From the IMG/VR virus record IMGVR_UViG_3300032180_000001, positions 1 through 64,000 of that record: DNA of 64,000 nt; one strand, 5' to 3'. The stretch's first letter is position 1; each line of letters opens with the position of its first letter. Positions 1-64,000 of this stretch are shown here, piece by piece. The notes below the pieces were generated by a model. It saw only the letters and a list, made by a program, of their open reading frames with translations, was not told where the DNA came from and ran no database searches. The DNA is from a virus. The translations under genes and the position numbers were made by a program.

Positions 1-284
1 TTCCGGATCGTACGGCCCACCACGATCGAGCGCCCCGCAGGGATCTCCGAAACCAAGCACCAATCGAGCTGCCGACCACGAAGCCAGAGCCGTACCGCCG
101 AAGGCCACCAAAGAAACGAAGCAAAAGTCGGCACGGCGTCAAGCGGCAAACCAAGCGCGCTCGCCAGTGAAGCTTGCAGGCAGTTGCCGATAATACCCTG
201 CTGCTCGCCCTCTATACTATAAAGAATAGTTTGACTGATCGGTACGATAGGCGGAGGAATCCACTCATCCGTCTGTGTCGTCAC
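1..284 (-). CDS. Small phage protein with GNCLQA motif, cut by window edge
   Basis: The reading frame opens at a GTG (282-284) and runs off the left edge, so only about 94 N-terminal residues are seen. It begins MTTQTDEWIPPPIVPISQT and then has IIGNCLQASLASALGLPLDAVPTF, which resembles a widespread group of small phage proteins with a conserved G(N/D)CxxAxxASxLGLPLxxVPxF block, sometimes likened to cysteine-peptidase folds; the enzymatic idea is unproven. A GAGGAC ribosome site lies a suitable distance upstream, and the start overlaps the end of the preceding gene by 20 bases, as expected in this tightly packed operon. Confidence 0.6.
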   Translation of the reverse strand, partial: MTTQTDEWIPPPIVPISQTILYSIEGEQQGIIGNCLQASLASALGLPLDAVPTFASFLWWPSAVRLWLRGRQLDWCLVSEIPAGRSIVVGRTIR

Positions 285-510
285 GCGAGCCGTCCTCGTC
301 AACGCTGGCAATCAGCATGCGAGCGGACACAAATTCGCTCAGGCACTTCCACGAGCACAGATCCACGCCTACCGACCGCGCCCCCGGGCATGACTCGTCC
401 TGGCAATCAGGGCACGCATTCTGCGGAAAGCTCAGGAACAGCCAGGACGGGTCGTCGAGGAAGCTCTCGGCCGAGCACCCTGGTGAATCGCAGCGAGTTA
501 TATCGGACAT
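265..510 (-). CDS. Small cysteine-rich (zinc-ribbon-like) protein
   Basis: The 81-aa product starting MSDITRCDSPGC has cysteines spaced CxxxxC, CPxCxxxxC and CxxxC, suggesting a structural zinc site. The ATG at 510 was preferred to longer starts because the upstream part of the frame (to 639) lies over the HNH gene and has no protein-like features. Its stop overlaps the GTG of the next gene. No function can be assigned. Confidence 0.55.
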   Translation of the reverse strand: MSDITRCDSPGCSAESFLDDPSWLFLSFPQNACPDCQDESCPGARSVGVDLCSWKCLSEFVSARMLIASVDEDGSRDDTDG

Positions 511-538
511 CTGTCTATGATACCACGCGCGCCACCGT

Positions 539-853
539 CTACCAGGGCCGTCCTGTATCGTCAGGCTTGGTTTTTCGCCTTGAGGGGGGATTCTGTTTCT
601 GGCCGGCCGGATACCTTTCCGCGATAATCCGGCGAGCACGCTCCAGACTCATGCCCTGCTTAATTGCATTGCATGCGACCCCATTTTTCGGATCGCACCG
701 ATAGCAGCGGCTTCGCGCACCATGCACAGGCTTCAAATTCGTCAGATCGAGAGCGCGCTCGGGAGCCTCCGTCACCGGTATGACGTGATCCACTTCCCGG
801 TTAGCTCCGTAATGCCCGCAGATAATGCAACGATCGCCATACGTCTCGAACAC
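539..853 (-). CDS. HNH endonuclease, apparently frameshifted at its 5' end
   Basis: The 104-aa frame holds a compact HNH nuclease: CxxC zinc pair (CIICG), the catalytic-type VDH, an N-terminal VFETYGDRC typical of free-standing phage HNH enzymes, and a second CxxC (CYRC). The only good ribosome site (AAGGAGG at 924-930) serves an ATG at 912-914 in a different frame, giving MADRNRYGAEGFPLG and then TAA. Dropping one base at GGGTAAG joins that leader smoothly to KLKRLVFETYG. So either the gene is broken by one inserted base or it uses a +1 frameshift at the stop codon. Confidence 0.7.
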   Translation of the reverse strand: MFETYGDRCIICGHYGANREVDHVIPVTEAPERALDLTNLKPVHGARSRCYRCDPKNGVACNAIKQGMSLERARRIIAERYPAGQKQNPPSRRKTKPDDTGRPW

Positions 854-928
854 CAGCCGCTTCAGCTTACCCCAACGGAAAGCCTTCCGCCCCGTAGCGA
901 TTTCTATCTGCCATGCAGGCTAACCTCC

Positions 929-1399
929 TTACGGCTCGTACCAGCCGAGTTCCAGCAGCTTCAGGTGCTCATCGAGGTCACCCGGCTGATATGACTGCTC
1001 CGGCTCCAGCTGCACGACCACCCGGCCATCGTGGGTCCAGTAGACAGCCCGCACCGTCTCGCAGCACCAGCCCTCAGCCAGGTCAACGAACTCGCCGATG
1101 CGGGGAACGGCCGGATAGTCCCGGTGAGTGATGAACAGCCGCGGCCCGCGCTGAGTATCACCATAGACGTCCTGCCGGATCTCCACCCTAACCAGCGGGG
1201 GGCGACGCGGATTCCGTCGCGGCGGATCAGCCCTCGGCTTGTCCAGGACGGCGCGCACCTCGTCGATATCAAACCGGTAATGACCGCCCAGGGTAGTGTC
1301 GAACGGAACGCGGCCCTTTCTTGCCCAGGCTTGCACGGTCGCTGTCTTGAAACCGAGGGCGGCGGCAAGCTGCGAGATAGTAGCGGTCCGGTCAGCCAC
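929..1399 (-). CDS. Helix-turn-helix DNA-binding protein (excisionase/MerR-type N-terminus)
   Basis: The 156-aa protein opens with a winged-helix module of the HTH_17 kind: TISQLAAALGFKTATVQAWARKG followed by HYRFDIDEVRAVLD (residues about 7-52), where DNA-binding domains of excisionases and MerR-like regulators sit. The remaining 100 residues form an unrecognised domain. Start is a GTG. It lies immediately downstream of the GH25-like gene. Possible roles are recombination directionality or transcription control; neither can be chosen from sequence alone. Confidence 0.65.
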   Translation of the reverse strand: MADRTATISQLAAALGFKTATVQAWARKGRVPFDTTLGGHYRFDIDEVRAVLDKPRADPPRRNPRRPPLVRVEIRQDVYGDTQRGPRLFITHRDYPAVPRIGEFVDLAEGWCCETVRAVYWTHDGRVVVQLEPEQSYQPGDLDEHLKLLELGWYEP

Positions 1400-1414
1400 A
1401 GATCAGCCTATCAC

Positions 1415-2599
1415 CTAAGTAGTTGTGAACCTGACGGCAGCGTAATGCCCGTCACTGCTTACCGGCGAGCCCAGCGCCCAGATATGTGCCTGATAACCCT
1501 TGTCCGGCTCAAGGTTAGTAATGTCCGCCCTGGTTCCGATCACCGGCTTGTCATCCCGAACAATCGTCCAGTGGCCCTCCTTGTCGAGGATCGGCGGATC
1601 GTTGTAAAGCACGACTTCGTATCCTGAGGGCACCTTCCCGTACTGCGGGGGAACAGCGTGCCAGGTCAAGTCCACGGTAGTTGTACCCGGATGCGCGGTA
1701 AGTCCCGTCGGAGCGGGGTAGGTCCAGTTCGCGGGCGGAGGCGGCGGGGGCTTCGGCACGGCCCCCTGCAGGTGATTCCACAGTGCCTCGTCAACAACGG
1801 CGGCGGTAACCTTGACGGCGCTGTAGTGCCAGTGCTGAAGAGCCTTCTGCACGGCAGCCTTCGTCAGCGCACCGAAACTGCCGTCCGCGGTCAGCGCCGG
1901 GCTGGCGAACCGCCAGCGGTTGAGGTTTTTCTGCAGCGTGACGACGGCCTCGCCTGCACTACCGAGATGCAGTGGCCAAGGATTCGACGGCGGGGGAGGC
2001 GGCGGAGGTGTCCCAAAAAAACTAACGCTGAACACTGTCCCGTCCAGGCTCCGCCCCTGGTACGTCATGCTGAACTGAGTCCCATCAGCCTGCCACGAAT
2101 ATCCGCACGACGTCGGCCCGCAGATATGTTGCCCTACGTAGTGGGCCGACCACACTTTGTACTGATTTCGGTGAATGCCCGCAGCTGAGGCGGCGTCGAT
2201 GATCTGCTGAACCCAGGAAGCGCTGCCGTAGGCGTAAACGTCCTTGCCGCCCTTAGCCCGCCAGAACGCCGGAAACTGTGAAGGGCTAGCATCACCCGGC
2301 TCCATGTCGAGAACATCAGCAGCAGGATCCCCGTCCGGAGTGACAGAAAGTGATCGCGCGTTCTGGCTTGCCGCGTAGGCACGAACAGCAGTCATGTTAG
2401 CATAAGACCCGTTCTCATACCCGGCGTAGGCGGCAGCTCCTGGTGTGAACTGGCTAACATCAACATCGTCCTCCATCAGCGAGCCCGAACGGAACTCGGG
2501 AGTAATAGCCGGCGCCGCCTCCGGGGCAGTGAACATCCGGCCATTAGGGCCTGGCGCTTGGACCTCGAGCAGCCAGGCTGGATCACGGGGCTTCGGCAT
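1415..2599 (-). CDS. GH25-like domain protein with peptidoglycan-binding and fibronectin III domains
   Basis: The 394-aa protein has three parts: a TIM-barrel-like GH25-type domain (VLDMEPGDASPSQFPAFW is its best signature), a proline linker, a PG_binding_1 domain (LGSAGEAVVTLQKNLN... about residues 200-270), a second proline linker and an FN3 domain (PTGLTAHPGTTTVDLTWHAV). This suggests a cell-wall-directed protein, such as a lysin or wall-binding factor. No signal peptide is seen. Start ATG at 2599 is chosen because AGGAGG lies 6-7 nt upstream; a longer frame to 2662 only overlaps the preceding gene. A truncated copy of its first 45 codons lies at 3206-3355. Confidence 0.65.
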   Translation of the reverse strand: MPKPRDPAWLLEVQAPGPNGRMFTAPEAAPAITPEFRSGSLMEDDVDVSQFTPGAAAYAGYENGSYANMTAVRAYAASQNARSLSVTPDGDPAADVLDMEPGDASPSQFPAFWRAKGGKDVYAYGSASWVQQIIDAASAAGIHRNQYKVWSAHYVGQHICGPTSCGYSWQADGTQFSMTYQGRSLDGTVFSVSFFGTPPPPPPPSNPWPLHLGSAGEAVVTLQKNLNRWRFASPALTADGSFGALTKAAVQKALQHWHYSAVKVTAAVVDEALWNHLQGAVPKPPPPPPANWTYPAPTGLTAHPGTTTVDLTWHAVPPQYGKVPSGYEVVLYNDPPILDKEGHWTIVRDDKPVIGTRADITNLEPDKGYQAHIWALGSPVSSDGHYAAVRFTTT

Positions 2600-3218
2600 C
2601 TGATTTCCTCCTATGCTTTCCGCAGGAACATCCGGGCTGACATTCTCGCCCGATCCTCGCACGAGCTGCTTCTGATTGCTTAGCTCTCGTCTCAGACGAA
2701 ACCTCTCTACCAGCTAGAGATTCCGAAAGCTTAGCTCTCGTTTTATCTGAAACTATCCTGTGCCTGTGCTTTCCACACGTACAACCCGGATCGCACGGCT
2801 TACTGCCAGTACGCCTCCTGTTACCAGGCTTATGTCTGCCGCACGAGCAGCCAGGCGAGCATGGACTGGTTCTTTCATCATAACGATCATGACACAAAGT
2901 ACAGAGCGGCACATAATCAGCCTGAGGATCTTCACCCGTCTCTGTATGAATTCTCGCCCATTGACCTGCTCGCTGAATTACCCCGCGCTCTTCGTGAGCC
3001 GCACAGTTCTGAAAACTAGCCTTACCTAGCTCACGCGCTACTACCCGATGACGCCTCTTATACTCTGGCGAACCAGTTGGAGCCACCCTGTCAACCCATT
3101 CAGGATCAGGACCTAGTCTATGATGCCAGCATGTGCACCCAGGCAGGCATTTCTTACTACCTCCGCGAGTCTTATGCCTAGCGCAAGTGCAACCTGGTTC
3201 GCACTTCAGACCAACCAC
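2583..3218 (-). CDS. NUMOD3/HNH-type homing protein with repeated CxPGCxCxxH motifs
   Basis: The 211-aa protein carries five copies of a Cys-rich motif (CEPGCTCARH, CLPGCTCWHH, CSPGCSCGRH, CDPGCTCGKH, CQPGCSCGKH). Between them is an HNH-like core (NCAAHE...YVPLCTLCHDRYD), and near the C-terminus a NUMOD3 DNA-binding motif (SDKTRAKLSESLAGR). The GTG start at 3218 has GGAGG seven bases upstream. It lies between a truncated and a complete copy of the GH25-like gene, in the same orientation, and overlaps both by 13-17 bases. Probably a homing endonuclease; the HNH assignment is by motif only. Confidence 0.65.
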   Translation of the reverse strand: MVGLKCEPGCTCARHKTRGGSKKCLPGCTCWHHRLGPDPEWVDRVAPTGSPEYKRRHRVVARELGKASFQNCAAHEERGVIQRAGQWARIHTETGEDPQADYVPLCTLCHDRYDERTSPCSPGCSCGRHKPGNRRRTGSKPCDPGCTCGKHRHRIVSDKTRAKLSESLAGREVSSETRAKQSEAARARIGRECQPGCSCGKHRRKSDAEAP

Positions 3219-3355
3219 GGAAAGTCCTCCATGATGTTCCCGGCCCGGAACTCCGGAGTGATCGCGGGCGCCGCCTCGGGAGCATGGAACATCCGGCCGT
3301 TGGGGCCTGGCGCTTGGACCTCGAGCAACCAGGCGGGATCACGGGGCTTCGGCAT
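3206..3355 (-). pseudogene. Truncated 5' copy of the GH25-like gene
   Basis: This 49-codon frame begins MPKPRDPAWLLEVQAPGPNG and matches the first ~45 residues of the protein at 1415-2599 almost residue for residue, then ends at PWLV-stop. It has its own ribosome site. The rest of the gene is missing; the Cys-rich NUMOD3/HNH gene starts inside its last codons. It is either a relic of a tandem paralogue or the product of a homing event. Confidence 0.75.
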
Positions 3356-3408
3356 CGCAGTCTTCTCCTCGTACTCGCTTACGCTCGCTTACGCGCTACG
3401 ATACGCCG

Positions 3409-3669
3409 TCAGCCGTCCTTCTGGCCTTCCAGCGCGGCCACGCGCTTCTCCAGCGCCTCGATGCGCCTCTTCAGCGTATCGTCGCTGGCCCGGAGCTGCC
3501 GGATCCAGTAACCTGAACGCGCGGCATAGTCTGCCTCCTCGGCGGCACGCCGGATCTTGCGAGCCTGGGACTGCAGCCGTTCCGCCTCGTCTTCGAGATC
3601 CGATGCCCGTACGAAAGAGTTCTGCTCTTCGTTCCCGGAGAGAACTTCGCTGGCCGCAACTTCAGGCAT
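3409..3669 (-). CDS. Small coiled-coil protein
   Basis: The 86-aa product is strongly heptad-patterned from residue 20 onward (DLEDEAERLQSQARKIRRAA and DTLKRRIEALEKRVAALEGQ), so a coiled-coil oligomer is likely. The ATG at 3669 overlaps the stop of the upstream HTH gene (ATGCCTGA), indicating translational coupling. No function is recognised. Confidence 0.65.
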   Translation of the reverse strand: MPEVAASEVLSGNEEQNSFVRASDLEDEAERLQSQARKIRRAAEEADYAARSGYWIRQLRASDDTLKRRIEALEKRVAALEGQKDG

Positions 3670-3901
3670 CGCCGTCTCCCGCACCGTCCCCTGTGCTGTC
3701 TCCGCCGCGGCCCGACACCTTCTTGATGTAATCGAGCAGGTCCTGCTCGCGCACCCGGAAGCTGCGACCGACCTTGATGCTCTCCAGCTCTTTACTCTTG
3801 ACTAGCCGATAGACGGTCATTTTCGAAACTCTGAGCGCAGTGGCTACTTCGTTTACAGTATGAAACTTAACACCCTCAAGAGCTTCCCGTACAGCGACCA
3901 C
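3662..3901 (-). CDS. Excisionase-family HTH DNA-binding protein
   Basis: The 79-aa protein is nearly all one HTH_17 domain: TVNEVATALRVSKMTVYRLVKSKELESIKVGRSFRVREQDLLDYI in outline. Such small proteins act as excisionases, directionality factors or repressors in actinophages. A short Gly/Asp tail follows. GTG start. It is co-transcribed with the coiled-coil gene downstream. Confidence 0.75.
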   Translation of the reverse strand: MVAVREALEGVKFHTVNEVATALRVSKMTVYRLVKSKELESIKVGRSFRVREQDLLDYIKKVSGRGGDSTGDGAGDGDA

Positions 3902-4066
3902 GTTGTGCCATCCCTCTTCCGCTCGCCAGACCAGCTATCAGCACATCCTACGCCGCAAGTCTCACGATGGCTACGTTTGCCCGCTGTTCATCTAGCACCA
4001 ATTTTCTTCCCACGCAAGGGCCGTCTGACCCTGACTCCGCTCACTTCGCGGGAGGAACCTCCGTCA

Positions 4067-4249
4067 CTACATCCGCTTCAGAAACCTGGCCGCAACCAGG
4101 GGCTCGTACCAGACGCGCATCCGGGGCTTAGCGAACCCGGGCTGCCGCCAGGTAACCCGGACGTTCCCTGCTCTGTCCCGTGCCGACACCGTGCCGACGT
4201 CGCTCTCGTGATCACTGTGCCGGACTTGAGTTCCGATCGTTAGCGTCAT
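4067..4249 (-). CDS. Small KOW-like basic protein
   Basis: A 60-aa protein with VGTVSARDRAGNVRVTWRQPG, a pattern typical of small SH3/KOW-like beta barrels found in actinophages. The ribosome site is weak. The 165 bases between it and the HTH gene (3902-4066) contain no convincing gene or signal. Confidence 0.55.
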   Translation of the reverse strand: MTLTIGTQVRHSDHESDVGTVSARDRAGNVRVTWRQPGFAKPRMRVWYEPLVAARFLKRM

Positions 4250-4253
4250 CCGG

Positions 4254-4436
4254 CTAGCTTACCCTGCCCTGCAGGGCTGACCACGGAACAACAACCAGGC
4301 GCGTGCCGGGAACCTGGTATGAATCTTCTGATTCCTCAAGCTGCGCGATCAGCGCGTCGAGCCGGGCGATTATCCGCTCCACGGTCTCATTCATCTGCTT
4401 CGTAATCTCCCGCCTATCGTCATCATCACTTGGCAC
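4254..4436 (-). CDS. Small protein with VPW tail motif
   Basis: A 60-aa acidic, helical protein (ETVERIIARLDALIAQLEES) that ends RLVVVPWSALQGRVS. The VPW motif near the C-terminus recurs in more than a dozen otherwise different small proteins of this window. It overlaps the end of the polymerase gene's neighbour frame by a few bases and is likely co-transcribed with it. Confidence 0.55.
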   Translation of the reverse strand: MPSDDDDRREITKQMNETVERIIARLDALIAQLEESEDSYQVPGTRLVVVPWSALQGRVS

Positions 4437-7290
4437 TGCACTCGCCCCAGCTCATACCCGCAGTCATATCTGAAATTATAGGCACGTCCCGCCACATGAA
4501 GGTCATGGCTCGCTGTACCTCCCGCGCGACCTCAAGCGCATCACGCTTCAAGCAGCTTACCAAAATCTCGTCGTGGACCATCACCCGCAGCATCGGCAGG
4601 ATCTCCCGCGGCAGCCGGAGCAGCGCCTCGCCCATGATGTCCCGAGCCCCTCCCTGGCCGAGCAAAGCTGGGGCAACCGTGTACGCACGATCCGGATCAC
4701 ACATCATGCGCCTGCCGAACCCGTTATCCAGGATTTCCCCGGCCTTGCCGCGCGCCCTGATATCCTCCCGCCAGGCGATCAGCTGCGGGTAGTTGGCTTC
4801 CATTCCGGCGATGAAAGCATAAACCTTTTCCGGGTCCAGGCCATTGGCGATCATCCGCTTCGCGCCGAGCCCGTAATTCCAGCCGTGCGAGATGGCCTTG
4901 GTCGCCTGACGGCTGATGCCGATCTTGGCGGCGTTCTCCTTGTGCGCATCATTGGGCTTGCCATCCGGGCCGAAACCGAACAGCGCCATGTACGCGGGGT
5001 CCTGACAGTGCCCAGCGATGGCCCTCATATCAACCTGGGCCAAGTCAAAACTCATCAGGATATGACCCTCGTCGGGGAGAAAGATATCCCGCTCGTGATG
5101 CTTGCCGTCATGCTTGCCGAATACGGTCAGGCCTGGGTTAGTCACCGACCACCGGCCGGATGCCTGCCGGAAAGAATTAACCGGATGCACCCGCCCGTCC
5201 GGGCAGAGGCAGTCACTGGCAGTTCCGTAAACTGACCTGGTCTTGGTAACGATCTCCATCAGCTTCAGCGCCGCCTTGAGATCGCCGGGGCATTCCGGCC
5301 GAACCGCTATCTTATTCAGATCATCGGTGCCGATAGATAGCTTTCCCTTAGCCGTCAGCGGCGGATCGGATACCTGATAGCGCTCCCATATCCTGGCTAG
5401 CCATTCCCTCCCGGCATTTCCGCTTAGGGGGGAATCAACGGTTTCCTCTGATTCAGTTTTTTTCGACCCTCTGCCCCGCATGACTTTTCTCGTCAGCGGG
5501 AGCCCCCACCCTGCGTGCAGGAGATCGAGGGCCTCGCGCTTGCGATTCTCGCCTGCCTCCAGCCGTTCTGTCAAGAGCCTCGTGTCAACCCGGAAACCGT
5601 TGAGGCTCATCCGGCCGGCGATCGCGGCTAGCTGGTGCTCCCGCCGCAAATACGGGTCGGCGTCCAGGTAACCTCCGATGCGCCCGGCCACCGCGGCGGT
5701 CGCCCGCAGGTCACCTTCCAGGTAGCTCCGGTACTCCGGATCGTCGAGCGGGATCTTGTCCCAGCCGCCGTGCTTGCGCTTCAGCCGCATCGCCGAATCA
5801 CTATTATGCGTAACAATGCAGTGCTCAGTAACATACAGGGAGTCGACCGCATCCACGTAAAGACAGGTAACTTCCGCCTGTCCCTCTAGCTCAATGGAAT
5901 TAATTATCCGCTTTGGAATTTTATGACCATTTGGCTCCCAGCCGCTGCGAGTAAGAAATGGATTTATCGGAATATTAATAGTCAGCTTATAACTCGGCTG
6001 CCCCGTGCGCGTTTCTCCCCGATAAGTATACTTCGGTGCTTGCTTGATACTCTTGCGCGCCGTACCGCCAAATGATTCTACCAAAAAACGCACCTGATCG
6101 GTCAAATTTTCTGACGCCGAGGAGAATCTCGTATTCAATCCTCCACGGTAAACTCCATCCTGCGTCCGATACAACTCGCCATCGGTATCCATCAAACCTC
6201 GGAGCAGGTCAAGCCGCTGATTAGCGCTAGAGTAAAGATAGTTATCCGGGATGAACTTACCCTCTGCCCGCTTCCCCCAGAGGCCCATTTCTTTAAGGGA
6301 TTCCTTGATCGGATTAACGAAACGCCACCCGTTAGGCAAACTTCCTCGCTTTCCGTCAGCTCTGCTTATCCTGTATTCAGGCAGCCTTTTACCATACCTA
6401 TAGGAAGCAAGAACTAGGTTAGGAGGCAGACGCCGTTCAACCTCCGCAGGTACCAGCAAGTCACCGGGAGTAAATCTTACCGCCTGAGTTAGAGCACCAT
6501 CTCCCAAGAGAACGCCTAGAATATACGGATCGATCGGAAGTTTTCTGCGCACCATCTTCACGGGAGCGGATACAAGCGGAATAGCCCATCTAGGTTTTCT
6601 ATCACTACTTGCTGAAAGCAATGTCATCAATTCAAGAGTACTGATATCTCGGAACTTAACACCATGTTGTCCGTAGTACGGAGCGGCGGTCCACAAGTGA
6701 TCGCCGTCAGCCAAAATACTAGTCCGGTCATCAAAAGTCACACGATAAACAGAAAGCACCCCACGCCTATAGGTATTAAGAACCTGAACAGGTAGACCAT
6801 TACTTCCGATCACCATATCGCCAGGTACCAGATCCTCCACAGAAACGAAACCCTGCGGTGTAAGAATTCCTGTTCCATGGGGATGTCCCTTTCCCTCAAC
6901 GCCACAGCGTTCCGCCACGCTGGTCAGATCGTAGGAATCCTGAGTATGCGCGGTGTCCCGGGAACGGGGCGGCCACACCTGACGGGCAACCAGCTCGGTG
7001 TCGCAGGATTTCGCGGCCAGGAATTCATAATCTGCGCCATGATGCCAGGCGAGGGCCGGAAGATCAAAAGAACTGGAATTGTGCCCGGTAATCCGGTCAG
7101 CGGATTTCAGCTCGTCGATCAACTGCGAGACGGGAACGATGCGCGGCACTGCCGGGCTGCTGTCAGCGCCGTTCGGACCGAGGGCGCCTGCCAGCCGGAC
7201 GAAGCCCGTGTCGTCGTGCGAGACGTACCGGAACAGCTCGTCGGCACTCCCGGTCTCCAGGTCGAAGACGACCTCGCTACCGCGAGTCAT
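4426..7290 (-). CDS. Family A DNA polymerase (3'-5' exonuclease plus polymerase) interrupted by an intein
   Basis: The 954-aa precursor has a DnaQ-like proofreading domain (ExoI FDLETG at residues 9-14, ExoII GHNSSSFD about 69-76, ExoIII YRSYLEGD about 520-527) and a Pol I palm: motif A (LMSFDLAQVDMRAIAG), motif B (RQATKAISHGWNYGLG) and motif C (VMVHDEIL). A 360-residue intein (137-496) lies between ExoII and ExoIII; after splicing the polymerase would be about 594 aa. It is preceded by the iteron-rich region and the primase-helicase, so it is almost certainly the replicative polymerase of this element. Confidence 0.95.
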   Translation of the reverse strand: MTRGSEVVFDLETGSADELFRYVSHDDTGFVRLAGALGPNGADSSPAVPRIVPVSQLIDELKSADRITGHNSSSFDLPALAWHHGADYEFLAAKSCDTELVARQVWPPRSRDTAHTQDSYDLTSVAERCGVEGKGHPHGTGILTPQGFVSVEDLVPGDMVIGSNGLPVQVLNTYRRGVLSVYRVTFDDRTSILADGDHLWTAAPYYGQHGVKFRDISTLELMTLLSASSDRKPRWAIPLVSAPVKMVRRKLPIDPYILGVLLGDGALTQAVRFTPGDLLVPAEVERRLPPNLVLASYRYGKRLPEYRISRADGKRGSLPNGWRFVNPIKESLKEMGLWGKRAEGKFIPDNYLYSSANQRLDLLRGLMDTDGELYRTQDGVYRGGLNTRFSSASENLTDQVRFLVESFGGTARKSIKQAPKYTYRGETRTGQPSYKLTINIPINPFLTRSGWEPNGHKIPKRIINSIELEGQAEVTCLYVDAVDSLYVTEHCIVTHNSDSAMRLKRKHGGWDKIPLDDPEYRSYLEGDLRATAAVAGRIGGYLDADPYLRREHQLAAIAGRMSLNGFRVDTRLLTERLEAGENRKREALDLLHAGWGLPLTRKVMRGRGSKKTESEETVDSPLSGNAGREWLARIWERYQVSDPPLTAKGKLSIGTDDLNKIAVRPECPGDLKAALKLMEIVTKTRSVYGTASDCLCPDGRVHPVNSFRQASGRWSVTNPGLTVFGKHDGKHHERDIFLPDEGHILMSFDLAQVDMRAIAGHCQDPAYMALFGFGPDGKPNDAHKENAAKIGISRQATKAISHGWNYGLGAKRMIANGLDPEKVYAFIAGMEANYPQLIAWREDIRARGKAGEILDNGFGRRMMCDPDRAYTVAPALLGQGGARDIMGEALLRLPREILPMLRVMVHDEILVSCLKRDALEVAREVQRAMTFMWRDVPIISDMTAGMSWGECSAK
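5803..6882 (-). mobile_element. Intein with LAGLIDADG endonuclease, class 3-like
   Basis: Precursor residues Pro137 to Asn496. The N-terminal block (GTGILTPQGFVSVEDLVPGD) follows extein residue His136; the C-terminal block is CIVTHN with +1 Ser497. Position 1 is Pro, not Cys or Ser. The block B region has DHLWT (His198, Trp200), block F has VTCLYV (Cys476) and block G has Thr494: together the Trp-Cys-Thr set that defines class 3 inteins. A dodecapeptide homing endonuclease is present (ILGVLLGDGAL, LLRGLMDTDGEL). The DNA is visibly AT-richer than the flanking exteins, consistent with recent transfer. Confidence 0.85.
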
Positions 7291-7672
7291 TATTCACTCA
7301 CCTCTCGCCAAAAACATACTTTCCGTAACCTGTCCACTGCTAACAGTGCGGGTGGGTTCAGCGGGTGGGTCAGTTTCCGAGCATGAAAGTTCTACTTCGC
7401 CGGCTGAGTCGGCTTTCCAGGTATTTTCTGCACCTCGGTGGGCGGGTGGGTTGCCAGTTCTAAAAGTCCGCGCACATGCATGCATGCATGCGCACGCGTG
7501 TCGCGCCCAGGCGCATGCACACACGCGCATGCGGACTTTGAGTATGTTGTAACCCACCCAACCCACCCACAGAGAGTAATAGCAGGTCAGGAATTTATTT
7601 CCGGGTGGGTTACCCTCCTGGAAACCCACCCTGTAACCCACCCAGGCTGATCTAACCCACCCGCTCATCACA
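7291..7672. repeat. Iteron-rich non-coding region, candidate replication origin
   Basis: This 382-bp gap between primase-helicase and polymerase has no credible gene. It holds nine copies of GGGTGGGTT or its complement: plus-sense at 7350-7358, 7363-7370 (8 of 9), 7444-7452, 7603-7611; minus-sense at 7551-7559, 7560-7568, 7623-7631, 7635-7643, 7654-7662. In the middle lies an alternating purine-pyrimidine stretch and an inverted repeat. Iterons beside replication genes are the usual layout of an origin, hence this inference; a regulatory role in the replication operon is the alternative. Confidence 0.6.
7463..7539. repeat. Inverted repeat around alternating purine-pyrimidine DNA
   Basis: AAAGTCCGC (7463-7471) and GCGGACTTT (7531-7539) are perfect inverted arms. 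Between them are GCATGCATGCATGC and ACACACGCGC-type alternating tracts, which are prone to unusual DNA structure and easy to melt or bend. It sits inside the iteron region. Confidence 0.6.
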
Positions 7673-10234
7673 TTAATCACGCTGCGCAGTCTCATAAACA
7701 CGACGACGGATCTTCCAGAGACTCCGCCCATGGGATTCTCGGTGCAGCTCGGTCCCGATAAGCCCGGCCAGCCGACGGCCCAAGACCCTCGTACTGTGAA
7801 TGTGCGGGTGGTAGCTGCCAGCCCAGAGGTTGTACTGGGTAAGCAGGTCTCCGATATCTGTTTCCTCTGCGTGAGGAAGCACGCCCGGACGGTCACCGAC
7901 ACTCATCTCATCCATCAGCCACACGGACAGGTCATCGGCCTGGTCGGCTGCTTCCAGGAACGCCTTCGCCGCTTCCGCGGGGGCATCGTCCATCGTTCCG
8001 GACAGCGGATCCTCCAGCACCTTCGCAGCTGATCTCATCAGCATGGCGAGGATAGCGGGTGCCTCAGTGCGGAGAGCAGAAAGGGCGGCATTCGTGGCAG
8101 TGCGTATTCCTTCCAGGTCCGTGCACGCATGAGGAATGGAAACAACGCGTGCCCGGACAGCCGGATCATCATAAGGGAGAGAGACATCGGGATTCAGCGA
8201 AACCATAAAGGTGTGATGCGGCTCGAAGTCCGCAGGATCGCAGTAGAGCAGCCGAGCCTTGAATCTCTGGCCACCGGTTAGCTTCTTCAGTCGGGTACGG
8301 GAGATTTTTCCTTTCCTGTCGCTCCATTCATCTAGGTAGACAAGCCGAGAACCAGGAACGGGACCGAAGGCGCGAGCCGTTTCGATCGTGCCGTCGAACA
8401 GGTCGTCTTCAATGTCTGTCGCGTACCCGGATCCGGTGCCTAGCGCGAAGGAAAGACACCGCGCTAGGCTGCTCTTGGCCGTGTTCGCCGGTCCTCGCAG
8501 CTCGATGATGCCAGCTCGTTTGTCTGTTTTCCCGTGCACAATATGACCGAAGACGCGCAGTGCCCACGTCCGGATTTCCTCGTCGGGGTAGATGGCTTCC
8601 ATCAGGGCCTCGAAGCAGGGCGCTGTTCCGGTGAAGTCCGGTGCGCAGGGTGCGTTCTTCAGGTGCGGAATACCACGGCCGTCTTCTTCTTCCATGGTGC
8701 GCAGATTCCAGAGCCGCCCGCCGGCCCACAGTAGCTCGTCAGCGGAATCCAGGTCTTCTCCTTTAACGACGGCTCCGTGCGCTGCGGCCAGTCGCGCCAT
8801 CTGATGACCAAGGGCAGTATTACCTGAGTCTGACCGGAGTTTCGTTCGTGCGTCGTTACATCGCTTGACTACCAGGGCAGCATCTTTCTGGCTTGCTGTT
8901 ACCGCCTTGTTGTGCGCTTTTACCGCATCGGCTGCTGCCTTGTTCCGCGCTTTCACCGCCGCTTTATCAGCCGGGCTTGCTCCGATAGGAGCTATTTCGG
9001 GCTCGGGTGGGTCCTGGATTTCACCATCGGCGGGAAGGTCAGTGACGACGGGGCAGAGCGCACCGAGCGCCGCGACGTATGTTCCTGCTTCAACTGTCTC
9101 CCAGACGGGACCGCGGTCAGCGATCCATCCTCCGATGCCGGGCGCGTACGCCAGGGTGCCGACAACTCGCCGGAGGATCTCGTCCGCGATCTGGGTCTCG
9201 TCCCAGGAAGTGAGCTGGAACGGTCCGCCTGCGGCCATCTGTTCGTAGGGAGTGGGCGGCCGATCGGGAGGGTATCCGTTGCCGTTGTGACCCGAGCCGT
9301 TCCCGTTGCCCCCGGCGCCAACTCCCGCCATTTCCTGCTGCGGAATGAAAGCTTGCGCTCGCGCCACCCGTTCCGCGATGCTCTCCGGAGTCGCCCCGGT
9401 CCCGGCGATGAGCACGTCCCAGGCATCCCGGTCGTTCACCGCCTCCCAGTAAGCGTCCTCGACTTTCGCTGACCAGTGCCGGTCGAAGTCGGCGTCCGTC
9501 CACTCAGCGTCCACCGCATACTGGATGCGCAGCCATTCCGGGTACGCCTCCTCGCGGCTTAGCCCGGCCCGTGCCATACTCATCACGCAGGCCGAGAGCG
9601 TGTTGTCGTCGGTTACGCAGGCATCTGGCATGTCCCGGGTCCAGCCGCTCACCGCTCCCGTTGCCACCCCATGTCCGTTGGCATTCTGCGGGGGCGGGAA
9701 AAGGATCCTGCACTCAGTCTTGTCGGCTTCCACGGCGCTCACCAGGCTGCCAGACCAGGGCAGCATAATTCCCGGATGCGGCAGGTAATCGGGTTCGCCG
9801 CGAACAAAACCACTGGTTTTCAGGTCGTACGGCCAGTCATGTGTCGCCCATTGAGTCGGCCATTCACCCGGCCAGGCTCTGCCATCAAGATAGACATGTC
9901 TTTTCTCCGCACCGCCGGCTTTTACCGCGCCACGCAACTGATCGAGAAGCGGTTCGAGCAGCGCGCCGATGGCGGTAGAGCCGAAGCCAGCCAGGCGGTC
10001 GATGTCGACGGCGATTAGGCCGGAGGCGCGGCTGGTAACCAGGCCCCAGCCGTGGTGCGGGACGCTGCGCGCTGGCGGGGTGACGCTGCCGTAGCTGAAG
10101 CCTTCGTAACTGAAGCCTTTCAGCAGGCTCGGCCTCTTGGCTCCGTTTTCGTCGACAAAATAGGGGATATAAGTGAACCGGAAACTTTCCTGGCTGGTGG
10201 CTGCGCCTGCGGAAGGCTCATGATCGGGTACCAT
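7673..10234 (-). CDS. Bifunctional primase-polymerase / P4-type (D5) helicase
   Basis: The 853-aa protein has an N-terminal prim-pol domain (GLVTSRASGLIAVDIDRL, with the catalytic DxD-like VDID about residues 75-80) and a C-terminal superfamily 3/D5-like helicase: Walker A GPANTAKSS, Walker B RLVYLDEW, and a sensor region FMVSLNPD. A Gly/Asn-rich linker (about 305-320) separates the halves. SD AGGAAG precedes the ATG. Such fusions prime and unwind phage or plasmid origins; the adjoining iterons and polymerase fit this role. Confidence 0.9.
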   Translation of the reverse strand: MVPDHEPSAGAATSQESFRFTYIPYFVDENGAKRPSLLKGFSYEGFSYGSVTPPARSVPHHGWGLVTSRASGLIAVDIDRLAGFGSTAIGALLEPLLDQLRGAVKAGGAEKRHVYLDGRAWPGEWPTQWATHDWPYDLKTSGFVRGEPDYLPHPGIMLPWSGSLVSAVEADKTECRILFPPPQNANGHGVATGAVSGWTRDMPDACVTDDNTLSACVMSMARAGLSREEAYPEWLRIQYAVDAEWTDADFDRHWSAKVEDAYWEAVNDRDAWDVLIAGTGATPESIAERVARAQAFIPQQEMAGVGAGGNGNGSGHNGNGYPPDRPPTPYEQMAAGGPFQLTSWDETQIADEILRRVVGTLAYAPGIGGWIADRGPVWETVEAGTYVAALGALCPVVTDLPADGEIQDPPEPEIAPIGASPADKAAVKARNKAAADAVKAHNKAVTASQKDAALVVKRCNDARTKLRSDSGNTALGHQMARLAAAHGAVVKGEDLDSADELLWAGGRLWNLRTMEEEDGRGIPHLKNAPCAPDFTGTAPCFEALMEAIYPDEEIRTWALRVFGHIVHGKTDKRAGIIELRGPANTAKSSLARCLSFALGTGSGYATDIEDDLFDGTIETARAFGPVPGSRLVYLDEWSDRKGKISRTRLKKLTGGQRFKARLLYCDPADFEPHHTFMVSLNPDVSLPYDDPAVRARVVSIPHACTDLEGIRTATNAALSALRTEAPAILAMLMRSAAKVLEDPLSGTMDDAPAEAAKAFLEAADQADDLSVWLMDEMSVGDRPGVLPHAEETDIGDLLTQYNLWAGSYHPHIHSTRVLGRRLAGLIGTELHRESHGRSLWKIRRRVYETAQRD

Positions 10235-10389
10235 CCCACTTCCTGACTAGTTCTGCGGTGGCACGCAAAAAATTTCTGCAAATTTCTGCGCGCCTGGCCG
10301 CCAAACCTGATAATGCGGTAGCCCTGCGCTTCGATGGCGCGCTGCCTTTTACAGTCTTTTGCTCGATCGTTAATTTCTATCGCGTTCAC
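10120..10389 (-). CDS. Small basic protein overlapping the primase start
   Basis: A GTG at 10389 overlaps the stop of the upstream RHH gene (GTGA), implying coupling. The first ~55 residues (NDRAKDCKRQRAIEAQGYRI and IRFGGQ) resemble the tail of small nuclease-like proteins of the DUF559/Vsr type, but no catalytic residues are present. The last third overlaps the primase start by 115 bases, which is unusual. It may be a remnant or a short translated leader. Confidence 0.4.
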   Translation of the reverse strand: MNAIEINDRAKDCKRQRAIEAQGYRIIRFGGQARRNLQKFFACHRRTSQEVGWYPIMSLPQAQPPARKVSGSLISPILSTKTEPRGRAC

Positions 10390-10589
10390 GACGCCGCCTC
10401 AAGCTCTTCCGCTTCCTCGGCCTGCTCTCGCTCCGCCTCACCGCCAAGAGCCTGCTCCAGGAGCACGATGATCGTGGCGTTGACCGAGCGGCGGTCGGCG
10501 TCGGCACGTTCACGGAGCCGGTCACGCAGATCACGGGGCAGCCGCACCTGAGTATTGATGAGGTCTGCGGCGTAGGTTGAACGAGTCAT
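10386..10589 (-). CDS. Ribbon-helix-helix (Arc/MetJ-type) DNA-binding protein
   Basis: A 67-aa protein: TQVRLPRDLRDRLRERADAD is a typical beta-strand plus helix A, followed by RSVNATIIVLLEQAL as helix B. The C-terminal Glu/Ala tail is likely disordered or coiled. RHH proteins autoregulate operons; here it heads the primase-polymerase run, so control of the replication operon is a fair inference. Confidence 0.75.
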   Translation of the reverse strand: MTRSTYAADLINTQVRLPRDLRDRLRERADADRRSVNATIIVLLEQALGGEAEREQAEEAEELEAAS

Positions 10590-10638
10590 AGGTGGATCAG
10601 TCTAGTCCCGCCGTCCTCCTTGCGGAAGCGAAGTCTGA

Positions 10639-10950
10639 CTAGACCCTTACAGACTCCGTGCACACCCGGCACAGGGCCTTCGCGCCGCGCTTCTTCAGCT
10701 CCCGTTCGGTACGCAGGGTGCCCGGCCAGGTGCCTGCCAGCTCGAACCCGATCCCCTGCAGGAACGCGATCCGGGTGATGGCCGATCCTGCCGTGCCGTT
10801 GGCGTGCCTCTTCAGCCGTGCGTCCAGGTTCGTCGTGAAGCCGATGTAATGCTGCGCCGACCGGCCATTCCAGGGGCGCTTGTAGTGAAGGAGGTAGCAT
10901 GTACCTATGACATCTGAGCTGCTTGACCTGGGACTTTCTGAGTCAGACAT
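10639..10950 (-). CDS. GIY-YIG nuclease domain protein
   Basis: A 103-aa protein with the GIY-YIG core: GTCYLLHY (GIY equivalent), HYIGFTTNLDARLKRH (YIG plus catalytic Arg), and a basic TERELKKRGAKALCRVC end. It resembles single-domain GIY-YIG proteins of actinobacteria and phages. Its first 44 bases overlap the start of the opposing HNH gene, so its original 5' end may have been altered by that insertion. Confidence 0.75.
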   Translation of the reverse strand: MSDSESPRSSSSDVIGTCYLLHYKRPWNGRSAQHYIGFTTNLDARLKRHANGTAGSAITRIAFLQGIGFELAGTWPGTLRTERELKKRGAKALCRVCTESVRV

Positions 10951-11419
10951 AGTACGCTTTTATCGTTTCGTCGGAGACGGTCCCGGAGAGTGCCGGGAAT
11001 GGATGGGGGCGAAGAAAAAGACTGGCTTGGGCTACGGCTTGTTCTCATGGTGGGTGCGGGACGAACGGGGACGTCATACACGAACGATCCTTGCTCATCG
11101 GCTCGCATACCTGCTGGCGACCGGGAACAAACCGGTAGGTCACGTCTGCCATACGTGTGACAATCCGCCCTGTTGTAAGGGCGCTCACCTGTATGACGGG
11201 ACGGCGGTTACAAACAAGGATGATGCAGTACGTCGCCGTCGGCACGCATTCGGGACACGGGTGAATACAGCAAAGCTTACGAATGAGGAAGTAATCGCTA
11301 TGCGTGCCGATTGGGCGGCCGGAGGTGTAACTAAGACAGATCTGGGCCGGAAATACGGTGTCAGCAATGCTATGGCGGGATTCATTATACGGGAAGTAAA
11401 CTGGCGTCATCTGTTGTAA
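10907..11419 (+). CDS. HNH homing endonuclease (opposite strand)
   Basis: A 170-aa protein of the HNH_3 type: RTILAHRLAYLLATG, VGHVCHTCDNPPCCKGAHL with paired cysteines, then a C-terminal HTH (AKLTNEEVIAMRADWAAGGV and KTDLGRKYGVSNAMA). The HTH resembles those of intron-type endonucleases. It is antisense to the surrounding operon, between the GIY-YIG and methylase genes, the usual sign of a free-standing homing gene. Confidence 0.85.
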   Translation: MTSELLDLGLSESDIVRFYRFVGDGPGECREWMGAKKKTGLGYGLFSWWVRDERGRHTRTILAHRLAYLLATGNKPVGHVCHTCDNPPCCKGAHLYDGTAVTNKDDAVRRRRHAFGTRVNTAKLTNEEVIAMRADWAAGGVTKTDLGRKYGVSNAMAGFIIREVNWRHLL

Positions 11420-11428
11420 AGCCCTCGG

Positions 11429-12205
11429 TCATTTAGTTCCCTCCCGTCTCGCTCGGATCTCCCCCGTCGGCATGCCGGACAGCCGCAGCGCAGCATCCTC
11501 GGCGAACGGCTCGTGCAGCTCGATCCCGACGGAGCGCAGGCCCAGCGACCGGGCTGCCACGAGCGTACTACCCGACCCGCAGAACGGATCCAGGATCAGG
11601 CCTCCCGACGGGCATCCGTATTTTATGAGCGGAAGAATAAGCTGGACGGGCTTTTCCGTGCGGTGAATGGCGCCCCGCTGGTGCATGTTCGGAACCCGGA
11701 GCACCGACCGGGCCAGCCGCGTGCCGTCATCGATGTAACCGGAATCGCCGATCTTCCCGGTGTGCGCCGGCCCCTTCCGCGTCGCGATGCTCTTGTCTCC
11801 GGTGCTGGTCTGCGGCACCCGCGGCACCTCATGATGAATCGTGCTCCATGCCCCATGGTAAAAGTGGCCGATGATCTCATGCACCCGCTTGAACCGGTCG
11901 GCCGCGAAACCGGACCCGTTCTGCTTCTCCCAGATGATGTCCTGGCTGAATTTCCATCCTGCCCCAGTGAATTCTCCGCTGCGGGCCATGAACATGCGCG
12001 AACTGCCGAAGCACCACATCGAACGGCCCGCCGTCGCGGCTATTTCCGGCCAGCCCTCGGGCCAGGTATCCCAATCGAAAGAAACCTCTTTTCCGTAAGG
12101 CGGGTCGCAGATGAGGAGATCTGCCTTCAGTTCCAGCGCGGGAATGATATCGCGCATGTCACCGAGGTACAGCTGGGTGAGGGCGTCGTCGTAATAGGGG
12201 ATCAT
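11429..12205 (-). CDS. DNA N4/N6 methyltransferase, beta-class
   Basis: The 258-aa protein has motif IV DPPYG near residue 37 before motif I LDPFCGSGSTL near residue 216, the order of beta-class amino-methylases such as the CcrM/MboII group. The target-recognition stretch lies between. No restriction partner is adjacent, so it probably marks phage DNA against host restriction or regulates replication. MIPYYDD is taken as start; a GTG two codons earlier is possible. Confidence 0.85.
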   Translation of the reverse strand: MIPYYDDALTQLYLGDMRDIIPALELKADLLICDPPYGKEVSFDWDTWPEGWPEIAATAGRSMWCFGSSRMFMARSGEFTGAGWKFSQDIIWEKQNGSGFAADRFKRVHEIIGHFYHGAWSTIHHEVPRVPQTSTGDKSIATRKGPAHTGKIGDSGYIDDGTRLARSVLRVPNMHQRGAIHRTEKPVQLILPLIKYGCPSGGLILDPFCGSGSTLVAARSLGLRSVGIELHEPFAEDAALRLSGMPTGEIRARREGTK

Positions 12206-12500
12206 GCCCACCCCGTGTCTTTTCAGGTCGCCACGGTATCGCGACTAGCCAGTACCGTCCGGGGGTCTCATCGAGGGGGTGGGTGACGGTCCGGATCTGG
12301 AGATGCTGAAGGTACGAGAGGATCCAGCCATCGTTGTGCAGGGAGCGAGGATAGCCGTCGATGACATGCAGGACGGTCCCGGCCGAGTACCCGCGGAGGT
12401 CTTCCGGACGGCTCACGTACCGCCACTCCCGGTGGTTGTAGCCCATCCGCTGGCACCAGCGCTGCAGTAGCTCCCAGCTAGGGGCGGTGCCCAGGTTCAT
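12159..12500 (-). CDS. Small protein with IPWRP tail motif
   Basis: A 113-aa protein starting MNLGTAPSWELLQRWCQRMG, chosen because GGGAGGAC lies just upstream and the ATG overlaps the previous stop (TGATG). It contains YWLVAIPWRPEKTRGG, the hydrophobic-VPWRP motif family of this region, followed by 18 residues that overlap the methylase start. Function unknown. Confidence 0.6.
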   Translation of the reverse strand: MNLGTAPSWELLQRWCQRMGYNHREWRYVSRPEDLRGYSAGTVLHVIDGYPRSLHNDGWILSYLQHLQIRTVTHPLDETPGRYWLVAIPWRPEKTRGGHDPLLRRRPHPAVPR

Positions 12501-12658
12501 CAGTCCTCCCTCGGCCGCCACGGCACCGCGACGAGCCGGATCCCGGGCAGGTCTGGCAGCATGAGCGTTCCGCAGTTGCAGATGATCAGGTTGATGCCCG
12601 TTCCGGTGCTTGCCTGGCTCCCGCAATCTCCGCAGTTCCACCACACTCTGTCGCTCAT
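12500..12658 (-). CDS. 52-aa zinc-ribbon protein with VPW tail
   Basis: MSDRVWWNCGDCG opens a CxxC...CxC zinc site (NCGDC, CNCGT), and the protein ends RLVAVPWRPRED. It was found by reading the gap between the neighbouring genes; its start overlaps the upstream stop and its stop overlaps the downstream ATG, so all three are translationally coupled. Function unknown. Confidence 0.65.
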   Translation of the reverse strand: MSDRVWWNCGDCGSQASTGTGINLIICNCGTLMLPDLPGIRLVAVPWRPRED

Positions 12659-12936
12659 GATCTCTCACCCCGTGCTCTCTGCGGGGCTGGCTGCCACGGC
12701 ACCACAACGAGCCGATGCCGACCCTCCCATGCTGACCGCACCTGCACCCGGATCTTTCCCATATAGGCGTCCCAGTCTCCGAAGCGCTCGGTATAGAACT
12801 CCAGTTCTGGTTCCGCGATGGGGATGAGGCCCTCGTTGTTTAGCTTGCGGGTCAATGCCTGCCGAAGAAAGTCCTCGCGACGCGCCCGGCTGGCGTAAAG
12901 CTTCTCGCTGAAGGTGGCCCGGACCTCGAACATCAT
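12655..12936 (-). CDS. Small protein with VPW tail
   Basis: A 93-aa protein (MMFEVRATFSEKLYASRARR start) ending RLVVVPWQPAPQRARGERS. Two adjacent ATGs follow GGTGAAGG. The body has mixed alpha/beta character without recognisable domain. It belongs to the run of overlapping small genes 12.1-14.1 kb. Confidence 0.6.
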   Translation of the reverse strand: MMFEVRATFSEKLYASRARREDFLRQALTRKLNNEGLIPIAEPELEFYTERFGDWDAYMGKIRVQVRSAWEGRHRLVVVPWQPAPQRARGERS

Positions 12937-13187
12937 CAGCCTTCACCCCGTGTTTCCTGCAGGATTGGCTGCCAGGGTACCACGATGAGCTTACATTTCC
13001 AGGCTGTCAGGTGCCGACTGCACAGCAGATAATAGGAATAATTGATGTCGTGGTGCAATTTCCAGCAGCGGCGAAAGCTTACTACGGAACAGTCATTGCA
13101 CCATGGGATAATTTTACAGTCGGGACAAAATTGAACTTCATATTTAAGGTTACCCTTCAGCATGTCAATGAAGTAAATCGTTTTCAT
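12936..13187 (-). CDS. Cysteine-rich small protein with VPW tail
   Basis: An 83-aa protein with CPDC...CNDC...C...C spacing typical of a zinc site and an end of KLIVVPWQPILQETRGEG. AT-richer than its neighbours in the middle part. Stop and start codons overlap those of adjacent genes. Confidence 0.6.
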   Translation of the reverse strand: MKTIYFIDMLKGNLKYEVQFCPDCKIIPWCNDCSVVSFRRCWKLHHDINYSYYLLCSRHLTAWKCKLIVVPWQPILQETRGEG

Positions 13188-13432
13188 GATCCCTCACCCT
13201 GTGCTTTCGGCCGCCATGGCACCACGACAAGGGTAGGGGGCAGCCTGACGACGCTGCGAGCATCGAGTGCCGGATCCTCAAGCGCATTAGCCTTATATGA
13301 TGCATAGCATTTCTCACATAGCAGCTCCACGTGCCCTGACTGAGCGAACACCCACAGGTACCGGGCCGGAACTCGCTGCGGCTGTCTCTCTCCGGCTCGC
13401 CAGATTCTCGCGCAGCACATGCATCTCCTCAT
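13184..13432 (-). CDS. Cysteine-rich small protein with VPW tail
   Basis: An 82-aa protein: MRRCMCCARIW and ELLCEKCYASYK make a CxxC...CxxC zinc pair; the end reads TLVVVPWRPKAQGEGS. Overlaps both neighbours by 4 bases or less. Function unknown. Confidence 0.6.
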   Translation of the reverse strand: MRRCMCCARIWRAGERQPQRVPARYLWVFAQSGHVELLCEKCYASYKANALEDPALDARSVVRLPPTLVVVPWRPKAQGEGS

Positions 13433-13779
13433 CAGTCCTCACCCCGTTCCTTTGATCGCCATGGCACGGCAACCAGCCGGTATTTCCTCGCGTTCAGTAG
13501 CACCTCGACGGGATCTTCCCCGCCCTCGATCCGGTCTGCCTCCTCTGGCGTAACCTCGATGCCGCCGATTACCAGCGTTGAGCTAATATTACTCCTGATA
13601 TTCCAGAGGCCCCATGTCGACCTCTTATCTATTTGAGTAGTGTAAACCAGCTGCGCCTCTTCCGGCGTTACGTCCAGGTCGTCGAGAGTAATAACAGGAT
13701 ACGTGAATGAATACGGCGGGATATCGTGATGGAAGTTCAGCGCCCAGCGGCGGGGGTAGCTGCGGCTACTGCGGCTCAT
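13432..13779 (-). CDS. TPEEA/VPW-family small protein
   Basis: A 115-aa protein starting MSRSSRSYPRRWALNF (ATG at 13779 has GGAGG upstream). It contains VITLDDLDVTPEEAQLVY and IEVTPEEADRIEGGEDPVEV followed by RKYRLVAVPWRS. The twice-repeated beta strand plus TPEEA helix is shared with genes at 13776, 15718, 16008 and 30765. It is clearly paralogous to the next upstream gene. Function unknown. Confidence 0.65.
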   Translation of the reverse strand: MSRSSRSYPRRWALNFHHDIPPYSFTYPVITLDDLDVTPEEAQLVYTTQIDKRSTWGLWNIRSNISSTLVIGGIEVTPEEADRIEGGEDPVEVLLNARKYRLVAVPWRSKERGED

Positions 13780-14117
13780 GCCTTTTCCTCCCCCGGCTGC
13801 CATGGCACGGCTTTCAGCCAGTATTTCTTCCCCGTCCCAAGCAGCACATCGACGGGATCTTCCCCGCCCTGGATACGGTTCACTTCCTCCTGGGTGACCT
13901 CGATGCCGCTCAGCCGGAAATACCGATGGGAGTAATTATAGCGAAGGTTCCCGCGGCGCTGGTACGTGATCAGCTGCGCTTCCTCCTGCGTCACGTCCAG
14001 GTCGTCGAGGGTGATGACAGGTGACTCCGCGAAGTGAGTGTACGAGGACCAGTGCAGCGAGGCCGGATCGGGGCGACGGGCGTTCAGCACCCAGTGGCGA
14101 GGATAACTGCGGCTCAC
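13776..14117 (-). CDS. TPEEA/VPW-family small protein, paralogue of the downstream gene
   Basis: A 113-aa protein; the GTG at 14117 gives MSRSYPRHWVLN, matching its paralogue's start and preceded by GGAAGGA. It shares SPVITLDDLDVTQEEAQLI, IEVTQEEVNRIQGGEDPVDV and ends YWLKAVPWQPGEEKA. It overlaps the end of the Clp-N frame by 180 bases in another phase. Tandem duplication of an unknown family. Confidence 0.6.
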   Translation of the reverse strand: MSRSYPRHWVLNARRPDPASLHWSSYTHFAESPVITLDDLDVTQEEAQLITYQRRGNLRYNYSHRYFRLSGIEVTQEEVNRIQGGEDPVDVLLGTGKKYWLKAVPWQPGEEKA

Positions 14118-14766
14118 CGTCTTCCTTCCCGACGATTTCAGTAATCCGCCGGACAACCCGGACCGGTACCGCTGCCAGAGCTGCCAGAGCCTGAGCCTTC
14201 TCGAGCGTCAGCGTGCCATGGTCGCCGAGGCCGTGATACGCTCGGATGCCGGAAGTGACGGGGAACCAGCCGACATTGTCCTGCCAGAACTCCACGTCGT
14301 AGTCAGTCAGATGTGTCTCTGCCCCGAGGCTGTCGCCGTGCAGCATCATAATGACTTCCTGCCGGACCGTGTCGGCATCGGCGCCGAGCCGAACGAGAAC
14401 CTGAGTGGCTACGTTATCACCTTCGCGGATCAGCCCCAGCAGGAGGTGCTCGGTGCCGGTGTAGTTATGGCCGAGTTGCAGCGCTTCCCGCAGCGCCAGC
14501 TCCAGGACCTTCTTGGCCCGCAGCGTGTACGGGATGTGCCCGTGCAAGGTTTGCTGCCCCCGGCCGACCGTTTCCTCGATCTGCTGGCGGGTCGCTTCCA
14601 GGCTGATCCCGAGCCCGGCGAGCACCTGCCCGGCAATGCCGTCACCCTCGCGGATCAGCCCCAGCAGGATGTGCTCAGTGCCGATGTAGTTATGATTGAA
14701 ATTTTTTGCTTCTTCCTGCGCTAGGATGACAACCTGCCGCGCCCGATCAGTAAATCGCTCGAACAT
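13936..14766 (-). CDS. Stand-alone Clp N-terminal (R) domain protein
   Basis: Residues 1-150 are two Clp_N repeats: MFERFTDRARQVVILAQEEA, YIGTEHILLGLIREGDGIA, then LGHNYTGTEHLLLGLIREGD. This is the substrate/adaptor-binding domain of ClpC, with no ATPase part. Actinobacteria have similar short Clp-N proteins (ClpC2-like). It could bind host Clp adaptors or substrates. Beyond about residue 215 the frame runs 180 bases over the next gene and looks non-native (HSLRGVTCHHPRRPGRDAGG), so the ancestral stop was probably lost. Confidence 0.8.
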   Translation of the reverse strand: MFERFTDRARQVVILAQEEAKNFNHNYIGTEHILLGLIREGDGIAGQVLAGLGISLEATRQQIEETVGRGQQTLHGHIPYTLRAKKVLELALREALQLGHNYTGTEHLLLGLIREGDNVATQVLVRLGADADTVRQEVIMMLHGDSLGAETHLTDYDVEFWQDNVGWFPVTSGIRAYHGLGDHGTLTLEKAQALAALAAVPVRVVRRITEIVGKEDGEPQLSSPLGAERPSPRSGLAALVLVHSLRGVTCHHPRRPGRDAGGSAADHVPAPREPSL

Positions 14767-14843
14767 CGCCTCCCCTTCCCCTTCTCCTAGTTTGCCAGTA
14801 TACTAGAGCTAGGTTTTCGCTCTGCCAACATTGGGGATCTGCT

Positions 14844-15605
14844 ATGCCTCGCGCAGTAAAGCTTACCGTTCAACCGGGGGACCGATTCGGACGTTGTGTT
14901 GTGCTCAAGGAGTCGCGAACTCGTTCTGCCAACGGTAAGCTCCATCGTACCGTAGAGCTTAAATGCGATTGTGGGAATACTTTCAGTACTAATATTGACA
15001 ACCTTTTTAGAACAGCCAGAACGCCCACCCGATCGTGCGGATGCCTGCAACGCGAGCTTGCTGCTGAACGTCGTCGGCAACCTGATGAACAAGAGCGACT
15101 TGCAGCCCTTGTTAACTCGCCTGAAAGAAAAGCTGCTGCCGCAGCGGCTAATACAACGCATGGTCTTTCCCGTCATCCACTCTATCGTGAGTGGACAAGT
15201 ATTAAAAACAGATGTTATAACCCAAAGGCCCAACAGTTCCGGGATTACGGTGGTCGAGGAATTGTTATGAGCGATCACTGGCGTAACAGTGCGGCATCTT
15301 TCATCAAGGACATCCTGGTTACAATCGGTCCGCGTCCTGACAAACGGGTCTTGGACCGTATTGACAACAACGGGAACTACGAACCTGGGAACATCAAATG
15401 GAGTGATTGGTTTGAGTCGAACCAAAACCAGCGGCGTCATAAAGATGCAAAACTTGACTCGGAAAAAGTCCTCGATATCAAGAGGAGATTGGCTGCCGGA
15501 GAGCCGGGACGTTCGATCGCTCGCATTCACAACGTTTCGGAAGGTCTCATCAGTGATATTAAAGTCGGCAGAGTATGGCGGCATATTCAACTGTTACCTC
15601 CGTAA
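14844..15605 (+). CDS. Homing-endonuclease-type protein (YGGRGI family) with HTH tail
   Basis: A 253-aa antisense protein: zinc-binding N-terminus (VELKCDCGNTFSTNID, SCGCLQ), the HGLSRHPLYREWTSIKNRCYN block, RDYGGRGIVMSDHW, and LDRIDNNGNYEPGNIKW, a signature of phage AP2/HNH-like homing proteins, then an HTH-like end (RRLAAGEPGRSIARIHNVSE). It sits between a complete Clp-N gene and a truncated Clp-N copy, both antisense to it. A TATACT hexamer at 14799-14804 may be its own -10 element. Confidence 0.8.
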   Translation: MPRAVKLTVQPGDRFGRCVVLKESRTRSANGKLHRTVELKCDCGNTFSTNIDNLFRTARTPTRSCGCLQRELAAERRRQPDEQERLAALVNSPERKAAAAAANTTHGLSRHPLYREWTSIKNRCYNPKAQQFRDYGGRGIVMSDHWRNSAASFIKDILVTIGPRPDKRVLDRIDNNGNYEPGNIKWSDWFESNQNQRRHKDAKLDSEKVLDIKRRLAAGEPGRSIARIHNVSEGLISDIKVGRVWRHIQLLPP

Positions 15606-15682
15606 CTGTGATCGAGCAGCCTGGCCTCTTCCTGCGCCAGCACCACGACCCGTCTCGCCTGATCAGTAAATCGCTCGTACAT
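15587..15682 (-). pseudogene. Truncated 5' copy of the Clp-N gene
   Basis: Thirty-one codons, MYERFTDQARRVVVLAQEEA then RLLDHSYGGNS-stop, match the first 28 residues of the complete Clp-N protein at 13936-14766, including a near-identical ribosome site (GGGGAAGCG). It breaks right where the 3' end of the antisense homing gene begins, at the codon pair preceding GTEH in the intact copy. Confidence 0.8.
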
Positions 15683-15717
15683 CGCTTCCCCTTCATAGTT
15701 AACGGTTATTTTATCGG

Positions 15718-16011
15718 CTATAACGGGCTCCACGGCACGACAGTGCAGTAGATCCTGCCGAGCAGAACGTCCGCGGGGCGGGCACGCCAGAGGATATGCC
15801 GGGCCTCTTCCGGCGTAATTTCCAGGTTCCTGATGTACTTCATGAAGTTGACATCGATCCAGTCTTTGGCTGCCCGGCCCTGCGCTCGGATCTGCTCTGC
15901 CTCCCCAACGGTAACGGTTACGCTGAGTAGCCAAGCGTTTCGGTCATTGTAGTAGAGGAGGCTGCCGTCTGGGAATCTCCACCACGTTTCCTTTTCGGGA
16001 GTACTCGTCAT
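15718..16011 (-). CDS. TPEEA/VPW-family small protein
   Basis: A 97-aa protein (MTSTPEKETWWRFPDG start, preceded by AGGGAAAAGG). It has a V/T-G-EAEQI first repeat, then LEITPEEARHILWRARPADV and the tail YCTVVPWSPL. Member of the local paralogous family. Confidence 0.6.
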   Translation of the reverse strand: MTSTPEKETWWRFPDGSLLYYNDRNAWLLSVTVTVGEAEQIRAQGRAAKDWIDVNFMKYIRNLEITPEEARHILWRARPADVLLGRIYCTVVPWSPL

Positions 16012-16361
16012 CCTTTTCCCTTTCCTTCCGGCTGCCACGGCACGACTGCCAGCCAGTATCGCTTCCCGTCGAGCAGCACGCTATGCGGGTTAGCACCATC
16101 GCGGATGAGAGCCGCTTCGTCCGGGGTAATGCGAAGGCTGACTGCCCATTGACGGGGAGCAATACGGGCTGGACAATAGATGAAGGCACCACGCTCGGCT
16201 TCATAACGAAAAGCCAGCTCTTGCGTTGTATTGAACTCAACGGTGCAATCGGTCATCGTGAAAGATTTTCGTCCTTCGAGCGCTTGGTATGAAGTAAGAG
16301 TTGGCGCGACACCGGAGAATTCTAGTGTGATCTCAACGGGGTAACGTCGGCACAGTCTCAC
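16008..16361 (-). CDS. TPEEA/VPW-family small protein
   Basis: A 117-aa protein whose GTG (16361) overlaps the stop of the small membrane gene (GTGA). It ends LRITPDEAALIRDGANPHSV ... RYWLAVVPWQPEGKGKG. Longer upstream frames are shadows of the RuvC gene. Confidence 0.6.
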   Translation of the reverse strand: MRLCRRYPVEITLEFSGVAPTLTSYQALEGRKSFTMTDCTVEFNTTQELAFRYEAERGAFIYCPARIAPRQWAVSLRITPDEAALIRDGANPHSVLLDGKRYWLAVVPWQPEGKGKG

Positions 16362-16474
16362 AGGATCCCCGCCAGAATCAGGGCTCCAAGTGTAATTGCG
16401 GCCAGGAACATGAGCGCGGCGATGAAGACGAGCCCGTACAGCAGGCACCCCAGGCCCTCGGCAAAGCCATCCAT
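16358..16474 (-). CDS. 38-aa single-pass membrane protein
   Basis: MDGFAEGLGCLLYGLVFIAA continues into LMFLAAITLGALILAGIL: essentially one long hydrophobic helix. It overlaps the 3' end of the RuvC gene by 97 bases in another frame and its stop overlaps the next GTG. AAAGG lies about 10 bases upstream. Role unknown. Confidence 0.55.
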   Translation of the reverse strand: MDGFAEGLGCLLYGLVFIAALMFLAAITLGALILAGIL

Positions 16475-16959
16475 GGTAACCGCGCCTTTCTTGAGAGTGG
16501 ATCCGGCAGCCCGGCATACCTGCATGCGGCAAAAAGCGCTACCCGAGCGCTGTCTCTGGCGTCGATGCTCTTGTTCGTCATCCCGTACAATTTAGTCGCT
16601 ACGAGCCTATTGTTGTCTGCCCAGGTCTTGACCTCGCTTGCGGTGTGCCATTTCCACTCAACAGGCAGCGCATTCAGGTCGGCGATCACCTTCCGGGTGG
16701 CAGCAGCCTGCGGTCCGGTGGCTCCGGCGCCCCGTCCGGGGATGAATTTTTCTCCCGCCGCGATGACGGCTGCCCCCGGGTCTGCCTGCCCACACGCCTC
16801 GACGAGGTACTGCACCAGCCCGAAGACCGCCCCATGGTTACAGCCATACACCGACCGCTCAGTAATAGTCAATTGCCCCGTGCTTTCTGCGGGGTCCAGC
16901 CGTAGTATAGTAACGCCCGTGAAAACACCTGGATCTACGCCAAGTACATAAAGGGTCAT
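16378..16959 (-). CDS. RuvC-like nuclease-fold protein
   Basis: A 193-aa protein starting MTLYVLGVDPGVFTGVTIL, the first catalytic strand of RuvC/RNase H folds (DPG...TG), with AAGEKFIPG as second strand (Glu) and IDARDSARVALFAACRY as the C-terminal Asp helix. This set matches phage RuvC-like Holliday junction resolvases. GAGGGAGAG precedes the ATG. The last 40 residues overlap another gene and look degraded. Confidence 0.7.
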   Translation of the reverse strand: MTLYVLGVDPGVFTGVTILRLDPAESTGQLTITERSVYGCNHGAVFGLVQYLVEACGQADPGAAVIAAGEKFIPGRGAGATGPQAAATRKVIADLNALPVEWKWHTASEVKTWADNNRLVATKLYGMTNKSIDARDSARVALFAACRYAGLPDPLSRKARLPWMALPRAWGACCTGSSSSPRSCSWPQLHLEP

Positions 16960-17204
16960 TGCTCTCCCTCTGGTTTCCATGGTACGATAACAAGCCGAAT
17001 CGGGCGCTGCGCTGTTACTTCCCAGTATTCGGTACCGGGGAATTTCTCGCAGGGCAGGCCAAGCTCGTCGCAGGTTATCACGTGCGGGCAGTAGCAGGAG
17101 CATTTCACGTGGCTGCCTCGACGAACGTGCCTTGTGCTCCCTGTCGGGTCACTATCCGTATCCGCATCCCGTGCAGCTGGCGTCAGCACACCCGCAGTCC
17201 TCAT
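16956..17204 (-). CDS. Cysteine-rich small protein with VPW tail
   Basis: An 82-aa protein whose ATG overlaps the upstream stop (ATGA) with GAAGGG before it. HVKCSCYCPHVITCDELGLP gives a cysteine cluster, and the end is RLVIVPWKPEGEQ. A GTG at 17108 is an alternative start. Confidence 0.55.
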   Translation of the reverse strand: MRTAGVLTPAARDADTDSDPTGSTRHVRRGSHVKCSCYCPHVITCDELGLPCEKFPGTEYWEVTAQRPIRLVIVPWKPEGEQ

Positions 17205-17788
17205 TGCCCTTCATTGTCGACCTCTTCCTGCCTTTCGCACCCGGAGCAGATATAGCCCTCTTCGAGGATGTAAACCTCGCTGCCGCAGTTGTAGCACCAC
17301 ATACGACCGGGGTCCGAATTCTGCTCGACGGGGCCGTAATGCCATTCAAGTTCTTCCCAAACCGTGGTGTCTGCCTTCGCCTTCATCTGGGACAGGTACA
17401 TGACTAGCCGATCCCAGTTCCAGAAACACCGTACGCCGGGTATGCAGTGGAACACGTGCTCGCGGGGGCCGACCACGTACAGGTCCTTGCCGAGTGCCGC
17501 GGCCATGCCAAGTTCCACGTGGCGGCCTCCTTTCCCGCCGCCATCAGCCTCTGTAAACGAGATCATCGCATCGGCGGCCTTAATGTCAGCGATATCGCGG
17601 GCCGCGACGTCTGAGCAGTACAACGGGTCGTCGGCTAGCTGCTGCGGCGTGAACGAACCCCGGCCGTACCTGCCCTCGGGAGCCTCGATCCACCGCGACG
17701 TGACCGTGTGCCCGAGCCCTTCCAGCTCGTCGCGGACGCCCCGCATCTCCTCATGGCGGCTGTACCGGGCAGCGAGGTAAAACTTCAT
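17201..17788 (-). CDS. Nucleoside 2-deoxyribosyltransferase-like protein with zinc ribbon
   Basis: A 195-aa protein. Residues 1-120 follow the nucleoside deoxyribosyltransferase-like fold: MKFYLAARYSRHEEMRGVRD, then KAADAMISFTE and GGRHVELGMAAALGK with the expected catalytic Glu. The C-terminus adds a CxxC...CxxC ribbon (MWCYNCGSEVY, YICSGCE). It could act in nucleotide salvage or nucleobase modification; specificity cannot be told. Confidence 0.75.
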   Translation of the reverse strand: MKFYLAARYSRHEEMRGVRDELEGLGHTVTSRWIEAPEGRYGRGSFTPQQLADDPLYCSDVAARDIADIKAADAMISFTEADGGGKGGRHVELGMAAALGKDLYVVGPREHVFHCIPGVRCFWNWDRLVMYLSQMKAKADTTVWEELEWHYGPVEQNSDPGRMWCYNCGSEVYILEEGYICSGCERQEEVDNEGQ

Positions 17789-17797
17789 TGCTTGCCT

Positions 17798-18028
17798 TCA
17801 CTTTCTTTCATGTTCCGGCTCGGGGTAATGCCTTTCGGTGGTTCGGTGCGACAGGCAGTGCCAAGGCTCCGGGTTCAGATCCGGGTCCAGGGCGGCGTAC
17901 GTATCCCGGCCGGGCGGCGGAATCCACGGGCCGTCAGCGGCATACCATTGGCGCTGAATATCCTGCCGGATAATCTTACCGCAGCCCGAGCAGGTGAACG
18001 ATCGGCTGCGATCCGGCTGAGGTTTCAC
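17798..18028 (-). CDS. Small zinc-finger-like protein
   Basis: A 76-aa protein with FTCSGCGKIIRQ and a later C-H pair (PWHCLSH). The GTG start has AAGGAG at a good distance. Function unknown. Confidence 0.6.
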   Translation of the reverse strand: MKPQPDRSRSFTCSGCGKIIRQDIQRQWYAADGPWIPPPGRDTYAALDPDLNPEPWHCLSHRTTERHYPEPEHERK

Positions 18029-18070
18029 GTTATTCTCCTTTCCCTCATCCGCCTCGACGAAATTTTCTGA

Positions 18071-18823
18071 TCACGAGACCGGCCCGCCAGCCACGTACAG
18101 AACCTGCCCGGAGACGAATCCCGCTGACTCGCTGGCGAAGTAGGAGATCGCTGCCGCCACGTCCTCGACTGCGCCGATCCGCCCCGCCGGGCACGCCCTG
18201 GCCGCCTGCGCCCGGAAGTCTTCGTAGGCGAGGCCGAGCCGCGCGGCGGTCGCCGCTGCCATGTCAGTGTCGATGAACCCGGGCGCGACCGCGTTCACGG
18301 TGATGCCGAACCTGCCCAGTTCCAGCGCCAGGGTTTTGGTGAGACCTTGCAGGCCGGCCTTGGCGGCGGAGTAGTTCGCCTGGCCCTTGTTGCCGAGCGC
18401 TGACGTGGAGGACAGGCTGATGACCCGGCCCCATCCGGCGACGACCATGAAATTCTGAACGGCGCGGGTCATCAGGAACGCACCGCGCAGGTGCACGTTC
18501 ATCACCGTGTCCCAGTCGTTGTCCGTCATCTTGAAGAGCAGGTTGTCCCGGATCACCCCGGCGTTGTTCACCAGTACGGTCGGCTCGCCCAGCCCGGCGG
18601 CCACTTTCTCTATCGCGACCTGCACCTGCTCGGCGCTGCTGACATCTGCTCCAACGGCAATCGCCTTCCCGCCAGTCTTCTCGATCTCACGGACGGTTTC
18701 CGCGCCCTGCTCTTCACTGAGGTCAAGGACTGCTACGGCCATTCCGTCGGCTGCCAGGCGCTTGGCGGTGCCTGCTCCGATGCCGCGGGCTGCTCCGGTG
18801 ACGATTGCGATGCGCTCGGTCAT
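18071..18823 (-). CDS. Short-chain dehydrogenase/reductase (FabG-like)
   Basis: A 250-aa classical SDR: TGAARGIG cofactor motif (residues 9-16), NNAG, catalytic Ser (SLSSTSA), YSAAK catalytic Tyr/Lys, and a C-terminal VSGQVLYVAGG. It is closest in pattern to 3-oxoacyl-ACP or acetoacetyl-CoA reductases and would use NADP(H). As a metabolic enzyme in the early operon of a phage-like element it is an unusual auxiliary gene, probably taken from a host. Confidence 0.9.
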   Translation of the reverse strand: MTERIAIVTGAARGIGAGTAKRLAADGMAVAVLDLSEEQGAETVREIEKTGGKAIAVGADVSSAEQVQVAIEKVAAGLGEPTVLVNNAGVIRDNLLFKMTDNDWDTVMNVHLRGAFLMTRAVQNFMVVAGWGRVISLSSTSALGNKGQANYSAAKAGLQGLTKTLALELGRFGITVNAVAPGFIDTDMAAATAARLGLAYEDFRAQAARACPAGRIGAVEDVAAAISYFASESAGFVSGQVLYVAGGPVS

Positions 18824-18867
18824 GATACTGCTTTCTCCTTGAGTGATGTTTCGTGCTTATCCACTGA

Positions 18868-19461
18868 TTAATCTTCCCACTGTACGTTAACCGGGTAGTC
18901 TTCGTGGCGTCCGCCATGCGAGCAGGCCCGGTCTCCGTTGCAGAACCATATGACGGAGGAGCGAGTTTGCCTTGCAACCGTTCGATGGCATCCGCCGCAT
19001 TCTCCGTACAGCCCCGCCTCTCCCGCAGGCTCCACGTCTTTCTCCCTCAGCTGCTCTATTTTTGCCTTGAGGTACCACGCTGCTTTTTCAAGATCTTCGA
19101 CAGCACTGACTCCAGGCTTCTTCCCTGCCCGGGAAACGTATTTAATGCAATTACCCAGCTCGAAGCCAAGATTCCACGCCCGGATAACTTTGATCGCCTC
19201 ATACGGGTTATCCTTGCCGCCATAGTGGGCCGGATGATCAACCGTCTCGGCGGAATTGTCTCGCTCTTCTCCGGCCCGAACCTCGTCTTCGTAGGGTGCA
19301 CCGGCTTCTTCCCTGGCTCGGACTTCCCGCTGCCGCTGGTGATCCCTGCGAATAGTCCCTCCGGCCGACGTGAAACGGTTCTCATGCTCGCACCAGGCCA
19401 CTGTTGTACCAGCCCTATGCGGCGGGAGCGAGTACCCGCACATCTCCAGGTCACCGTTCAT
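18868..19461 (-). CDS. DUF3310 (SaV-like) protein
   Basis: A 197-aa protein. The centre holds the DUF3310 signature: VDHPAHYGG, then YEAIKVIRAW, LGNCIKYVSRAGKK and EDLEKAAWYLKAKIEQL. This domain is common in phage nucleotide-metabolism regions, but its reaction is not established. The flanks carry Cys motifs (CEHENRF; CGGCHR...CNGDRAC). Its ATG overlaps the stop of the next upstream gene. Confidence 0.8.
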   Translation of the reverse strand: MNGDLEMCGYSLPPHRAGTTVAWCEHENRFTSAGGTIRRDHQRQREVRAREEAGAPYEDEVRAGEERDNSAETVDHPAHYGGKDNPYEAIKVIRAWNLGFELGNCIKYVSRAGKKPGVSAVEDLEKAAWYLKAKIEQLREKDVEPAGEAGLYGECGGCHRTVARQTRSSVIWFCNGDRACSHGGRHEDYPVNVQWED

Positions 19462-19666
19462 GGTCGTCTTCCTGGGTGAGTGCGATAACGGTTAGCATGG
19501 CATTGCGCGGCTTCTCGGCCTCGAGCATGGCGTGGAAGGTCTGGCTCAGGTGCAGTTTGCAGGCCAGCTGCCGGTCGTGTGCCCGGCCGCCGATTCCGAC
19601 AAGCCAGGCCGCCAGCCGCGTGCAGCGCAGCCCGTCTTTTCGGACAAGGAATTCGCACGTACTCAT
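19451..19666 (-). CDS. Small cysteine-containing protein
   Basis: A 71-aa protein (MSTCEFLVRKDGLRCTRLAA start; AGAGGTACCG upstream; ATGA overlap). CEF...RCTRLA...CKLHL resembles small zinc-binding phage proteins. Function unknown. Confidence 0.6.
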   Translation of the reverse strand: MSTCEFLVRKDGLRCTRLAAWLVGIGGRAHDRQLACKLHLSQTFHAMLEAEKPRNAMLTVIALTQEDDHER

Positions 19667-19833
19667 CGGTACCTCTTTTTCAGGACGAGCCGGTTGCACC
19701 GGGGGCATCGTTTTGATTTTCCGGTTGCCAGTGCCTGCAGCATGCCTTCCCGTTCCCAGTGCCGGTGCCGCCGGAGCACGCAGGCCAGCCGCCGGAAGCG
19801 GTACGCCAGGATGAGGCAGTGAATAATGGTCAT
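19663..19833 (-). CDS. 56-aa basic zinc-ribbon protein
   Basis: MTIIHCLILAYRFRRLACVL then a basic stretch and KRCPRCNRLVLKKRYR. One CxxC pair plus many Arg/Lys suggests nucleic acid contact. GAGG is 9 bases upstream; stop overlaps the next ATG. Confidence 0.6.
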   Translation of the reverse strand: MTIIHCLILAYRFRRLACVLRRHRHWEREGMLQALATGKSKRCPRCNRLVLKKRYR

Positions 19834-19834
19834 G

Positions 19835-20020
19835 TCAGCCGTCCTCACCGGTGATGCAGATCCGCTCTCGGTTGGTCGGGCACCCAGACATGCACCGGTA
19901 AGGCTCCGCTGCGAACGGGCAGAATACGTCAGTGCTGTCGAGGTAGCCGGTTTCTTCCGCGTGGCAGCGCGGCCCGGAATTCGTCCGAGGGTAATCATAG
20001 GCTGGCTTCGGTTCATCCAT
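19835..20020 (-). CDS. Small cysteine-rich protein
   Basis: A 61-aa protein, MDEPKPAYDYPRTNSGPRCH then VFCPFAAEPYRCMSGCPTNR. Four cysteines in the centre. Its ATG overlaps the preceding stop. Function unknown. Confidence 0.6.
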   Translation of the reverse strand: MDEPKPAYDYPRTNSGPRCHAEETGYLDSTDVFCPFAAEPYRCMSGCPTNRERICITGEDG

Positions 20021-20237
20021 TGCCCGGCCCGCCTTTCAGCCCCAGGTTTTTCATGGCGACCGCTTTCGCGAAATCTCGCACGATGGTGAACGCCTGCCCG
20101 TCGCTGAACCCGGCTACTGTAAGGTCCGTGTACATTGCATAAAGAGATCGGGCGTAATCCGTTGAGGCCCAGGGGTTGGGAACATCGTCGCTGATTCCTT
20201 CTTGAAATTCTTTATCGTTACCATTATTCTCATCCAT
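20013..20237 (-). CDS. Small acidic protein, complete member of a partly duplicated pair
   Basis: A 74-aa protein with VPNPWASTDYARSLYAMYTD then LTVAGFSDGQAFTIVRDFAK. The N-terminal half is repeated in the truncated copy at 20920-21012. Start MDENNGND is preferred by comparison with that copy. Function unknown. Confidence 0.6.
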   Translation of the reverse strand: MDENNGNDKEFQEGISDDVPNPWASTDYARSLYAMYTDLTVAGFSDGQAFTIVRDFAKAVAMKNLGLKGGPGNG

Positions 20238-20268
20238 GAGGACCATTTTTCTTTTAGTTTAATTAACT

Positions 20269-20297
20269 TTGCTAAATTTGGAACGAGCGCTTATAAT
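20269..20297 (+). promoter_or_regulatory. Sigma-70-type promoter for the HNH gene
   Basis: TTGCTA (20269-20274), 17-base spacer, perfect TATAAT (20292-20297), about 68 bases before the HNH start. The surrounding DNA is AT-rich compared with its neighbours. It would let the antisense homing gene be expressed independently. Confidence 0.55.
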
Positions 20298-20308
20298 GGA
20301 GACAGACA

Positions 20309-20341
20309 GCCCGGTCACGCTGACCAGAGCAGTGACCGGGC
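20309..20341 (+). other. Hairpin in the leader of the HNH gene
   Basis: GCCCGGTCAC (20309-20318) and GTGACCGGGC (20332-20341) form a perfect 10-bp stem with a 13-nt loop, between the promoter and the start codon. No U-tract follows, so it is more likely a leader structure than a terminator. Confidence 0.5.
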
Positions 20342-20364
20342 CTGACGCAGAACGGAGCTGCGCT

Positions 20365-20919
20365 ATGATCGATTATACCGAACGATGGCTGCCTATCGTC
20401 GGATACGAAGGCCTGTACGAGGTTAGCAACCAAGGGAGAGTGCGTAGCCTTGCTCGCTACGTTACCGGAGTCAATGGGACGCCTCGCCTGCTCTCCGGAA
20501 AGATACTGAAGCCATCGATTACGGAAAGACCTCGTGACTATCCGGCTGTCATGCTCAGTCGGGAGAACAAGCCTACACGACGGCCGATACACCTCTTGGT
20601 ACTCGAAGCTTTTGGGGAACCACAACCCGAAGGCACAGAAGCTCGACATGGGCCGGGTGGGAGATTTGATGCGTCGATCAACAATCTTTGCTGGGGTACT
20701 CGCGCCGAAAATCTCGGTCCTGACCGGGTTCGCGACGGAACCTCTAATCGAGGAGAGCAACATGGTAATTCTAAGCTTACCCGATGGCAGGTTCTTGAAA
20801 TCAGAAAGCGCGTAGCCAATGGGGAAAGTCAGCGCGCGGTAGCTCGTGATTACAACGTGTGTTTTCAAACGATAAATGATATCGTTCACATGAAAACATG
20901 GAAGCATCTTCCCGATTGA
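20365..20919 (+). CDS. NUMOD4/HNH homing endonuclease
   Basis: A 184-aa protein. ERWLPIVGYEGLYEVSNQGR is the classic NUMOD4 motif, followed by HNH_3 (PIHLLVLEAFGEPQPEGTEA, then INNLCWGT) and a C-terminal HTH (SKLTRWQVLEIRKRVANGES). GGAG precedes the ATG at 20365. Antisense to the operon; lies between a complete and a truncated copy of the same small gene. Confidence 0.9.
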   Translation: MIDYTERWLPIVGYEGLYEVSNQGRVRSLARYVTGVNGTPRLLSGKILKPSITERPRDYPAVMLSRENKPTRRPIHLLVLEAFGEPQPEGTEARHGPGGRFDASINNLCWGTRAENLGPDRVRDGTSNRGEQHGNSKLTRWQVLEIRKRVANGESQRAVARDYNVCFQTINDIVHMKTWKHLPD

Positions 20920-21012
20920 AGTGGTGAAGAGTGATCGGGCGTAATCCGTTGAAGCCCAGGGATTGGGAGCATCATCCGCTGGTACGCTTTGGTTTTCATT
21001 TTCGTCAGCCAT
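20920..21012 (-). pseudogene. Truncated 5' copy of the 20013-20237 gene
   Basis: MADENENQSVPADDAPNPWA then STDYARSLF matches the first half of the neighbour at 20013-20237 (VPNPWASTDYARSLY). Homology stops at the base after the antisense HNH stop codon; beyond that the frame is only the complement of the HNH gene. Confidence 0.75.
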
Positions 21013-21256
21013 TATTACGTCCTTCAGCTAGCCTTTTTATCCTTATCCTAGTTACCAGCAGGGTGCCTCCGACGCGTAGCAGCTCGCTGTCGCTCCAGAG
21101 TGTTATCGGCAGCCGGAACCCGATTCGCTGACAGGTTCGGTTGCAGCCGGGGCAGCTGCCGGCGGCCCACATTTTACACGGGCGGTCGTATGTCTCATCG
21201 GGATCGAAGACGGGTTCGCTGCCGCCGTTCCAGAGAACTATCTCAAGCCGAGTCAT
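21005..21256 (-). CDS. Small cysteine-containing protein
   Basis: An 83-aa protein starting MTRLEIVLWNGGSEPVFDPD; CPGCNRTCQRIGF forms a Cys cluster. The ATG overlaps the upstream stop. The LEIVLW stretch resembles the tail motif of other small proteins here, but at the N-terminus. Confidence 0.6.
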   Translation of the reverse strand: MTRLEIVLWNGGSEPVFDPDETYDRPCKMWAAGSCPGCNRTCQRIGFRLPITLWSDSELLRVGGTLLVTRIRIKRLAEGRNNG

Positions 21257-21468
21257 AGCGACCGGTCCTTCCCGCAGCGATAGCACCGCAGAACGGAGCT
21301 GTTAATCCCAAGGCCGAAAGTGCTCACGATCATGGAACCTGTGCAGCCGCAGTCCGGGCAGCAGTCGGGATCCCGGCAGTCGCACCACCTCTGGGCACGC
21401 GGTTCCCCGCAGGCAGGACAGTGCCAGAGCAGGAAGTCATCGAAGACGATCTCAAGCCGGACGCTCAT
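21253..21468 (-). CDS. Double zinc-ribbon protein
   Basis: A 71-aa protein starting MSVRLEIVFDDFLLWHCPAC. It carries HCPACGEP, CDCRDPDCCPDCGC and LRCYRCGK: at least two zinc sites. Coupled to the gene before it (AGATGAGC). Confidence 0.65.
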   Translation of the reverse strand: MSVRLEIVFDDFLLWHCPACGEPRAQRWCDCRDPDCCPDCGCTGSMIVSTFGLGINSSVLRCYRCGKDRSL

Positions 21469-21617
21469 CTGATAACCGCCATCACGTAGCTTTCGAGCAC
21501 TGCAATTTTTGGTCCCTGAGCGACCGTCTGGGGAGATTGACTGGTACAGACATTGTCCTGATGAGTCAAGGTCAGCCACGCGAGTTGCTTCGGCCTGGGG
21601 ATTTTTTGCACAGTCAT
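21465..21617 (-). CDS. 50-aa small protein
   Basis: MTVQKIPRPKQLAWLTLTHQ then ESYVMAVIR. The start overlaps the upstream stop (AATGA). No recognisable domain. Confidence 0.45.
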   Translation of the reverse strand: MTVQKIPRPKQLAWLTLTHQDNVCTSQSPQTVAQGPKIAVLESYVMAVIR

Positions 21618-21820
21618 TCGCGTTCCCGTATCCTCTCGTTCAGTGGCGTGCCCGTATCGGAGTGCAAACGGTATTCGTCGAGAGCATGGTCGATTGCGTA
21701 CCATTCAGGGCTGGATACCGGATACACGTCGCGCTTATTCCTTAGCCACGCCTCAACGATGTCTCCCCGGCTCGGCCGGAACCATTCCATTCTGCCTCCG
21801 CAATCACTCTCAATCGCCAT
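21614..21820 (-). CDS. Small protein, paralogue of 23465-23698
   Basis: A 68-aa protein. FRPSRGDIVEAWLRNKRDVY, EWYAIDHALDEYRLHSDTGT and PL..RIRE are shared with the product of 23465-23698 (FRPSRNDDVEAWLR...ADTGTPL). A small helical family of unknown function duplicated within the operon. Confidence 0.65.
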   Translation of the reverse strand: MAIESDCGGRMEWFRPSRGDIVEAWLRNKRDVYPVSSPEWYAIDHALDEYRLHSDTGTPLNERIRERE

Positions 21821-22214
21821 TCCTGATCTCCTCGTCCCACGACCGCCCGCGGCTGTCCACGATCACCTGGCCCGCTACGTCCAGCACCAGCCAGTTGTCC
21901 GGGGCGTCGTACTCGCCGGCCAGCAGCTCCGGTTCGTGCGGGTTACGGTCGGGGAAGCGCCACAGCTCCCACCCCGAGACACGCGTACAAACCACTCGAA
22001 AACCATACGGCAGGTCGAAGAGGCGAGTGCGCTGGATGCCAATAGTGGTGATGTAGAGGTCGTGGTAGCTGGGCGTGTTACCGTTCATGCCGATGTCCTT
22101 CCAATGAGCCTGAATACTTTGCTTAGCTAGCTCGACGGGATCACTGACGGGTTCGGTATCGGCTGCTAGTGCCTGTTCCCGCAACATTTGAAGACGCTCA
22201 TCCGGATCTGTCAT
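21810..22214 (-). CDS. Unrecognised 134-aa protein
   Basis: Starts MTDPDERLQMLREQALAADT; the C-terminal part is beta-rich (WLVLDVAGQVIVDSRGRSWD). The start overlaps the methylase stop. No known domain recognised. Confidence 0.6.
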   Translation of the reverse strand: MTDPDERLQMLREQALAADTEPVSDPVELAKQSIQAHWKDIGMNGNTPSYHDLYITTIGIQRTRLFDLPYGFRVVCTRVSGWELWRFPDRNPHEPELLAGEYDAPDNWLVLDVAGQVIVDSRGRSWDEEIRNGD

Positions 22215-22738
22215 TCCGTATATCCTCTAGCCAGCACTGCTCGTGTCATCGCTTCGGTTCCCGGAAAAAGATCATCGAATTCGTCACCGGGCTGCATGTT
22301 AAGCAAGTCCAGCACCCAGAGGCAGAATTTTTCCGGCTTGGCTCCGGTCAGGCCTTTCCGCAGGGTGATCGGCTCGGCTATAAAATCCTTCGGCGTGGTT
22401 TGCCTGCCTCCCTTCAGTGGCGGTGGATGATTCTTGTTCCGGCCTCCGTGAAAAATTACCGGCTCCCAGGCGTAAGCTGGCCGGACACCCTTCTTGAAGA
22501 TGCAGAAAGGCTTAACCCAGGCAGCAATACGCACGTCGGGCGGGCACAGCATCAGGATCTCGCGCAGCGAAGGGGAACTGCAAGACATTGCCCAGCCGTC
22601 CGGATAATCAGTTTTCAGCCTGTTAATCAGAAGAAGGTGTGTCTCTAGCTGATCCCAGCACCGGCCATCGGGATGATTATGCTCATAGAACTTTCCGCAT
22701 TTACCGAGATAGGGGGGATCGGCATAGGCAAATTTCAT
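22211..22738 (-). CDS. DNA adenine methyltransferase-like protein (DPPY)
   Basis: A 175-aa protein beginning MKFAYADPPYLGKCGKFYEH, with motif IV DPPY at residues 7-10 and W..KPFCIFKKGVRPAYAWEP later. This short methylase type is common in actinophages. No motif I FxGxG is evident, so it may be circularly arranged or rely on a degenerate site. GAGAGATACGGA precedes the ATG. Confidence 0.7.
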   Translation of the reverse strand: MKFAYADPPYLGKCGKFYEHNHPDGRCWDQLETHLLLINRLKTDYPDGWAMSCSSPSLREILMLCPPDVRIAAWVKPFCIFKKGVRPAYAWEPVIFHGGRNKNHPPPLKGGRQTTPKDFIAEPITLRKGLTGAKPEKFCLWVLDLLNMQPGDEFDDLFPGTEAMTRAVLARGYTE

Positions 22739-22818
22739 TCCGTATCTCTCCCTCGTGCCAGGTGATCCACGGCCTCGCGCAGCCATTCGCTGTAGCTGAA
22801 CTCATTGTCATCATTCAT
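22735..22818 (-). CDS. 27-aa peptide gene, part of a local duplication
   Basis: MNDDNEFSYSEWLREAVDHL then ARGRDTE-stop. Its last 16 residues equal the C-terminus of the protein at 23083-23472 (LREAVDHLARGGDTE). It lies in a 52-bp direct repeat (22733-22784 and 23081-23132, one mismatch). Probably a duplication remnant that keeps the operon's start-stop overlap. Confidence 0.45.
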   Translation of the reverse strand: MNDDNEFSYSEWLREAVDHLARGRDTE

Positions 22819-23086
22819 GCCGATGTCCTTCGCGACGACGGGCTTTTTCAGTCTGGGAATCTTCCGGTCGTGCCTTCAACCAGTCTCCGATCTCCTTTTC
22901 GGCGGCATCCCAGGCGTCTCTTGCGGTCAGCCAGCGCTGGGCAACGTCATCCGGGATTTCGACGGCATCCTCGCTGAACTGCTCTAGCTCACTTGCCCGG
23001 TAATCCGGATCGTCGTGAACGAAGTCTTCCTGGGTGCCGACGAAGAAGGCCGGGTACGCCTCTCCCATGTCCAGGATTAGTTTCAT
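22811..23086 (-). CDS. Small acidic protein
   Basis: A 91-aa protein starting MKLILDMGEAYPAFFVGTQE, with a helical acidic C-terminal half. Its leader (ACGGAATGAAA) is part of the same direct repeat as the methylase leader. Function unknown. Confidence 0.6.
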   Translation of the reverse strand: MKLILDMGEAYPAFFVGTQEDFVHDDPDYRASELEQFSEDAVEIPDDVAQRWLTARDAWDAAEKEIGDWLKARPEDSQTEKARRREGHRHE

Positions 23087-23472
23087 TCCGTATCTCCCCC
23101 TCGTGCCAGGTGATCCACGGCCTCGCGCAGCCGCCGCTCCAACACCGCTTCCCGTTCTTCCATCTTCTCGCTCATCTCCGCGAACGGCTTCACTCGCTGC
23201 ACCGCGTTGTACAGCATCTGTACTTCTGTCGGATCAAAAGCCAGCTCGACGGGACGTTCTTTTTTGCCTTCCTTTTCCTTCGCTGCGCTGATCTCCTCGT
23301 CAAGGTCATCCCAGTCGACGTTCCCGCACTGCGAGCAAACGCGCACCCAGTAAACCAGATGACCCGGCTTATGCTGGGCGACCCAGTGGTGTGCGCATCC
23401 CGGACGCGCCTCACATGGCCAAGACGTCGGGCTTACCAGGCTCTCACCGTGGGACAGCTTTTGCTCAGTCAT
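23083..23472 (-). CDS. Zinc-binding protein with coiled-coil tail
   Basis: A 129-aa protein: CEARPGCAHHW and RVCSQCGNVDWDDL give a four-Cys zinc site, and the C-terminus is a charged coiled coil (MSEKMEEREAVLERRLREAV). Similar zinc-ribbon proteins are common in actinophages. Function unknown. Confidence 0.65.
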   Translation of the reverse strand: MTEQKLSHGESLVSPTSWPCEARPGCAHHWVAQHKPGHLVYWVRVCSQCGNVDWDDLDEEISAAKEKEGKKERPVELAFDPTEVQMLYNAVQRVKPFAEMSEKMEEREAVLERRLREAVDHLARGGDTE

Positions 23473-23698
23473 TGTCTCCCGTTTTCTTTTCCCTGATCAC
23501 CGCGTCGAGCGGCGTACCGGTATCTGCATGCGCTCTATAGTCATCAAGCATGTCGTTGATCGCGTTCCATTCTTCGACATCATGAAACGAGTCTCGCCAG
23601 CGCCGCAGCCACGCTTCGACGTCGTCGTTCCTGCTCGGCCGGAACCGGAACTTGTCCCGCTCGCGGAAGAACCGCTCGTACTCATCCTTCCCGGTCAT
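23465..23698 (-). CDS. Small protein, paralogue of 21614-21820
   Basis: A 77-aa protein starting MTGKDEYERFFRERDKFRFR; shares RPSR.D.VEAWLR, EWNAINDMLDDYRAHADTGT and PL..VIRE with the gene at 21614. AAAGGA is well placed before the ATG. Confidence 0.65.
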   Translation of the reverse strand: MTGKDEYERFFRERDKFRFRPSRNDDVEAWLRRWRDSFHDVEEWNAINDMLDDYRAHADTGTPLDAVIREKKTGDND

Positions 23699-23955
23699 GT
23701 GCAGTCCTTTGCGATCCGGCGGTTCAGGCTGCGAAGCGCCCTGGCTTGCGTCCATCCGTGCCCGCAACCATGCAAGCCATCTGGGAGTACTTGCGGCTCG
23801 GCTAGATAACCATTAAAGTGATTCCGCATACTTCGCCACTCGCGCCTGCGAGCCTGTCTCGCTAGGTCAAACAGGCTTCGGCGGAGCTTACCGTGCTGCC
23901 AGTCCCGGAGCAGTCCGACCGGGTAAATCATCACAGAGTTATCGTTAGTAGTCAT
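23695..23955 (-). CDS. Basic 86-aa protein
   Basis: Starts MTTNDNSVMIYPVGLLRDWQ and is rich in Arg in the middle (LARQARRREWRSMRNHFNGY). Start and stop overlap neighbours. No domain recognised. Confidence 0.55.
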   Translation of the reverse strand: MTTNDNSVMIYPVGLLRDWQHGKLRRSLFDLARQARRREWRSMRNHFNGYLAEPQVLPDGLHGCGHGWTQARALRSLNRRIAKDCT

Positions 23956-24209
23956 GGCTCCTCACCAGGTGGCAGATCTGCCTTTCCGATCGGCCCGACG
24001 GTCTTGAATGTTATCGAACCCCTGCCGGGAACGGCGTCCCAGTCCTCCGGCTCCTCGACGGAACGCGGATGGCCGATTGAGTCAAAGCCGTAGCAGGTCC
24101 AGGACTCATCGTAGACGTCGCCGCATTCCTCATCGCAGGTATGCTCGCCGTCGTGCCCGCGGTCGAGCCCGCACCCGTGAGAGCCCCAGTAAAAATCGCA
24201 CCTGCTCAC
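23952..24209 (-). CDS. Small cysteine-rich protein
   Basis: An 85-aa protein from a GTG that overlaps the stop of the upstream membrane gene (GTGA): MSRCDFYWGSHGCGLDRGHD then CDEECGDVYDESWTCYGFDS. The CxxxxxxxxC...H pattern resembles small phage zinc proteins. The same frame is open upstream to 24563, but that part lies over the membrane gene. Confidence 0.55.
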   Translation of the reverse strand: MSRCDFYWGSHGCGLDRGHDGEHTCDEECGDVYDESWTCYGFDSIGHPRSVEEPEDWDAVPGRGSITFKTVGPIGKADLPPGEEP

Positions 24210-24415
24210 CAGGGTCTCCGCATCTGATCCCGCTGCCGCTGCACGTACCTGGCTGAGACGAAGCCTGCCCAAACGCTCCAGGCAACCGCAGCTCCGAGGA
24301 TGATCCACGCCCACGGGCTGAACGGAACGCCAGACAGCTTGCAGCCGGTGGCGGCGAGAAGGCCGAGCACCCAGCCGGAGAACGGCAGCAGGAAGGCCAT
24401 CGCGAAATCTTTCAT
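24206..24415 (-). CDS. Two-pass membrane protein
   Basis: A 69-aa protein: MKDFAMAFLLPFSGWVLGLL and SPWAWIILGAAVAWSVWAGF are two hydrophobic helices, followed by a basic tail ending DQMRRPW. AGAGGG is six bases before the ATG. The 3' end is part of a 24-bp direct repeat also found at 24557-24580. Confidence 0.6.
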   Translation of the reverse strand: MKDFAMAFLLPFSGWVLGLLAATGCKLSGVPFSPWAWIILGAAVAWSVWAGFVSARYVQRQRDQMRRPW

Positions 24416-24563
24416 CTAAGCCCTCTTCCCGGTCTATCGCGGCATCTTCCCGGCCCATCTCGATCCAGTTTTCCCAGGTAACCAGGCCAGAGGCGAGAAT
24501 TGCGTAGCAGATGTCCTGCCACTCCGCATCCAGATCGCATCCGTCCTTGTTGTAGCTGCTCAC
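24416..24563 (-). other. Open N-terminal segment, possible separate small gene
   Basis: A GTG at 24563 opens MSSYNKDGCDLDAEWQDICY and continues with ILASGLVTWENWIEMGRED, which looks protein-like. No stop codon occurs before it runs into the 23952-24209 gene in the same frame, across the whole membrane gene. Either one long 203-aa protein overlaps the membrane gene, or a stop was lost after a local duplication. Confidence 0.35.
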
Positions 24564-24593
24564 CAGGGTCTCCGCATCTGGTTCCGCTGCTGC

Positions 24594-24764
24594 TTAGTCG
24601 CCATTGCAGTAATCTTCCCAGTCGGAACCGTCGCCGTGACGCTCGTTGAACTCCTCTGTCTCCCGGATTGCCTTCTTCGCCAGATACGTTCCGCGCATCG
24701 CGCCTGAGATGCAGACCACAATGATGACGGCGATGAGGATTCCGAGCCGGATCCAGCTGTTCAT
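24594..24764 (-). CDS. 56-aa single-pass membrane protein
   Basis: MNSWIRLGILIAVIIVVCIS is an N-terminal membrane helix, followed by a polar cytoplasmic or external tail ending DWEDYCNGD. GAAGAAG precedes the ATG. The product of the other frame here is a shadow. Confidence 0.6.
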   Translation of the reverse strand: MNSWIRLGILIAVIIVVCISGAMRGTYLAKKAIRETEEFNERHGDGSDWEDYCNGD

Positions 24765-24779
24765 GCTTCTTCAAACCCC

Positions 24780-25562
24780 CTACACCTTCGAGAATTCTGG
24801 TACCCAGGAGCCGTCCGGGCGGCAGTCGAAATCGCCGAACAGCAGCGGGTGCTTCTCCGTTACGATCGCGGCCACCATGCCCAGCACCATCCGGATCTCC
24901 TCCTCAGCCCCTGCAGCGGTGCGCACTTCTACGACGTGCCGCAGCTCTCGCGCGTTGACCGTCCAGGTGAGGTGCGTGGCCACTCCCTCAGGCAGGAACC
25001 GGCGCATGAACGACGTTTTCGCCTTCTTCTCACTGAACGGCACGCCAGGCTCGTCCAGGCCGAAGCGATCCGACATCCACCGCTGGTGCTTTTCCAGTGT
25101 GAGCAGTGTTTCGTAGCATTCCCTCTTCAGCTCCGGATCGTCTCGCACCCAGTCCGGCAGCCAGAACGGGATTTCGCCGTCTTTCATCCGCACGAACCTA
25201 AGGCTCTCCTGAGATATCGCGGTACCGGCTCTGTGTCTAGTTATCTCATGAGTAAAAACGCGAGAAACGTTGGAGAAAACGAAGGTGAAATTAGCGTGCT
25301 CGATTACAGATCCGTGACGGCTGAGCAGGATGTTGCGGAAGTAAGCTTCCTGGTCAGTGCGAACCTTCTTTACATTGGGGTTAAGTCCCGGCGCCCACGA
25401 TTTATAGCACAAGCGTCCGGCGAATTCGACGAGGGTTTCGGGTCCTCCGGAGGGGATGTCCTGCAGCCACGCCTGTGCCTCCGGACCGATCTCTTCCAGG
25501 TAGCTGAACAGCGCCTCGTACCGCGGCCGGGTGTCGGCCACCAGGTAAACCTCAGGTGTCAC
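24780..25562 (-). CDS. thyX: Flavin-dependent thymidylate synthase
   Basis: A 260-aa ThyX: the signature RHRAGTAISQESLR (RHR-X7-S) is present, with upstream HxxxxEHANFTFVFS (substrate/FAD site) and the C-terminal ARELRHVVEVR. It methylates dUMP to dTMP using FAD, NADPH and methylene-tetrahydrofolate. Start GTG at 25562 (MTPEVYLVADTRP) overlaps the preceding stop (GTGA); longer starts lie over the DUF2283 gene. Common in actinophages for dNTP supply. Confidence 0.95.
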   Translation of the reverse strand: MTPEVYLVADTRPRYEALFSYLEEIGPEAQAWLQDIPSGGPETLVEFAGRLCYKSWAPGLNPNVKKVRTDQEAYFRNILLSRHGSVIEHANFTFVFSNVSRVFTHEITRHRAGTAISQESLRFVRMKDGEIPFWLPDWVRDDPELKRECYETLLTLEKHQRWMSDRFGLDEPGVPFSEKKAKTSFMRRFLPEGVATHLTWTVNARELRHVVEVRTAAGAEEEIRMVLGMVAAIVTEKHPLLFGDFDCRPDGSWVPEFSKV

Positions 25563-25831
25563 GCTTGCCACTTTACTTCCGCCACCTCTGAGAACCGGGG
25601 TATGACCTGCCGGTCCGGGACAGCCAAGCGGCCGACCATCGCCAGCGTAATCAGGGCGTCCTGCCAGATGACATCCTTGCTCAGGCACTCCACCCCAAGG
25701 ATGCGGTCGTCAGCGTCGAGGTCGACGAGCAGGCTGTCGGTCACCTGAACGGTGCGCGCGACGGTGCCCTTTCGCAGGTACGCATAGCCGCCGTACGGCC
25801 CATCCTGCACGTAAGAAACAGCATCGGTCAC
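25559..25831 (-). CDS. DUF2283-like small protein
   Basis: A 90-aa protein starting at a GTG with GGAGG 6 bases before it. YAYLRKGTVARTVQVTDSLL and VDLDADDRILGVECL form the beta hairpin repeat of DUF2283. A short C-terminal extension follows. Precedes thyX and is coupled to it. Function unknown. Confidence 0.65.
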   Translation of the reverse strand: MTDAVSYVQDGPYGGYAYLRKGTVARTVQVTDSLLVDLDADDRILGVECLSKDVIWQDALITLAMVGRLAVPDRQVIPRFSEVAEVKWQA

Positions 25832-25881
25832 TTCAGACCTCCGAAAATCTGTTCTACTATGCGCCTGTCTTGACCCATGCT

Positions 25882-26601
25882 TCACAGTACTCCACCCAGC
25901 AACTCGCGTACAAGATCTTCACGGACGATTCGCTCTAGCCTACTGCCAGGCTGACTGTAGCGAGCGAGCATCTCGACAGCCCATAGAATCTTGTCCCCCA
26001 CCCGCTGCCCCTGCGGCTGGCTCGTACTCCACAGCTCCAGGTTCTCCGGACGGTTGTCGTCCCTGACACCGTTGATATGATGAACATTTTCATCAGTAAA
26101 AAGCTCTCGGCCAAGCATCTGCTCCATGATGATTCGGTGTTCTTGCACTACAACGCATTGGCCGTCCGACAAATACCAGCGCCAGGATGCGTAACGCGTA
26201 GATGCACTAATTTGACGCACAGGGCAGCCACACTGAGATTCCTTTCCTCTAAAAGGGCTCTTGGGTATATCTATAACCTCAGCCTCATGCCCACAGCGTG
26301 TGTCTTTCGCTAGATAATACCAGCCTCCGGCGTTCCTGCGCAAAGCCTTTATTATAATAAATACACCTACCTTTTCTCCATCAGACAGGCGAGGAGGACC
26401 ATTTTTTGATTTAAGCACATCGTTGCAGGTTATACAGCGCCTGGACCCCCCTCTTTTTATAGTGCCTAGCTGTACCCAGCGTTCTTTACCGCAGTCACAA
26501 CAGGCTGCCAGAACGCATCTGTCATGACGCTTAGGCAACTGCACCATCAAAATTTTAATACCCAGAATTTCTTCCGGTACGTACAGGCTGGGTCTGCTCA
26601 C
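25882..26601 (-). CDS. HNH homing endonuclease (zinc-ribbon plus HNH_3)
   Basis: A 239-aa protein: N-terminal zinc region (AACCDCGKERWV, CITCNDV, CGCPV), then the HNH_3 core VVVQEHRIIMEQMLGRELFT, DENVHHINGVRDDNRPENLE, LWSTSQPQGQR. Here it is in the same orientation as its neighbours, between the helicase and DUF2283 genes. AT content is higher than in the flanks, consistent with mobility. Confidence 0.85.
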   Translation of the reverse strand: MSRPSLYVPEEILGIKILMVQLPKRHDRCVLAACCDCGKERWVQLGTIKRGGSRRCITCNDVLKSKNGPPRLSDGEKVGVFIIIKALRRNAGGWYYLAKDTRCGHEAEVIDIPKSPFRGKESQCGCPVRQISASTRYASWRWYLSDGQCVVVQEHRIIMEQMLGRELFTDENVHHINGVRDDNRPENLELWSTSQPQGQRVGDKILWAVEMLARYSQPGSRLERIVREDLVRELLGGVL

Positions 26602-26620
26602 TGTTACTATTCCTAATTGG

Positions 26621-28363
26621 TCACCCTCCCAGTAGTTCTTTCACTACCCGGGGGTCACGCACGAGTTCTGAAAGTTTTTTCGCCTTCGATTTTAGCGCAG
26701 TTCTGACGTGACTGTCAACAGTACCCTTAGCCACTATGTCTATAATCTCAACACAGGTGTTTTTCTGTCCCAGGCGATGAAGACGATCTTCAATCTGGAT
26801 TGATTCGTCGAGTTTCCATGAGCGCTGGAGGACGACTGCCGTTCCCGCTGCGGTGAGCGTGATGCCCAGGCCGCCCGCGCCTGCTGTGGCAAGGATGAGA
26901 TCCAGTTCCCCGGCCTGAAACGCGGCGATGTCATCCTTCCGGTTCTTCGCGCTTGCTGTTCCGGTGATGTACCCGCATCGGTAGCCAGCCTTCTCGCACG
27001 CGACTCCGGCGATGTCGATGAGTTGCCTGCTGTTAGCGAAAACAGCCGTCGGAGCGCAGGATCCCGGCCTCTTCCCGGGTCGCTCGGCGAGGATGCCCAG
27101 CAGGGCGTCTACTTTCCAGGATGGGCTCTTGAGCGTCACGTCGTACTTCTTGGTCTCCTGGCCTAGTTCGTTCAGCTCGACGGAAACAGCTACGTCGAAC
27201 GCGGACGAGGCGAGCTGCGAGAGCCGGGTCAGCTGGGCGAGAACACTCATGACGGGCAGTTCCCCTCCATCAGGAAGCTGAGCTAGCATCTCCTCAGCGA
27301 GAGTATCGTATGCCTTTCGCCATTCCTTCGGTAGTTCAACTCGGCGAACTGAATAGACTTTAGGTGGCAACTGGTCAAGCACGTCTGCTTTTGAGACGCG
27401 GCGCATCTGCCCTTGCGTGATAATGCGGAATTCCGGCTCAGCGAGTGGGTTCAGCCCTTCGATCACTTCTCCATAATCACTGGCCGTAGTAAGAAGATAA
27501 CGTTTTACGAATCTCTCACGGGACGGATACGACTCCGGTTCCATGGCGGCAAGCACGGGGAAGATGTCTCCAGAATCGCGGGTGATCGGTGTTCCAGTGA
27601 GCGCGATGAAATTTCTCGCATGCCGTGATATGCTGCGCAAGGCTATCGAGCGGCCACTCTGAACGTTTTTCAGAGCATGGGCCTCATCCGTAACAACGGT
27701 AACAGGCTTCATTTTCCTCGCCAGTACGTCTGAATCAATCCGGGCAGTGGCGTAAGTTGTCAGCAGGATGTCAGCGTCTAGTTTTTCCGCTCGCCTCGGA
27801 CCGCCGTACATCACCGGTTCCGGCCATTCAGGTGCCCACATGGCTATCTCCCGGCCGAGAGCGTCCGCCACGTCCCAGCTGGGGGACACGATGAGTGCCG
27901 GGAAGATTCCGTGCCCCAGGAGCTGCCTGATCTTCAGCCCGAGGATCGTCGAGCAGCCCTTTCCGGTTCCGGGCTCATCTAGCAAAAGAAACTTTCCAGA
28001 CATCCCAATCATTCGTGCGGCGTCAAGTTGGTAAGGGCGTGGGGTCAGTCCTTCAGGCCATGATGGCGTTGCGCTCGACGGCGTATGTCGCCAGCTGAAC
28101 TCCTCGACGATCCACTTCTGCAATTCTGCCTGCGGCATCCATTGACCAGTCAGCTCCGAGCCATTAAACGTCATCGCCAATTGCGTAATCGTCGCCCACG
28201 TGCACGGCCCTCGGAGCGCACCGGGCGGGTCTGTTTTCTTAAATGCTGCTGTACAATGACGAAGAGCTTTCGCCGCTGCCGCCACCTCGTGATCATCGCC
28301 AGTGGCAATCAGGATGATGTGCTGGCCGTCTCTCGTTCGTTCGGCTACGATTCCCGCTGTCAT
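26621..28363 (-). CDS. SNF2-family helicase/ATPase
   Basis: A 580-aa superfamily 2 helicase: motif I DEPGTGKG, motif Ia LIVSPSW, motif II TDEAHAL (DEAH), motif III LTGTP, and the C-terminal lobe with VFANSRQLI, LDLILATAGAGGLGITLTAA and QIEDRLHRLGQK (motif VI). The ATG at 28363 overlaps the previous stop (ATATGA). The N-terminal ~110 residues are specific to this protein. SNF2-like helicases are frequent in actinophage replication modules. Confidence 0.9.
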   Translation of the reverse strand: MTAGIVAERTRDGQHIILIATGDDHEVAAAAKALRHCTAAFKKTDPPGALRGPCTWATITQLAMTFNGSELTGQWMPQAELQKWIVEEFSWRHTPSSATPSWPEGLTPRPYQLDAARMIGMSGKFLLLDEPGTGKGCSTILGLKIRQLLGHGIFPALIVSPSWDVADALGREIAMWAPEWPEPVMYGGPRRAEKLDADILLTTYATARIDSDVLARKMKPVTVVTDEAHALKNVQSGRSIALRSISRHARNFIALTGTPITRDSGDIFPVLAAMEPESYPSRERFVKRYLLTTASDYGEVIEGLNPLAEPEFRIITQGQMRRVSKADVLDQLPPKVYSVRRVELPKEWRKAYDTLAEEMLAQLPDGGELPVMSVLAQLTRLSQLASSAFDVAVSVELNELGQETKKYDVTLKSPSWKVDALLGILAERPGKRPGSCAPTAVFANSRQLIDIAGVACEKAGYRCGYITGTASAKNRKDDIAAFQAGELDLILATAGAGGLGITLTAAGTAVVLQRSWKLDESIQIEDRLHRLGQKNTCVEIIDIVAKGTVDSHVRTALKSKAKKLSELVRDPRVVKELLGG

Positions 28364-28599
28364 ATGATCACCGTCGCCCATTCGTGCTCGATCGGGTACA
28401 TGGCGCCAAAACCGTCGACGGGGCCTGCCTCCAGAATCGGTTCCGACAGCGCTAGACACATCAAGTTCGCAACATCAGTCATTGCTCGGAAGACCCATCT
28501 CGATACGATGGCATGGTCGCGGCCCGAATAGACGGTCATGTTCATCTCGCCATTGTCAAGGAGCCGCTGCCGGTCCTCGGGGTACATTGCGATGCGCAT
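28360..28599 (-). CDS. Small protein with MYPIEHEWATV tail
   Basis: A 79-aa protein starting MRIAMYPEDRQRLLDNGEMN and ending GFGAMYPIEHEWATVII. The same ending occurs in the gene at 29217 and in the fragment at 28599-28690, so one tail sequence appears three times within 1 kb. The stop overlaps the helicase start. Confidence 0.6.
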   Translation of the reverse strand: MRIAMYPEDRQRLLDNGEMNMTVYSGRDHAIVSRWVFRAMTDVANLMCLALSEPILEAGPVDGFGAMYPIEHEWATVII

Positions 28600-28690
28600 C
28601 AGATCATCACCGTCGCCCACTCATACTCATGCTCGATCGGGTACATGGCGCAGACCGGGAATTCCGAGTTTTTCCGGAAGTCATTTTTAA
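28599..28690 (-). pseudogene. 3' fragment of a copy of the 29217-29474 gene
   Basis: The frame reads FRKNSEFPVCAMYPIEHEYE then WATVMI-stop, matching the last 20 or so residues of the gene at 29217-29474 (RKDSEFPICAMYPIEHAWAT). It lies directly behind the HNH-AP2 gene stop. It has no start codon in frame. Confidence 0.65.
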
Positions 28691-29220
28691 TCCACTTCCT
28701 CGTTAGCCAGGTAAATCTGGGGGAAATTTAGTAGCGCATAATCCCCCCAGGCCTTTCGTGCAGCAGCGTCGTAGGCTTGCGCTGCATCTTCTTCAAGGAT
28801 GAACCGGCCAAGATTATATCGCTTCCAGTTAATTTTGATATCTGCACGCCATTTTTTATTAACTTTGTCCCAAGAAACGCCTTTGTACGAGGAGGTAAAT
28901 CCAAGCGTGGCTCGCTGATTTGCTTGATTCTGCTTCTGCCCAGCTGGTCGCAGATTACATCTCCGATTATCCAGTCCGTTATGATTTTGATGATCGATAC
29001 CTGTACGGATATTCAAGATCAGAACGTGCATGGAAATGGTGGTATTAACGCCGTTGGCATTTCGGATAATTGTTATTGCATAGGGACCGGCTATCCTTCC
29101 GGAAGCTAGTTCTCGCTCTCTCACATACCACTTATATTGACTGACCAGCGGGTAGTCCTCGTCATCAATCAGGGCGACGCGCCCGGCGGCCTTCTTGCCA
29201 TGCAGGGGTATTTCTTTCAT
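28687..29220 (-). CDS. HNH-AP2 homing endonuclease
   Basis: A 177-aa protein: MKEIPLHGKKAAGRVALIDD leader, HNH core (ITIIRNANGVNTTISMHVLI, GIDHQNHNGLDNRRCNLRPA), and an AP2 DNA-binding domain (TSSYKGVSWDKVNKKWRADI, YNLGRFILEEDAAQAYDAAA). The ATG at 29220 overlaps the previous stop. Clearly paralogous to the gene at 33512-34051. AT-rich, flanked by partial copies of the 29217 gene. Confidence 0.9.
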   Translation of the reverse strand: MKEIPLHGKKAAGRVALIDDEDYPLVSQYKWYVRERELASGRIAGPYAITIIRNANGVNTTISMHVLILNIRTGIDHQNHNGLDNRRCNLRPAGQKQNQANQRATLGFTSSYKGVSWDKVNKKWRADIKINWKRYNLGRFILEEDAAQAYDAAARKAWGDYALLNFPQIYLANEEVD

Positions 29221-29474
29221 ATAGTCACCGTAGCCCACGCGTGCTCGATCGGGTACATGGCGCAGATCGGGAATTCGGAATCTTTCCTAATGTGCCACCA
29301 GATTCTGCATCGCGGGCACCAGCCGCCAGGCTGCCAGGTTCCGTACGGGTGGATGCGGACGGTTCCCCCGGCATCGAGTGCGAGAAAGTTCAGGCAGTCA
29401 GGGCAGATGCCTTCCGACAGTGCGGCAACATCCTGCTTGTGCCTTGGGCGGTAAACAGCAGCGGGGGTAATCAT
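29217..29474 (-). CDS. Zinc-ribbon protein with MYPIEH tail
   Basis: An 85-aa protein starting MITPAAVYRPRHKQDVAALS, with ICPDCLNF and GWCPRCRIWW as two CxxC knuckles, ending MYPIEHAWATVTI. GAGG lies 9 bases upstream of the ATG. Complete copy of the duplicated gene near the HNH-AP2 element. Confidence 0.65.
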   Translation of the reverse strand: MITPAAVYRPRHKQDVAALSEGICPDCLNFLALDAGGTVRIHPYGTWQPGGWCPRCRIWWHIRKDSEFPICAMYPIEHAWATVTI

Positions 29475-29644
29475 TCTGCGGCCTCTCCCGGGCATGCATC
29501 CGCGTGCACCGCGATCTGGTCGAGAAGCTGCTGCACGCTGCTGCCGGGATACCAGCCCAGGGTCAGCTTGCAGGCAGGGCACCGGGCACCAGGCGGCAGC
29601 GTGACCAGCCACTCGTTCAGGCCACGGGGGCGCTTACCGATCAT
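29471..29644 (-). CDS. 57-aa cysteine-containing protein
   Basis: MIGKRPRGLNEWLVTLPPGA then RCPACKLTLGWYPGSSVQQL and HADACPGEAAE. CPAC plus a distal C-H make a likely zinc site. Coupled to the next gene (GAATGA). Confidence 0.6.
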   Translation of the reverse strand: MIGKRPRGLNEWLVTLPPGARCPACKLTLGWYPGSSVQQLLDQIAVHADACPGEAAE

Positions 29645-29647
29645 CTC

Positions 29648-30004
29648 TCACCTGAATTCGTAGTCCGCGAAAAAACAGCCCTGGTCGCGCCATTGCTGCT
29701 TTGACAGGTTGGGGTGATAGTGACGGAACCGTGCGTCATCACGCCGGATCAGCTTATCGTCACCGTCAACCATCGGCAGCCAGCTTTCCACCAGTTCCAG
29801 AAAATCATCAATGTCCAGTTCGTGCGAGTACTCGTCCTGAATGAACGCGAAGGTGTCGAGCTGCCGCAGCCATGTCTGGATTCCGATGATGCCCTCGGCC
29901 CGGTTACCCCGGAACAGGAATTCCCAGCCGCCCGCCGACTGGCCGAGCAGCGTCCGCCGGTCGTAGACTTCGTCGGTGTTATATCCGTAATAAACGGTGC
30001 TCAT
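29648..30004 (-). CDS. Unrecognised 118-aa acidic protein
   Basis: Starts MSTVYYGYNTDEVYDRRTLL with GGGAGG upstream. Rich in Asp, Tyr and Trp (DIDDFLELVESWLPMVDGDD). No known domain recognised. Confidence 0.6.
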   Translation of the reverse strand: MSTVYYGYNTDEVYDRRTLLGQSAGGWEFLFRGNRAEGIIGIQTWLRQLDTFAFIQDEYSHELDIDDFLELVESWLPMVDGDDKLIRRDDARFRHYHPNLSKQQWRDQGCFFADYEFR

Positions 30005-30188
30005 TTTTTCCTCCCTTAGGATTCCATAGTACGATCTCAAACGGCGTGAACGACACGCGTACCACTTGGTTCATCCAGGCGCCGCACGGGCAGTGAACTA
30101 CTTGCGCGTATCCATACCACCGGTGCCCGCAGTTCCGGCAGGCCCAGGCTGGGTTCATCAGCTCCTCCCACAGCGCTCTTCTTGTCAT
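29979..30188 (-). CDS. Zinc-ribbon protein with VLW-type tail
   Basis: A 69-aa protein, MTRRALWEELMNPAWACRNC, CPCGAWM, then FEIVLWNPKGG. GGAGG precedes the ATG and is embedded in the tail codons (TGG AGG) of the upstream gene, showing how tail and ribosome site coincide. Confidence 0.65.
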   Translation of the reverse strand: MTRRALWEELMNPAWACRNCGHRWYGYAQVVHCPCGAWMNQVVRVSFTPFEIVLWNPKGGKNEHRLLRI

Positions 30189-30415
30189 GCGGGCCTCCAC
30201 AACACGATCTTCAGCCGGGTTTCCGGAACCTCCCGGATCTCATGCATCCGCGTCCCGCAGCCGGGGCAGCTGATCGCCCGCACCCGGGAGAATGACTCGT
30301 ACTGCCAATTGCAGCCGGGGCATTCCCAGGTCTTGCAGAGGTGCCGAGTCAATTGCTCCAGGCAGGTAAACCTTCTCGCGCATCCTATGCATTCATAGGG
30401 CAGAACGGTATTCAC
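30185..30415 (-). CDS. Multi-zinc-finger protein with VLW-type tail
   Basis: A 76-aa protein from a GTG overlapping the upstream stop. ECIGCARRFTCLEQLTRHLC is C2H2-like, followed by WECPGCNWQYE and ISCPGCGTRMHE, and the end RLKIVLWRPA. Up to three zinc sites; probably nucleic-acid or protein binding. Confidence 0.65.
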   Translation of the reverse strand: MNTVLPYECIGCARRFTCLEQLTRHLCKTWECPGCNWQYESFSRVRAISCPGCGTRMHEIREVPETRLKIVLWRPA

Positions 30416-30768
30416 GCCGGCACCAGGTTTCCGTCGCGCAGCCAGTAGTGGCCCTCCGGGCAGGTGCCGTTCCTCCAGCCGGGGCAGCCGAGTGATGGGG
30501 TGAGCGTCGGCGCCTCTGCCGTGCCGGTGTTTACCCAGCGGGGGTCGTCCCAGCCGGACACTGGTACCTCGCCGATCTTCCCGTAGTGCCAGCGGGCGCA
30601 GCCGGGGCAGAGCCAGGAGAATCCGCCGTCGTGCCAGCAAAGCAGCGCGGTTCCCCGCCAGATAAGCTCGGCCTGCTCGAAGTTGTCGCGGGAGACGTGC
30701 GGGTCGGTGGCGTGAAAGCGCTTGTTCCGGGCGGCCATGTCCGCGAGCGACAGCACCTGAACCCTCAT
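30412..30768 (-). CDS. DUF6527-like zinc protein
   Basis: A 118-aa protein: FSWLCPGCARWHYGKIGEVP, then WDDPRWVNTGTAEAPTLTPS, and CPEGHYWLRDGNLVPA. This order (CPGC, W-D..RW.W-N, P-T-SPSL, C...H.W-RDG) matches the DUF6527 family of phages. ATG at 30768 overlaps the preceding stop. Function unknown. Confidence 0.65.
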   Translation of the reverse strand: MRVQVLSLADMAARNKRFHATDPHVSRDNFEQAELIWRGTALLCWHDGGFSWLCPGCARWHYGKIGEVPVSGWDDPRWVNTGTAEAPTLTPSLGCPGWRNGTCPEGHYWLRDGNLVPA

Positions 30769-31091
30769 GCGGGTCTCCACGGCACCACGACCAGCCGGTA
30801 CGGGCTCAGGAAGATCTTGTACGGGTCACCGCTCTCGGCAACCGCTTTAGCCTGCTCTTCCGTGATGTCTAGGATAACGGTCACGGTGTTGTTCGGGTGT
30901 CTCTCCACTTCGGTAACGAAATCTTGCTGATGCAGGAACCATGCTTCTTCCGGGGTCACGCATAGCTTCAGCGACCAGGTTGAATAGCCGGGAATCGACG
31001 CCACCGCTTGGCCCAGATAACTGACGTTGATCCGGTCGGAGGAGAAGTTCAGCACCCACTCCCGCGGTCTCCGGCCGCGCAAGCGCGCCAT
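30765..31091 (-). CDS. TPEEA/VPW-family small protein
   Basis: A 108-aa protein: REWVLNFSSDRINVSYLGQA resembles the start of the 13.4-14.1 kb paralogues, then LCVTPEEAWFLHQQ, LDITEEQAKAVAESGDPYKI and the tail YRLVVVPWRPA. It shows that the family has members 17 kb apart. Confidence 0.65.
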   Translation of the reverse strand: MARLRGRRPREWVLNFSSDRINVSYLGQAVASIPGYSTWSLKLCVTPEEAWFLHQQDFVTEVERHPNNTVTVILDITEEQAKAVAESGDPYKIFLSPYRLVVVPWRPA

Positions 31092-31240
31092 CAGTCGGGC
31101 GCCCGGAACATACCCTGGTCGCGCATCACCGCGATGGACTCCTCGACGGAACCTTCGTCCAGGCCCTCATCCCGGAGCAGGCTGCGCGTCTCGGCGACCA
31201 GGATCTCGTCATCTTCGGGCGTTCCGCATAGTTCGCACAT
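31091..31240 (-). CDS. 49-aa acidic protein
   Basis: MCELCGTPEDDEILVAETRS then LLRDEGLDEGSVEESIAVMR. One CxxC pair at the start. Both ends overlap neighbouring genes (TGATG). Function unknown. Confidence 0.6.
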   Translation of the reverse strand: MCELCGTPEDDEILVAETRSLLRDEGLDEGSVEESIAVMRDQGMFRAPD

Positions 31241-31419
31241 CAGCTATCCTCCTCGACGGAACTATTATCAATCAGGGTCTTATCATCCTCGGGCGCCTGC
31301 TGCTCTTCTCGGTGAGCCTGCTCGTACGCCTCGATGATCCTGCGCCGGGCCGTGGTGTACTTTTCTCCCGTTTCCAGCATCCGCTGACGGGCTGCCTTCT
31401 TGAGCCGGTTGTTTGTCAT
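31240..31419 (-). CDS. 59-aa TGEKYTTARR-type protein
   Basis: MTNNRLKKAARQRMLETGEK followed by YTTARRRIIEAYEQAHREEQ. The RMxxTGExYTTARR motif is common in small actinobacterial proteins that are often linked to DNA-binding or toxin-antitoxin-like contexts; the role here is unknown. AAGGAG ribosome site. Supports an actinobacterial host. Confidence 0.65.
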   Translation of the reverse strand: MTNNRLKKAARQRMLETGEKYTTARRRIIEAYEQAHREEQQAPEDDKTLIDNSSVEEDS

Positions 31420-31428
31420 TGTTACTCC

Positions 31429-31626
31429 TTAGAGACGAGCGAGATGGCTGAAGAACCATTCGAGACGCTGCTCTAGTGCCTGAAGACGATCTTTCAGTGC
31501 CTCGTTTTCCTGCTGAAGCTCCAGGATCGCATGGGGGATGTTCTCCGCGATGACTACCTCCCGACGCGCTCGCTCATCCGGTGGTATCCAGGGCGGGTCG
31601 GGAACGGCACGCAGTTCGTAACTCAT
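31429..31626 (-). CDS. Small coiled-coil protein
   Basis: A 65-aa protein whose second half (AILELQQENEALKDRLQALE) is a clear coiled coil. Start overlaps the previous stop. Function unknown. Confidence 0.6.
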   Translation of the reverse strand: MSYELRAVPDPPWIPPDERARREVVIAENIPHAILELQQENEALKDRLQALEQRLEWFFSHLARL

Positions 31627-31955
31627 GTTTCCTTCTCCTTTTTCTGCGGTGTCCAGGGCACGACCTTCAGCTGGTACCGCGGGAACGAGTCGCCGATCAG
31701 GGTCATGTCGTAAGTATCACCGGCCTGGTTGTATTCGCCGAGCTGGTAGGTAACCGTCGCGTTGACGCCGGTAAAGGTAATGGCGACCGGGCCGTCGGGC
31801 CTGTTCAGTTCTAGCGCGACGAAGGGTCCCTGCCGCCCGAGTATCTGACTAAGCCACAGGCTGCGGAACAGCTCGCCGCTTATTCTCGTTTCTGGATCGG
31901 CACGCGTGATGAAGATCTTGTCGTTGAATCTTCGGAACTCGCAGAAGCCTGTCAT
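31623..31955 (-). CDS. VPW-tail protein, paralogue of the next gene
   Basis: A 110-aa protein from ATG 31955 (GGAGG upstream). KIFITRADPETRISGELFRS, VAITFTGVNATVTYQLGEYN and SFPRYQLKVVPWTPQKKEKE align with the neighbour at 31952-32251. A tandem duplicate of a beta-rich family of unknown function. Confidence 0.65.
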   Translation of the reverse strand: MTGFCEFRRFNDKIFITRADPETRISGELFRSLWLSQILGRQGPFVALELNRPDGPVAITFTGVNATVTYQLGEYNQAGDTYDMTLIGDSFPRYQLKVVPWTPQKKEKET

Positions 31956-32251
31956 GCTGGCCTCCACGGCACGATCTCTAGCCGGTACCGCGGGAACGGG
32001 TCACCGAGGAGGATCATCTTGAAAGTGTCACTGGCCAGGTCATATTCGCCGACTCGGTAGGTGACTGTCTGGTTCACGCCTGCGAAAGTGATCGTCCAGT
32101 CTTGCGGGAATCCGTCTAGGACTACCTTAACGGCCGGATGCGGGTTATCCCGGAAGCTCCGCAGCAGGTCGAGGGTGATCGTCGTTTCCGGATCGGCACG
32201 GGTGATGAAAACCTGGCCGTTGCGTTTTTCAAGTACGATGTCGCCTGTCAT
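31952..32251 (-). CDS. VPW-tail protein, paralogue of the previous gene
   Basis: A 99-aa protein: QVFITRADPETTITLDLLRS, WTITFAGVNQTVTYRVGEYD, and PFPRYRLEIVPWRPA. The tail codons CCG TGG AGG contain the ribosome site of the next gene. Function unknown. Confidence 0.65.
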   Translation of the reverse strand: MTGDIVLEKRNGQVFITRADPETTITLDLLRSFRDNPHPAVKVVLDGFPQDWTITFAGVNQTVTYRVGEYDLASDTFKMILLGDPFPRYRLEIVPWRPA

Positions 32252-32275
32252 CAGCTCTCGCCCCCGTATCTCTTT

Positions 32276-32407
32276 CTACTCTTCTTCCTCGGCCTCGTCG
32301 ATCAGGCCAGTCGGGCTGTCAGCATCGCGAGCACACGGCGCCCAGCGCGCCCGGCCTTCCCAGACTAGATGGCATCCCCGACAGGCGGGGTAGGGATGAG
32401 CACACAC
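32276..32407 (-). CDS. 43-aa zinc-binding peptide
   Basis: From a GTG with GGAAGG five bases upstream: MCAHPYPACRGCHLVWEGRA then RWAPCARDADSPTGLIDEAE. CRGCH plus two other Cys suggest a zinc knuckle. First gene after the terminator-like hairpin. Confidence 0.55.
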   Translation of the reverse strand: MCAHPYPACRGCHLVWEGRARWAPCARDADSPTGLIDEAEEEE

Positions 32408-32426
32408 GGCACCTTCCGAGAAAGAA

Positions 32427-32462
32427 CCGGCCCGGTCACGACGGGGGGCGCAACCGGGCCGG
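32427..32462 (-). terminator. Strong hairpin after the SSB-like gene
   Basis: CCGGCCCGGT (32427-32436) and ACCGGGCCGG (32453-32462) form a perfect 10-bp stem. In the minus direction it is followed by TTCTTTCTC, so it can act as a Rho-independent terminator or attenuator after the 32484-33494 gene. Confidence 0.55.
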
Positions 32463-32483
32463 AGTCTCTAGGTTAGCAGTAGA

Positions 32484-33494
32484 TCAGCCTTGGCCGGTGA
32501 GAGCCCTGAGCCTCTCCTGCTGCTCTGGTGTCAGATCGCTAGGCATCGCCATCTGAGGCTGCTGTTGCTGAGCCTGCGGCGGGGCTGGTGCGTACTGGGG
32601 CTGAGCCTGCGGTGGAGCCGGCGCATAAGCAGTGGGTGGTAGAGGCGGCTGAGGCGCCTGGAACTGTGCCTGCGGCGGTGCGTACTGCTGAGCCTGCTGA
32701 GCTGGTGCCTGCGGCGGCGGTGCGTATCCCGCCTGGGGCTGCCCGTACTGCGCGACCTGCTCTTGCGGTGCGTACTGAGCGGGCGCTGGCGGCGCGAACT
32801 GCTGAGGCGGAGGCGGTGGTGCCTGCTGCACGGGAGGTGCCTGAGCGGGTGCCTGGCCGTTGCCGTTCGCATTAACCGGCCGCTGGTAAGTAACGGCCTT
32901 GATCTTCTGCGGCGACATGTTCGGCACCGGCCGGTCGCCCGTGTACGTAACGGTGATCAGCGCGCCTGCTTCCGGCGGGGGCATGTGCCCGTTCACCGGG
33001 GGAACGCCCGCAGCCTCCATCGCGCGCTCGAGTTCCGCCCGCTCAGTGCCCTTGACGTACCAGGTCGCCCGGCCATCCGGAAACTCCTGGGTCGGCGCGA
33101 GGGAGAGCGGTATAATCATTATCCACTTGGGTGAGCCATCGGGATGGAACAGCGGCCGCTTCGAGTTCATCTCGGTCTGCTGCTGAATATCGGCACTCGT
33201 TATCGTACGGGCGACGTAGCCGCTGTAGGCGGTACCGAACGGCTTGTTCTGAAACGAGATCGATTTGCCACTGGCAGCAGGCTGTTCATAAAAGTCGTCA
33301 ACATTGCCCTTGGCTAGGGGTGGTGCCTGAGGTGCCTGCGGTTGAGGCGGACCATAGGCAGGCGGGGGCGGCGGCGGATATCCGTAACCCGGCGGTGCCT
33401 GCGGCGGGTACTGAGCACCAGGCGGGGGGTACAGTGGTGCCTGCGGCGGATAGGCAGGCTGTTGCGGCTGGTAAGGGGGGTTCGGGTACGTCAC
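32484..33494 (-). CDS. Proline/glutamine-rich protein with SSB-like core
   Basis: A 336-aa protein. Low-complexity Pro-Gln-Tyr tails (1-60 and 215-315) flank a folded core (about 70-210): SISFQNKPFGTAYSGYVART, PLFHPDGSPKWIMIIPLSLA, ATWYVKGTERAELERAMEAA, GALITVTYTGDRPVP. Actinophage proteins of this plan are usually called single-stranded DNA-binding; the OB-fold is inferred, not proven. It is the first large gene of the minus-strand replication block and ends at a hairpin terminator, fitting a highly expressed SSB. Confidence 0.55.
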   Translation of the reverse strand: MTYPNPPYQPQQPAYPPQAPLYPPPGAQYPPQAPPGYGYPPPPPPAYGPPQPQAPQAPPLAKGNVDDFYEQPAASGKSISFQNKPFGTAYSGYVARTITSADIQQQTEMNSKRPLFHPDGSPKWIMIIPLSLAPTQEFPDGRATWYVKGTERAELERAMEAAGVPPVNGHMPPPEAGALITVTYTGDRPVPNMSPQKIKAVTYQRPVNANGNGQAPAQAPPVQQAPPPPPQQFAPPAPAQYAPQEQVAQYGQPQAGYAPPPQAPAQQAQQYAPPQAQFQAPQPPLPPTAYAPAPPQAQPQYAPAPPQAQQQQPQMAMPSDLTPEQQERLRALTGQG

Positions 33495-33511
33495 TTGAAC
33501 GGCCTTTCTTT

Positions 33512-34051
33512 TCAGTTGACTGATTCGGAGATAAGTGCTGACTGTTCACCTGGGAATGGGAAGTTGAACCGAGCATATTCACCCCAAGCTTTCCGCGCTG
33601 CTTCATCGTAGGCTCGTGCGGCGTCTTCCTCTACAGCAAAGGATCCAAGCGAGGACAGTTTTCCGTTGATCCGGATGCGTGCCCGCCACTTATTCCGCCG
33701 ATGCTCGAAAGAGAGCCCTTTGAACCGCGATGCACGACTAAGATGAGGACGCCTGTTAGCGCTGCTCATATTTGGGTCTGCCGTACGCAGGTTCGACCGC
33801 TGATTGTTCAGGCCGTAGCAGTCATGATGGTCGATCCCCGCCTGCCCCATGATGAGACAGTGCATGAAAATGGTGGTACGTCGTCCGTTACGGTAGATAT
33901 GAGCTATCGCATAGGGACCGTTATCCCGGCGGCCTGGAACCTTCATCTCCCAGATACGCCACCGGTACTGACTGGCGAGCGGGTAGTCTTCGTCGTCAAC
34001 CAGCGCGACGCGCCCTGCGGCCTTGGCTCCGTAGAGGGGAACAGTCTTCAT
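33512..34051 (-). CDS. HNH-AP2 homing endonuclease
   Basis: A 179-aa protein: MKTVPLYGAKAAGRVALVDD, HNH core (TTIFMHCLIMGQAGIDHHDC, LNNQRSNLRTADP) and AP2 domain (ASRFKGLSFEHRRNKWRARI, LGSFAVEEDAARAYDEAARK). Strong paralogue of 28687-29220. It is the first gene of the minus-strand operon, next to the divergent control region. Confidence 0.9.
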   Translation of the reverse strand: MKTVPLYGAKAAGRVALVDDEDYPLASQYRWRIWEMKVPGRRDNGPYAIAHIYRNGRRTTIFMHCLIMGQAGIDHHDCYGLNNQRSNLRTADPNMSSANRRPHLSRASRFKGLSFEHRRNKWRARIRINGKLSSLGSFAVEEDAARAYDEAARKAWGEYARFNFPFPGEQSALISESVN

Positions 34052-34290
34052 CTTGTCCTTGCTGACTGTGCTTGACTCTGATGCTCATGCTTGAACCTTG
34101 AACCGGGATAATTTCGGCTCGGGAGGCTCACGTTACGCCGTGGTCTGTGTAGCCTGCAAGACCAGATTTGACAGTCTCTTAGAGTCTCTGCTACTGTCGT
34201 TTCGTCCCGTCAGACACGGCGGGATAAGGCAATCACACCTTTAACAGGCTGCGCGGCGAGAACCGCAAAGCCGAAAGCGAGCAAGCACTG
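34052..34290. promoter_or_regulatory. Divergent control region between the two gene blocks
   Basis: This 239-bp gap separates the minus-strand block (start 34051) from the plus-strand block (start 34291). It has no gene. It must contain promoters in both directions; one plus-strand promoter is recognisable. Confidence 0.6.
34168..34197 (+). promoter_or_regulatory. Sigma-70-type promoter of the plus-strand block
   Basis: Perfect TTGACA (34168-34173), 18-base spacer, TACTGT (34192-34197), about 95 bases before the first plus-strand gene. The -10 resembles TACnGTAG motifs seen upstream of other genes (46004, 49218, 49942). Confidence 0.6.
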
Positions 34291-34962
34291 ATGAGCACTC
34301 CCAAGAGCCCGACCCAGACCGACCTGGCCGTCCGCGCCGCCTTCGAGGCCCACGGCTACGTCCAGGCGAACGGCGCCATCGATCTCACCAAGCTCCGCGA
34401 GACGATGATCCGCCCGCTGATCGAGCGCAAGGTCGTCTCCTACAAGGAGCGCGGCGAGAAGGCCGTCACCCGCGGCGAGCTGGTCGCGCACGTGTTCCCG
34501 GACCTGCCCGGCCCGGACGCCTTCGATGACCAGCCCGACCCCCGGCTCGCCCAGGACGTGTGGGACGCGCTGTCCGCGAAGCTGTGGAACGAGGCTGCCG
34601 TCAACGCGGACAAGCCGCTGCAGCGGATGGTCGCCATCGAGATGGGTAACGGCTACGTGCTGTGCCGGACCCAGATCGGCAGCAACAAGACGGCCGCCGT
34701 GTACGTCACCGACGACGTGCGCTGCATCGAGACCGACTTCGTGAAGCCGGACAACGACGCGCTGCAGCGCAAGGCGAAGGCCGTCACCGACAACCGTGAG
34801 ATGCTGGTGCTCCGCCAGCCGCACAACGCGAAGCGGTACGAGCGCGGCATCAATGAGACCCTAAAGGCGATCGCCGACACGAGCCGACAGCGGGTCGCGC
34901 TCGCGGTGGCCGCCTCGACGGCCCCGGCCCCGTCTGACGATCGGGACGCAGACGAGGGCTAG
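34291..34962 (+). CDS. Unrecognised 223-aa protein, first gene of plus block
   Basis: Starts MSTPKSPTQTDLAVRAAFEA. Charged, soluble, with KLRETMIRPLIERKVVSYKE and a beta-rich centre (MVAIEMGNGYVLCRTQIGSN). It has much higher GC and codon bias than most neighbours, as expected of a strongly expressed gene right after the best promoter. The C-terminus is Ala/Asp-rich and likely disordered. No domain recognised. Confidence 0.75.
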   Translation: MSTPKSPTQTDLAVRAAFEAHGYVQANGAIDLTKLRETMIRPLIERKVVSYKERGEKAVTRGELVAHVFPDLPGPDAFDDQPDPRLAQDVWDALSAKLWNEAAVNADKPLQRMVAIEMGNGYVLCRTQIGSNKTAAVYVTDDVRCIETDFVKPDNDALQRKAKAVTDNREMLVLRQPHNAKRYERGINETLKAIADTSRQRVALAVAASTAPAPSDDRDADEG

Positions 34963-34971
34963 GGTCAGGCT

Positions 34972-35009
34972 GGCGGGGCGGGTACGCAGGCAGGCGTACC
35001 TGCCCCGCC
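34972..35009 (+). terminator. 16-bp hairpin after the first plus-strand gene
   Basis: GGCGGGGCGGGTACGC (34972-34987) pairs with GCGTACCTGCCCCGCC (34994-35009) with one G-T pair and a 6-nt loop. No U-run follows, so it may be a partial terminator that sets a high ratio of the first gene to the rest. Confidence 0.5.
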
Positions 35010-35034
35010 CTTGCACGTCAACAGGGGGCAAACC

Positions 35035-35616
35035 ATGATCAGCAAAGAGGGGCACGACCTTCCCGACGAGATCATCGAAGCGATCATCACCGGGAACATG
35101 AAGCAGAACGAGGTCCGTAAGCAGTTCGGGCTGCCGGAACGCGCGGCACGAGTGGCGGTGATCCGGGCCGATGAGCGCGAGCGCACCCGGGAAAAGGTAG
35201 GTCAAAGATCCGCACCCGCCTCGACGAAAAATCGTAAGGGCTTTACCGGCAAGTCGGCGGATAAGCGTGTCCGGGAGCTGCGGGCGCGGCAGCGCGGCGA
35301 CTACTCCGAGCGAGTGAGGGCGCAGCTGGAGTTCGCGAAGATGTGCGTCGTGCTGGAAGACATTCACATCGAAGACTACGGCCTGGAAGACACCGACACC
35401 TGGCTGGCCGCTGACGTCTACGATGACCTGGTGAGCCTGGCCGAGCACGTGGACCAGCAGCTTTCCGCCGTGCAACGCTATATCAGTGAGCATGACGTGC
35501 TGGCGCGGATCATGAAGCTGCGCGATACCGCAGGCCGGTCGCCGGAAGAGGCGAAAACCGCGCTCCGGCTGGCTAGCCGACTAGAGCAGAAAATGACCCA
35601 GCGGCTCGGCTCGTGA
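35035..35616 (+). CDS. HTH-containing protein of unknown function
   Basis: A 193-aa protein starting MISKEGHDLPDEIIEAIITG (AGGGGG upstream). Residues 8-40 (NMKQNEVRKQFGLPERAARV) look like an HTH; a basic linker and a long helical C-terminal domain (YDDLVSLAEHVDQQLSAVQR) follow. The stop overlaps the next GTG. Confidence 0.6.
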   Translation: MISKEGHDLPDEIIEAIITGNMKQNEVRKQFGLPERAARVAVIRADERERTREKVGQRSAPASTKNRKGFTGKSADKRVRELRARQRGDYSERVRAQLEFAKMCVVLEDIHIEDYGLEDTDTWLAADVYDDLVSLAEHVDQQLSAVQRYISEHDVLARIMKLRDTAGRSPEEAKTALRLASRLEQKMTQRLGS

Positions 35617-36206
35617 AATTCGGCACCATCATCTGCGACCCTCCCTGGGCTTACGGCTCGGCATCCCGGCATACTCAGAAGGTGCGCGGTTACACGTCCT
35701 ACCGCCACGGCGAGGGCACCGTTTACCAGCCGCTGAGCACGGAAGATTTGTGCAGGCTGCCTGTCGGAGATCTCGCTGCCCCGGACTCGGTTCTGCTGCT
35801 ATGGACGACCGGCCCATTCATTCCAGAGGCTCTTGAGGTAATAGCGGCGTGGGGTTTCACCTACCGGACGGCGGTGTACTGGGGCAAGCTGAAAGCCGAC
35901 GGCACCGTGCATCGGGGCGGGGTCGGATACTGGTTCCGCGGAGCAGCCGAACCGGTGCTGGTGGCAAGCCGGGGGAAATCGTACCGGACGGGGGAGCCAG
36001 GCCTGCTGCTAACACCGAAGCTAGCACACAGCGAAAAACCAGACTGGCTGCACGAGGTAGCGGAACGAAATTTCCCTGGTCCGTACTTGGAACTATTTGG
36101 TCGACGCGGGCGGGGAGACTGGACTGTCATCGGGGATGAAGCTCCTGGTTGCAGGGGAAAAGATATCAGGACAAGCGTGAAAGAACTAAGGGAGGAAAAG
36201 GAATGA
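35613..36206 (+). CDS. MT-A70-family adenine methyltransferase
   Basis: A 197-aa protein: FGTIICDPPWAYG (catalytic DPPW at residues 9-12), LLLWTTGPFIPEALEVIAAW, FRGAAEPVLVASRG and KPDWLHEVAERNFPGPYLEL, the standard MT-A70 order. Phage members methylate N6 of adenine in DNA. Coupled on both sides by GTGA and ATGA overlaps. Confidence 0.9.
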   Translation: MKFGTIICDPPWAYGSASRHTQKVRGYTSYRHGEGTVYQPLSTEDLCRLPVGDLAAPDSVLLLWTTGPFIPEALEVIAAWGFTYRTAVYWGKLKADGTVHRGGVGYWFRGAAEPVLVASRGKSYRTGEPGLLLTPKLAHSEKPDWLHEVAERNFPGPYLELFGRRGRGDWTVIGDEAPGCRGKDIRTSVKELREEKE

Positions 36207-36439
36207 GTATGGAAGACGCACGGCTCGATCACTTGACGCAACGACTCGACAATCTACGGGACGCTCTGATCACCAGGGCTGTGAGGATGGAGAAATATGC
36301 CGAAGACGACAAGAGCAAGGGCATGATCCTCCAAAAAGATAATGCCACCCGAGCGCGAGCGGCTGCTTACCTGACCCACGCAGCAATAATGGAAGCCATA
36401 GCCTGGGAATTCCGTGGCTTGGCGGAGGCAGCAGAATGA
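36203..36439 (+). CDS. Small helical protein
   Basis: A 78-aa protein starting MSMEDARLDHLTQRLDNLRD with an excellent GGAGG site. Almost entirely helical. ATGA overlaps on both sides. Function unknown. Confidence 0.65.
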   Translation: MSMEDARLDHLTQRLDNLRDALITRAVRMEKYAEDDKSKGMILQKDNATRARAAAYLTHAAIMEAIAWEFRGLAEAAE

Positions 36440-36777
36440 GCCTGACCGATGCTGAAAGAGAAACTATAATATCCATGTCCGACGCGGGTGATACCGCTCA
36501 GATCTACTCATCGCAGCGGCGGATCATAACAAAGCTCAAAAAGAATGCCGCCGCCGTTCTTCTCGACGAAGGCACCTTCGAAGGCAGCGCGTGGGCGAAA
36601 TTCGAGATGCCGAGAGCGTTGATCAGTTTCCGGTCGACCACGATTAAGCGGGAGATGACCGACGAGCAGCGGCAGGCGGCGGCCGAGCGGTTCGCCAAGT
36701 ACCGGGCCGGTTCCGCGAATAACCTTGACGAGGGTGGTACGGATGAGGATAATGAGGCAGATGAGGATGATGAGTAA
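36436..36777 (+). CDS. Small protein with acidic tail
   Basis: A 113-aa protein: YSSQRRIITKLKKNAAAVLL, FRSTTIKREMTDEQRQAAAE, then an acidic tail (DEDNEADEDDE). Such tails are seen in DNA mimics and chaperone-like proteins, but nothing more can be said. Its end overlaps the signal-peptide start of the PstS-like gene. Confidence 0.65.
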   Translation: MSLTDAERETIISMSDAGDTAQIYSSQRRIITKLKKNAAAVLLDEGTFEGSAWAKFEMPRALISFRSTTIKREMTDEQRQAAAERFAKYRAGSANNLDEGGTDEDNEADEDDE

Positions 36778-37816
36778 GAGAACACGTTTCGGGCTGACGG
36801 CCCTCGCCCTCGCCCTGGCAGCAACGCTGACCGCGGCACTGGGCGCGCAGGCTACGACGGTGAGCGGCACCATCAACGCCGCCGGATCAGTCTTCCAGGC
36901 TAACTTCCAGCGGCCTGCCATCGCGGACTTCAAGTCGGTCGACCCCGGTGTCACGGTTCACTACAGCGCGGTTGGCTCGATCACGGGCCGAGCCGACCTG
37001 TACGCGAACCGGGTGCTGTTCGCCGGCTCTGACTCGCCGATTCCGGCCAGCGAGAAATACCGGATTCCCAAGGGCAAGACGGTTCTGTACTTCCCGGTGC
37101 AGTTCGGCCCGATCGCACTCGCGTACAACCTGCCGGGCGTGACAGGCCTGAAGCTAACCCCGGCCATCATCGCCGGGATCTTCCAGCACACGATCACCCG
37201 GTGGAATAACCCGGCAATCAAGGCCCTTAACCCCGTTTCGCCCCTGCCGTCAACTCTGATCACCCCTGCCGTCCGCTCCGATTCCTCCGATACGACGGCA
37301 AACGTCTCCCAGTACCTTATCGATGCGGCAAGCAGCACGTGGAAGCTCGGCACGGGCGAGACCATCACGTGGCCGACGACGGACCGCAAGGGCACCGGTG
37401 AAGGCGGCGTTGCTCAGATCGTCAAGACCACTCCCGGTGCCATCGGGTACATGGATTACGTGACCTCTAAGTTCGCCGGGCTGAGCACCGCGCTGATCAG
37501 GAACCGGGCCGGCGCTTATGTCGCACCAACAACCGCGTCAGCCTATGCAGCCGCAACGCACGTCATCCCGAACGCCAGCCTGACGTTCCTGACGCTGAAC
37601 GAGCCGGGCGCGGATTCCTACCCGATCACCTACCAGTCATGGGACCTGGTATACGCGCAGCAGCCGAGCGCCATCGACGTAACGCTGCTCCGGGCTTACC
37701 TCGGCTACCTGCTCGGCACGGGCCAGAATCTGCTTCAGGTCCTCTACCTCGCGCCGCTGCCTGCGAGCATCGACAAGGTCGCCAGGACGCAACTGGGTAA
37801 GATCCTGCACAGCTAA
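36770..37816 (+). CDS. PstS-like phosphate-binding protein (secreted)
   Basis: A 348-aa periplasmic-binding-type protein: signal peptide SKRTRFGLTALALALAATLT; INAAGSVFQANFQRPAIADF; VGSITGRADL; LFAGSDSPIPASEKY; ITRWNNPAIKAL; SDSSDTTANVSQYL; GAIGYMDYV. These are the typical PstS substrate-site blocks (phosphate-contacting Ser and SDSS). No permease genes follow. Could scavenge phosphate for the infected cell or be a surface protein. Several ATGs are clustered; 36770 is preferred. Confidence 0.8.
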   Translation: MSKRTRFGLTALALALAATLTAALGAQATTVSGTINAAGSVFQANFQRPAIADFKSVDPGVTVHYSAVGSITGRADLYANRVLFAGSDSPIPASEKYRIPKGKTVLYFPVQFGPIALAYNLPGVTGLKLTPAIIAGIFQHTITRWNNPAIKALNPVSPLPSTLITPAVRSDSSDTTANVSQYLIDAASSTWKLGTGETITWPTTDRKGTGEGGVAQIVKTTPGAIGYMDYVTSKFAGLSTALIRNRAGAYVAPTTASAYAAATHVIPNASLTFLTLNEPGADSYPITYQSWDLVYAQQPSAIDVTLLRAYLGYLLGTGQNLLQVLYLAPLPASIDKVARTQLGKILHS

Positions 37817-37842
37817 AAGAAGAACGATGACGGGGAGGATGG

Positions 37843-38100
37843 ATGATCGACACCGACTGGATGGACGAAGCGGCCTGCGTAGGCGAGGAACAGTTGTTCT
37901 TCCCCGTCAGCTACATACCCGACCGGATACAGACGATCAAGGAACTGTGCGCCAGCTGCCCTGTCCAGCGCGAATGCGAACGGTACGGTGCGGCACTGCT
38001 CAAGGTCCGGATCCCCATCACCCGCGGTTTCTGGGGCGGGTTCTCCGTCGAGGAACTGCGCAGGAGGCAGAAGATGCCAGCTAAGGCGAGACAACGATGA
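37843..38100 (+). CDS. WhiB-family regulator
   Basis: An 85-aa WhiB-like protein: AACVGEEQLFFP, LCASCPVQRECERYG (C-x2-C-x5-C) and the beta-turn GFWGGFSVEELRRRQ, i.e. four Fe-S cysteines and the GVWGG-like turn. WhiB proteins occur only in actinobacteria and their phages, a strong host clue. It likely adjusts host sigma-factor promoters. GGAGG precedes the ATG. Confidence 0.95.
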   Translation: MIDTDWMDEAACVGEEQLFFPVSYIPDRIQTIKELCASCPVQRECERYGAALLKVRIPITRGFWGGFSVEELRRRQKMPAKARQR

Positions 38101-38432
38101 GTGGCGTGACGCTGATCCGGGCGGTTTCCACCCAGCCAGTTTCTTCCGGCGAGCAAAGCGAGCAAGCGGGACATTCTGTGCTGTACGTCGCGGTGCGATC
38201 AATTGACGCCGTAGCACTCATTGCGGGCATCACCGGCGAAAGCAACTTCACTGACCTTGATACAAGAGAATGGGGGGTGCTGCGGGTACCCGGACTGGCC
38301 AGGCTGGTCGCGCAGGTGCTCGGCGGGGAGCAGCCGAAGGCCGTCACCTTCATCGGCACCATCACGCACGGCACCTGGGTCAGCTGGTATCCGCCAGGGA
38401 GTGCACCGCCGGTTCCCGAGGAGGATCGATGA
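38097..38432 (+). CDS. Unrecognised 111-aa protein
   Basis: Starts MSGVTLIRAVSTQPVSSGEQ; middle part FIGTITHGTWVSWYPPGSAP. Coupled to whiB (ATGA). No domain recognised. Confidence 0.6.
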   Translation: MSGVTLIRAVSTQPVSSGEQSEQAGHSVLYVAVRSIDAVALIAGITGESNFTDLDTREWGVLRVPGLARLVAQVLGGEQPKAVTFIGTITHGTWVSWYPPGSAPPVPEEDR

Positions 38433-38623
38433 CTAGGCGCGAGGCGTACGACGAGCTGCGCAAGCATGGCTTCTATGGCTTGCAGGCGGCGAACATGCTG
38501 CGGCTAGCCGACGAGTACGGCTGCTGCCCGGGCAAGAGAGTCACGGTAGTCGCGAGTGGAGAAGACGACTATGTACTCAACTGGGACGAGCGTGCTAGAG
38601 TGACAGAAGATCTCAAGAGTTAA
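38429..38623 (+). CDS. Small 64-aa protein
   Basis: MTRREAYDELRKHGFYGLQA then LADEYGCCPGKRVTVVASGE. Strong GGAGG site and ATGA overlap. Function unknown. Confidence 0.65.
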   Translation: MTRREAYDELRKHGFYGLQAANMLRLADEYGCCPGKRVTVVASGEDDYVLNWDERARVTEDLKS

Positions 38624-38657
38624 TCAGAGTATCAAAGAAACCACGGGGGTTTTTACC

Positions 38658-39050
38658 ATGAACAAGCCAGCACTCATCACCGCGCTCGCGGCCAGCGCCA
38701 TCGTTGCCATGGGCCTTAGCGCCTGCAGCAGCGGAGGTAGCAGCACGCCGCCCAGCGCTCAGTCCGTCCTCACCAGCGACGGCTACAGCTACGACGCGGC
38801 ATTGACTAACGCGGGCCAGAGCAGCATCACATCGACGCCCGGTTTCCCCAAGGGAGCGCTGTCGTCGATCGCCGTCGGCACCACCGGCAGCAACGTGCAA
38901 ATCGTGCTCGTGCTCGACAGCCAGGGGCTTGCCACCATCGCCGCCGACGGGGCGAAGAAAGACCTGTCCGGCCAGGGGCTGACGATCGCGCAGGACGGTG
39001 ACGTGGTGACCGTAACCGGACCGCTGTCGGCGCTGAGCAACGGCGGCTGA
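38658..39050 (+). CDS. Lipoprotein, membrane-anchored
   Basis: A 130-aa protein with a signal peptide and lipobox (AMGLSAC), a Ser/Gly/Pro spacer, and a compact beta-rich domain ending LTIAQDGDVVTVTGPLSALS. The C-terminal part is shared with the protein at 41381-41908. Exported surface protein of unknown function. Confidence 0.75.
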   Translation: MNKPALITALAASAIVAMGLSACSSGGSSTPPSAQSVLTSDGYSYDAALTNAGQSSITSTPGFPKGALSSIAVGTTGSNVQIVLVLDSQGLATIAADGAKKDLSGQGLTIAQDGDVVTVTGPLSALSNGG

Positions 39051-39081
39051 CTCCGCAAAGGGCGAAACGGGGGACGCAACG

Positions 39082-39315
39082 ATGGGGAACAGGCTGACCT
39101 GGAGCAGAACGGAATACAACGAAGTAGGCAAGGCCGGGCTTATCGTTCTTTTCAGCATCAACTACCGGGTAATCTCGACGGATCTGAAATACTACCTGGT
39201 AACCCGGCTGCCCGGCTTCGACCGAAATAAGAAATGGGCCGACGACGATCCGGACGCGCTGAAGAAAGCAGCTGAGAACATTCTCGGCAAGTGGCTGCGG
39301 GAGGTGGGGGCGTGA
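39082..39315 (+). CDS. Small 77-aa protein
   Basis: Starts MGNRLTWSRTEYNEVGKAGL and ends AAENILGKWLREVGA. Stop overlaps the next GTG. No domain recognised. Confidence 0.6.
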   Translation: MGNRLTWSRTEYNEVGKAGLIVLFSINYRVISTDLKYYLVTRLPGFDRNKKWADDDPDALKKAAENILGKWLREVGA

Positions 39316-39716
39316 GCACCATGCTGATTACGGCGGTATGGGTGAACGAGGACGAGATTTCGATTCCTTCGGTCGTTTCCTGGACCGATGAGGATCCGCT
39401 GACCGTCACCGTCAAGTTCCTGGCCAAGAGCGGGCTGGAAGCCTGGGTTTTCGGCCGGGACCTGATCGCCGACGCGCTCGACGATTCTTCCCCCCTGAGG
39501 TGGCACGGCGAGGGGGATGTGCGGGTAGCCCGGGGGGTCAAGCGGCCCGGTTTGGACAACACCCTGCAACTGTGCCTGCGCACCCCGGCCGGGTCGGCGT
39601 TCCTGCGCACCGACGGGCAGACCATCCGAGACTTCCTCGACGGCACGTACCGGGAGGTGGCCCGCGGTGCGGAAGAGCTAGCCATCGACGACGCCCTCGC
39701 CCGGATTCTTGGTTAG
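39312..39716 (+). CDS. SsgA-like regulator-type protein
   Basis: A 134-aa protein from a GTG. The order SWTDEDPLTVTVKFLAKSGL, EAWVFGRDLIADALDD, GEGDVRVARGVKRPGLDNTL, ICL-like LQLCLRTPAGSAFLRTDGQT, IRDFLDGTYREVARGAEE resembles SsgA-like proteins (sporulation and cell-division regulators of actinomycetes). If right, it could act on host cell division. The assignment is by pattern memory. Confidence 0.6.
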   Translation: MSTMLITAVWVNEDEISIPSVVSWTDEDPLTVTVKFLAKSGLEAWVFGRDLIADALDDSSPLRWHGEGDVRVARGVKRPGLDNTLQLCLRTPAGSAFLRTDGQTIRDFLDGTYREVARGAEELAIDDALARILG

Positions 39717-39786
39717 AGCTGGCTGCTGGCCGCGAAACAAGGGGAGCAACCCCGCTCCGGACGTTACAACAGAAAAGAACCTCAGG

Positions 39787-41259
39787 ATGCGAAAGAAAAG
39801 AACCGGAATACTCGCGACAGCGGGCGTTTCTCTGGCGGCAGCTCTCACCATTACCGGCCTCGCGGTTTCCGCCGCCCGCGCCACTTCACCCGTCAGTGCC
39901 ACCGCGCTTTCCAGCGTAGTCTTCGGCACCAACATGCCGCTGTTCGACGGTAACGAGCAGATGCTCTCCAACACCGGCACCCAGGCCATCATCAAGGGCT
40001 GGCACACCCCGGTCATCCGCGTGCCGTTCCGCACCGGCCTTTCGGATAGCGTCGAGCTGCAGGCTCTGCAGACGGTTAAGAACATCGGCGCGGCTCCGCT
40101 CGTCATCATCCACGGCGCGGCCGACAGTAACGTCCTGTCCGACGACACCCATCTCCTCGCCCTTACCGCCCAGGTGTTCGGCAGCAGCACGGTGTACGTC
40201 GAGTACGGCAACGAGGAAGACCTGGCCGGGATCGGCGCGCAGCAGTACACCACGTCGTGGAACGCCACCATTCCGTCGCTCAAGGCCGCCCATCCCTCCT
40301 ACAAGTACATCGGCCCGGTCAACTTCCAGCAGAATCCCGGCTACATCGGCTACTTCGTGGGTCACGCGAACCCGCTCCCCGATCTCGTGTCGTGGCATGA
40401 GTACGTCTGCGGCCCGATCGACGCGACGACGATCTGCTTCTCGCACCTCGCGAACTGGAAGACGCACGTTACCAACACCAACAACGCGGAGGTCGCGGCG
40501 ATCGGGCATACCATCCCGTTCTTCATCTCCGAGTGGAACATGGATCCGCAGAACGATCCTCGCTACCTGAATCAGTCGGTCATCGGGCCGTGGACCACCC
40601 AGGCGATTCAGGAGATGGAATCCCTCGTTCCGATGGGCCTGGCCGGGGCGCAGCAGTACTGCGCGGACAGCCACGGCGGCGGCTTCGAGCTGATCGACTC
40701 GTCCAACAACCTCACCTATCAGGGTGCCGCGTTCCAGGGCGCGATGGGGCCGTCTCCCTCTCCGTCACCCACCACCCCGAGCCCGTCGCCGACTACCCCA
40801 TCACCTTCACCGACCACCCCGTCACCCTCGCCGACTCAGACAAGCCCCTCGCCGTCACCGTCGCCCACTCCGGGCAGTATCCGGTATGACTTCGAGAACG
40901 GCACTACCCAGGGCTGGGCACCCGCGTTCGGATCTATCACCGATGCGAACAGCACCGTTCGGGCCTGGTCGGGTACTCACTCCCTTGCCATCACCAGCAC
41001 GGGCGGTTACCAGGCCGTCCGGGGAAGCGCGAGCCTCACGGCCGGAACGCAGGTCACCTACCATGTGTGGTCTCCCGCCGCGGGCGTGCATGTTGTCCCG
41101 TTCGTCACTGCAGGCTGGACGAACACGTTCGCAAGTGGCGTTACCCTCGCCGCAGGCTGGAACATTGTGACCTGGAAGGCTCCCGTCGCGGCTGCCCAGG
41201 CCGGGCTTCAGGTGAACACCTTCACCGGCACCCTCTACCTCGACGCGGTGTCCTGGTAA
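39787..41259 (+). CDS. Secreted glycoside hydrolase-like protein with C-terminal carbohydrate-binding module
   Basis: A 490-aa protein: signal peptide (KKRTGILATAGVSLAAALTI); a TIM-barrel domain (VVFGTNMPLFDGNEQML to FQGAMG) with YGNEEDL and FISEWNMD as the likely catalytic Glu pair of a clan A hydrolase; a PSPSPTTPSPSPT linker; a beta-sandwich CBM-like end (RYDFENGTTQGWAPAFGSIT). Substrate unknown. Such modular architecture is normal for soil actinobacteria but rare in phage-like DNA. A conserved stem-loop follows. Confidence 0.75.
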   Translation: MRKKRTGILATAGVSLAAALTITGLAVSAARATSPVSATALSSVVFGTNMPLFDGNEQMLSNTGTQAIIKGWHTPVIRVPFRTGLSDSVELQALQTVKNIGAAPLVIIHGAADSNVLSDDTHLLALTAQVFGSSTVYVEYGNEEDLAGIGAQQYTTSWNATIPSLKAAHPSYKYIGPVNFQQNPGYIGYFVGHANPLPDLVSWHEYVCGPIDATTICFSHLANWKTHVTNTNNAEVAAIGHTIPFFISEWNMDPQNDPRYLNQSVIGPWTTQAIQEMESLVPMGLAGAQQYCADSHGGGFELIDSSNNLTYQGAAFQGAMGPSPSPSPTTPSPSPTTPSPSPTTPSPSPTQTSPSPSPSPTPGSIRYDFENGTTQGWAPAFGSITDANSTVRAWSGTHSLAITSTGGYQAVRGSASLTAGTQVTYHVWSPAAGVHVVPFVTAGWTNTFASGVTLAAGWNIVTWKAPVAAAQAGLQVNTFTGTLYLDAVSW

Positions 41260-41282
41260 CTGAATAGGATAATTAAACACGC

Positions 41283-41337
41283 CTGAGCACTGGCGATCGC
41301 AGACGGGCACGCACCGTTTGCGATCGCAGGCACTCAG
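41283..41337 (+). terminator. Conserved stem-loop, copy 1
   Basis: CTGAG...GCGATCGCA / TGCGATCGCA...CTCAG form a two-part stem in the gap after the glycoside hydrolase gene. Nearly the same element, with compensating changes, lies at 53554-53607 after the deacetylase gene. The flanks GCACTGGCGATCGC and GGCACTCAGCCTGA are shared. No clear U-run; terminator, processing site or 3'-end stabiliser are all possible. Confidence 0.55.
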
Positions 41338-41380
41338 CCTGATAAAAAGAAGCGTTACCTAACACGGGGGATACCTTACT

Positions 41381-41908
41381 ATGAGACGCAAGAATATCAT
41401 CATCCTGGCAGCCGGAGCCGGAATCGCGGCTATCATCATCGGTGTCGCCAGCAGTGGCGGTGGCGGTACGAGCACAACTAGCAGCAGCAATGGGGGCAGT
41501 ACGAGCGACTCGCAAAACGCGGCTTCCATCCTCCAGGCAAACGGCTACACGGAATTCCCGGCCGCTGACCCGAACGCAGCTGCTCCGATTATCGGAACCT
41601 CCACGCCCGCCACCTACGCCGCTGACCTGTTCCTGCCCTTCCAGGCGGGGTACGCAGCCAGTGGCGGAACAGAGGCATCAGGTTATACCGGGGATCCGTC
41701 AGCCCCGACAATGGAAGAGTCGGTTGTCACCCTGCCCGGGAACGGCATGACCCTGACCACCGATAACCTCAGCAGCGGGATAACGGGCCTGCAGAATGAG
41801 GCTAGCGCATCGGGGGTTACCCTTACTGTCAACGGTGACGTCGTAACGATCTCCGGCACGGCCGCAGCCGTCGAGGCACTGGCCAGCTCGGGCGGGGACT
41901 TCGGCTGA
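41381..41908 (+). CDS. Secreted/anchored small-domain protein
   Basis: A 175-aa protein: N-terminal membrane anchor MRRKNIIILAAGAGIAAIII, Ser/Gly spacer, then a globular part ending GVTLTVNGDVVTISGTAAAV. That end matches the lipoprotein at 38658-39050. Surface role inferred. Confidence 0.7.
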   Translation: MRRKNIIILAAGAGIAAIIIGVASSGGGGTSTTSSSNGGSTSDSQNAASILQANGYTEFPAADPNAAAPIIGTSTPATYAADLFLPFQAGYAASGGTEASGYTGDPSAPTMEESVVTLPGNGMTLTTDNLSSGITGLQNEASASGVTLTVNGDVVTISGTAAAVEALASSGGDFG

Positions 41909-41912
41909 CGCC

Positions 41913-42224
41913 ATGCAGCCCGACGACACTCTCGATGAGACAGCGAAGATCCCGGTGTATAAACAGGCTCCGCCACGCAGCGGGAACGGGGGCGCGATGC
42001 TCTCCTTCATCACCGGGATCTCGCTCGTCCTGCTCAGCGGTGCCTGCTTCTGGACTGCAGGGCTGACCCGAGCGTCGTGCCAGGCGGGGAACCCGGCCTC
42101 GTCTCAGCTGCTGGGCGGCTGCGTGAATGCCGCGAACTTCTGGGATCTCAGCATCGCCGGGATGGCGATCGGCGGAGTGCTGCTGCTCACCGGGGCGATC
42201 CTCAGCGCGGGAAGGCGGTACTAG
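41913..42224 (+). CDS. Two-pass membrane protein
   Basis: A 103-aa protein with an acidic N-terminal tail, helices AMLSFITGISLVLLSGACFW and DLSIAGMAIGGVLLLTGAIL, and two extracellular-side cysteines between them. Function unknown. Confidence 0.65.
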   Translation: MQPDDTLDETAKIPVYKQAPPRSGNGGAMLSFITGISLVLLSGACFWTAGLTRASCQAGNPASSQLLGGCVNAANFWDLSIAGMAIGGVLLLTGAILSAGRRY

Positions 42225-42317
42225 GTCTTTCGACCCTAGTCACATCAGCCTCTCCTGTAACATACTGAGGGAGCAGAACTACAACTACGCAAGCTAACTA
42301 CGAAAGAGCAGATAGTC

Positions 42318-42749
42318 ATGCAAGACGAATCAGTAACGTACGGCGTCCGTGACCGCGAGGGTCAGATCCGCTACGAGGGCAGCCGCAAGGACGCGTTCCG
42401 CGCCAGAAAGGAATTCGGCGGCCTGGTCGTGCGAAACAGGAACGGCATTGTGAAGCCGTGCAAACGCCGTAAGATCTTTCTGTGGTTCTTCCTTGCCGTG
42501 CAAGCGATCTTCCTTATCTGGATCATAACCGGAGTAAGCAGTGCTGGCGGCAGTATTAACTCTGATGCCGTCGCTTACTGCAACGCAAATCAGAACGCAT
42601 ACATCAGTTTTGCAAATTGCGTGTCCGATTACGGTGGCGGTGAGAAGGTGGGTACTGCTATAGGAGCAGGACTCGTCATCACCATCTGGGTCGTAGTCGA
42701 TTTCTTGATCGGACTTACCTACGGAATCTACCGCCTCGTTACTCGTTAA
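42318..42749 (+). CDS. Two-pass membrane protein
   Basis: A 143-aa protein: basic cytoplasmic domain (RKDAFRARKEFGGLVVRNRN), helix IFLWFFLAVQAIFLIWIITG, an external loop with two Cys, and helix IGAGLVITIWVVVDFLIGLT. Function unknown. Confidence 0.7.
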   Translation: MQDESVTYGVRDREGQIRYEGSRKDAFRARKEFGGLVVRNRNGIVKPCKRRKIFLWFFLAVQAIFLIWIITGVSSAGGSINSDAVAYCNANQNAYISFANCVSDYGGGEKVGTAIGAGLVITIWVVVDFLIGLTYGIYRLVTR

Positions 42750-42760
42750 AGGAGCAGGTC

Positions 42761-43228
42761 ATGAAGAAAATTATCGTCATCGGTGGTCTAATTATTACAG
42801 GGATAACCGCATGCGCGAACACGGCACCAGCGCTTGGCAGCACCGCGAGCATGGGACCGGGCACGAAATACCAGATCGCTGGTTCCACCGCAACTGTGGC
42901 AGCATCAACGCCGAGCGTGAATTACGGCCAGCAGTACTTGGCGGACATCGGCCCGGCCAACGTGGCGGTCAAGGCCGTACCGTCTAACGCAGTCCTCACG
43001 TCGCCAAGCGTCCTCGCGCTTGGAACTGCAACGGCGGACACCGCACGGGAGCTGCTGGCGCAGTCGTGGCCATCGAACGCGCAAGCCGACGTTCACGCGC
43101 TGGCGCTCGATGCCGAAAAGGTGAATACCGACATCAAGGCACAGGACGAAACGGCGTTCCTGTCAGACGCTGAGGCGATGACCGCGCAGGCGCAAGTTGT
43201 TCGAGCCGATCTCGGACTGCCCGCATAG
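42761..43228 (+). CDS. Lipoprotein
   Basis: A 155-aa protein with lipobox GITACAN after MKKIIVIGGLIIT. The mature part is Ala/Thr-rich and then helical (ADTARELLAQSWPSNAQADV). Exported; function unknown. Confidence 0.7.
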   Translation: MKKIIVIGGLIITGITACANTAPALGSTASMGPGTKYQIAGSTATVAASTPSVNYGQQYLADIGPANVAVKAVPSNAVLTSPSVLALGTATADTARELLAQSWPSNAQADVHALALDAEKVNTDIKAQDETAFLSDAEAMTAQAQVVRADLGLPA

Positions 43229-43241
43229 AAAAGGAATTACA

Positions 43242-43538
43242 ATGGTAATGGCACCGCCACCACAAGATAACAGCCGGACAACAGAAGGAATTACCGTGAC
43301 TACATCAGATGACAATAAAATTAATACAAGCAGTGATCAGAACGTCGCCTTCACTATCAACCTATCCGCACTACTAACAACCCTCGTCGTCTTCGTAGCT
43401 GACCTCGTTGCAGCAACTCTGATCTGGGCAGCGGTCGGGCAAACTACTCACTACTTTCGATTTGTGGAAGGCACGGTGGGTATTTCGGTGCTGGTCATCG
43501 GCATCGGATACGCAATCACAGCGCTACGGCGCTCATGA
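43242..43538 (+). CDS. Two-pass membrane protein
   Basis: A 98-aa protein from ATG 43242 (AAAAGGAATTACA upstream); a GTG further on (GAAGGAATTACC) is an equally good start and would give 74 aa. Helices: LLTTLVVFVADLVAATLIWA and VGISVLVIGIGYAITALRR. Function unknown. Confidence 0.6.
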   Translation: MVMAPPPQDNSRTTEGITVTTSDDNKINTSSDQNVAFTINLSALLTTLVVFVADLVAATLIWAAVGQTTHYFRFVEGTVGISVLVIGIGYAITALRRS

Positions 43539-44209
43539 ATCAGCGCACCTTCTCGGTACGGCGTAGCACCGCGCTAGCGGCATTGGGCGTTACTACGCTC
43601 GCGCTAGCGGGTGTGGCTGTGGGACTTATCGTCTCCGGTACATATCCGCAAACCAAAGTCTCTACGACTACTACGAAAACAGCGGGGGAAACAACTGTCA
43701 ACGGCTGCGTCGCTTGGGCCGCACAGGAAGAAACTTATAACGGCTCAGGGGGTATGTCCAGCGACCCTACCGCACAAAAAATCATCGCGCAGTCTGCCGG
43801 TACAAACTTCAGTCATGATCTGGCAATATGGCTCGCGGATAGTGGGAACCAGGCACTAGCAGAAGCTGATAAAGTTAATGCAGATTGCACAGCAGCCGGA
43901 GTACCTGTTGCGATCAGTGAATCATCAACTACTCCGTCATCTCCTCCTGAATTCTCCGCATCACCTACTTGGTCGGCAAGAGCTGCAACCATCAATGGAT
44001 GTCGTGCTCTATCTATATGGGCGAGCGAGAACAATACATCGAGTCTCAATAATTTTCCGCCTAGCTCGCAAATTAAAAGCATTCTCGTACAATCAGCAGG
44101 CACTTCCTTCAGCTACGATTTGGAAGGGTGGACCGTCGGTAATCCAGACGCCAGTACTATAAACAATGACTGTATAATAGTCGGCGTACCCATGAGCCTT
44201 TCTAGCTAA
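43535..44209 (+). CDS. Membrane-anchored protein with duplicated extracellular domain
   Basis: A 224-aa protein: anchor (RSTALAALGVTTLALAGVAV, GLIVSGTYPQTK), then two copies of one ~65-residue domain: VNGCVAWAAQEET...IIAQSAGTNFSHDLAIWLAD...VNADCTAAGVPV and INGCRALSIWASE...ILVQSAGTSFSYDLEGWT...INNDCIIVGVPM. Each copy has a Cys pair. One copy is also in the next gene. Surface exposure is likely. Confidence 0.75.
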   Translation: MNQRTFSVRRSTALAALGVTTLALAGVAVGLIVSGTYPQTKVSTTTTKTAGETTVNGCVAWAAQEETYNGSGGMSSDPTAQKIIAQSAGTNFSHDLAIWLADSGNQALAEADKVNADCTAAGVPVAISESSTTPSSPPEFSASPTWSARAATINGCRALSIWASENNTSSLNNFPPSSQIKSILVQSAGTSFSYDLEGWTVGNPDASTINNDCIIVGVPMSLSS

Positions 44210-44233
44210 AGATACTATATAAGGACAAGAATT

Positions 44234-44692
44234 ATGAGCCAGCTTACCATCCATGTTAGACGCGGGACCATCCTAGTGTTGTTGCTGATTACCACGTGCG
44301 CACTAGCGGGTGCATCTGTGGGACTCGTCGTTTCGGGAACCTACCCACGGACTGTCACAAAGATCGTTACAAAGACTGTTATCCAGTCAGTACCGGTTCC
44401 GGGACCAACAGTAACGGTTCCGGCGACTGCTTCCGACGTTCAAGTGTGCAACGATGTAAACACCTGGGAATCGAACAATGATGGTCTTGCCGCAACTAAC
44501 TTTGGCACCGATTCTTCGAGTCAAACGATCGTCTCCGAAGCAGCCGCAGCCGGATCCAGCGCAGTAGATAACGACGTTCAGAACCTGTCTAGGGATAGCG
44601 GAAGCAGTGCATCTGCTGATATCAGCTCCCTTAAAGCTGACTGTGCCGCAGCCGGGGTAACACTTACAGGTAGCGACTTCTTGTATGCCTGA
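44234..44692 (+). CDS. Membrane-anchored protein with one copy of the same domain
   Basis: A 152-aa protein; the anchor (TCALAGASVGLVVSGTYPRT) and the domain (VQVCNDVNTWESNNDGLAAT, TIVSEAAAAGSSAVDNDVQN, LKADCAAAGVTL) are paralogous to those of the preceding gene. Confidence 0.75.
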   Translation: MSQLTIHVRRGTILVLLLITTCALAGASVGLVVSGTYPRTVTKIVTKTVIQSVPVPGPTVTVPATASDVQVCNDVNTWESNNDGLAATNFGTDSSSQTIVSEAAAAGSSAVDNDVQNLSRDSGSSASADISSLKADCAAAGVTLTGSDFLYA

Positions 44693-44713
44693 TCATAGTC
44701 GAATGAGGGCGTT

Positions 44714-44971
44714 ATGAATAAAAACGAGCAACGCGCCTGGTATGCTTGGCTAAATACCCTCAACCAAAAAGAACTGGAATTTTTCGAGCCACTTTGTCGG
44801 CAGTATGGCACCGAGGCAGCCACTAGGATTATGCAGGAGAAACAAAAGCATACCGAAGTTATACAGAAAATCACAGATCTGGAGTGTCCCTATTGCCGCA
44901 AGAGAACGGGATACGATAATGATAGAAACTGTGATTACTGTAGTGCACCGAGACCCGGAATAGAAAACTGA
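44714..44971 (+). CDS. Zinc-ribbon protein
   Basis: An 85-aa protein: helical N-terminus (EFFEPLCRQYGTEAATRIMQ) and a C-terminal ribbon LECPYCRKRTGYDND...CDYCSAPRPG. Stop overlaps the next start. Function unknown. Confidence 0.65.
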   Translation: MNKNEQRAWYAWLNTLNQKELEFFEPLCRQYGTEAATRIMQEKQKHTEVIQKITDLECPYCRKRTGYDNDRNCDYCSAPRPGIEN

Positions 44972-45273
44972 TGAACAAGAAAGCCATCGCTTATATCACA
45001 GTAGGAGCCGTCGCGACGGGACTGATCGCGTGCAGCTCGACGACAGCACTCAGTAATGCATTTGATAACGGAGGCGGTCCGCTCACACCGGTTACTACGC
45101 CCCTTTCGGACCGAGGTGCTGCTTGCCCGGATGCTTCTTTCGGTACGTCAACTCCTAACGCATCTGTTCAACCGCTTCTTAACCTTCAAAAGAGCCTGAA
45201 CCTTACTTATCGACAGATAGCTGCTGTTAATAAGCTGCTGCTTCCCGACGATTCCTGCAGAAACGATAACTAA
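44971..45273 (+). CDS. Small lipoprotein
   Basis: A 100-aa protein with lipobox GLIACSS after YITVGAVAT, then a short mature domain with two Cys. Function unknown. Confidence 0.7.
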   Translation: MNKKAIAYITVGAVATGLIACSSTTALSNAFDNGGGPLTPVTTPLSDRGAACPDASFGTSTPNASVQPLLNLQKSLNLTYRQIAAVNKLLLPDDSCRNDN

Positions 45274-45284
45274 AGGAGATCCCC

Positions 45285-45458
45285 ATGAACAACAGTAACG
45301 ACGTTCTCGAACGGACAGCAGTCATTATAGACCGGGCTGCATCGCGGTACCGGATATCACGAGCTACAGAAGTAGCTGTAGGAGTGCTCTTCCTAGCCAA
45401 CCTCACCCTGTATCTGCTTGCGGTGAACGGGCTGCTGGTACCCGGATTCTACCTCTAA
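45285..45458 (+). CDS. 57-aa single-pass membrane protein
   Basis: MNNSNDVLERTAVIIDRAAS, RYRISRATEVAVGVLFLANL, TLYLLAVNGLLVPGFYL. A perfect AAAGGAG site sits upstream. Basic/amphipathic start and a C-terminal membrane helix. Confidence 0.65.
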   Translation: MNNSNDVLERTAVIIDRAASRYRISRATEVAVGVLFLANLTLYLLAVNGLLVPGFYL

Positions 45459-45472
45459 TCAAAGGGAGTATC

Positions 45473-45997
45473 ATGAACGGAAGCGAGAAGCGCACCACCC
45501 GGGCTGACCGGGAGGCTGCTGCGGAAATCCTGAACAGGCATTACGCGGCTGGTACCCTCGACGATGACGAGTACAACGAGCGTCTCGACGCGGCGATGGA
45601 GGCAAAGTGGCCGCATGAGCTGGCCCCGCTGCTTACCGACCTGCCCCGACTGCAAGAGAATGAGGTGACCCGGCCGGATCCGCGTAAGGTGCCAGATTCT
45701 GCTCAGGCGGACAATCGGCACGCGCTGCAGAACGTGCTGGCCCTCGCAACATCCATCGTTGTGGTCACCGTTGCCGCCATCGTCTTCAGTGGGCATCGGA
45801 ACGGTGGCGGACCTGCCTACGGCATCATGGTGGCGGGCTGTTCCGTGATCGGCGCGCTGACCGGCTGGCGGAAGAAGGACGGTGGCGTCATGGCGCTGAT
45901 CGGTTTTCTGAGTGGCGTCGCGCCGATCGCGGGAACGCTGCTGATGATTTTTCTGACCTGGCGGCGGGACGGACGGCTGCCGCTGCGTCGAACCTGA
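45473..45997 (+). CDS. DUF1707 membrane protein
   Basis: A 174-aa protein: residues 6-55 are the DUF1707/SHOCT-like domain (RADREAAAEILNRHYAAGTL, DDDEYNERLDAAMEAKW...L..LLTDLP), followed by three or so helices (ATSIVVVTVAAIVFSGH, YGIMVAGCSVIGALTG, GVAPIAGTLLMIFLTW). DUF1707 proteins are typical of actinobacteria; function unknown. Confidence 0.8.
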   Translation: MNGSEKRTTRADREAAAEILNRHYAAGTLDDDEYNERLDAAMEAKWPHELAPLLTDLPRLQENEVTRPDPRKVPDSAQADNRHALQNVLALATSIVVVTVAAIVFSGHRNGGGPAYGIMVAGCSVIGALTGWRKKDGGVMALIGFLSGVAPIAGTLLMIFLTWRRDGRLPLRRT

Positions 45998-46047
45998 ATA
46001 TGGTACAGTAGTTGCTTAAGCGACAGAACGTAACGGGGGAACACGAT

Positions 46048-46797
46048 ATGAACAGTAAAGCTATCACATGGACGGCGGCAGGTGCTCTCGGGCTGATGAT
46101 GGCCGCGTGCAGCTCGACGACCACGGTTATCCAGAAGGTCACGTCCGCTCCTTCTGCCACACATGCGGTAATCCCGATTAGGCATGCAGCAGCATCAGCA
46201 AAGCCAAAACCTAAGCCCTCGGTTCCCTCGCCTGTCAGGACCGTGATTGTCCCGACTCCAGTATACGTGCCTTCGCCTGTTTACCATGCAGCTGCGCCTG
46301 ACAACCAGGATTACACGCCTAACGGTCCGTGCTGGGCGAGCCAGCCAAATTGCAGTGGCGATCCGCTTGCCGGAACAGCGACAGGCGGTCCCTGCACGAC
46401 GATAACGGGATATTTCACAGGCGGCCAGCCTGGCCATTACGGTTACGGTGATTTCTGCGTAGCCGATTCAATGTCTGTTCCCACGCCCGCACCAAGCTAC
46501 TCAGCCGATCCGTACTCGGTTGTCTACGAGTTCCTGAACGACGTCAACACCCCTGGGGGCAACCCGGCCGCGTGGGCGCTTCTCGGATCATCTGAGCAGG
46601 CGGCCTGGGGTAGCAGCTACAGCAGCTTCTCCAACTGGGCAGACCCGATCTCGTTCCACAACATCTATGAAGTCAGCGAGTCCGGCGACACGGTTACCGT
46701 TTCTTACGACGAGCGGGACGGGCACGGGCAGCCTCTGGTGCCGTACACCGTGACCTATACCGTAGACGGCGGACTCATCACGTCCAGCAATAGGTAG
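46048..46797 (+). CDS. Lipoprotein with NTF2-like C-terminal domain
   Basis: A 249-aa protein: lipobox (LMMAACSS), Pro/Lys/Val spacer, Gly/Pro region, and a C-terminal domain (DPYSVVYEFLNDVNTPGGNP, VSESGDTVTVSYDERDGHGQ, PYTVTYTVDGGLITSS) like the NTF2-like/DUF4878 stress domains. Exported; function unknown. Confidence 0.65.
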   Translation: MNSKAITWTAAGALGLMMAACSSTTTVIQKVTSAPSATHAVIPIRHAAASAKPKPKPSVPSPVRTVIVPTPVYVPSPVYHAAAPDNQDYTPNGPCWASQPNCSGDPLAGTATGGPCTTITGYFTGGQPGHYGYGDFCVADSMSVPTPAPSYSADPYSVVYEFLNDVNTPGGNPAAWALLGSSEQAAWGSSYSSFSNWADPISFHNIYEVSESGDTVTVSYDERDGHGQPLVPYTVTYTVDGGLITSSNR

Positions 46798-46821
46798 CAG
46801 AAGTGCGGGAAGGGGGTAGAG

Positions 46822-47007
46822 ATGAATGATCTCGAACGAACGGTACAGCTGTCAGCGTCCGAGCGACTGCGATCGTGGTGGCTCCGGCTTCGGCTGACGA
46901 TCTCCGAGATGAACTACGCAACGCGACGGATGACGGAGAAGCAGGCACCGTGGATCCCGCAGGATTCGCAGCGGCCCAGGAAGAACGCAACGGGAGAAGA
47001 GAAATGA
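46822..47007 (+). CDS. Small basic 61-aa protein
   Basis: MNDLERTVQLSASERLRSWW then LRLRLTISEMNYATRRMTEK. GAAGGGGG upstream; stop overlaps the next ATG. Function unknown. Confidence 0.55.
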   Translation: MNDLERTVQLSASERLRSWWLRLRLTISEMNYATRRMTEKQAPWIPQDSQRPRKNATGEEK

Positions 47008-47210
47008 AGATCACCGTGACCGCAGACGGCCTGAGGGAGCCCGAGCGGACCGGCATGCGCGCCGTGCGCGGCGTAACGGAAGACGGCGCCGTCGTGCTGC
47101 TGACAGGTGGCTGGGGGCTTCTCGAATATATTAGCGAAGAGGTTATGGCGGAGGGCATTGCCGTCATCGAGGACAGCGCCTGCCAGATCCTGTCCGGTAT
47201 ACCCAGGTAA
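47004..47210 (+). CDS. Small 68-aa protein
   Basis: MKITVTADGLREPERTGMRA, VRGVTEDGAVVLLTGGWGLL. Compact alpha/beta; coupled by ATGA to the previous gene. Function unknown. Confidence 0.6.
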   Translation: MKITVTADGLREPERTGMRAVRGVTEDGAVVLLTGGWGLLEYISEEVMAEGIAVIEDSACQILSGIPR

Positions 47211-47237
47211 GCAGTTAATAACGGGAGAACGCATTTC

Positions 47238-49157
47238 ATGAACAGGAAAACAATCCGTGCCATTGCCGCGACAGGGCTGGCCACCGCGATCGCTCTTGGA
47301 TACGGAGCCGTCCAGGGGAAAGCCGACGAAACTATGGTATCGCGCAACCTGGTCAGAAACGGATGGGATCCGTCCGAGCCCAGTCTGACTCCAGCTGTCG
47401 TCAGTGGCAGTACGTTCGGCCAAATTTTCACCACCACCGTGAACGGGCAAATAGACGCCCAGCCGCTGAAGATCGGCAATGCGTTGATCGTGGTAACCGA
47501 AACCAACCGCATGTACAGCCTGAACGCCTCGACGGGAGCCGTTAACTGGGGGATATCCCTCGGTCCGGCTTGGCCGTCCGCTGCCAATGGCTGCGCCGAC
47601 ATCAATCCTTCCATCGGGGTCACCTCGACGCCCGTCTACGATTCGGCCAGCCACGAGATCTATGTCACGGCCGTGCTGAACAACGGGACGACGGTGAAAA
47701 CCCCGCATGTGGTGCTGAAGGCGATTGCCCTCACGACCGGTCACACCGACTGGCAGGCGCAAATTCAGGGCACTCCGGTGAACGACCCGTCACATCGTCC
47801 GTTCAATTCATTCACCCAGCGGCAGCGAGCCGGCTTGCTGCTGATGAACGGGCACGTGTTCATCGGGTTCGCCTCCTACTGCGACTTCAAGCCGTACACC
47901 GGCCTGATCGCAAGCGTCAGCACGGCAACGACAGTTCCGCACGCGGTATCGCTATGGACAGACGAGGCACGCGGCGTCCAGGCAGGGATCTGGATGGGTG
48001 ACAGCGGCCTGATGTCTGACGCCCCCGGCCGCATCTTCGTCGCCTCGGGTAACGGATCGTCTCCCCCGGCGGCACCTGGCACCAGCCCGCCCGCAACCCT
48101 GTCTGAGTCGGTGATCCGGGTTAACGTGCAGACGAACGGCTCGCTGATCGCGAAAGACTTCTTCGCCCCGGCGAACGCGCCGTATCTCGACGCGCACGAC
48201 GTCGACCTGGGATCCGGCGGGCCGATCGGGCTGCCGTTCGGCACCGCGCTGCATCCGCACCTGCTGCTCCAGGCAGGGAAAGACGGGCGGCTCTTCATCC
48301 TGGATCGGGCAAGCCTCGGCGGGCGCAATGCCACCACCGATCACCCGGTCAGCATCAGCGGCCCGTACGGCGGCCAGGCGGGTCATCCATCGGCTTTCGC
48401 CGGAACCGGCGGCAGCGATTACGTCTACTACCAGGGCAGCCGGATGCCGCTCCGAGTACTGAAATTCAGCACCGTCAACGCAAGCCTGACCAGCGTCGGG
48501 GTTTCGGCGGACGTATTCCCGGGCAGCTCCGGCTCGCCGGCCGTCACCTCGAACGGCACCGATCCGTCCACCGCGGTCGTCTGGGTGGTGAAGCGGGCGG
48601 GCACCACTTCCGTGCTGGAAGCCTTCGCTGGCGTTCCGCAGAACGGGGTACTGCGCCTGCTGCGCTCCTTCCCGATCGGCACCGCAGCCAAGTTCACGAA
48701 CGTCGCCACTGACGGCGGGCGGGTCTACCTGGGTACGAATGACGGCAAGGTCTACGGGTTCGGTGTTACCACAGCTGCCCCGGCCTCGGTCACCGCGCCG
48801 CCGGTCGCGCAGCCTCCCGTTCCGGCCGCCAACGTGGCGCCACCGCTGAGCGTGTACGTCTCGACGAACTATTCCTACGGTGAGATCCTGGTCACGCCAT
48901 CGGTACTGACGGTTTACCGGCCAGCCGGGGGTAAAGCAGGTAACGGATATGAACCGCTTCTTGCCATCCCCAGCCAGCCGGTCACCTTGCCGCCGTCGCT
49001 CAGCAGGCATCACCATATCACCACCGTGCTCCTGCCGGATGGCAGCCATCAGCTCGCCTACGACGGGCAGCCGCTGTACACGTTCTCGGGCGACAAGCAT
49101 CCGGGTGACGCGTTCGGAGCCGGGCAGCACTGGAGGGTGGTCCCCTCGGACGCTTAA
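47238..49157 (+). CDS. Secreted PQQ-type beta-propeller fused to a YxFxxD-type lipoprotein repeat
   Basis: A 639-aa protein: signal peptide; propeller repeats such as NALIVVTETNRMYSLNASTG (strand pattern ..VY.LDA.TG), DGRLFILDRASLGG, RVYLGTNDGKVYGFG; a Pro linker about 505-530; and a C-terminal domain QLAYDGQPLYTFSGDKHPGD with GAGQHWRVV, the COG4315/Lipoprotein_15 motif. It is a large extracellular protein of host type. Enzyme activity is not evident. Confidence 0.75.
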   Translation: MNRKTIRAIAATGLATAIALGYGAVQGKADETMVSRNLVRNGWDPSEPSLTPAVVSGSTFGQIFTTTVNGQIDAQPLKIGNALIVVTETNRMYSLNASTGAVNWGISLGPAWPSAANGCADINPSIGVTSTPVYDSASHEIYVTAVLNNGTTVKTPHVVLKAIALTTGHTDWQAQIQGTPVNDPSHRPFNSFTQRQRAGLLLMNGHVFIGFASYCDFKPYTGLIASVSTATTVPHAVSLWTDEARGVQAGIWMGDSGLMSDAPGRIFVASGNGSSPPAAPGTSPPATLSESVIRVNVQTNGSLIAKDFFAPANAPYLDAHDVDLGSGGPIGLPFGTALHPHLLLQAGKDGRLFILDRASLGGRNATTDHPVSISGPYGGQAGHPSAFAGTGGSDYVYYQGSRMPLRVLKFSTVNASLTSVGVSADVFPGSSGSPAVTSNGTDPSTAVVWVVKRAGTTSVLEAFAGVPQNGVLRLLRSFPIGTAAKFTNVATDGGRVYLGTNDGKVYGFGVTTAAPASVTAPPVAQPPVPAANVAPPLSVYVSTNYSYGEILVTPSVLTVYRPAGGKAGNGYEPLLAIPSQPVTLPPSLSRHHHITTVLLPDGSHQLAYDGQPLYTFSGDKHPGDAFGAGQHWRVVPSDA

Positions 49158-49292
49158 GTGAACAGCCGATTACAAACGCGACACGGGTGCTGTCATCAGT
49201 TTGCGTATGTGGTAAGGTACCGTAGCGACAGACGGGGCAGGAAAAGCCCTGAGCTACAGAAAGCACAATCAAGCACACTCAGGAGAATCGTA

Positions 49293-49703
49293 GTGAAGAA
49301 GCTTATCGCAGGATCCGCCGTTGCGGCATCCGCCATCGCCTGTCTTGGCCTCGCTCTCCCGGCTTCGGCCAGTGGGAGTCCTGTTGCTGGGAACTACGTC
49401 GTCGCCGACAACGGCCAGGGGTGCTGGGCCGGTGGGGCTCTGCTCGCTGACGGTTCTGGTACTGGCGCGGGCGGATGCAGCTTCAGCGGTCCGGCCGGGC
49501 AGGAAGTCCTCCGGTTCACCACTCGGTCCTGGACAGGCGACGCCACTGCGGGGGTCACGCTCTGCGTCAACGCGATCGCCACCAAGGACCCGGCAGGCAT
49601 CTTCCCGACGGGGCAGTTCGCGTTCGGCTGCCTGGGGCCGGTGCCGGTGAACATCGGTCCGGTCAAGATCAACGGCACGCTCATCAAGATCAGCCTGCGC
49701 TAG
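49293..49703 (+). CDS. Small secreted protein
   Basis: A 136-aa protein from a GTG after AGGAGAATCGTA: signal peptide KKLIAGSAVAASAIACLGLA with ALPASASG cleavage-type site, then a beta-rich, Cys-containing domain (NGQGCWAGGALLADGSGTGA). Function unknown. Confidence 0.7.
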   Translation: MKKLIAGSAVAASAIACLGLALPASASGSPVAGNYVVADNGQGCWAGGALLADGSGTGAGGCSFSGPAGQEVLRFTTRSWTGDATAGVTLCVNAIATKDPAGIFPTGQFAFGCLGPVPVNIGPVKINGTLIKISLR

Positions 49704-49762
49704 CGAAACCGGCCTGGCCCCTGTCACCTGATGTGGCAGGGGTCAAGTCGGGCGGAGGACTT

Positions 49763-49921
49763 ATGTTCACCTATTCATACGCTCGCGAACTGCATCGGCA
49801 GCGCGAGGAAGAAACCCAGCGCAGGACGAAGTACGCCTGGCTCGGCAGAGAGGCGCAGATCGCCCGTCGCGATGCCCGCAGGGCACGTTGGCACAGACTC
49901 GTCGCGATGCTAGTCCGGTAG
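49763..49921 (+). CDS. 52-aa basic protein
   Basis: MFTYSYARELHRQREEETQR then RTKYAWLGREAQIARRDARR. GGAGGA is well placed. Highly Arg-rich and helical; resembles small actinobacterial peptides. Confidence 0.55.
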   Translation: MFTYSYARELHRQREEETQRRTKYAWLGREAQIARRDARRARWHRLVAMLVR

Positions 49922-50012
49922 CGCAAAGATTCGTCGTATGATACGGTAGTTACTAATGAGGCAAAAGTTGTCTCTAATCAAATGCTCAGTACCAGCCATC
50001 GGGGGAATCCTC

Positions 50013-50357
50013 ATGCAAGCGACTCAGTTCGATCAGCCCACCCTCTCCGTCCCGACGCGGCAGTCCGCTATCTCGCTGCTCGCTCTCATCTCAGGAGCAC
50101 TATCTGCCGCATCGCTGCTGCCTACCGCGCTCGTACTCGTCTTCTGGGCGAAGGGCCTCCACCTCACTTCGCCAGCAGCCACTCCGTATTCCGCCGTGTT
50201 CGTGCTTGGCACAGCGTTCGCCGCAGCCGGTTCCGTGCTCGCCCTCGGTGCCTTCCGGCCGACTCGAACCGGAATCGCCGCCCTAGTTATCTCGACGCTC
50301 GTTCTCGCAGCAAGCGTTTCCGGCTGGTTCTACTACGCAGCGAACCTGCACAAGTAG
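50013..50357 (+). CDS. Three-helix membrane protein
   Basis: A 114-aa protein with helices ISLLALISGALSAASLLPTA, VFVLGTAFAAAGSVLALGAF and IAALVISTLVLAASVSGWFY. DUF4190-like pattern. Function unknown. Confidence 0.65.
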   Translation: MQATQFDQPTLSVPTRQSAISLLALISGALSAASLLPTALVLVFWAKGLHLTSPAATPYSAVFVLGTAFAAAGSVLALGAFRPTRTGIAALVISTLVLAASVSGWFYYAANLHK

Positions 50358-50370
50358 GCAAGGAAGAAAC

Positions 50371-50532
50371 GTGCTCTCATACGGAAAAACCACCGGGGCG
50401 ACGGGTCTTATGATCGGCAGCCTTGCCATCAATCAAGTGTACCTCTTGGTCATCGCCCTAGTTTTTGTCATCAGCACAGCAATAGTGCTGCGACTAGGGT
50501 GGCGCCGCGGAAAAGCGGCAAGCGACCGCTGA
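50371..50532 (+). CDS. 53-aa membrane-anchor protein
   Basis: From a GTG after AAGGAAG: MLSYGKTTGATGLMIGSLAI, LLVIALVFVISTAIVLRLGW, then RRGKAASDR. One membrane helix with a basic tail, the form of small actinobacterial membrane peptides. Confidence 0.55.
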   Translation: MLSYGKTTGATGLMIGSLAINQVYLLVIALVFVISTAIVLRLGWRRGKAASDR

Positions 50533-50546
50533 TAGAAGGAGACGAT

Positions 50547-50576
50547 GGCTCCGAGCAGAGTGGCCTGCTCGGAGCC
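50547..50576 (+). other. Perfect 12-bp hairpin before the GT2 gene
   Basis: GGCTCCGAGCAG (50547-50558), 6-nt loop, CTGCTCGGAGCC (50565-50576), ending 23 bases before the glycosyltransferase start. No U-run follows. It may be an attenuator or an mRNA processing element that isolates the polysaccharide module. Confidence 0.55.
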
Positions 50577-50599
50577 AGGCGGCAGGGAGGGGAAATAAA

Positions 50600-51976
50600 A
50601 TGCAGGCCAGTCGGTACACAGCACGCGTGGGAAATACAGGAACTATCATTCCCGGCGCGCTGATTATCGGAGGCCTTCTATTCTGGACTTTTCGGCATAT
50701 TGCCAGCATCTATGCCACGCATGGCCAGCATTTGCAAGCGGTTTGGCTCTTTGCTTTCGCTGTTCTCCTCATCGAAATGAGTATGTGCTTTACCGAGAGA
50801 CGGTACCGGACAACCTGGCGTCAGCAGAAAGTTCTCAACGAGTCCCATTTGGTGGGAGTTATTCCTGTTTACAACGAGGATCCCGCAGCATTGCGCGAGT
50901 GCATCGCCTCCATGCTCCGGCAGACCAGGCCGCTGAACTGCCTCTGGGTAACTGACGACGGCAGTACCTCCGTGGTGGACTACGCGGAGGTCAGGAAATG
51001 GTTCTTTCGGGTTGCGGAAGCAGCGGGGGTGCGCCCGGTGTGGCACTGGCAGCCGAATGCCGGTAAGCGCCACGCGCAGGGTGCGGCCATCGCCGCCACA
51101 CCCGAGGCAGATTTCTACCTCACCGTGGACAGCGATGCGATTCTCGACCCAGATGCCGTCCGAGAAGGACTCAAGCCCTTTGCGCACTCAGAGGTCCAGT
51201 CGGTGGCCGGCGTTATTATGGTTGCCAACCAGGTGAACCTGCTAACTCGGTTCACCGACCTGTGGTTCGTCATCGGCCAGCTCGTCGACCGCAGCAGCAT
51301 GTCAGCGGCCGGAAGCGTCCTAGTCAACTCGGGGGCGCTAGCCTTCTACCGCGGCAGTCTGCTTCGTGACAACCTGGACGGTTACCTGAACGAGATGTTC
51401 TTCGGACGGGTCATCGAAACGTCCGACGATTCCCTGCTTACCATTTACGCCCTGCTAAAAGGGAAGGCAGTTCAGCAGCACAGTAGCTTTAGCTTCACGT
51501 TCATGCCGGAAAAATACTCTCATCACCGTCGTCAGTACCTGCGCTGGATGCGTGGTGCATTCATCCGCGCCTGGTGGCGGTTCAGGTATCTGCCCGTCCG
51601 CAAGGCAGCCTACTGGTTCAACCTGATCGGCTGGGTTCAGGTCATCCTGTCTACCGTCACCTTCATCGCGCTGTTCATCTACGGAACCATCCGAACGCCG
51701 GATGGCCTGCCGTTTCTCATGCTCATCCCAGTGCTCGTCGGCTACGGACAGGGACTGAGGTACTTCATGATCAGGCGATCAGACATCAGGTTCCGACAAC
51801 AGCTGGTAATGTTCCTGCTCATGCCTGTTCTCGTTTTCTACGGATGGTTCGTACTACGGGCACTCCGTTTTTACGCGATGGCCACGTGCCTGAACGTAGG
51901 CTGGGGGACAAGAGAAACCGTGGAAATTACCATGGCAGATGCCAGCACTCCAGCCTACAGTACATTGAAAGGATAA
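50600..51976 (+). CDS. Processive GT2 polysaccharide synthase (hyaluronan/chitin-synthase-like)
   Basis: A 458-aa membrane glycosyltransferase: two N-terminal helices, GT-A core with VIPVYNEDPAALRECIASML, LTVDSDAILDPDAV (DxD), ETSDDSLLTIYALLKG, RRQYLRWMRG (QxxRW), and C-terminal helices. This is the plan of HAS/NodC/cellulose-synthase-like enzymes that make and extrude a beta-linked polymer. Followed by a deacetylase and, 2.7 kb on, a UDP-sugar dehydrogenase. Product unknown. Confidence 0.85.
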   Translation: MQASRYTARVGNTGTIIPGALIIGGLLFWTFRHIASIYATHGQHLQAVWLFAFAVLLIEMSMCFTERRYRTTWRQQKVLNESHLVGVIPVYNEDPAALRECIASMLRQTRPLNCLWVTDDGSTSVVDYAEVRKWFFRVAEAAGVRPVWHWQPNAGKRHAQGAAIAATPEADFYLTVDSDAILDPDAVREGLKPFAHSEVQSVAGVIMVANQVNLLTRFTDLWFVIGQLVDRSSMSAAGSVLVNSGALAFYRGSLLRDNLDGYLNEMFFGRVIETSDDSLLTIYALLKGKAVQQHSSFSFTFMPEKYSHHRRQYLRWMRGAFIRAWWRFRYLPVRKAAYWFNLIGWVQVILSTVTFIALFIYGTIRTPDGLPFLMLIPVLVGYGQGLRYFMIRRSDIRFRQQLVMFLLMPVLVFYGWFVLRALRFYAMATCLNVGWGTRETVEITMADASTPAYSTLKG

Positions 51977-51980
51977 GAGA

Positions 51981-53549
51981 ATGCGAAAGAGAGTAATACT
52001 AGCCGCCCTCGGATCTGCCGCCCTGCTTGCAGGCATGGCAGCAACCGCGCAGGCGGGCGTTCCTAGCTATCATCGGGCTTCATACGGACCGGCTGTTCCC
52101 GGCGGAGTAAACGGGCCTGACGGCGCGGCTTTCCGTACTGCACCACCCATCAAGTCAGCACCTGTGAAGGCACACCTGCCCTATGAGGCAAATCCGAACA
52201 GCCCACTGATCAGGCCGGCGCACCCGGCGATCGCGTCCCCCGCCCGGATGACGACGGCGACAGCTCCTGCGCTCCCGGTGCTGAATAACACCGGCTGCAA
52301 GGGCTACGCCATCTTCACCTTCGACGACGGTCCGAGCGCGGACACCACGCAGAGCCTGCTCGACGAGATGAACGCGGAAAACATCCACGGCCTTTTCTTC
52401 GTTATCGGTACCATGGTGACCGCTCCGGGCGGTGCGCAGCTCATCCAGAATGAGGCGGCCTCCGGTGACCTGGTGGAAAATCACACCTGGGACCACCAGT
52501 CGTTCACCGGAGCCTCCACCGGCACCGCACCGCTCACCGCTGCACAAGTTAACAGCGAGATCGGCCAAGACCAGGCCGCGATCACCGCTGCGGGCGTGCC
52601 TGCCCCGACCATGTACCGTCCGCCGTACGGCGACGTCAACGCCACCAACGACGCGCAGATCCGCAACCAGTTCAGCCTGCAAATCGTGGCTCCGTTCTCC
52701 GTCGAAGGACCGACCTTCCCGGCGGGCAGCGGCGAGGTTACCGACAGCCGCGACTGGACTGGCGCCTCCACGGCGCAGCTTGTCCAGAATGTGACGGTCG
52801 GGTACACCTCGGCCAGCGGGCGGTTCTACCCCGGCATGGCGCAGTCCACGATCGCGCAGCCCGACATCCTCGCCTTCCACGACACGACCGGAACGCAGCT
52901 CTACAACGCGCTGCCGCAGATCGTGGACTGGATGAACGCGAACAATTTCTGCACGACTCGCACCATGCGGACCAACGCGACCGGCGGGCTCGTTCCGACG
53001 CCACCACTGACCGAGCCGTCTACCGGGCTAGTCGTCAACCCGTCCGTCGAGACGAACTGGGCGGCAGGTAACGCGGGCAGCTTCCCGACAAACTGGCCGG
53101 CCGGCTGGATCACGGCAGGATGGGGCACCCGCACCGCGACGTTCGGCACCACAACCGCCGCGCACACCGGCAGCCAGGCGGTAACAGTCTCCATCGCCAA
53201 CTGGGTGAGCGGCACCGCCGACTGGATCATCGTGCAGCGCGGCAAGGGAACCGACTCATCCAACACCTACACACCGCTCGCGCAGCCCGGCCACACCTAC
53301 TCGTTCTGGACCTGGTATTCCGGATCAGCGACGGGCAGCATCGGCATCGTGGCCTATTATCGGGACGCGAACAACGCTTGGCAGTACTGGACCTCCAGTT
53401 ATGCCGTCCCCAACTCTCCGGGGGCATGGAACCTGGCCCAGTACAACTCGCCGCCACTTCCGGCCGGAGCAACGGCAGTCAGCTTCGGCCTGTCGGTCTC
53501 GGGTAACGGCAGCGTGACCTCCGACGACTACCAGATGGTCGCTAATTAA
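51981..53549 (+). CDS. Secreted CE4 polysaccharide deacetylase with CBM-like domain
   Basis: A 522-aa protein: signal peptide; NodB domain with AIFTFDDGPSADTTQSLLDE (motif 1), ENHTWDHQSF (motif 2, HxxxH), TMYRPPYGDVNATNDAQI (motif 3); then a beta-sandwich module (VNPSVETNWAAGNAGSFPTN, ADWIIVQRG...). It would remove acetyl groups from GlcNAc-type polymers outside the cell. Immediately follows the GT2 synthase, like nodC-nodB pairs. Confidence 0.85.
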   Translation: MRKRVILAALGSAALLAGMAATAQAGVPSYHRASYGPAVPGGVNGPDGAAFRTAPPIKSAPVKAHLPYEANPNSPLIRPAHPAIASPARMTTATAPALPVLNNTGCKGYAIFTFDDGPSADTTQSLLDEMNAENIHGLFFVIGTMVTAPGGAQLIQNEAASGDLVENHTWDHQSFTGASTGTAPLTAAQVNSEIGQDQAAITAAGVPAPTMYRPPYGDVNATNDAQIRNQFSLQIVAPFSVEGPTFPAGSGEVTDSRDWTGASTAQLVQNVTVGYTSASGRFYPGMAQSTIAQPDILAFHDTTGTQLYNALPQIVDWMNANNFCTTRTMRTNATGGLVPTPPLTEPSTGLVVNPSVETNWAAGNAGSFPTNWPAGWITAGWGTRTATFGTTTAAHTGSQAVTVSIANWVSGTADWIIVQRGKGTDSSNTYTPLAQPGHTYSFWTWYSGSATGSIGIVAYYRDANNAWQYWTSSYAVPNSPGAWNLAQYNSPPLPAGATAVSFGLSVSGNGSVTSDDYQMVAN

Positions 53550-53553
53550 CCTC

Positions 53554-53607
53554 CTGAGCACTGGCGATCGCGGGCAGGGAAATCTGCTCGCGGTCGCAGG
53601 CACTCAG
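53554..53607 (+). terminator. Conserved stem-loop, copy 2
   Basis: CTGAG..GCGATCGCG / CGCGGTCGC..CTCAG, with the same flanks as the element at 41283-41337 (GAGCACTGGCGATCGC and GTCGCAGGCACTCAGCCTGA in outline) but a different loop. The stem change A/T to G/C plus a G-T pair preserves the fold. Confidence 0.55.
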
Positions 53608-53633
53608 CCTGAAATTAAGAAAGAAGGAAAATC

Positions 53634-53783
53634 ATGAACGAAATCGTCCCGGCTGGGGTGACTGAGATGCTCCAGCGCGCCAGAAGGGCCATAAGCGAGG
53701 GAAACAGCTATGACTGGCAAGATTCACTTGAAGAACTGATCGACTACATAGCCGGTCTCTACGGCCTGGAAGAAGAACAATGA
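53634..53783 (+). CDS. 49-aa acidic protein
   Basis: MNEIVPAGVTEMLQRARRAI then DSLEELIDYIAGLYGLEEEQ. Good ribosome site (AAGGAAA); stop overlaps the next start. Function unknown. Confidence 0.6.
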   Translation: MNEIVPAGVTEMLQRARRAISEGNSYDWQDSLEELIDYIAGLYGLEEEQ

Positions 53784-54700
53784 AGCTGAGAATGAGATAT
53801 CTTGCGACTTGCCTCATCGCAGGGATATTTGGCCTAACCGCATGTCAGAACTCTGATCCGCCACCCGCTGCTTCGGCTCCGATTACTGTGGTAAAACCGT
53901 CTGCATTCGTAACCGGAGTTTTCGCTCCTGGCACCCCGCGGTCGTATGCGCCGATATCGGCGTTCGCTACAGAAACAGGTACGAAGCCACACCTGATATT
54001 GACGTATCCCGGGTTGGATGACTTTTCGGCCACGTTCGCTAGCACCGTGTCCGCTAATGGCCAACTGCCCGTCATGCAAATAAATCCCGGCAATATTCGC
54101 ATGTCATCGATTACTAAGGGTGGCATCGATTGGTGGGCAAACAGGTACGCCATGCAAGTGCGTGCCTATGGCAAACCAGTAGTGATCGGATTCGCGGCCG
54201 AGGCCAATGGCACCTGGGATCAGTGGGGGCGCGGGCATACCTCACCTGCAGACTGGGTGGCAGCATGGCAGCATATTGTCACTGTCTTCCGCCACGACGG
54301 CGCAAACAACGTGATCTGGTTGTGGACTATCAACGCCGTCAACCTGCACGCCACCCGCTCATCGCCGCAGCCCTGGTGGCCGGGCGCGTCGTACGTGACG
54401 TGGGTCGGGATTGACGGCTACTACTACTTCCCAGGCGAAACCTGGTTGTCGGTATTCGGCGCTACCATCACCGATATCCGAACGTTTACCGGAAAGCCAA
54501 TCCTCATCAGTGAGACCTCGGTCTCTCCCTCGTCTGCCGCTCCCGCTCAGATCACCGAACTTTACGCAAATGCCAGGGCTGCGGGGGTTATCGGCGTGAT
54601 CTGGTCGAATACGACCATGAATAAGCCCCCGTATCATGTCCGCCAGGGGCTGGCCGGCGATCCTGCCATGCTAGCCGCCTACAGAAAGGCCGCGAAATGA
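53780..54700 (+). CDS. GH26-like glycoside hydrolase lipoprotein
   Basis: A 306-aa lipoprotein (lipobox GLTACQN). The barrel has GFAAEANGTWDQWG with the acid/base Glu and ILISETSVSP with the nucleophile Glu, and VGIDGYYYFPGETW between, as in GH26 endo-beta-mannanase-like enzymes. It may trim or release the polymer made by the module, or degrade host or rival glycans. Confidence 0.75.
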   Translation: MKLRMRYLATCLIAGIFGLTACQNSDPPPAASAPITVVKPSAFVTGVFAPGTPRSYAPISAFATETGTKPHLILTYPGLDDFSATFASTVSANGQLPVMQINPGNIRMSSITKGGIDWWANRYAMQVRAYGKPVVIGFAAEANGTWDQWGRGHTSPADWVAAWQHIVTVFRHDGANNVIWLWTINAVNLHATRSSPQPWWPGASYVTWVGIDGYYYFPGETWLSVFGATITDIRTFTGKPILISETSVSPSSAAPAQITELYANARAAGVIGVIWSNTTMNKPPYHVRQGLAGDPAMLAAYRKAAK

Positions 54701-55944
54701 AGCTTCTCATCTACGGTCAGGGCTACGTCGGCCTTCCGCTCGCTCAGCAGGCCGTCAGGGCAGGCATGGATGTCATGGGCTGCGATGTCAGCGAAGAACG
54801 AGTTCGCGCACTTAATGCCGGGCGTTCGCCTGTCGGTGATCTGTCCGATGATGACTTGGCGACTATGCTCTTCGGTGGGTTCCGTGCGGTAACCAGCCCT
54901 GAACCAGGATATCAACCGGATGTCATCGTTATTTGCGTGCCGACGCCACTGTCAGAATTCGACGGACCGGACCTGTCCATGGTTTGCGATGCTGCCTCGC
55001 AAGCCAGCCTGTGGCTTGATCACGGCACCCTGGTCGTGCTCGAGTCAACGTCCTACCCCGGCACTACCGAAAACGTCGTGCGCCCGATTCTCGAAACAGG
55101 GGGACTGACCGCCGGAAAAGACTTCGCGCTAGCTTTCTCACCCGAGCGCATTGATCCCGGTAACCCGGTGTACGGGCTGGCCAACACGCCCAAAGTAGTT
55201 GGCGGCATCACGCCGGAATGCACGAGGAAAGCTGCGGAGTTCTACAGCCTGATCTGCAAGGAAGTAGTGCAAGCCAAATCAGCCCGCGAGGCGGAAATGG
55301 CCAAGCTGCTGGAAAACACCTACCGTCATGTCAACATCGCACTGGTCAATGAGATGGCAATCTTTTGCCACGAGATGGGCATAGACCTACGCGACGCCAT
55401 CCGCTGCGCGGCGACCAAGCCGTTCGGGTTCCAGGCTTTCCAACCAGGGCCTGGCGTGGGCGGCCACTGCATTCCGATCGATCCCAATTACCTGTCGCAT
55501 GAAGTGCGCCGGCAGATGGGCTATCCATTCCGGTTCGTTGAGCTGGCACAGGAGATCAACAACCGGATGCCCGCGTACGTGGTGACTCGGGCCGCAGAAC
55601 TACTGAACAGCCACGCAAAGCCGCTGAACGGTTCGACAGTGCTGCTTCTAGGCGTCACCTACAAGCCGGACATCGCTGATCAGCGAGAATCCCCGGCTCC
55701 ACACATTGCACGCAGGCTGCGCAGGGCTGGGGCGATCATCCGCTACTCTGATCCGCATGTGCCGCAGTGGGCAGTGGACGGGCATAGCGTCAGACAGCAG
55801 GAAACACCTGCAGGAGACCTGATCATCGTGCTTCAGCCGCATCGGCAGTTCGACCTGAACGCCGTCTCCCGCGGGCTGTACTGCCCGCTCGTGCTCGACA
55901 CATCCGGCTGGGTACCAGTCAGCCCGATCGTTACCCAGCTATGA
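54697..55944 (+). CDS. UDP-glucose/GlcNAc-type nucleotide-sugar dehydrogenase
   Basis: A 415-aa protein: GQGYVGLPLAQQAVRAG (NAD site), VICVPTPL, SPERIDPGNP, K...ENTYRHVNIALVNEMA, PGPGVGGHCIPIDP (catalytic Cys), GVTYKPDIADQRESPA. This is the UDP-Glc/UDP-ManNAc 6-dehydrogenase family, producing a UDP-uronic acid. It would supply substrate to the GT2 synthase. Coupled to the GH26-like gene (ATGA). Confidence 0.9.
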   Translation: MKLLIYGQGYVGLPLAQQAVRAGMDVMGCDVSEERVRALNAGRSPVGDLSDDDLATMLFGGFRAVTSPEPGYQPDVIVICVPTPLSEFDGPDLSMVCDAASQASLWLDHGTLVVLESTSYPGTTENVVRPILETGGLTAGKDFALAFSPERIDPGNPVYGLANTPKVVGGITPECTRKAAEFYSLICKEVVQAKSAREAEMAKLLENTYRHVNIALVNEMAIFCHEMGIDLRDAIRCAATKPFGFQAFQPGPGVGGHCIPIDPNYLSHEVRRQMGYPFRFVELAQEINNRMPAYVVTRAAELLNSHAKPLNGSTVLLLGVTYKPDIADQRESPAPHIARRLRRAGAIIRYSDPHVPQWAVDGHSVRQQETPAGDLIIVLQPHRQFDLNAVSRGLYCPLVLDTSGWVPVSPIVTQL

Positions 55945-55974
55945 TTGTCACAGAACCTGCGACAGGAGCACGTT

Positions 55975-56943
55975 ATGGCTAAACTTCCGGCGAAGGCACT
56001 CGGAATCTACTGGCCGAGCTGGCAGGCGCCAGCCCTGTCCCGCATCCCGGCCGCGTACAACGTGGTCTACCTGTTCGCGGCTGTTAACAGCGGCAGCAGC
56101 GGCGCGATCACGTGGGATCAGTCAGTGGAGAGCGCAACCCAGCTCAAGACCGACATCGCAGCTGTCCGAGCGGCCGGGCGATGCGTGATGATGAGCGTGG
56201 GCGGTGGCGGGGTGCCCATCCAGCTCAGCACTACGTCGCAGGCGAACTCGTTCGTATCCAGCTTTGATCAGATTTACACCGCGCTCGGCGGGGTGGACGG
56301 GGTGGACTGGGACCTGGAATCACAGGCCACTTTTACCGTGTCCGCCGTGGTCGTCGCGTCGCAGCAGCTCAAAGCGAAATACGGTGCCAGCTTCGCGGTC
56401 ACGTACTGCCCCGCACCATGGGACAGCACCGCTCGTGCTCTTACCGCTTCGTTGCACAGCGCTGGAGTACTAGACCTGGTATCTCCGCAGTACTACGACC
56501 TGTCCGGGCTCTCCGGCGAAACTGCCAAGATTTCCAACCTGGTATCCAGCATCGAAAACTCGTGGCTTCCGCAAGTCGGCGGCGATGCCAGCAAGATCGG
56601 GTTCGGCTACGGTATCGCCAGCGTGGCAGGCGGCGAGACCATGACACAGGCGTCTGCGGTGACGTGTTGGAATACCCTGGTGGCCAAGTACCCGACGCTG
56701 CGCGGGATATTTGCGTGGGAGGCTAACGGAGACCTAGCGCAGAACTGGGCATTCGAGACAACCTTCGCACCGCTCGTCATCGGAACCTCACCGCCACCGC
56801 CTCCGCCGCCCCCTCCGCCGCCGGGGACGTACACCGTCAAGACGGGGGACACGTGGTCTGGCATCGCTACCGCGAACGGCCTCACGCTGACCGCTCTTAT
56901 GCAGGCGAATCCGCCGGTGCCGGGGCAGGTTATCAAACTCTGA
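55975..56943 (+). CDS. GH18-like hydrolase with C-terminal LysM
   Basis: A 322-aa protein: TIM barrel with GIYWPSW, MMSVGGGG, GVDGVDWDLES (the DGxDxDxE catalytic motif), GFGYGIAS, IFAWEANGD; then a polyproline linker and a LysM domain (YTVKTGDTWSGIATANGLTL). No signal peptide, so it might act as an endolysin-like chitinase or leave by lysis. The ATG at 55975 is preceded by AGGAG. Confidence 0.8.
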   Translation: MAKLPAKALGIYWPSWQAPALSRIPAAYNVVYLFAAVNSGSSGAITWDQSVESATQLKTDIAAVRAAGRCVMMSVGGGGVPIQLSTTSQANSFVSSFDQIYTALGGVDGVDWDLESQATFTVSAVVVASQQLKAKYGASFAVTYCPAPWDSTARALTASLHSAGVLDLVSPQYYDLSGLSGETAKISNLVSSIENSWLPQVGGDASKIGFGYGIASVAGGETMTQASAVTCWNTLVAKYPTLRGIFAWEANGDLAQNWAFETTFAPLVIGTSPPPPPPPPPPPGTYTVKTGDTWSGIATANGLTLTALMQANPPVPGQVIKL

Positions 56944-56969
56944 GTAGAGAGAAAATCGGGGGAAACATC

Positions 56970-57170
56970 ATGAAAATGTCGCGCTGGGGTACTGTCATCC
57001 TTGAAACTACCCTGGCAGCCCTGGTTACCGGCGCAGCTTGGCAGGCAGCCAGCTCCCCCGCAGGATCTCCTCCCCAGCACGCTGTTCATCAGCCCTATCA
57101 GCAAGACTGGCTGGGTAGCCCTTGTCCTCCGACTCATCCCGACTGCCTGGTTTACCATCACGGAGGTTAA
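56970..57170 (+). CDS. Small protein with membrane helix
   Basis: A 66-aa protein: WGTVILETTLAALVTGAAWQ is a signal or anchor helix; the rest is Pro/His-rich with two Cys. Function unknown. Confidence 0.55.
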   Translation: MKMSRWGTVILETTLAALVTGAAWQAASSPAGSPPQHAVHQPYQQDWLGSPCPPTHPDCLVYHHGG

Positions 57171-57174
57171 CACC

Positions 57175-57429
57175 ATGAAAAGGTTCTTCCCGCGGCGGCA
57201 GCCATCACACGAGCATGACCTGCATGTCACCGGGATCCAGGCGCCGCACGCCCGGCTGTACTCCGTGCTGCTGTTCGGCTGCCGAACCTGCACGCACACC
57301 GAAACAGTACCGCTGGACGGCGACTGGAGCATCGAGCAGCTTGCCCGGCTGCGCAGCGATGACAACGGCAAGCTGTACGACCCCGGACCGGACCCCGCAG
57401 AAAGCACGGAGCAAGATGATGGTGCTTAA
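57175..57429 (+). CDS. Small 84-aa protein
   Basis: MKRFFPRRQPSHEHDLHVTG with CRTCTHTETVPLDGDWSIEQ. GGAGG precedes the ATG. One CxxC and several His suggest metal binding. Function unknown. Confidence 0.6.
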   Translation: MKRFFPRRQPSHEHDLHVTGIQAPHARLYSVLLFGCRTCTHTETVPLDGDWSIEQLARLRSDDNGKLYDPGPDPAESTEQDDGA

Positions 57430-57628
57430 GAAGTACTTCTGCGACTGCGGGCACGCACCTGAAACGCACCAGCACTGGCGATCCGGCACGGCGTGCGCGA
57501 CCTGCTCCTGCCGCTACCTGTGCCAGCCCTGGGTCAACCCGCTCGCGCTGCTCGTCGGCCGGTGGCAGGTACGGCGGCTGACCAGGATTTCCTCTGTGGA
57601 GAAGCGGCGGATCCCTCATGGCGGATAA
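57416..57628 (+). CDS. Cysteine-rich 70-aa protein
   Basis: MMVLKKYFCDCGHAPETHQH then CATCSCRYLCQPWVNPLALL. Paired CxC/CxxC and HxxxH motifs indicate zinc binding. Overlaps the preceding gene by 14 bases. Confidence 0.6.
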   Translation: MMVLKKYFCDCGHAPETHQHWRSGTACATCSCRYLCQPWVNPLALLVGRWQVRRLTRISSVEKRRIPHGG

Positions 57629-57830
57629 ACCCCCGTACACCGGCCGGGACCTGGAGATGTTCAGCGCCGGGTACACCACTGCGCTGCGCGACATCCGGCT
57701 GATGCACGACATTCTCCGGAACGACGAACGGCTGATGAAGTGGATTTTCGCCCAGATCAAGACGCATGAGGATCTTTCCGTTACAGCCGGGCGTACCGTA
57801 GAGAGTAACGAAGGCGATGAGGCCACATGA
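57618..57830 (+). CDS. Small 70-aa protein
   Basis: MADKPPYTGRDLEMFSAGYT then LMHDILRNDERLMKWIFAQI. Helical. Overlaps both neighbours. Function unknown. Confidence 0.6.
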   Translation: MADKPPYTGRDLEMFSAGYTTALRDIRLMHDILRNDERLMKWIFAQIKTHEDLSVTAGRTVESNEGDEAT

Positions 57831-57997
57831 CTACCCCCGGTAAGTCCGAACATGAGTTCAGCGTCGATTTCCAGTGCCGGCACAGCGCTGAGGAGCTGCC
57901 CGACGACCGCACCCTGCACGACCGGCAGGAATCCTGGCGGGAGTTTGCCGATCACTGTTTCGATCACGATCCGCTACCCTGGCACGCGCCATCATGA
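57827..57997 (+). CDS. Small 56-aa protein
   Basis: MTTPGKSEHEFSVDFQCRHS then FADHCFDHDPLPWHAPS. ATGA overlaps at both ends. His/Cys-rich; function unknown. Confidence 0.55.
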   Translation: MTTPGKSEHEFSVDFQCRHSAEELPDDRTLHDRQESWREFADHCFDHDPLPWHAPS

Positions 57998-58170
57998 CCG
58001 ACCACGGTACCCTTGCCGAGCAGCTTTATACGGCCTACGGTGAAAGCTCAGACTGGCTGAACTTCCAGGAGACGCGGATGCCGCCCTGGGACGAGCTGCC
58101 GGAGAAGATTCAAGACCATTGGTGTGCAGCGGCTAGGAAAGCCGTAGAATTGCTCATCCTGCCCATGTAA
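57994..58170 (+). CDS. Small 58-aa protein
   Basis: MTDHGTLAEQLYTAYGESSD then PPWDELPEKIQDHWCAAARK. The W..LP...Q..W..AA.KAV ending is common in small phage proteins. Function unknown. Confidence 0.6.
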   Translation: MTDHGTLAEQLYTAYGESSDWLNFQETRMPPWDELPEKIQDHWCAAARKAVELLILPM

Positions 58171-58203
58171 GCCCGTACAGCCACAACCCAGGAGGTTCCT
58201 TCC

Positions 58204-58575
58204 ATGCCTAGTTCGCCCGGACGTCCCCGTTCCGCGTCAGCCGCTGACCTTGCCGCTCTCGAGGAGCGCGTTCAGGCGCTAGAAGCCATCGTAAACGAAG
58301 CCATCGTCAACGCCGCACCCGCCGAGTGGATCACCTACGCCGCTCCGCCCGAGGCTCTCGCCCATCCGAACGGTACCGCTCCAGTACTCCCCCAGGTTCC
58401 CGTTGACCGCATCGAGCAACTGAATGAGGACCAGCTTCGCCGGGCGCTGTGCTTCGCGGCGGAGATCGCACCGGAGGCGGTCGACCGGGCCATCGCGCTC
58501 GTGGTTCCGCAACCGTCGATCGAGGCTTTCTTCAGCCAGCCCACCGACCAGGAAGAGTTCGCGGATGAAGGATAA
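58204..58575 (+). CDS. Unrecognised 123-aa protein
   Basis: MPSSPGRPRSASAADLAALE, short coiled coil (LEERVQALEAIVNEAIVNAA), then a helical C-terminus. GGAGG upstream. Function unknown. Confidence 0.6.
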   Translation: MPSSPGRPRSASAADLAALEERVQALEAIVNEAIVNAAPAEWITYAAPPEALAHPNGTAPVLPQVPVDRIEQLNEDQLRRALCFAAEIAPEAVDRAIALVVPQPSIEAFFSQPTDQEEFADEG

Positions 58576-58807
58576 CGACCCCCAAAACCCGCGCGACTTC
58601 GACGTCGAGATCTGGGACACCGCCTTCACCAGTGGCAAATGGCGATCAGTTGACAGTCAAATTCGGCGGTTTTTCGCTCTCCCGCTCGACGGCCTGCTTA
58701 CCAAGACAGAGGCCCAGCGGCTAGCACTAGCCTGCCCCGGACGGACCAGAATCGTACGACGGATCACCGAGGTCATCGAAGAGCACGACCCCGCAGAAGA
58801 CACCTGA
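58565..58807 (+). CDS. Small 80-aa protein next to the array
   Basis: MKDNDPQNPRDFDVEIWDTA, ending IEEHDPAEDT. Its last codons (ACCCCGCAGAAGACAC, 58788-58803) are one copy of the 16-bp repeat that flanks the hairpin array; the first array stem starts three bases after its stop. Function unknown. Confidence 0.6.
   Translation: MKDNDPQNPRDFDVEIWDTAFTSGKWRSVDSQIRRFFALPLDGLLTKTEAQRLALACPGRTRIVRRITEVIEEHDPAEDT
58788..58803. repeat. Left 16-bp direct repeat flanking the array cassette
   Basis: ACCCCGCAGAAGACAC; an identical copy is at 61220-61235. The pair brackets the array and its two genes almost exactly. Confidence 0.75.
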
Positions 58808-58810
58808 GCC

Positions 58811-59000
58811 GGTGGCCCGGTTCATGGGTGAAACGAGAGCCAAAAGTGCTACGGCCGGGCCGCCTTTGACAACTCCACAGACTTCCCCGCGGGTCCAAGA
58901 ATGCGACGACAGCCAGAAGTCATACGGCTCGCGGGGAGACAAACGAGCGGCCCGGTCCATGGTCATGACGGTAGCCACGTAGCAGACGGCCGGGCCGCTC
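58811..59000 (+). ncRNA. Guide-like hairpin array, block 1 (3 units)
   Basis: Each unit: stem, TCCA, variable 8-mer A, ACGANAGCCA, variable 8-mer B, ACGG, stem. Units at 58811-58864 (A tgggtgaa, B aaagtgct; TTCA for TCCA), 58884-58937 (agaatgcg, gaagtcat) and 58945-59000 (tggtcatg, cgtagcag; core ACGGTAGCCA). Stems are 10-11 bp and alternate between a GCGGCCCGG type and a TCCCCGCGGG type. The block fills the gap between two genes and is presumably read from the plus strand with them. Variable segments do not pair with each other. Confidence 0.85.
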
Positions 59001-59023
59001 CTGAACAGAAAAGGGAAAAATAA

Positions 59024-59569
59024 ATGACAGTAAAGACTAAGGCTTTCAAGACCGCTGATGAGTATATTGCCCAGCGGCTCGACGGCGGCGTTCGTGATCC
59101 GGGCGTTATCGCGAAAGAGATGCTCGGCGATCCGGATCTGCGGAGGCTGCTCGTCGCGGTGGTGCGCTCGTACGTGTCCAACAGGATCCGCAGCCGGGTG
59201 CGGGCGATCGAGAACTCGGCCGGGCGGGGGGATGAGGTCCAGGCCCATTACGATAGCCAAAGACGCCACGGCCTCATCTCCCCCTCTGGTCGGCAAGACC
59301 CCGGTCGGCCAATCAACGCCGCTTTGCACCAGCGCGACCTTCTGGGTGAGCGCCTCTCCATCCCGAATCACGGGTACGTGCTGTACGCCGACCTGACCGT
59401 GGAGATGCTGGAACTGCGCATCGAATGGCTGGAGTCGATTAACCGCGGTAACGAACGGTCGATTCGTTACTACCGCTTGCTTATCGCGGAAATTCAGGCG
59501 GCCGGCGTGCAGACCCTGGGTGAGGCGGTAGCGGCCGGCGTCGTGCTCCGCGACGAGGGAGCCGCCTAG
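59024..59569 (+). CDS. Array-nested 181-aa protein of unknown function
   Basis: Starts MTVKTKAFKTADEYIAQRLD with a purine-rich leader (AAAAGGGAAAAATAA). Two parts: a small helical N-terminal domain (GVIAKEMLGDPDLRRLLVAV, VRSYVSNRIRSRVRAIE) and a C-terminal helical region (LTVEMLELRIEWLESINRGN). No nuclease or RNA-binding motif recognised. Because it lies between array blocks 1 and 2 it may be part of the system, or simply a phage gene into whose flanks the units have spread. Confidence 0.75.
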   Translation: MTVKTKAFKTADEYIAQRLDGGVRDPGVIAKEMLGDPDLRRLLVAVVRSYVSNRIRSRVRAIENSAGRGDEVQAHYDSQRRHGLISPSGRQDPGRPINAALHQRDLLGERLSIPNHGYVLYADLTVEMLELRIEWLESINRGNERSIRYYRLLIAEIQAAGVQTLGEAVAAGVVLRDEGAA

Positions 59570-59573
59570 AGCC

Positions 59574-60020
59574 GGAGCGGTCCGGTCCATCGGGTGAACG
59601 AAAGCCATGGGTCCAGCGGCCGGGTCGCTCCTTAACAACTGAACAGACTTCCCCGCAGGTCCAAAACGCCGACGATAGCCATCGCCGTAACGGCTCGCGG
59701 AGAACAAGAACAGCCCGGTCCAAGGTGGCCACGAAAGCCATTGAATCTACGGCCGGGCTGACAACTGAACAGACTTCCCCGCGGGTCCATTGGTGAAACG
59801 ACAGCCACACTTCGAACGGCCTGCGGGGAACAAGAACAGCCGGGTCCAACCCCTTTACGACAGCCAATCACCCTACGGCTCGGCTGCACAACTCAATAGA
59901 CTTCCCCGCGGGTCCATCAGCGTGACGATAGCCAGTGAGCGAACGGCCTGCGGGGAACTAAGACGAGCGACCCGGTCCACCGTTCCTACGATAGCCATGG
60001 CTCAAACGGCCGGGTCGCCC
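59574..60020 (+). ncRNA. Guide-like hairpin array, block 2 (7 units)
   Basis: Units (A/B 8-mers): 59574-59631 tcgggtga/tgggtcca (closing GCGG for ACGG); 59650-59703 aaacgccg/tcgccgta; 59711-59760 aggtggcc/ttgaatct; 59776-59829 ttggtgaa/cacttcga; 59837-59886 accccttt/atcaccct; 59903-59956 tcagcgtg/gtgagcga; 59967-60018 ccgttcct/tggctcaa. Stem types alternate perfectly, beginning and ending with the GGCCCGG type. Linkers are also conserved (ACAACTnnACAGACT one way, GAACAAGACGAGC the other). All variable parts are 8 nt, the core 10 nt. Confidence 0.9.
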
Positions 60021-60066
60021 CATAACTTAATAACCATCGTTCATGAAACAGGAAAAGGTAATCACG

Positions 60067-60879
60067 ATGAGCAGGGCATGGGGTAATATCGCTGATCTGC
60101 GGATGGCAGCCGAGACGCTGGCCGACGCGAAAAAGGCCAGGATATCCGCTGATAACCGGGTGAAGCGTGGTCGGACAGTCGGCTGCCAGCTGGAAGCAGC
60201 GGAGATCCTCGACCCGGCGAAATTCCTGGAAGAGCAATACAAGGGCGTGCTCCTTTCTCAATATCAGGCGACGGTTCCGGAGCACATCAGGAAGTGGGCG
60301 GAATGCATTCCCGGCCTGGCCAGCGGCCCGCTGTTCGCCCGCATGCTGGGGGTGATCGGCAACCCGCGGATCGCCACCCCGTACCGCCGCGAGAAAGAAG
60401 ACGGCAAGGTCATCCTCGTAGCCGACGGCAAGCCGTATGAGCGCACCGTCCGCCAGCTCTGGCAGTATTGCGGCTGCGGTGACCCGCGCACCATTCCGAC
60501 CCGCAGCATACTCGGTGAGAGCCCAACCCAGGAGCAGCTGCTGAGGGGCGGCCAGCGCACCACCATGCTCCCGCTGCTGTATACGTTCAGCTCGTACCTG
60601 GTGCTGCAGCACACCCGGTCGGAGGCCGTCGCTGACAGCAAGTACTACCTCACCTATGTGGGCGCGAAGGCGGACTGCGAGCTGCTCGGGAGGGTGCACG
60701 AGTTCGAGTGCCGGAACCGGAAGCGCCCGCCGATGGGGCCGAATGGCTGCGGTACGAGCCTGCATCCAGAATGGGGTGCGCCGGGGTCACCGTGGCGGCC
60801 AGGTCACATCAACGCGCACGCTCACCGCCTCGTGTGGAAGGCTTTTCTGAAAGACTTGTGGATTATTTCCGGAGAGTGA
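60067..60879 (+). CDS. Tas-like protein: IS110/Nop-type RNA-binding family without nuclease domain
   Basis: A 270-aa protein from ATG 60067 (AGGAAAAGG upstream; ATG 60043 lacks a ribosome site). N-terminal helices 1-60 (MSRAWGNIADLRMAAETLAD); helix-hairpin-helix-like IPGLASGPLFARMLGVIGNP (81-100); LWQYCGCGD (131-139); C-terminal GHINAHAHRLVWKAFLKDLW (246-265). The PGxx..ARxLGxIGxP...LWxYxGxG order is that of the IS110 C-terminal half and of the Nop-like core of Tas proteins. There is no DEDD domain as in IS110 transposases and no RuvC or HNH motif. Nested in the hairpin array, it is the obvious RNA partner. Confidence 0.8.
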   Translation: MSRAWGNIADLRMAAETLADAKKARISADNRVKRGRTVGCQLEAAEILDPAKFLEEQYKGVLLSQYQATVPEHIRKWAECIPGLASGPLFARMLGVIGNPRIATPYRREKEDGKVILVADGKPYERTVRQLWQYCGCGDPRTIPTRSILGESPTQEQLLRGGQRTTMLPLLYTFSSYLVLQHTRSEAVADSKYYLTYVGAKADCELLGRVHEFECRNRKRPPMGPNGCGTSLHPEWGAPGSPWRPGHINAHAHRLVWKAFLKDLWIISGE

Positions 60880-60887
60880 CATGAGCT

Positions 60888-61216
60888 GGGCGGCCCGGTC
60901 CAGAGCTGCAACGAAAGCCAAGATCGACACGGCCGGGCCGCCCTTTATAACTACATAAGCTTCCCCGCAGGTCCAAGCGCTCGACGATAGCCAGAAACCC
61001 AACGGCTCGCGGGGGACTAGACGGGAGTGGCTCGGTCCATCGTCATGACGATAGCCAGCCCTCGTACGGCTGGGCCGCTCCTTGACAACTACACAGATTT
61101 CCCTGCGGGTCCAAAAGGGACACGAAAGCCATGGGGAACACGGCTCGCGGGGAACAAGACGAGCGGCCCGGTCCATTCAGGAGACGATGGCCATGGAAGG
61201 CACGGCCGGGCCGCTT
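60888..61216 (+). ncRNA. Guide-like hairpin array, block 3 (5 units)
   Basis: Units (A/B): 60888-60943 gagctgca/agatcgac; 60961-61016 agcgctcg/gaaaccca; 61025-61080 tcgtcatg/gccctcgt; 61100-61153 aaagggac/tggggaac; 61161-61216 ttcaggag/tggaaggc (core ACGATGGCCA). Same stem alternation and linkers as the other blocks. 8-mer A of the third unit differs from that of unit 3 in block 1 at one position (tcgtcatg, tggtcatg). Ends four bases before the right flanking repeat. Confidence 0.9.
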
Positions 61217-61219
61217 CTT

Positions 61220-61235
61220 ACCCCGCAGAAGACAC
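61220..61235. repeat. Right 16-bp direct repeat flanking the array cassette
   Basis: ACCCCGCAGAAGACAC, identical to 58788-58803. Directly after it come the convergent minus-strand genes. Confidence 0.75.
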
Positions 61236-61242
61236 GGGGCGG

Positions 61243-62094
61243 TTATGGCAGCGGGTTGTCCCACTCGCGCTCGTCGAGCAGCTGCTGCATCACCGCGGGG
61301 TTCCCAGTTGCCCCGTAGTACCGCTCGGCGAGCTTCTGCGACATCAGCGGATTTTCCTGGCCTGGCCACATCTTGACGTTTTTCCGGGCGTACACGATCG
61401 GGTGCCAGAGGTGCAGGATGTCACCTTTAAGCGTCTTGTGCTTCCCGTAGAGCGTATCGAGCGCACGCATCACAGCAACATCATCAAACCCCCAGCCCGA
61501 CATGCGGCCGTCGAGTCCACCGACCCGCTCAAACGCCTCTTTAGGCAGCACGATGGCCATCGCCGCGAACCAGTGCCCGCGCCCCGGGGTGTTATCTCCG
61601 TACGGGCCGTTCTCGCTGTAGGAGCGACGCGGCGGCGGACTGGAAAAACGCAGCGGGTGAGCCGGATCTGACGACAGCACCAGCTCGGTCGCCGTGTGCG
61701 TCATCCGGTACAGGTGCCGGTACGGAATGAGCCACAGCTTCCGGCCTTCCGCGCGAGCCTCACGGATCTCATCGGCCGCCTTAGTGATCTGAGCCCCGTA
61801 CAGGTAGGCATCAGCATCCAGAACAACGTAAATGTCTCCGGTTGCCCGGCTGGCCGCGTCATTGACCGCAGCTGTTTTGGAAAATGGTACTTGACTGTTC
61901 GTGCCGACGATGATCTCCGCACCGGGTAGCTCGTGCTTCCAGTAATCGCGAAGCCAGGTCCAGCTTCGTTCCCGGTCGCTGCCCGGAGGTGCTCGGAACG
62001 GCACTAGCAGCGAGATGCCTGTACCCGGGGGAGACTGAGGCAGTGGCTTTGGCTTACGGCGAAAAAGGCGCATGATCCAGGACAGCCAGCTCAT
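61243..62094 (-). CDS. GT2-type glycosyltransferase
   Basis: A 283-aa protein: GISLLVPFRAPPGSDRERSW opening, VVLDADAYLYG (DxD), and MSGWGFDDVAVMRALDTLYG followed by H.W.P, the C-terminal galactosyltransferase-like (Glyco_transf_7C) block. No membrane helices. Coupled to the pyruvyl-transferase-like gene. Such pairs may decorate phage DNA, virions or host surface. Confidence 0.8.
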   Translation of the reverse strand: MSWLSWIMRLFRRKPKPLPQSPPGTGISLLVPFRAPPGSDRERSWTWLRDYWKHELPGAEIIVGTNSQVPFSKTAAVNDAASRATGDIYVVLDADAYLYGAQITKAADEIREARAEGRKLWLIPYRHLYRMTHTATELVLSSDPAHPLRFSSPPPRRSYSENGPYGDNTPGRGHWFAAMAIVLPKEAFERVGGLDGRMSGWGFDDVAVMRALDTLYGKHKTLKGDILHLWHPIVYARKNVKMWPGQENPLMSQKLAERYYGATGNPAVMQQLLDEREWDNPLP

Positions 62095-62816
62095 GTCTTC
62101 ACCATCTTTCCGTAGTCCCGCATAACGTCATAGATCGCATGCTGCAAGTCCCAGACCTTGCCTTCCACCGGGCGGCCGGTCACGCCTGGCTCGAATGGCA
62201 TCTCCAGCGAGGCGTGATAATCCCGCAGCTTGAACGTGCCGTGCTCGACGGGGTGCATGTTCTCCTGGGGCGGGAACTCGAACCGCCGCGGAACGCCCAT
62301 CGCATCGGCGATGATCAGGCCGTGCAGCGAGCTGGTGACCAGCTTCCGGCAGGCGGAGATTTGCCGCATCACGATGAACGGTGAAGCCAGGGGGTTCATG
62401 ATCAGCGGATCATATTTCAGGAATTCCGGGCGCTGGGTCAGGTCGGGGTCGCTCCAGTGCGGCAGCAGCCCCAGCTCGTAGGCTTTCGGCATCGAGTCAA
62501 TCAGCTCGGGGGCGAGCAGCGCCGGGTCCCCGGTCACGGTAGCGTCGGTGCCGGCATGCTGAGCGGTCAGCGGGCCGCGTACCGCGAGGACATTAGCCGC
62601 GAGGGGGAAGTCGTCGGTTTCCTGCAGCAGCCCGGCGCCGAGAACCGTCCCGCGCCAGGGGACCGGCATGTGGCCGAGAACGGATCCGGTAACAATGACG
62701 TCGGCGTGATCGGGAAGTGACCAGACCGGGTTGACCCCGCTAAAATGCTGGAGCAACAGTGGAGTCAGTGCGTCACCCCAGTTGCTTGTGCCCCTCCACC
62801 AGTATGCACGAACCAT
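62091..62816 (-). CDS. Polysaccharide pyruvyl transferase-like protein
   Basis: A 241-aa protein: RAYWWRGTSNWGDALTPLLL at the N-terminus, LAVRGPLTAQHAG, DPALLAPELI, and VTSSLHGLIIADAMGVPRRF at the C-terminus, the marks of the PS_pyruv_trans (CsaB) family. Start M at 62816 fits the family start; an upstream ATG at 62846 is possible. Confidence 0.8.
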   Translation of the reverse strand: MVRAYWWRGTSNWGDALTPLLLQHFSGVNPVWSLPDHADVIVTGSVLGHMPVPWRGTVLGAGLLQETDDFPLAANVLAVRGPLTAQHAGTDATVTGDPALLAPELIDSMPKAYELGLLPHWSDPDLTQRPEFLKYDPLIMNPLASPFIVMRQISACRKLVTSSLHGLIIADAMGVPRRFEFPPQENMHPVEHGTFKLRDYHASLEMPFEPGVTGRPVEGKVWDLQHAIYDVMRDYGKMVKT

Positions 62817-62874
62817 CTGACCACCCGTCTGTTCGGCGTACCTCATACCTTAACAGCGGCGACGGCTCGCTGTC

Positions 62875-63120
62875 TCATGGTGTCTTAACTACGTAGGCGT
62901 TCGCGCTCGCTCGCAGACCGCCGATCCCGGTCAGGCTGCCCGACGGGGGAAGCTCGTTGCGGCTGATGCCGATGCTCTCAGCGGTCTCACCACTAGTGAT
63001 CCCCCCGCCCACCGAGCCGTTGATGGTGTAAACGCCGTCAGGAGGCGCACCTGGACCTTCGGTCTGCGAGGAGACCTGGGCCTGGCCGCCCTGGACGACG
63101 ATGTGAATTGCGTAGGTCAT
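62875..63120 (-). CDS. Small Gly/Ser-rich protein
   Basis: An 81-aa beta-rich protein: MTYAIHIVVQGGQAQVSSQT, DGVYTINGSVGGGITSGETA, ending ASANAYVVKTP. The ribosome site is weak. Function unknown. Confidence 0.5.
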   Translation of the reverse strand: MTYAIHIVVQGGQAQVSSQTEGPGAPPDGVYTINGSVGGGITSGETAESIGISRNELPPSGSLTGIGGLRASANAYVVKTP

Positions 63121-63150
63121 ACTGCCAGGGTACTCCGAGAGGAACGGCAA

Positions 63151-63181
63151 AGCGCCCGCTACCTGTGAGGCAACGGGCGCT
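63151..63181. terminator. Rho-independent-type terminator
   Basis: AGCGCCCG (63151-63158) and CGGGCGCT (63174-63181) form an 8-bp stem; TTTTT follows on the plus strand, and AAAAA precedes it on the minus strand. It separates the Lsr2 gene from the next gene and may work in both directions. Confidence 0.65.
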
Positions 63182-63205
63182 TTTTACCCTGTGTTTTTTG
63201 CAGGG

Positions 63206-63565
63206 TCACGGACCGACGGAGAGCCGGTACTGCTCGACGACGTTGGCCGGGATCCGGCCGCGGGCCTTGATGCCGAGCTGCTGCTTCTGCGCCCACTCGC
63301 GAACCTTGGCGGTGTCGATGACGCCGCTGTCGCTGCCGCTGCCGTTGGCTGCCTTGCGGGCACTGCCGCGGATCGTCTTGCGGGCGGTTCCGGTCGCCTT
63401 GCGGGCGTGCTCGATGTACGGCGCGAGGGCCGCACGGAATTCCTTGGCGTGCGCGGCGTTCAGGTCGATCTCGTAGTCGGTGCCGTCGAGGCTGAAAGGA
63501 ACGGTGCCTTCCGCGTCCCCGCCGTCGAGGTCGTCAATAAATAGGGTGGTGATCCTCTGGGCCAT
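63206..63565 (-). CDS. lsr2: Lsr2-family nucleoid protein
   Basis: A 119-aa protein: N-terminal dimerisation domain (MAQRITTLFIDDLDGGDAEG, VPFSLDGTDYEIDLNAAHAK), Ala/Lys/Gly linker, and C-terminal AT-hook domain with REWAQKQQLGIKARGRIPAN (RGR-like DNA contact). Lsr2 silences AT-rich foreign DNA in actinobacteria; phage copies may counteract or mimic it. AGGAGA site before ATG 63565. Confidence 0.9.
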   Translation of the reverse strand: MAQRITTLFIDDLDGGDAEGTVPFSLDGTDYEIDLNAAHAKEFRAALAPYIEHARKATGTARKTIRGSARKAANGSGSDSGVIDTAKVREWAQKQQLGIKARGRIPANVVEQYRLSVGP

Positions 63566-63667
63566 CGAAGTTCTCCTGATAACTGGCTGATGAGTGACTG
63601 AGATTGAAGCATATGACATCAGGAACAAGAAAGCAAAGAGCGGGAACCGGTATCCGTTTTGCGAGGA

Positions 63668-64000
63668 TCATGCCCGCCGAGTGACGGTTCCCGGACAGCC
63701 AGGTCCGTTATCGTACGCTGCCTGGGGTCGGTACAAGGGACACCAGAGACATTCAGTGGCATCCGGGGTAGCAGCGACCTGGTTGATAGTCAGGTACCCG
63801 TCTCGTATCATCTGTGCAGCAGCCTGCCGGGCAGCCATTTGGTCCAGGACTTCCGCGATCAAAATTTCATCTGCGGGAGTGCAGACATGTTCCCAGACGT
63901 ACATCCCGTCTAGCGTCGAGGCAGTTCGAGGCCACGCAGCAAGGACTACTCGCGTCACCGGTAGCCCGGCTGCACGCACGCCTGCTGCGTAGAGCAGAAG
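63668..64000 (-). CDS. C-terminal part of a PD-(D/E)XK (Cas4/RecB-like) nuclease, cut by window edge
   Basis: The frame is open to the right edge: LLLYAAGVRAAGLPVTRVVL, AAWPRTASTLDGMYVWEHVC, helical region and CLWCPLYRPQAAYDNGPGCP. The QLxxYAxxxxxxGxPV...xxPR order and the terminal cysteine cluster resemble phage Cas4-type exonucleases. Catalytic residues would lie outside the window. Confidence 0.6.
   Translation of the reverse strand, partial: LLLYAAGVRAAGLPVTRVVLAAWPRTASTLDGMYVWEHVCTPADEILIAEVLDQMAARQAAAQMIRDGYLTINQVAATPDATECLWCPLYRPQAAYDNGPGCPGTVTRRA

Follow-up and report, generated by a model that had tools for sequence, protein, structure and literature searches.

Where does a 185-kb virus begin to copy its DNA, and which of its proteins would find the place? 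The question is raised by a non-coding gap in the window, the whole stretch of DNA analysed here, which is the first 64 kb of the 184,980-b IMG/VR virus record IMGVR_UViG_3300032180_000001. The gap lies between primase-helicase and polymerase genes, as had been predicted from the sequence, and the gene order on the minus strand is RHH protein, primase-helicase, gap, DNA polymerase I. The features of this neighbourhood are the following:

4426..7290, minus strand, DNA polymerase I (family A, polA), downstream of the gap, with an in-frame intein; PF00476, E 7.5e-24

7291..7672, no strand, non-coding gap, proposed replication origin; 382 b without an accepted gene, from the primase-helicase stop codon to the polA start

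7673..10234, minus strand, primase-helicase of D5/SF3 type, 853 aa, proposed self-loading initiator; phrog_1156, E 2.5e-40, with phages' primases found by tblastn and a family profile that leads to 7ola

7694..7834, minus strand, C-terminal winged-helix-like domain of the primase-helicase (residues 801-847), proposed iteron reader; from alignment to relatives' C-termini and a model

10386..10589, minus strand, Arc/CopG-type ribbon-helix-helix (RHH) protein, upstream of the primase-helicase gene; PF03869, E 1.3e-9

The primase-helicase is the only recognisable replicative one of the record, because neither DnaB_C nor DNAG_N has a match anywhere in it. Residues 424-826 match phrog_1156, and a Walker A motif (GPANTAKS) is present at residues 581-588, as in an SF3/D5 helicase core. 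Compared by sequence with the PDB, the window protein alone matches none of 7ola, D5 or C962R. A profile made from its C-terminal half together with relatives matches the SaPI5 primase-helicase (PDB 7ola, E 1.8e-18), poxvirus D5 and ASFV C962R, and the structure model matches C962R and 7ola by fold. Towards the N-terminus there are possible AEP motif residues (IAVDID at 74, GGAEKRH at 107, DLKTSGF at 137). An N-terminal primase domain had no Pfam match and an hhalign probability of 0.9%, and its structure model (pLDDT 35) was discarded. The C-terminal domain is modelled as helix-helix-strand-strand, with a pLDDT of about 70 in the helices and below 50 in the wing.

The intein of polA is in frame at 5803-6894 on the minus strand (about 364 aa, with LAGLIDADG_3). 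It resembles class 3 inteins, with Gly and not Cys at position 1, Trp in GDHLWTA, Cys in VTCLYV, Thr before HN and Ser after, and its relatives include phage terminase inteins and an Erythrobacter phage protein (40%). Beside the RHH gene, 10586-10900 on the minus strand encodes a small protein with a GIY-YIG-like stretch, HYIGFTTNLDARLKRH, for which Pfam gave no match at the threshold used.

The gap contains a cluster of iterons in both orientations, spanning 7350-7662:

7350..7358, plus strand, iteron 1, GGGTGGGTT

7363..7371, plus strand, iteron 2, GGGTGGGTC, one change

7444..7452, plus strand, iteron 3, GGGTGGGTT

7551..7559, minus strand, iteron 4, GGGTGGGTT, abutting iteron 5 at 9-b spacing

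7560..7568, minus strand, iteron 5, GGGTGGGTT

7603..7611, plus strand, iteron 6, GGGTGGGTT

7623..7631, minus strand, iteron 7, GGGTGGGTT

7635..7643, minus strand, iteron 8, GGGTGGGTT

7654..7662, minus strand, iteron 9, GGGTGGGTT

In the reading direction of the genes on either side, their order is >>><>><<<. The original prediction spoke of nine copies within 313 bp; span and orientations hold, while the count is more exactly eight GGGTGGGTT and one GGGTGGGTC. The further claim that the copies are far above chance is well borne out: shuffled windows contain 0.44 exact GGGTGGGTT copies on average and never reach 8, and there is no exact copy outside the gap in the whole 184,980-b record. 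One further GGGTGGGTC is found at 9005. When 1,834 windows of 400 b from the whole record are ranked for 7-, 8- and 9-mer count, the window at 7301 comes first in all three.

The cluster is divided by a core that carries both the inverted repeat and the alternating purine-pyrimidine DNA that had been noticed in the sequence:

7453..7550, no strand, iteron-free core of 98 b separating two iteron groups, the largest inter-unit distance

7460..7542, no strand, imperfect inverted repeat or hairpin, 83 b

7469..7501, no strand, longest alternating purine-pyrimidine run, 33 b

The arms of the inverted repeat pair 7460-7471 with 7531-7542 (92%) and 7471-7493 with 7511-7533 (74%). As RNA of the minus strand, the hairpin folds at -54 kcal/mol (z -4.35); the fold as DNA is weaker, at -26.1 kcal/mol (z -2.5). 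The GC content of the core (0.59) equals that of the locus, and the AT-rich core of a SaPI-type origin is not found. The stem-loop of about 100 nt downstream of a replication gene, which is the mark of a pRN1-type origin, is found in the form of the 83-b inverted repeat. A search against Rfam gave no match, and a tRNA search no tRNAs.

Considering these elements together with related loci, a replication origin, as first proposed, is the best-supported reading. From sequence comparison and analogy, we regard it as very probable that the gap 7291-7672 is the origin, with its nine GGGTGGGT(T/C) iterons as predicted double-strand sites at which the primase-helicase binds through its C-terminal winged-helix-like domain. 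The support is comparative and does not come from skew. Cumulative GC skew, named as a check with the original prediction, was run on the whole record and falls almost monotonically, neither placing nor refuting an origin; no skew switch (minimum or maximum of the cumulative curve), as at a bidirectional origin, is seen at the gap. The reading rests instead on iteron clusters found 3' of related genes, on covariation in cluster-K-like phages and on the position of the origin in the SaPI Rep and Cch2 systems. Neither IMG/VR nor the GTDB genomes yielded a usable close relative when searched with the primase-helicase or polA, and phage records had no DNA similarity to the gap or to the first 25 kb. 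Because close relatives of the window virus were not found, conservation of its iterons cannot be demonstrated.

An annotation-free scan scored each 350-b window of the loci around related genes for its best repeated 7- to 9-mer; the scans were designed after the clusters of GMA4, LilyPad and Leopard had been seen. In 13 of 22 other primase-helicase loci (Findley, GMA4, Leopard, LilyPad, RcCronus, R4C, MoiGyank, Angelica, Constance, BIP-1, L202, L209 and L211), the top repeat cluster of the locus falls inside the 500-b zone 3' of the stop codon. The expected share is 9%, which gives a binomial p of 6e-9 that treats related loci as independent; with related loci collapsed by hand, 8 of about 15 lineages are positive (p ~1e-5). 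The margin of the top over the next score is thin for Leopard (9.5 vs 8.6), RcCronus (9.2 vs 8.8) and L211 (8.2 vs 8.0). No top-ranked 3' cluster is present in the other nine loci (Skysand, TP1604, Satis, Pumpernickel, Damien, PotatoChip, L208, G001 and G002); TP1604 has the primase-polymerase order of the window virus, yet no iterons there. Among Angelica- and LilyPad-like IMG/VR loci the top cluster lies directly 3' of the gene in 28 of the 28 scanned, and among Constance-like loci in 6 of 8.

The units vary from phage to phage (CGGGTGCC, GGTTACG, GGTTAAC, CGTACCGTT, ATCTGTnnn, TGTCACT, ACGAGGCAA). They share a mostly mixed orientation and, often, 9-b tandem pairs. The iteron-free core measures 64-136 b in the 14 loci measured, with GC below that of the locus in 13. 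A hairpin core was rejected as a general rule, most relatives being without a significant fold.

Bordetella phage BIP-1 (L166, ~4820-4930) has, 466-570 b 3' of its primase-helicase gene, four copies of ACGAGGCAA arranged as <<>> on the two sides of an AT-rich core of 68 b. A stem-loop 3' of that gene was suggested in the pRN1 paper, which reported no origin-like repeats (PMC4234260).

Among the matches listed for paired GGGTGGGTT in IMG/VR, three phages (G001, G002 and G003; L139, L140 and L141) carry arrays of this unit, with a single orientation and 11/21/31-b spacing. They also carry a phrog_1156 protein; the background of phrog_1156 among the other listed matches is 8 of 50. The common unit is probably a coincidence, because the arrays lie at least 2 kb from the phrog_1156 gene and the G001 protein has no BLASTP alignment to the window protein.

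As for the protein that reads the iterons, the evidence comes from cluster-K-like mycobacteriophages. Their unit is ATCTGTnnn, and in most phages the last three bases are identical across copies; between phages with nearly identical enzymes these bases vary. In a sample of 28 such phages carrying four main unit variants, mutual information with the variant peaks at enzyme columns 845-851, near the C-terminus. N847 is replaced by H in 8 of 8 GCC phages, S848 is limited to ACT phages, and V845 is found in ACT and TCT. Of the 8 patch residues, 4.6 differ between paired phages with unlike variants and 1.6 between those that share a variant, at equal overall divergence. The partial Mantel r between residues 845-852 and the iteron variant is 0.66, with 0 of 20,000 permutations as high, and in all other protein blocks the covariation is nowhere near this. 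The variant class changes 14 times on the tree of the 28 phages. Physical linkage was ruled out as the cause: no covariation is seen for the sequence that separates the patch from the iterons, whether residues 853-872 or the 30 b just 3' of the stop.

Alignment and model place the 845-852 patch in what would be the wing of the C-terminal winged-helix domain. This is strong evidence, drawn from sequences, that in cluster-K-like phages the primase-helicase itself reads the iterons. In the window virus too, the likely reader is the primase-helicase and not the RHH protein; the cluster-K-like enzymes that provided the covariation have C-terminal halves only ~25% identical to that of the window virus enzyme.

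Covariation demonstrates recognition, not initiation. The iterons may bind the primase-helicase and yet serve as a control or incompatibility site, like P4 crr, or as an autoregulatory operator, with the start of replication elsewhere. P4 carries both ori and crr, and the two GGGTGGGTT arrays that G001 and G003 each have, ~10 kb apart, could be compared with this pair. We consider such a role unlikely: there is a single cluster in 185 kb, its position after the gene agrees with SaPI and pRN1 origins, and the core is flanked by two iteron groups, as in relatives. Even less probably, the RHH protein (10386-10589) uses the cluster as its operator or as a partition site. The Arc-type gene is found just upstream of the primase-helicase gene, and RHH proteins bind short repeated operators. 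However, the array is 2.7 kb away from that gene, Angelica and GMA4 have the cluster but no annotated RHH gene beside the primase, and in cluster-K-like phages it is the primase-helicase wing that the iteron sequence follows. Least probable of all is a purely transcriptional element, in which the hairpin would terminate or attenuate transcription between primase-helicase and polA and G-quadruplexes would form from the G-rich units: the coding-strand RNA hairpin is very strong and ends in UUUU, and the 313-b iteron span holds three of the ten strict G4 motifs present in the record, but a terminator scan called no site at the hairpin, termination has no need of two-sided iterons, and relatives with the same layout have units that are not G-rich (ATCTGTGCT, TGTCACT, GGTTAAC), so that G4 formation is not a conserved property and was ruled out as the primary function.

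Islands, satellites and plasmids already provide examples of the kind of origin proposed for the gap. For SaPI Rep and SCCmec Cch2, the known or putative origins have iterons directly downstream of the gene; the C-terminal domain of SaPI Rep recognises iterons, and the isolated C-terminal domain of Cch2 binds such repeats (PMC7581432). The window locus is like them in the D5/SF3 family of the enzyme, by profile and fold (SaPI5 Rep being PDB 7ola), and in having iterons directly 3' of the gene. It differs in the unit, in belonging to a 185-kb phage and not to an island, and in its GC-rich hairpin core. The SaPI origin core is AT-rich, and the gap was not classed as SaPI-type because its own core is not.

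The Sulfolobus plasmid pRN1 depends for its replication on a 100-nt stem-loop that follows its RHH/primase-helicase operon on the downstream side (PMC4234260). The window has the same succession as orf56 and orf904 of that plasmid: an RHH gene, a primase-helicase gene, then a stem-loop of ~100 nt. The pRN1 origin is without iterons (PMC4234260), whereas the gap has nine, and because of their presence it was not classed as pRN1-type. By analogy, the gap may work like both types of origin.

The alpha protein of satellite phage P4 also combines a primase, an SF3 helicase and a winged-helix domain that binds origin repeats, although its primase is of the bacterial Toprim type (PMC4234260) and its unit sequence is different. 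The primase-polymerase of NrS-1 uses sequence-specific template sites, TTTGGTTA and GTGG, with GTGG being efficient (PMC8718748), and the window-virus unit contains GTGG. The NrS-1 sites are for single-strand priming, unlike the proposed double-strand iterons, and only two TTTGGTTA sites exist in its genome (PMC7102993). Finally, cluster K mycobacteriophages (Angelica and relatives) have their ATCTGTnnn cluster directly 3' of the primase-helicase gene, in two groups around a ~90-b core which, unlike that of the window, is AT-enriched and has no strong hairpin. Text searches of the cluster K genome paper find the SAS/ESAS repeats and no mention of the ATCTGTnnn cluster (PMC3203893).

From the analogy with these systems we infer how binding, melting, priming and initiation might proceed if the window virus uses the gap as its origin. 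The C-terminal domain of the primase-helicase would bind the iterons flanking the 98-b core, and SF3/D5 helicase rings would form from the protein molecules on either side of it. The core would then melt in an ATP-driven step, made easier by hairpin extrusion or the alternating purine-pyrimidine tract, leaving single strand exposed. There the primase-helicase could then prime, with GTGG, present in every unit, as a possible template site, and the adjacent DNA polymerase I would extend the primers.

In a broader sense, we lean slightly towards the view that phage D5/SF3 primase-helicases make up a large class of self-loading initiators, for the most part undescribed, in which every enzyme has its own 3' iteron origin and a C-terminal wing of ~8 residues sets the iteron that is read. 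Wing and iterons would often switch together (the 28 cluster-K-like phages show 14 class changes); the code would then be readable from sequence and would define replication-compatibility groups. The window virus would be a member with a GC-rich hairpin core and not an AT-rich stretch. Older work on the origins of dairy phages may have described single cases downstream of a primase gene. As far as open-licence PubMed Central papers show, the new elements are how widely this kind of origin occurs in tailed phages, the covariation between wing and iterons, and the presence of iterons with a hairpin core in the window virus.

To our knowledge, the replication origin is unknown for most actinophages. 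A simple search directly 3' of the D5/SF3 primase-helicase gene for a mixed-orientation repeat cluster would find it in many such phages. The covariation of iteron bases with wing residues amounts to a directly testable specificity code, and it suggests how co-infecting phages keep their replication systems separate.

Other parts of the record gave some further observations. Two genes of the window are possible auxiliary genes, one phosphate-transporter-like (36725-37816, phrog_5385) and one UDP-glucose-dehydrogenase-like (54697-55944, phrog_9148). At 59500-60050 there is a complex array of imperfect repeats, with modules GACTTCCCCGC(A/G)GGTCCA and of the ACGACAGCC type and five copies of GCGGGGAA, which may be a structured RNA or a second regulatory array. 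Lastly, a tandem repeat of ~100 b with six copies of AGCCCGCTG is found at ~95,800 of the record (L010, 11,700-12,300), possibly as coding repeats in a structural gene.
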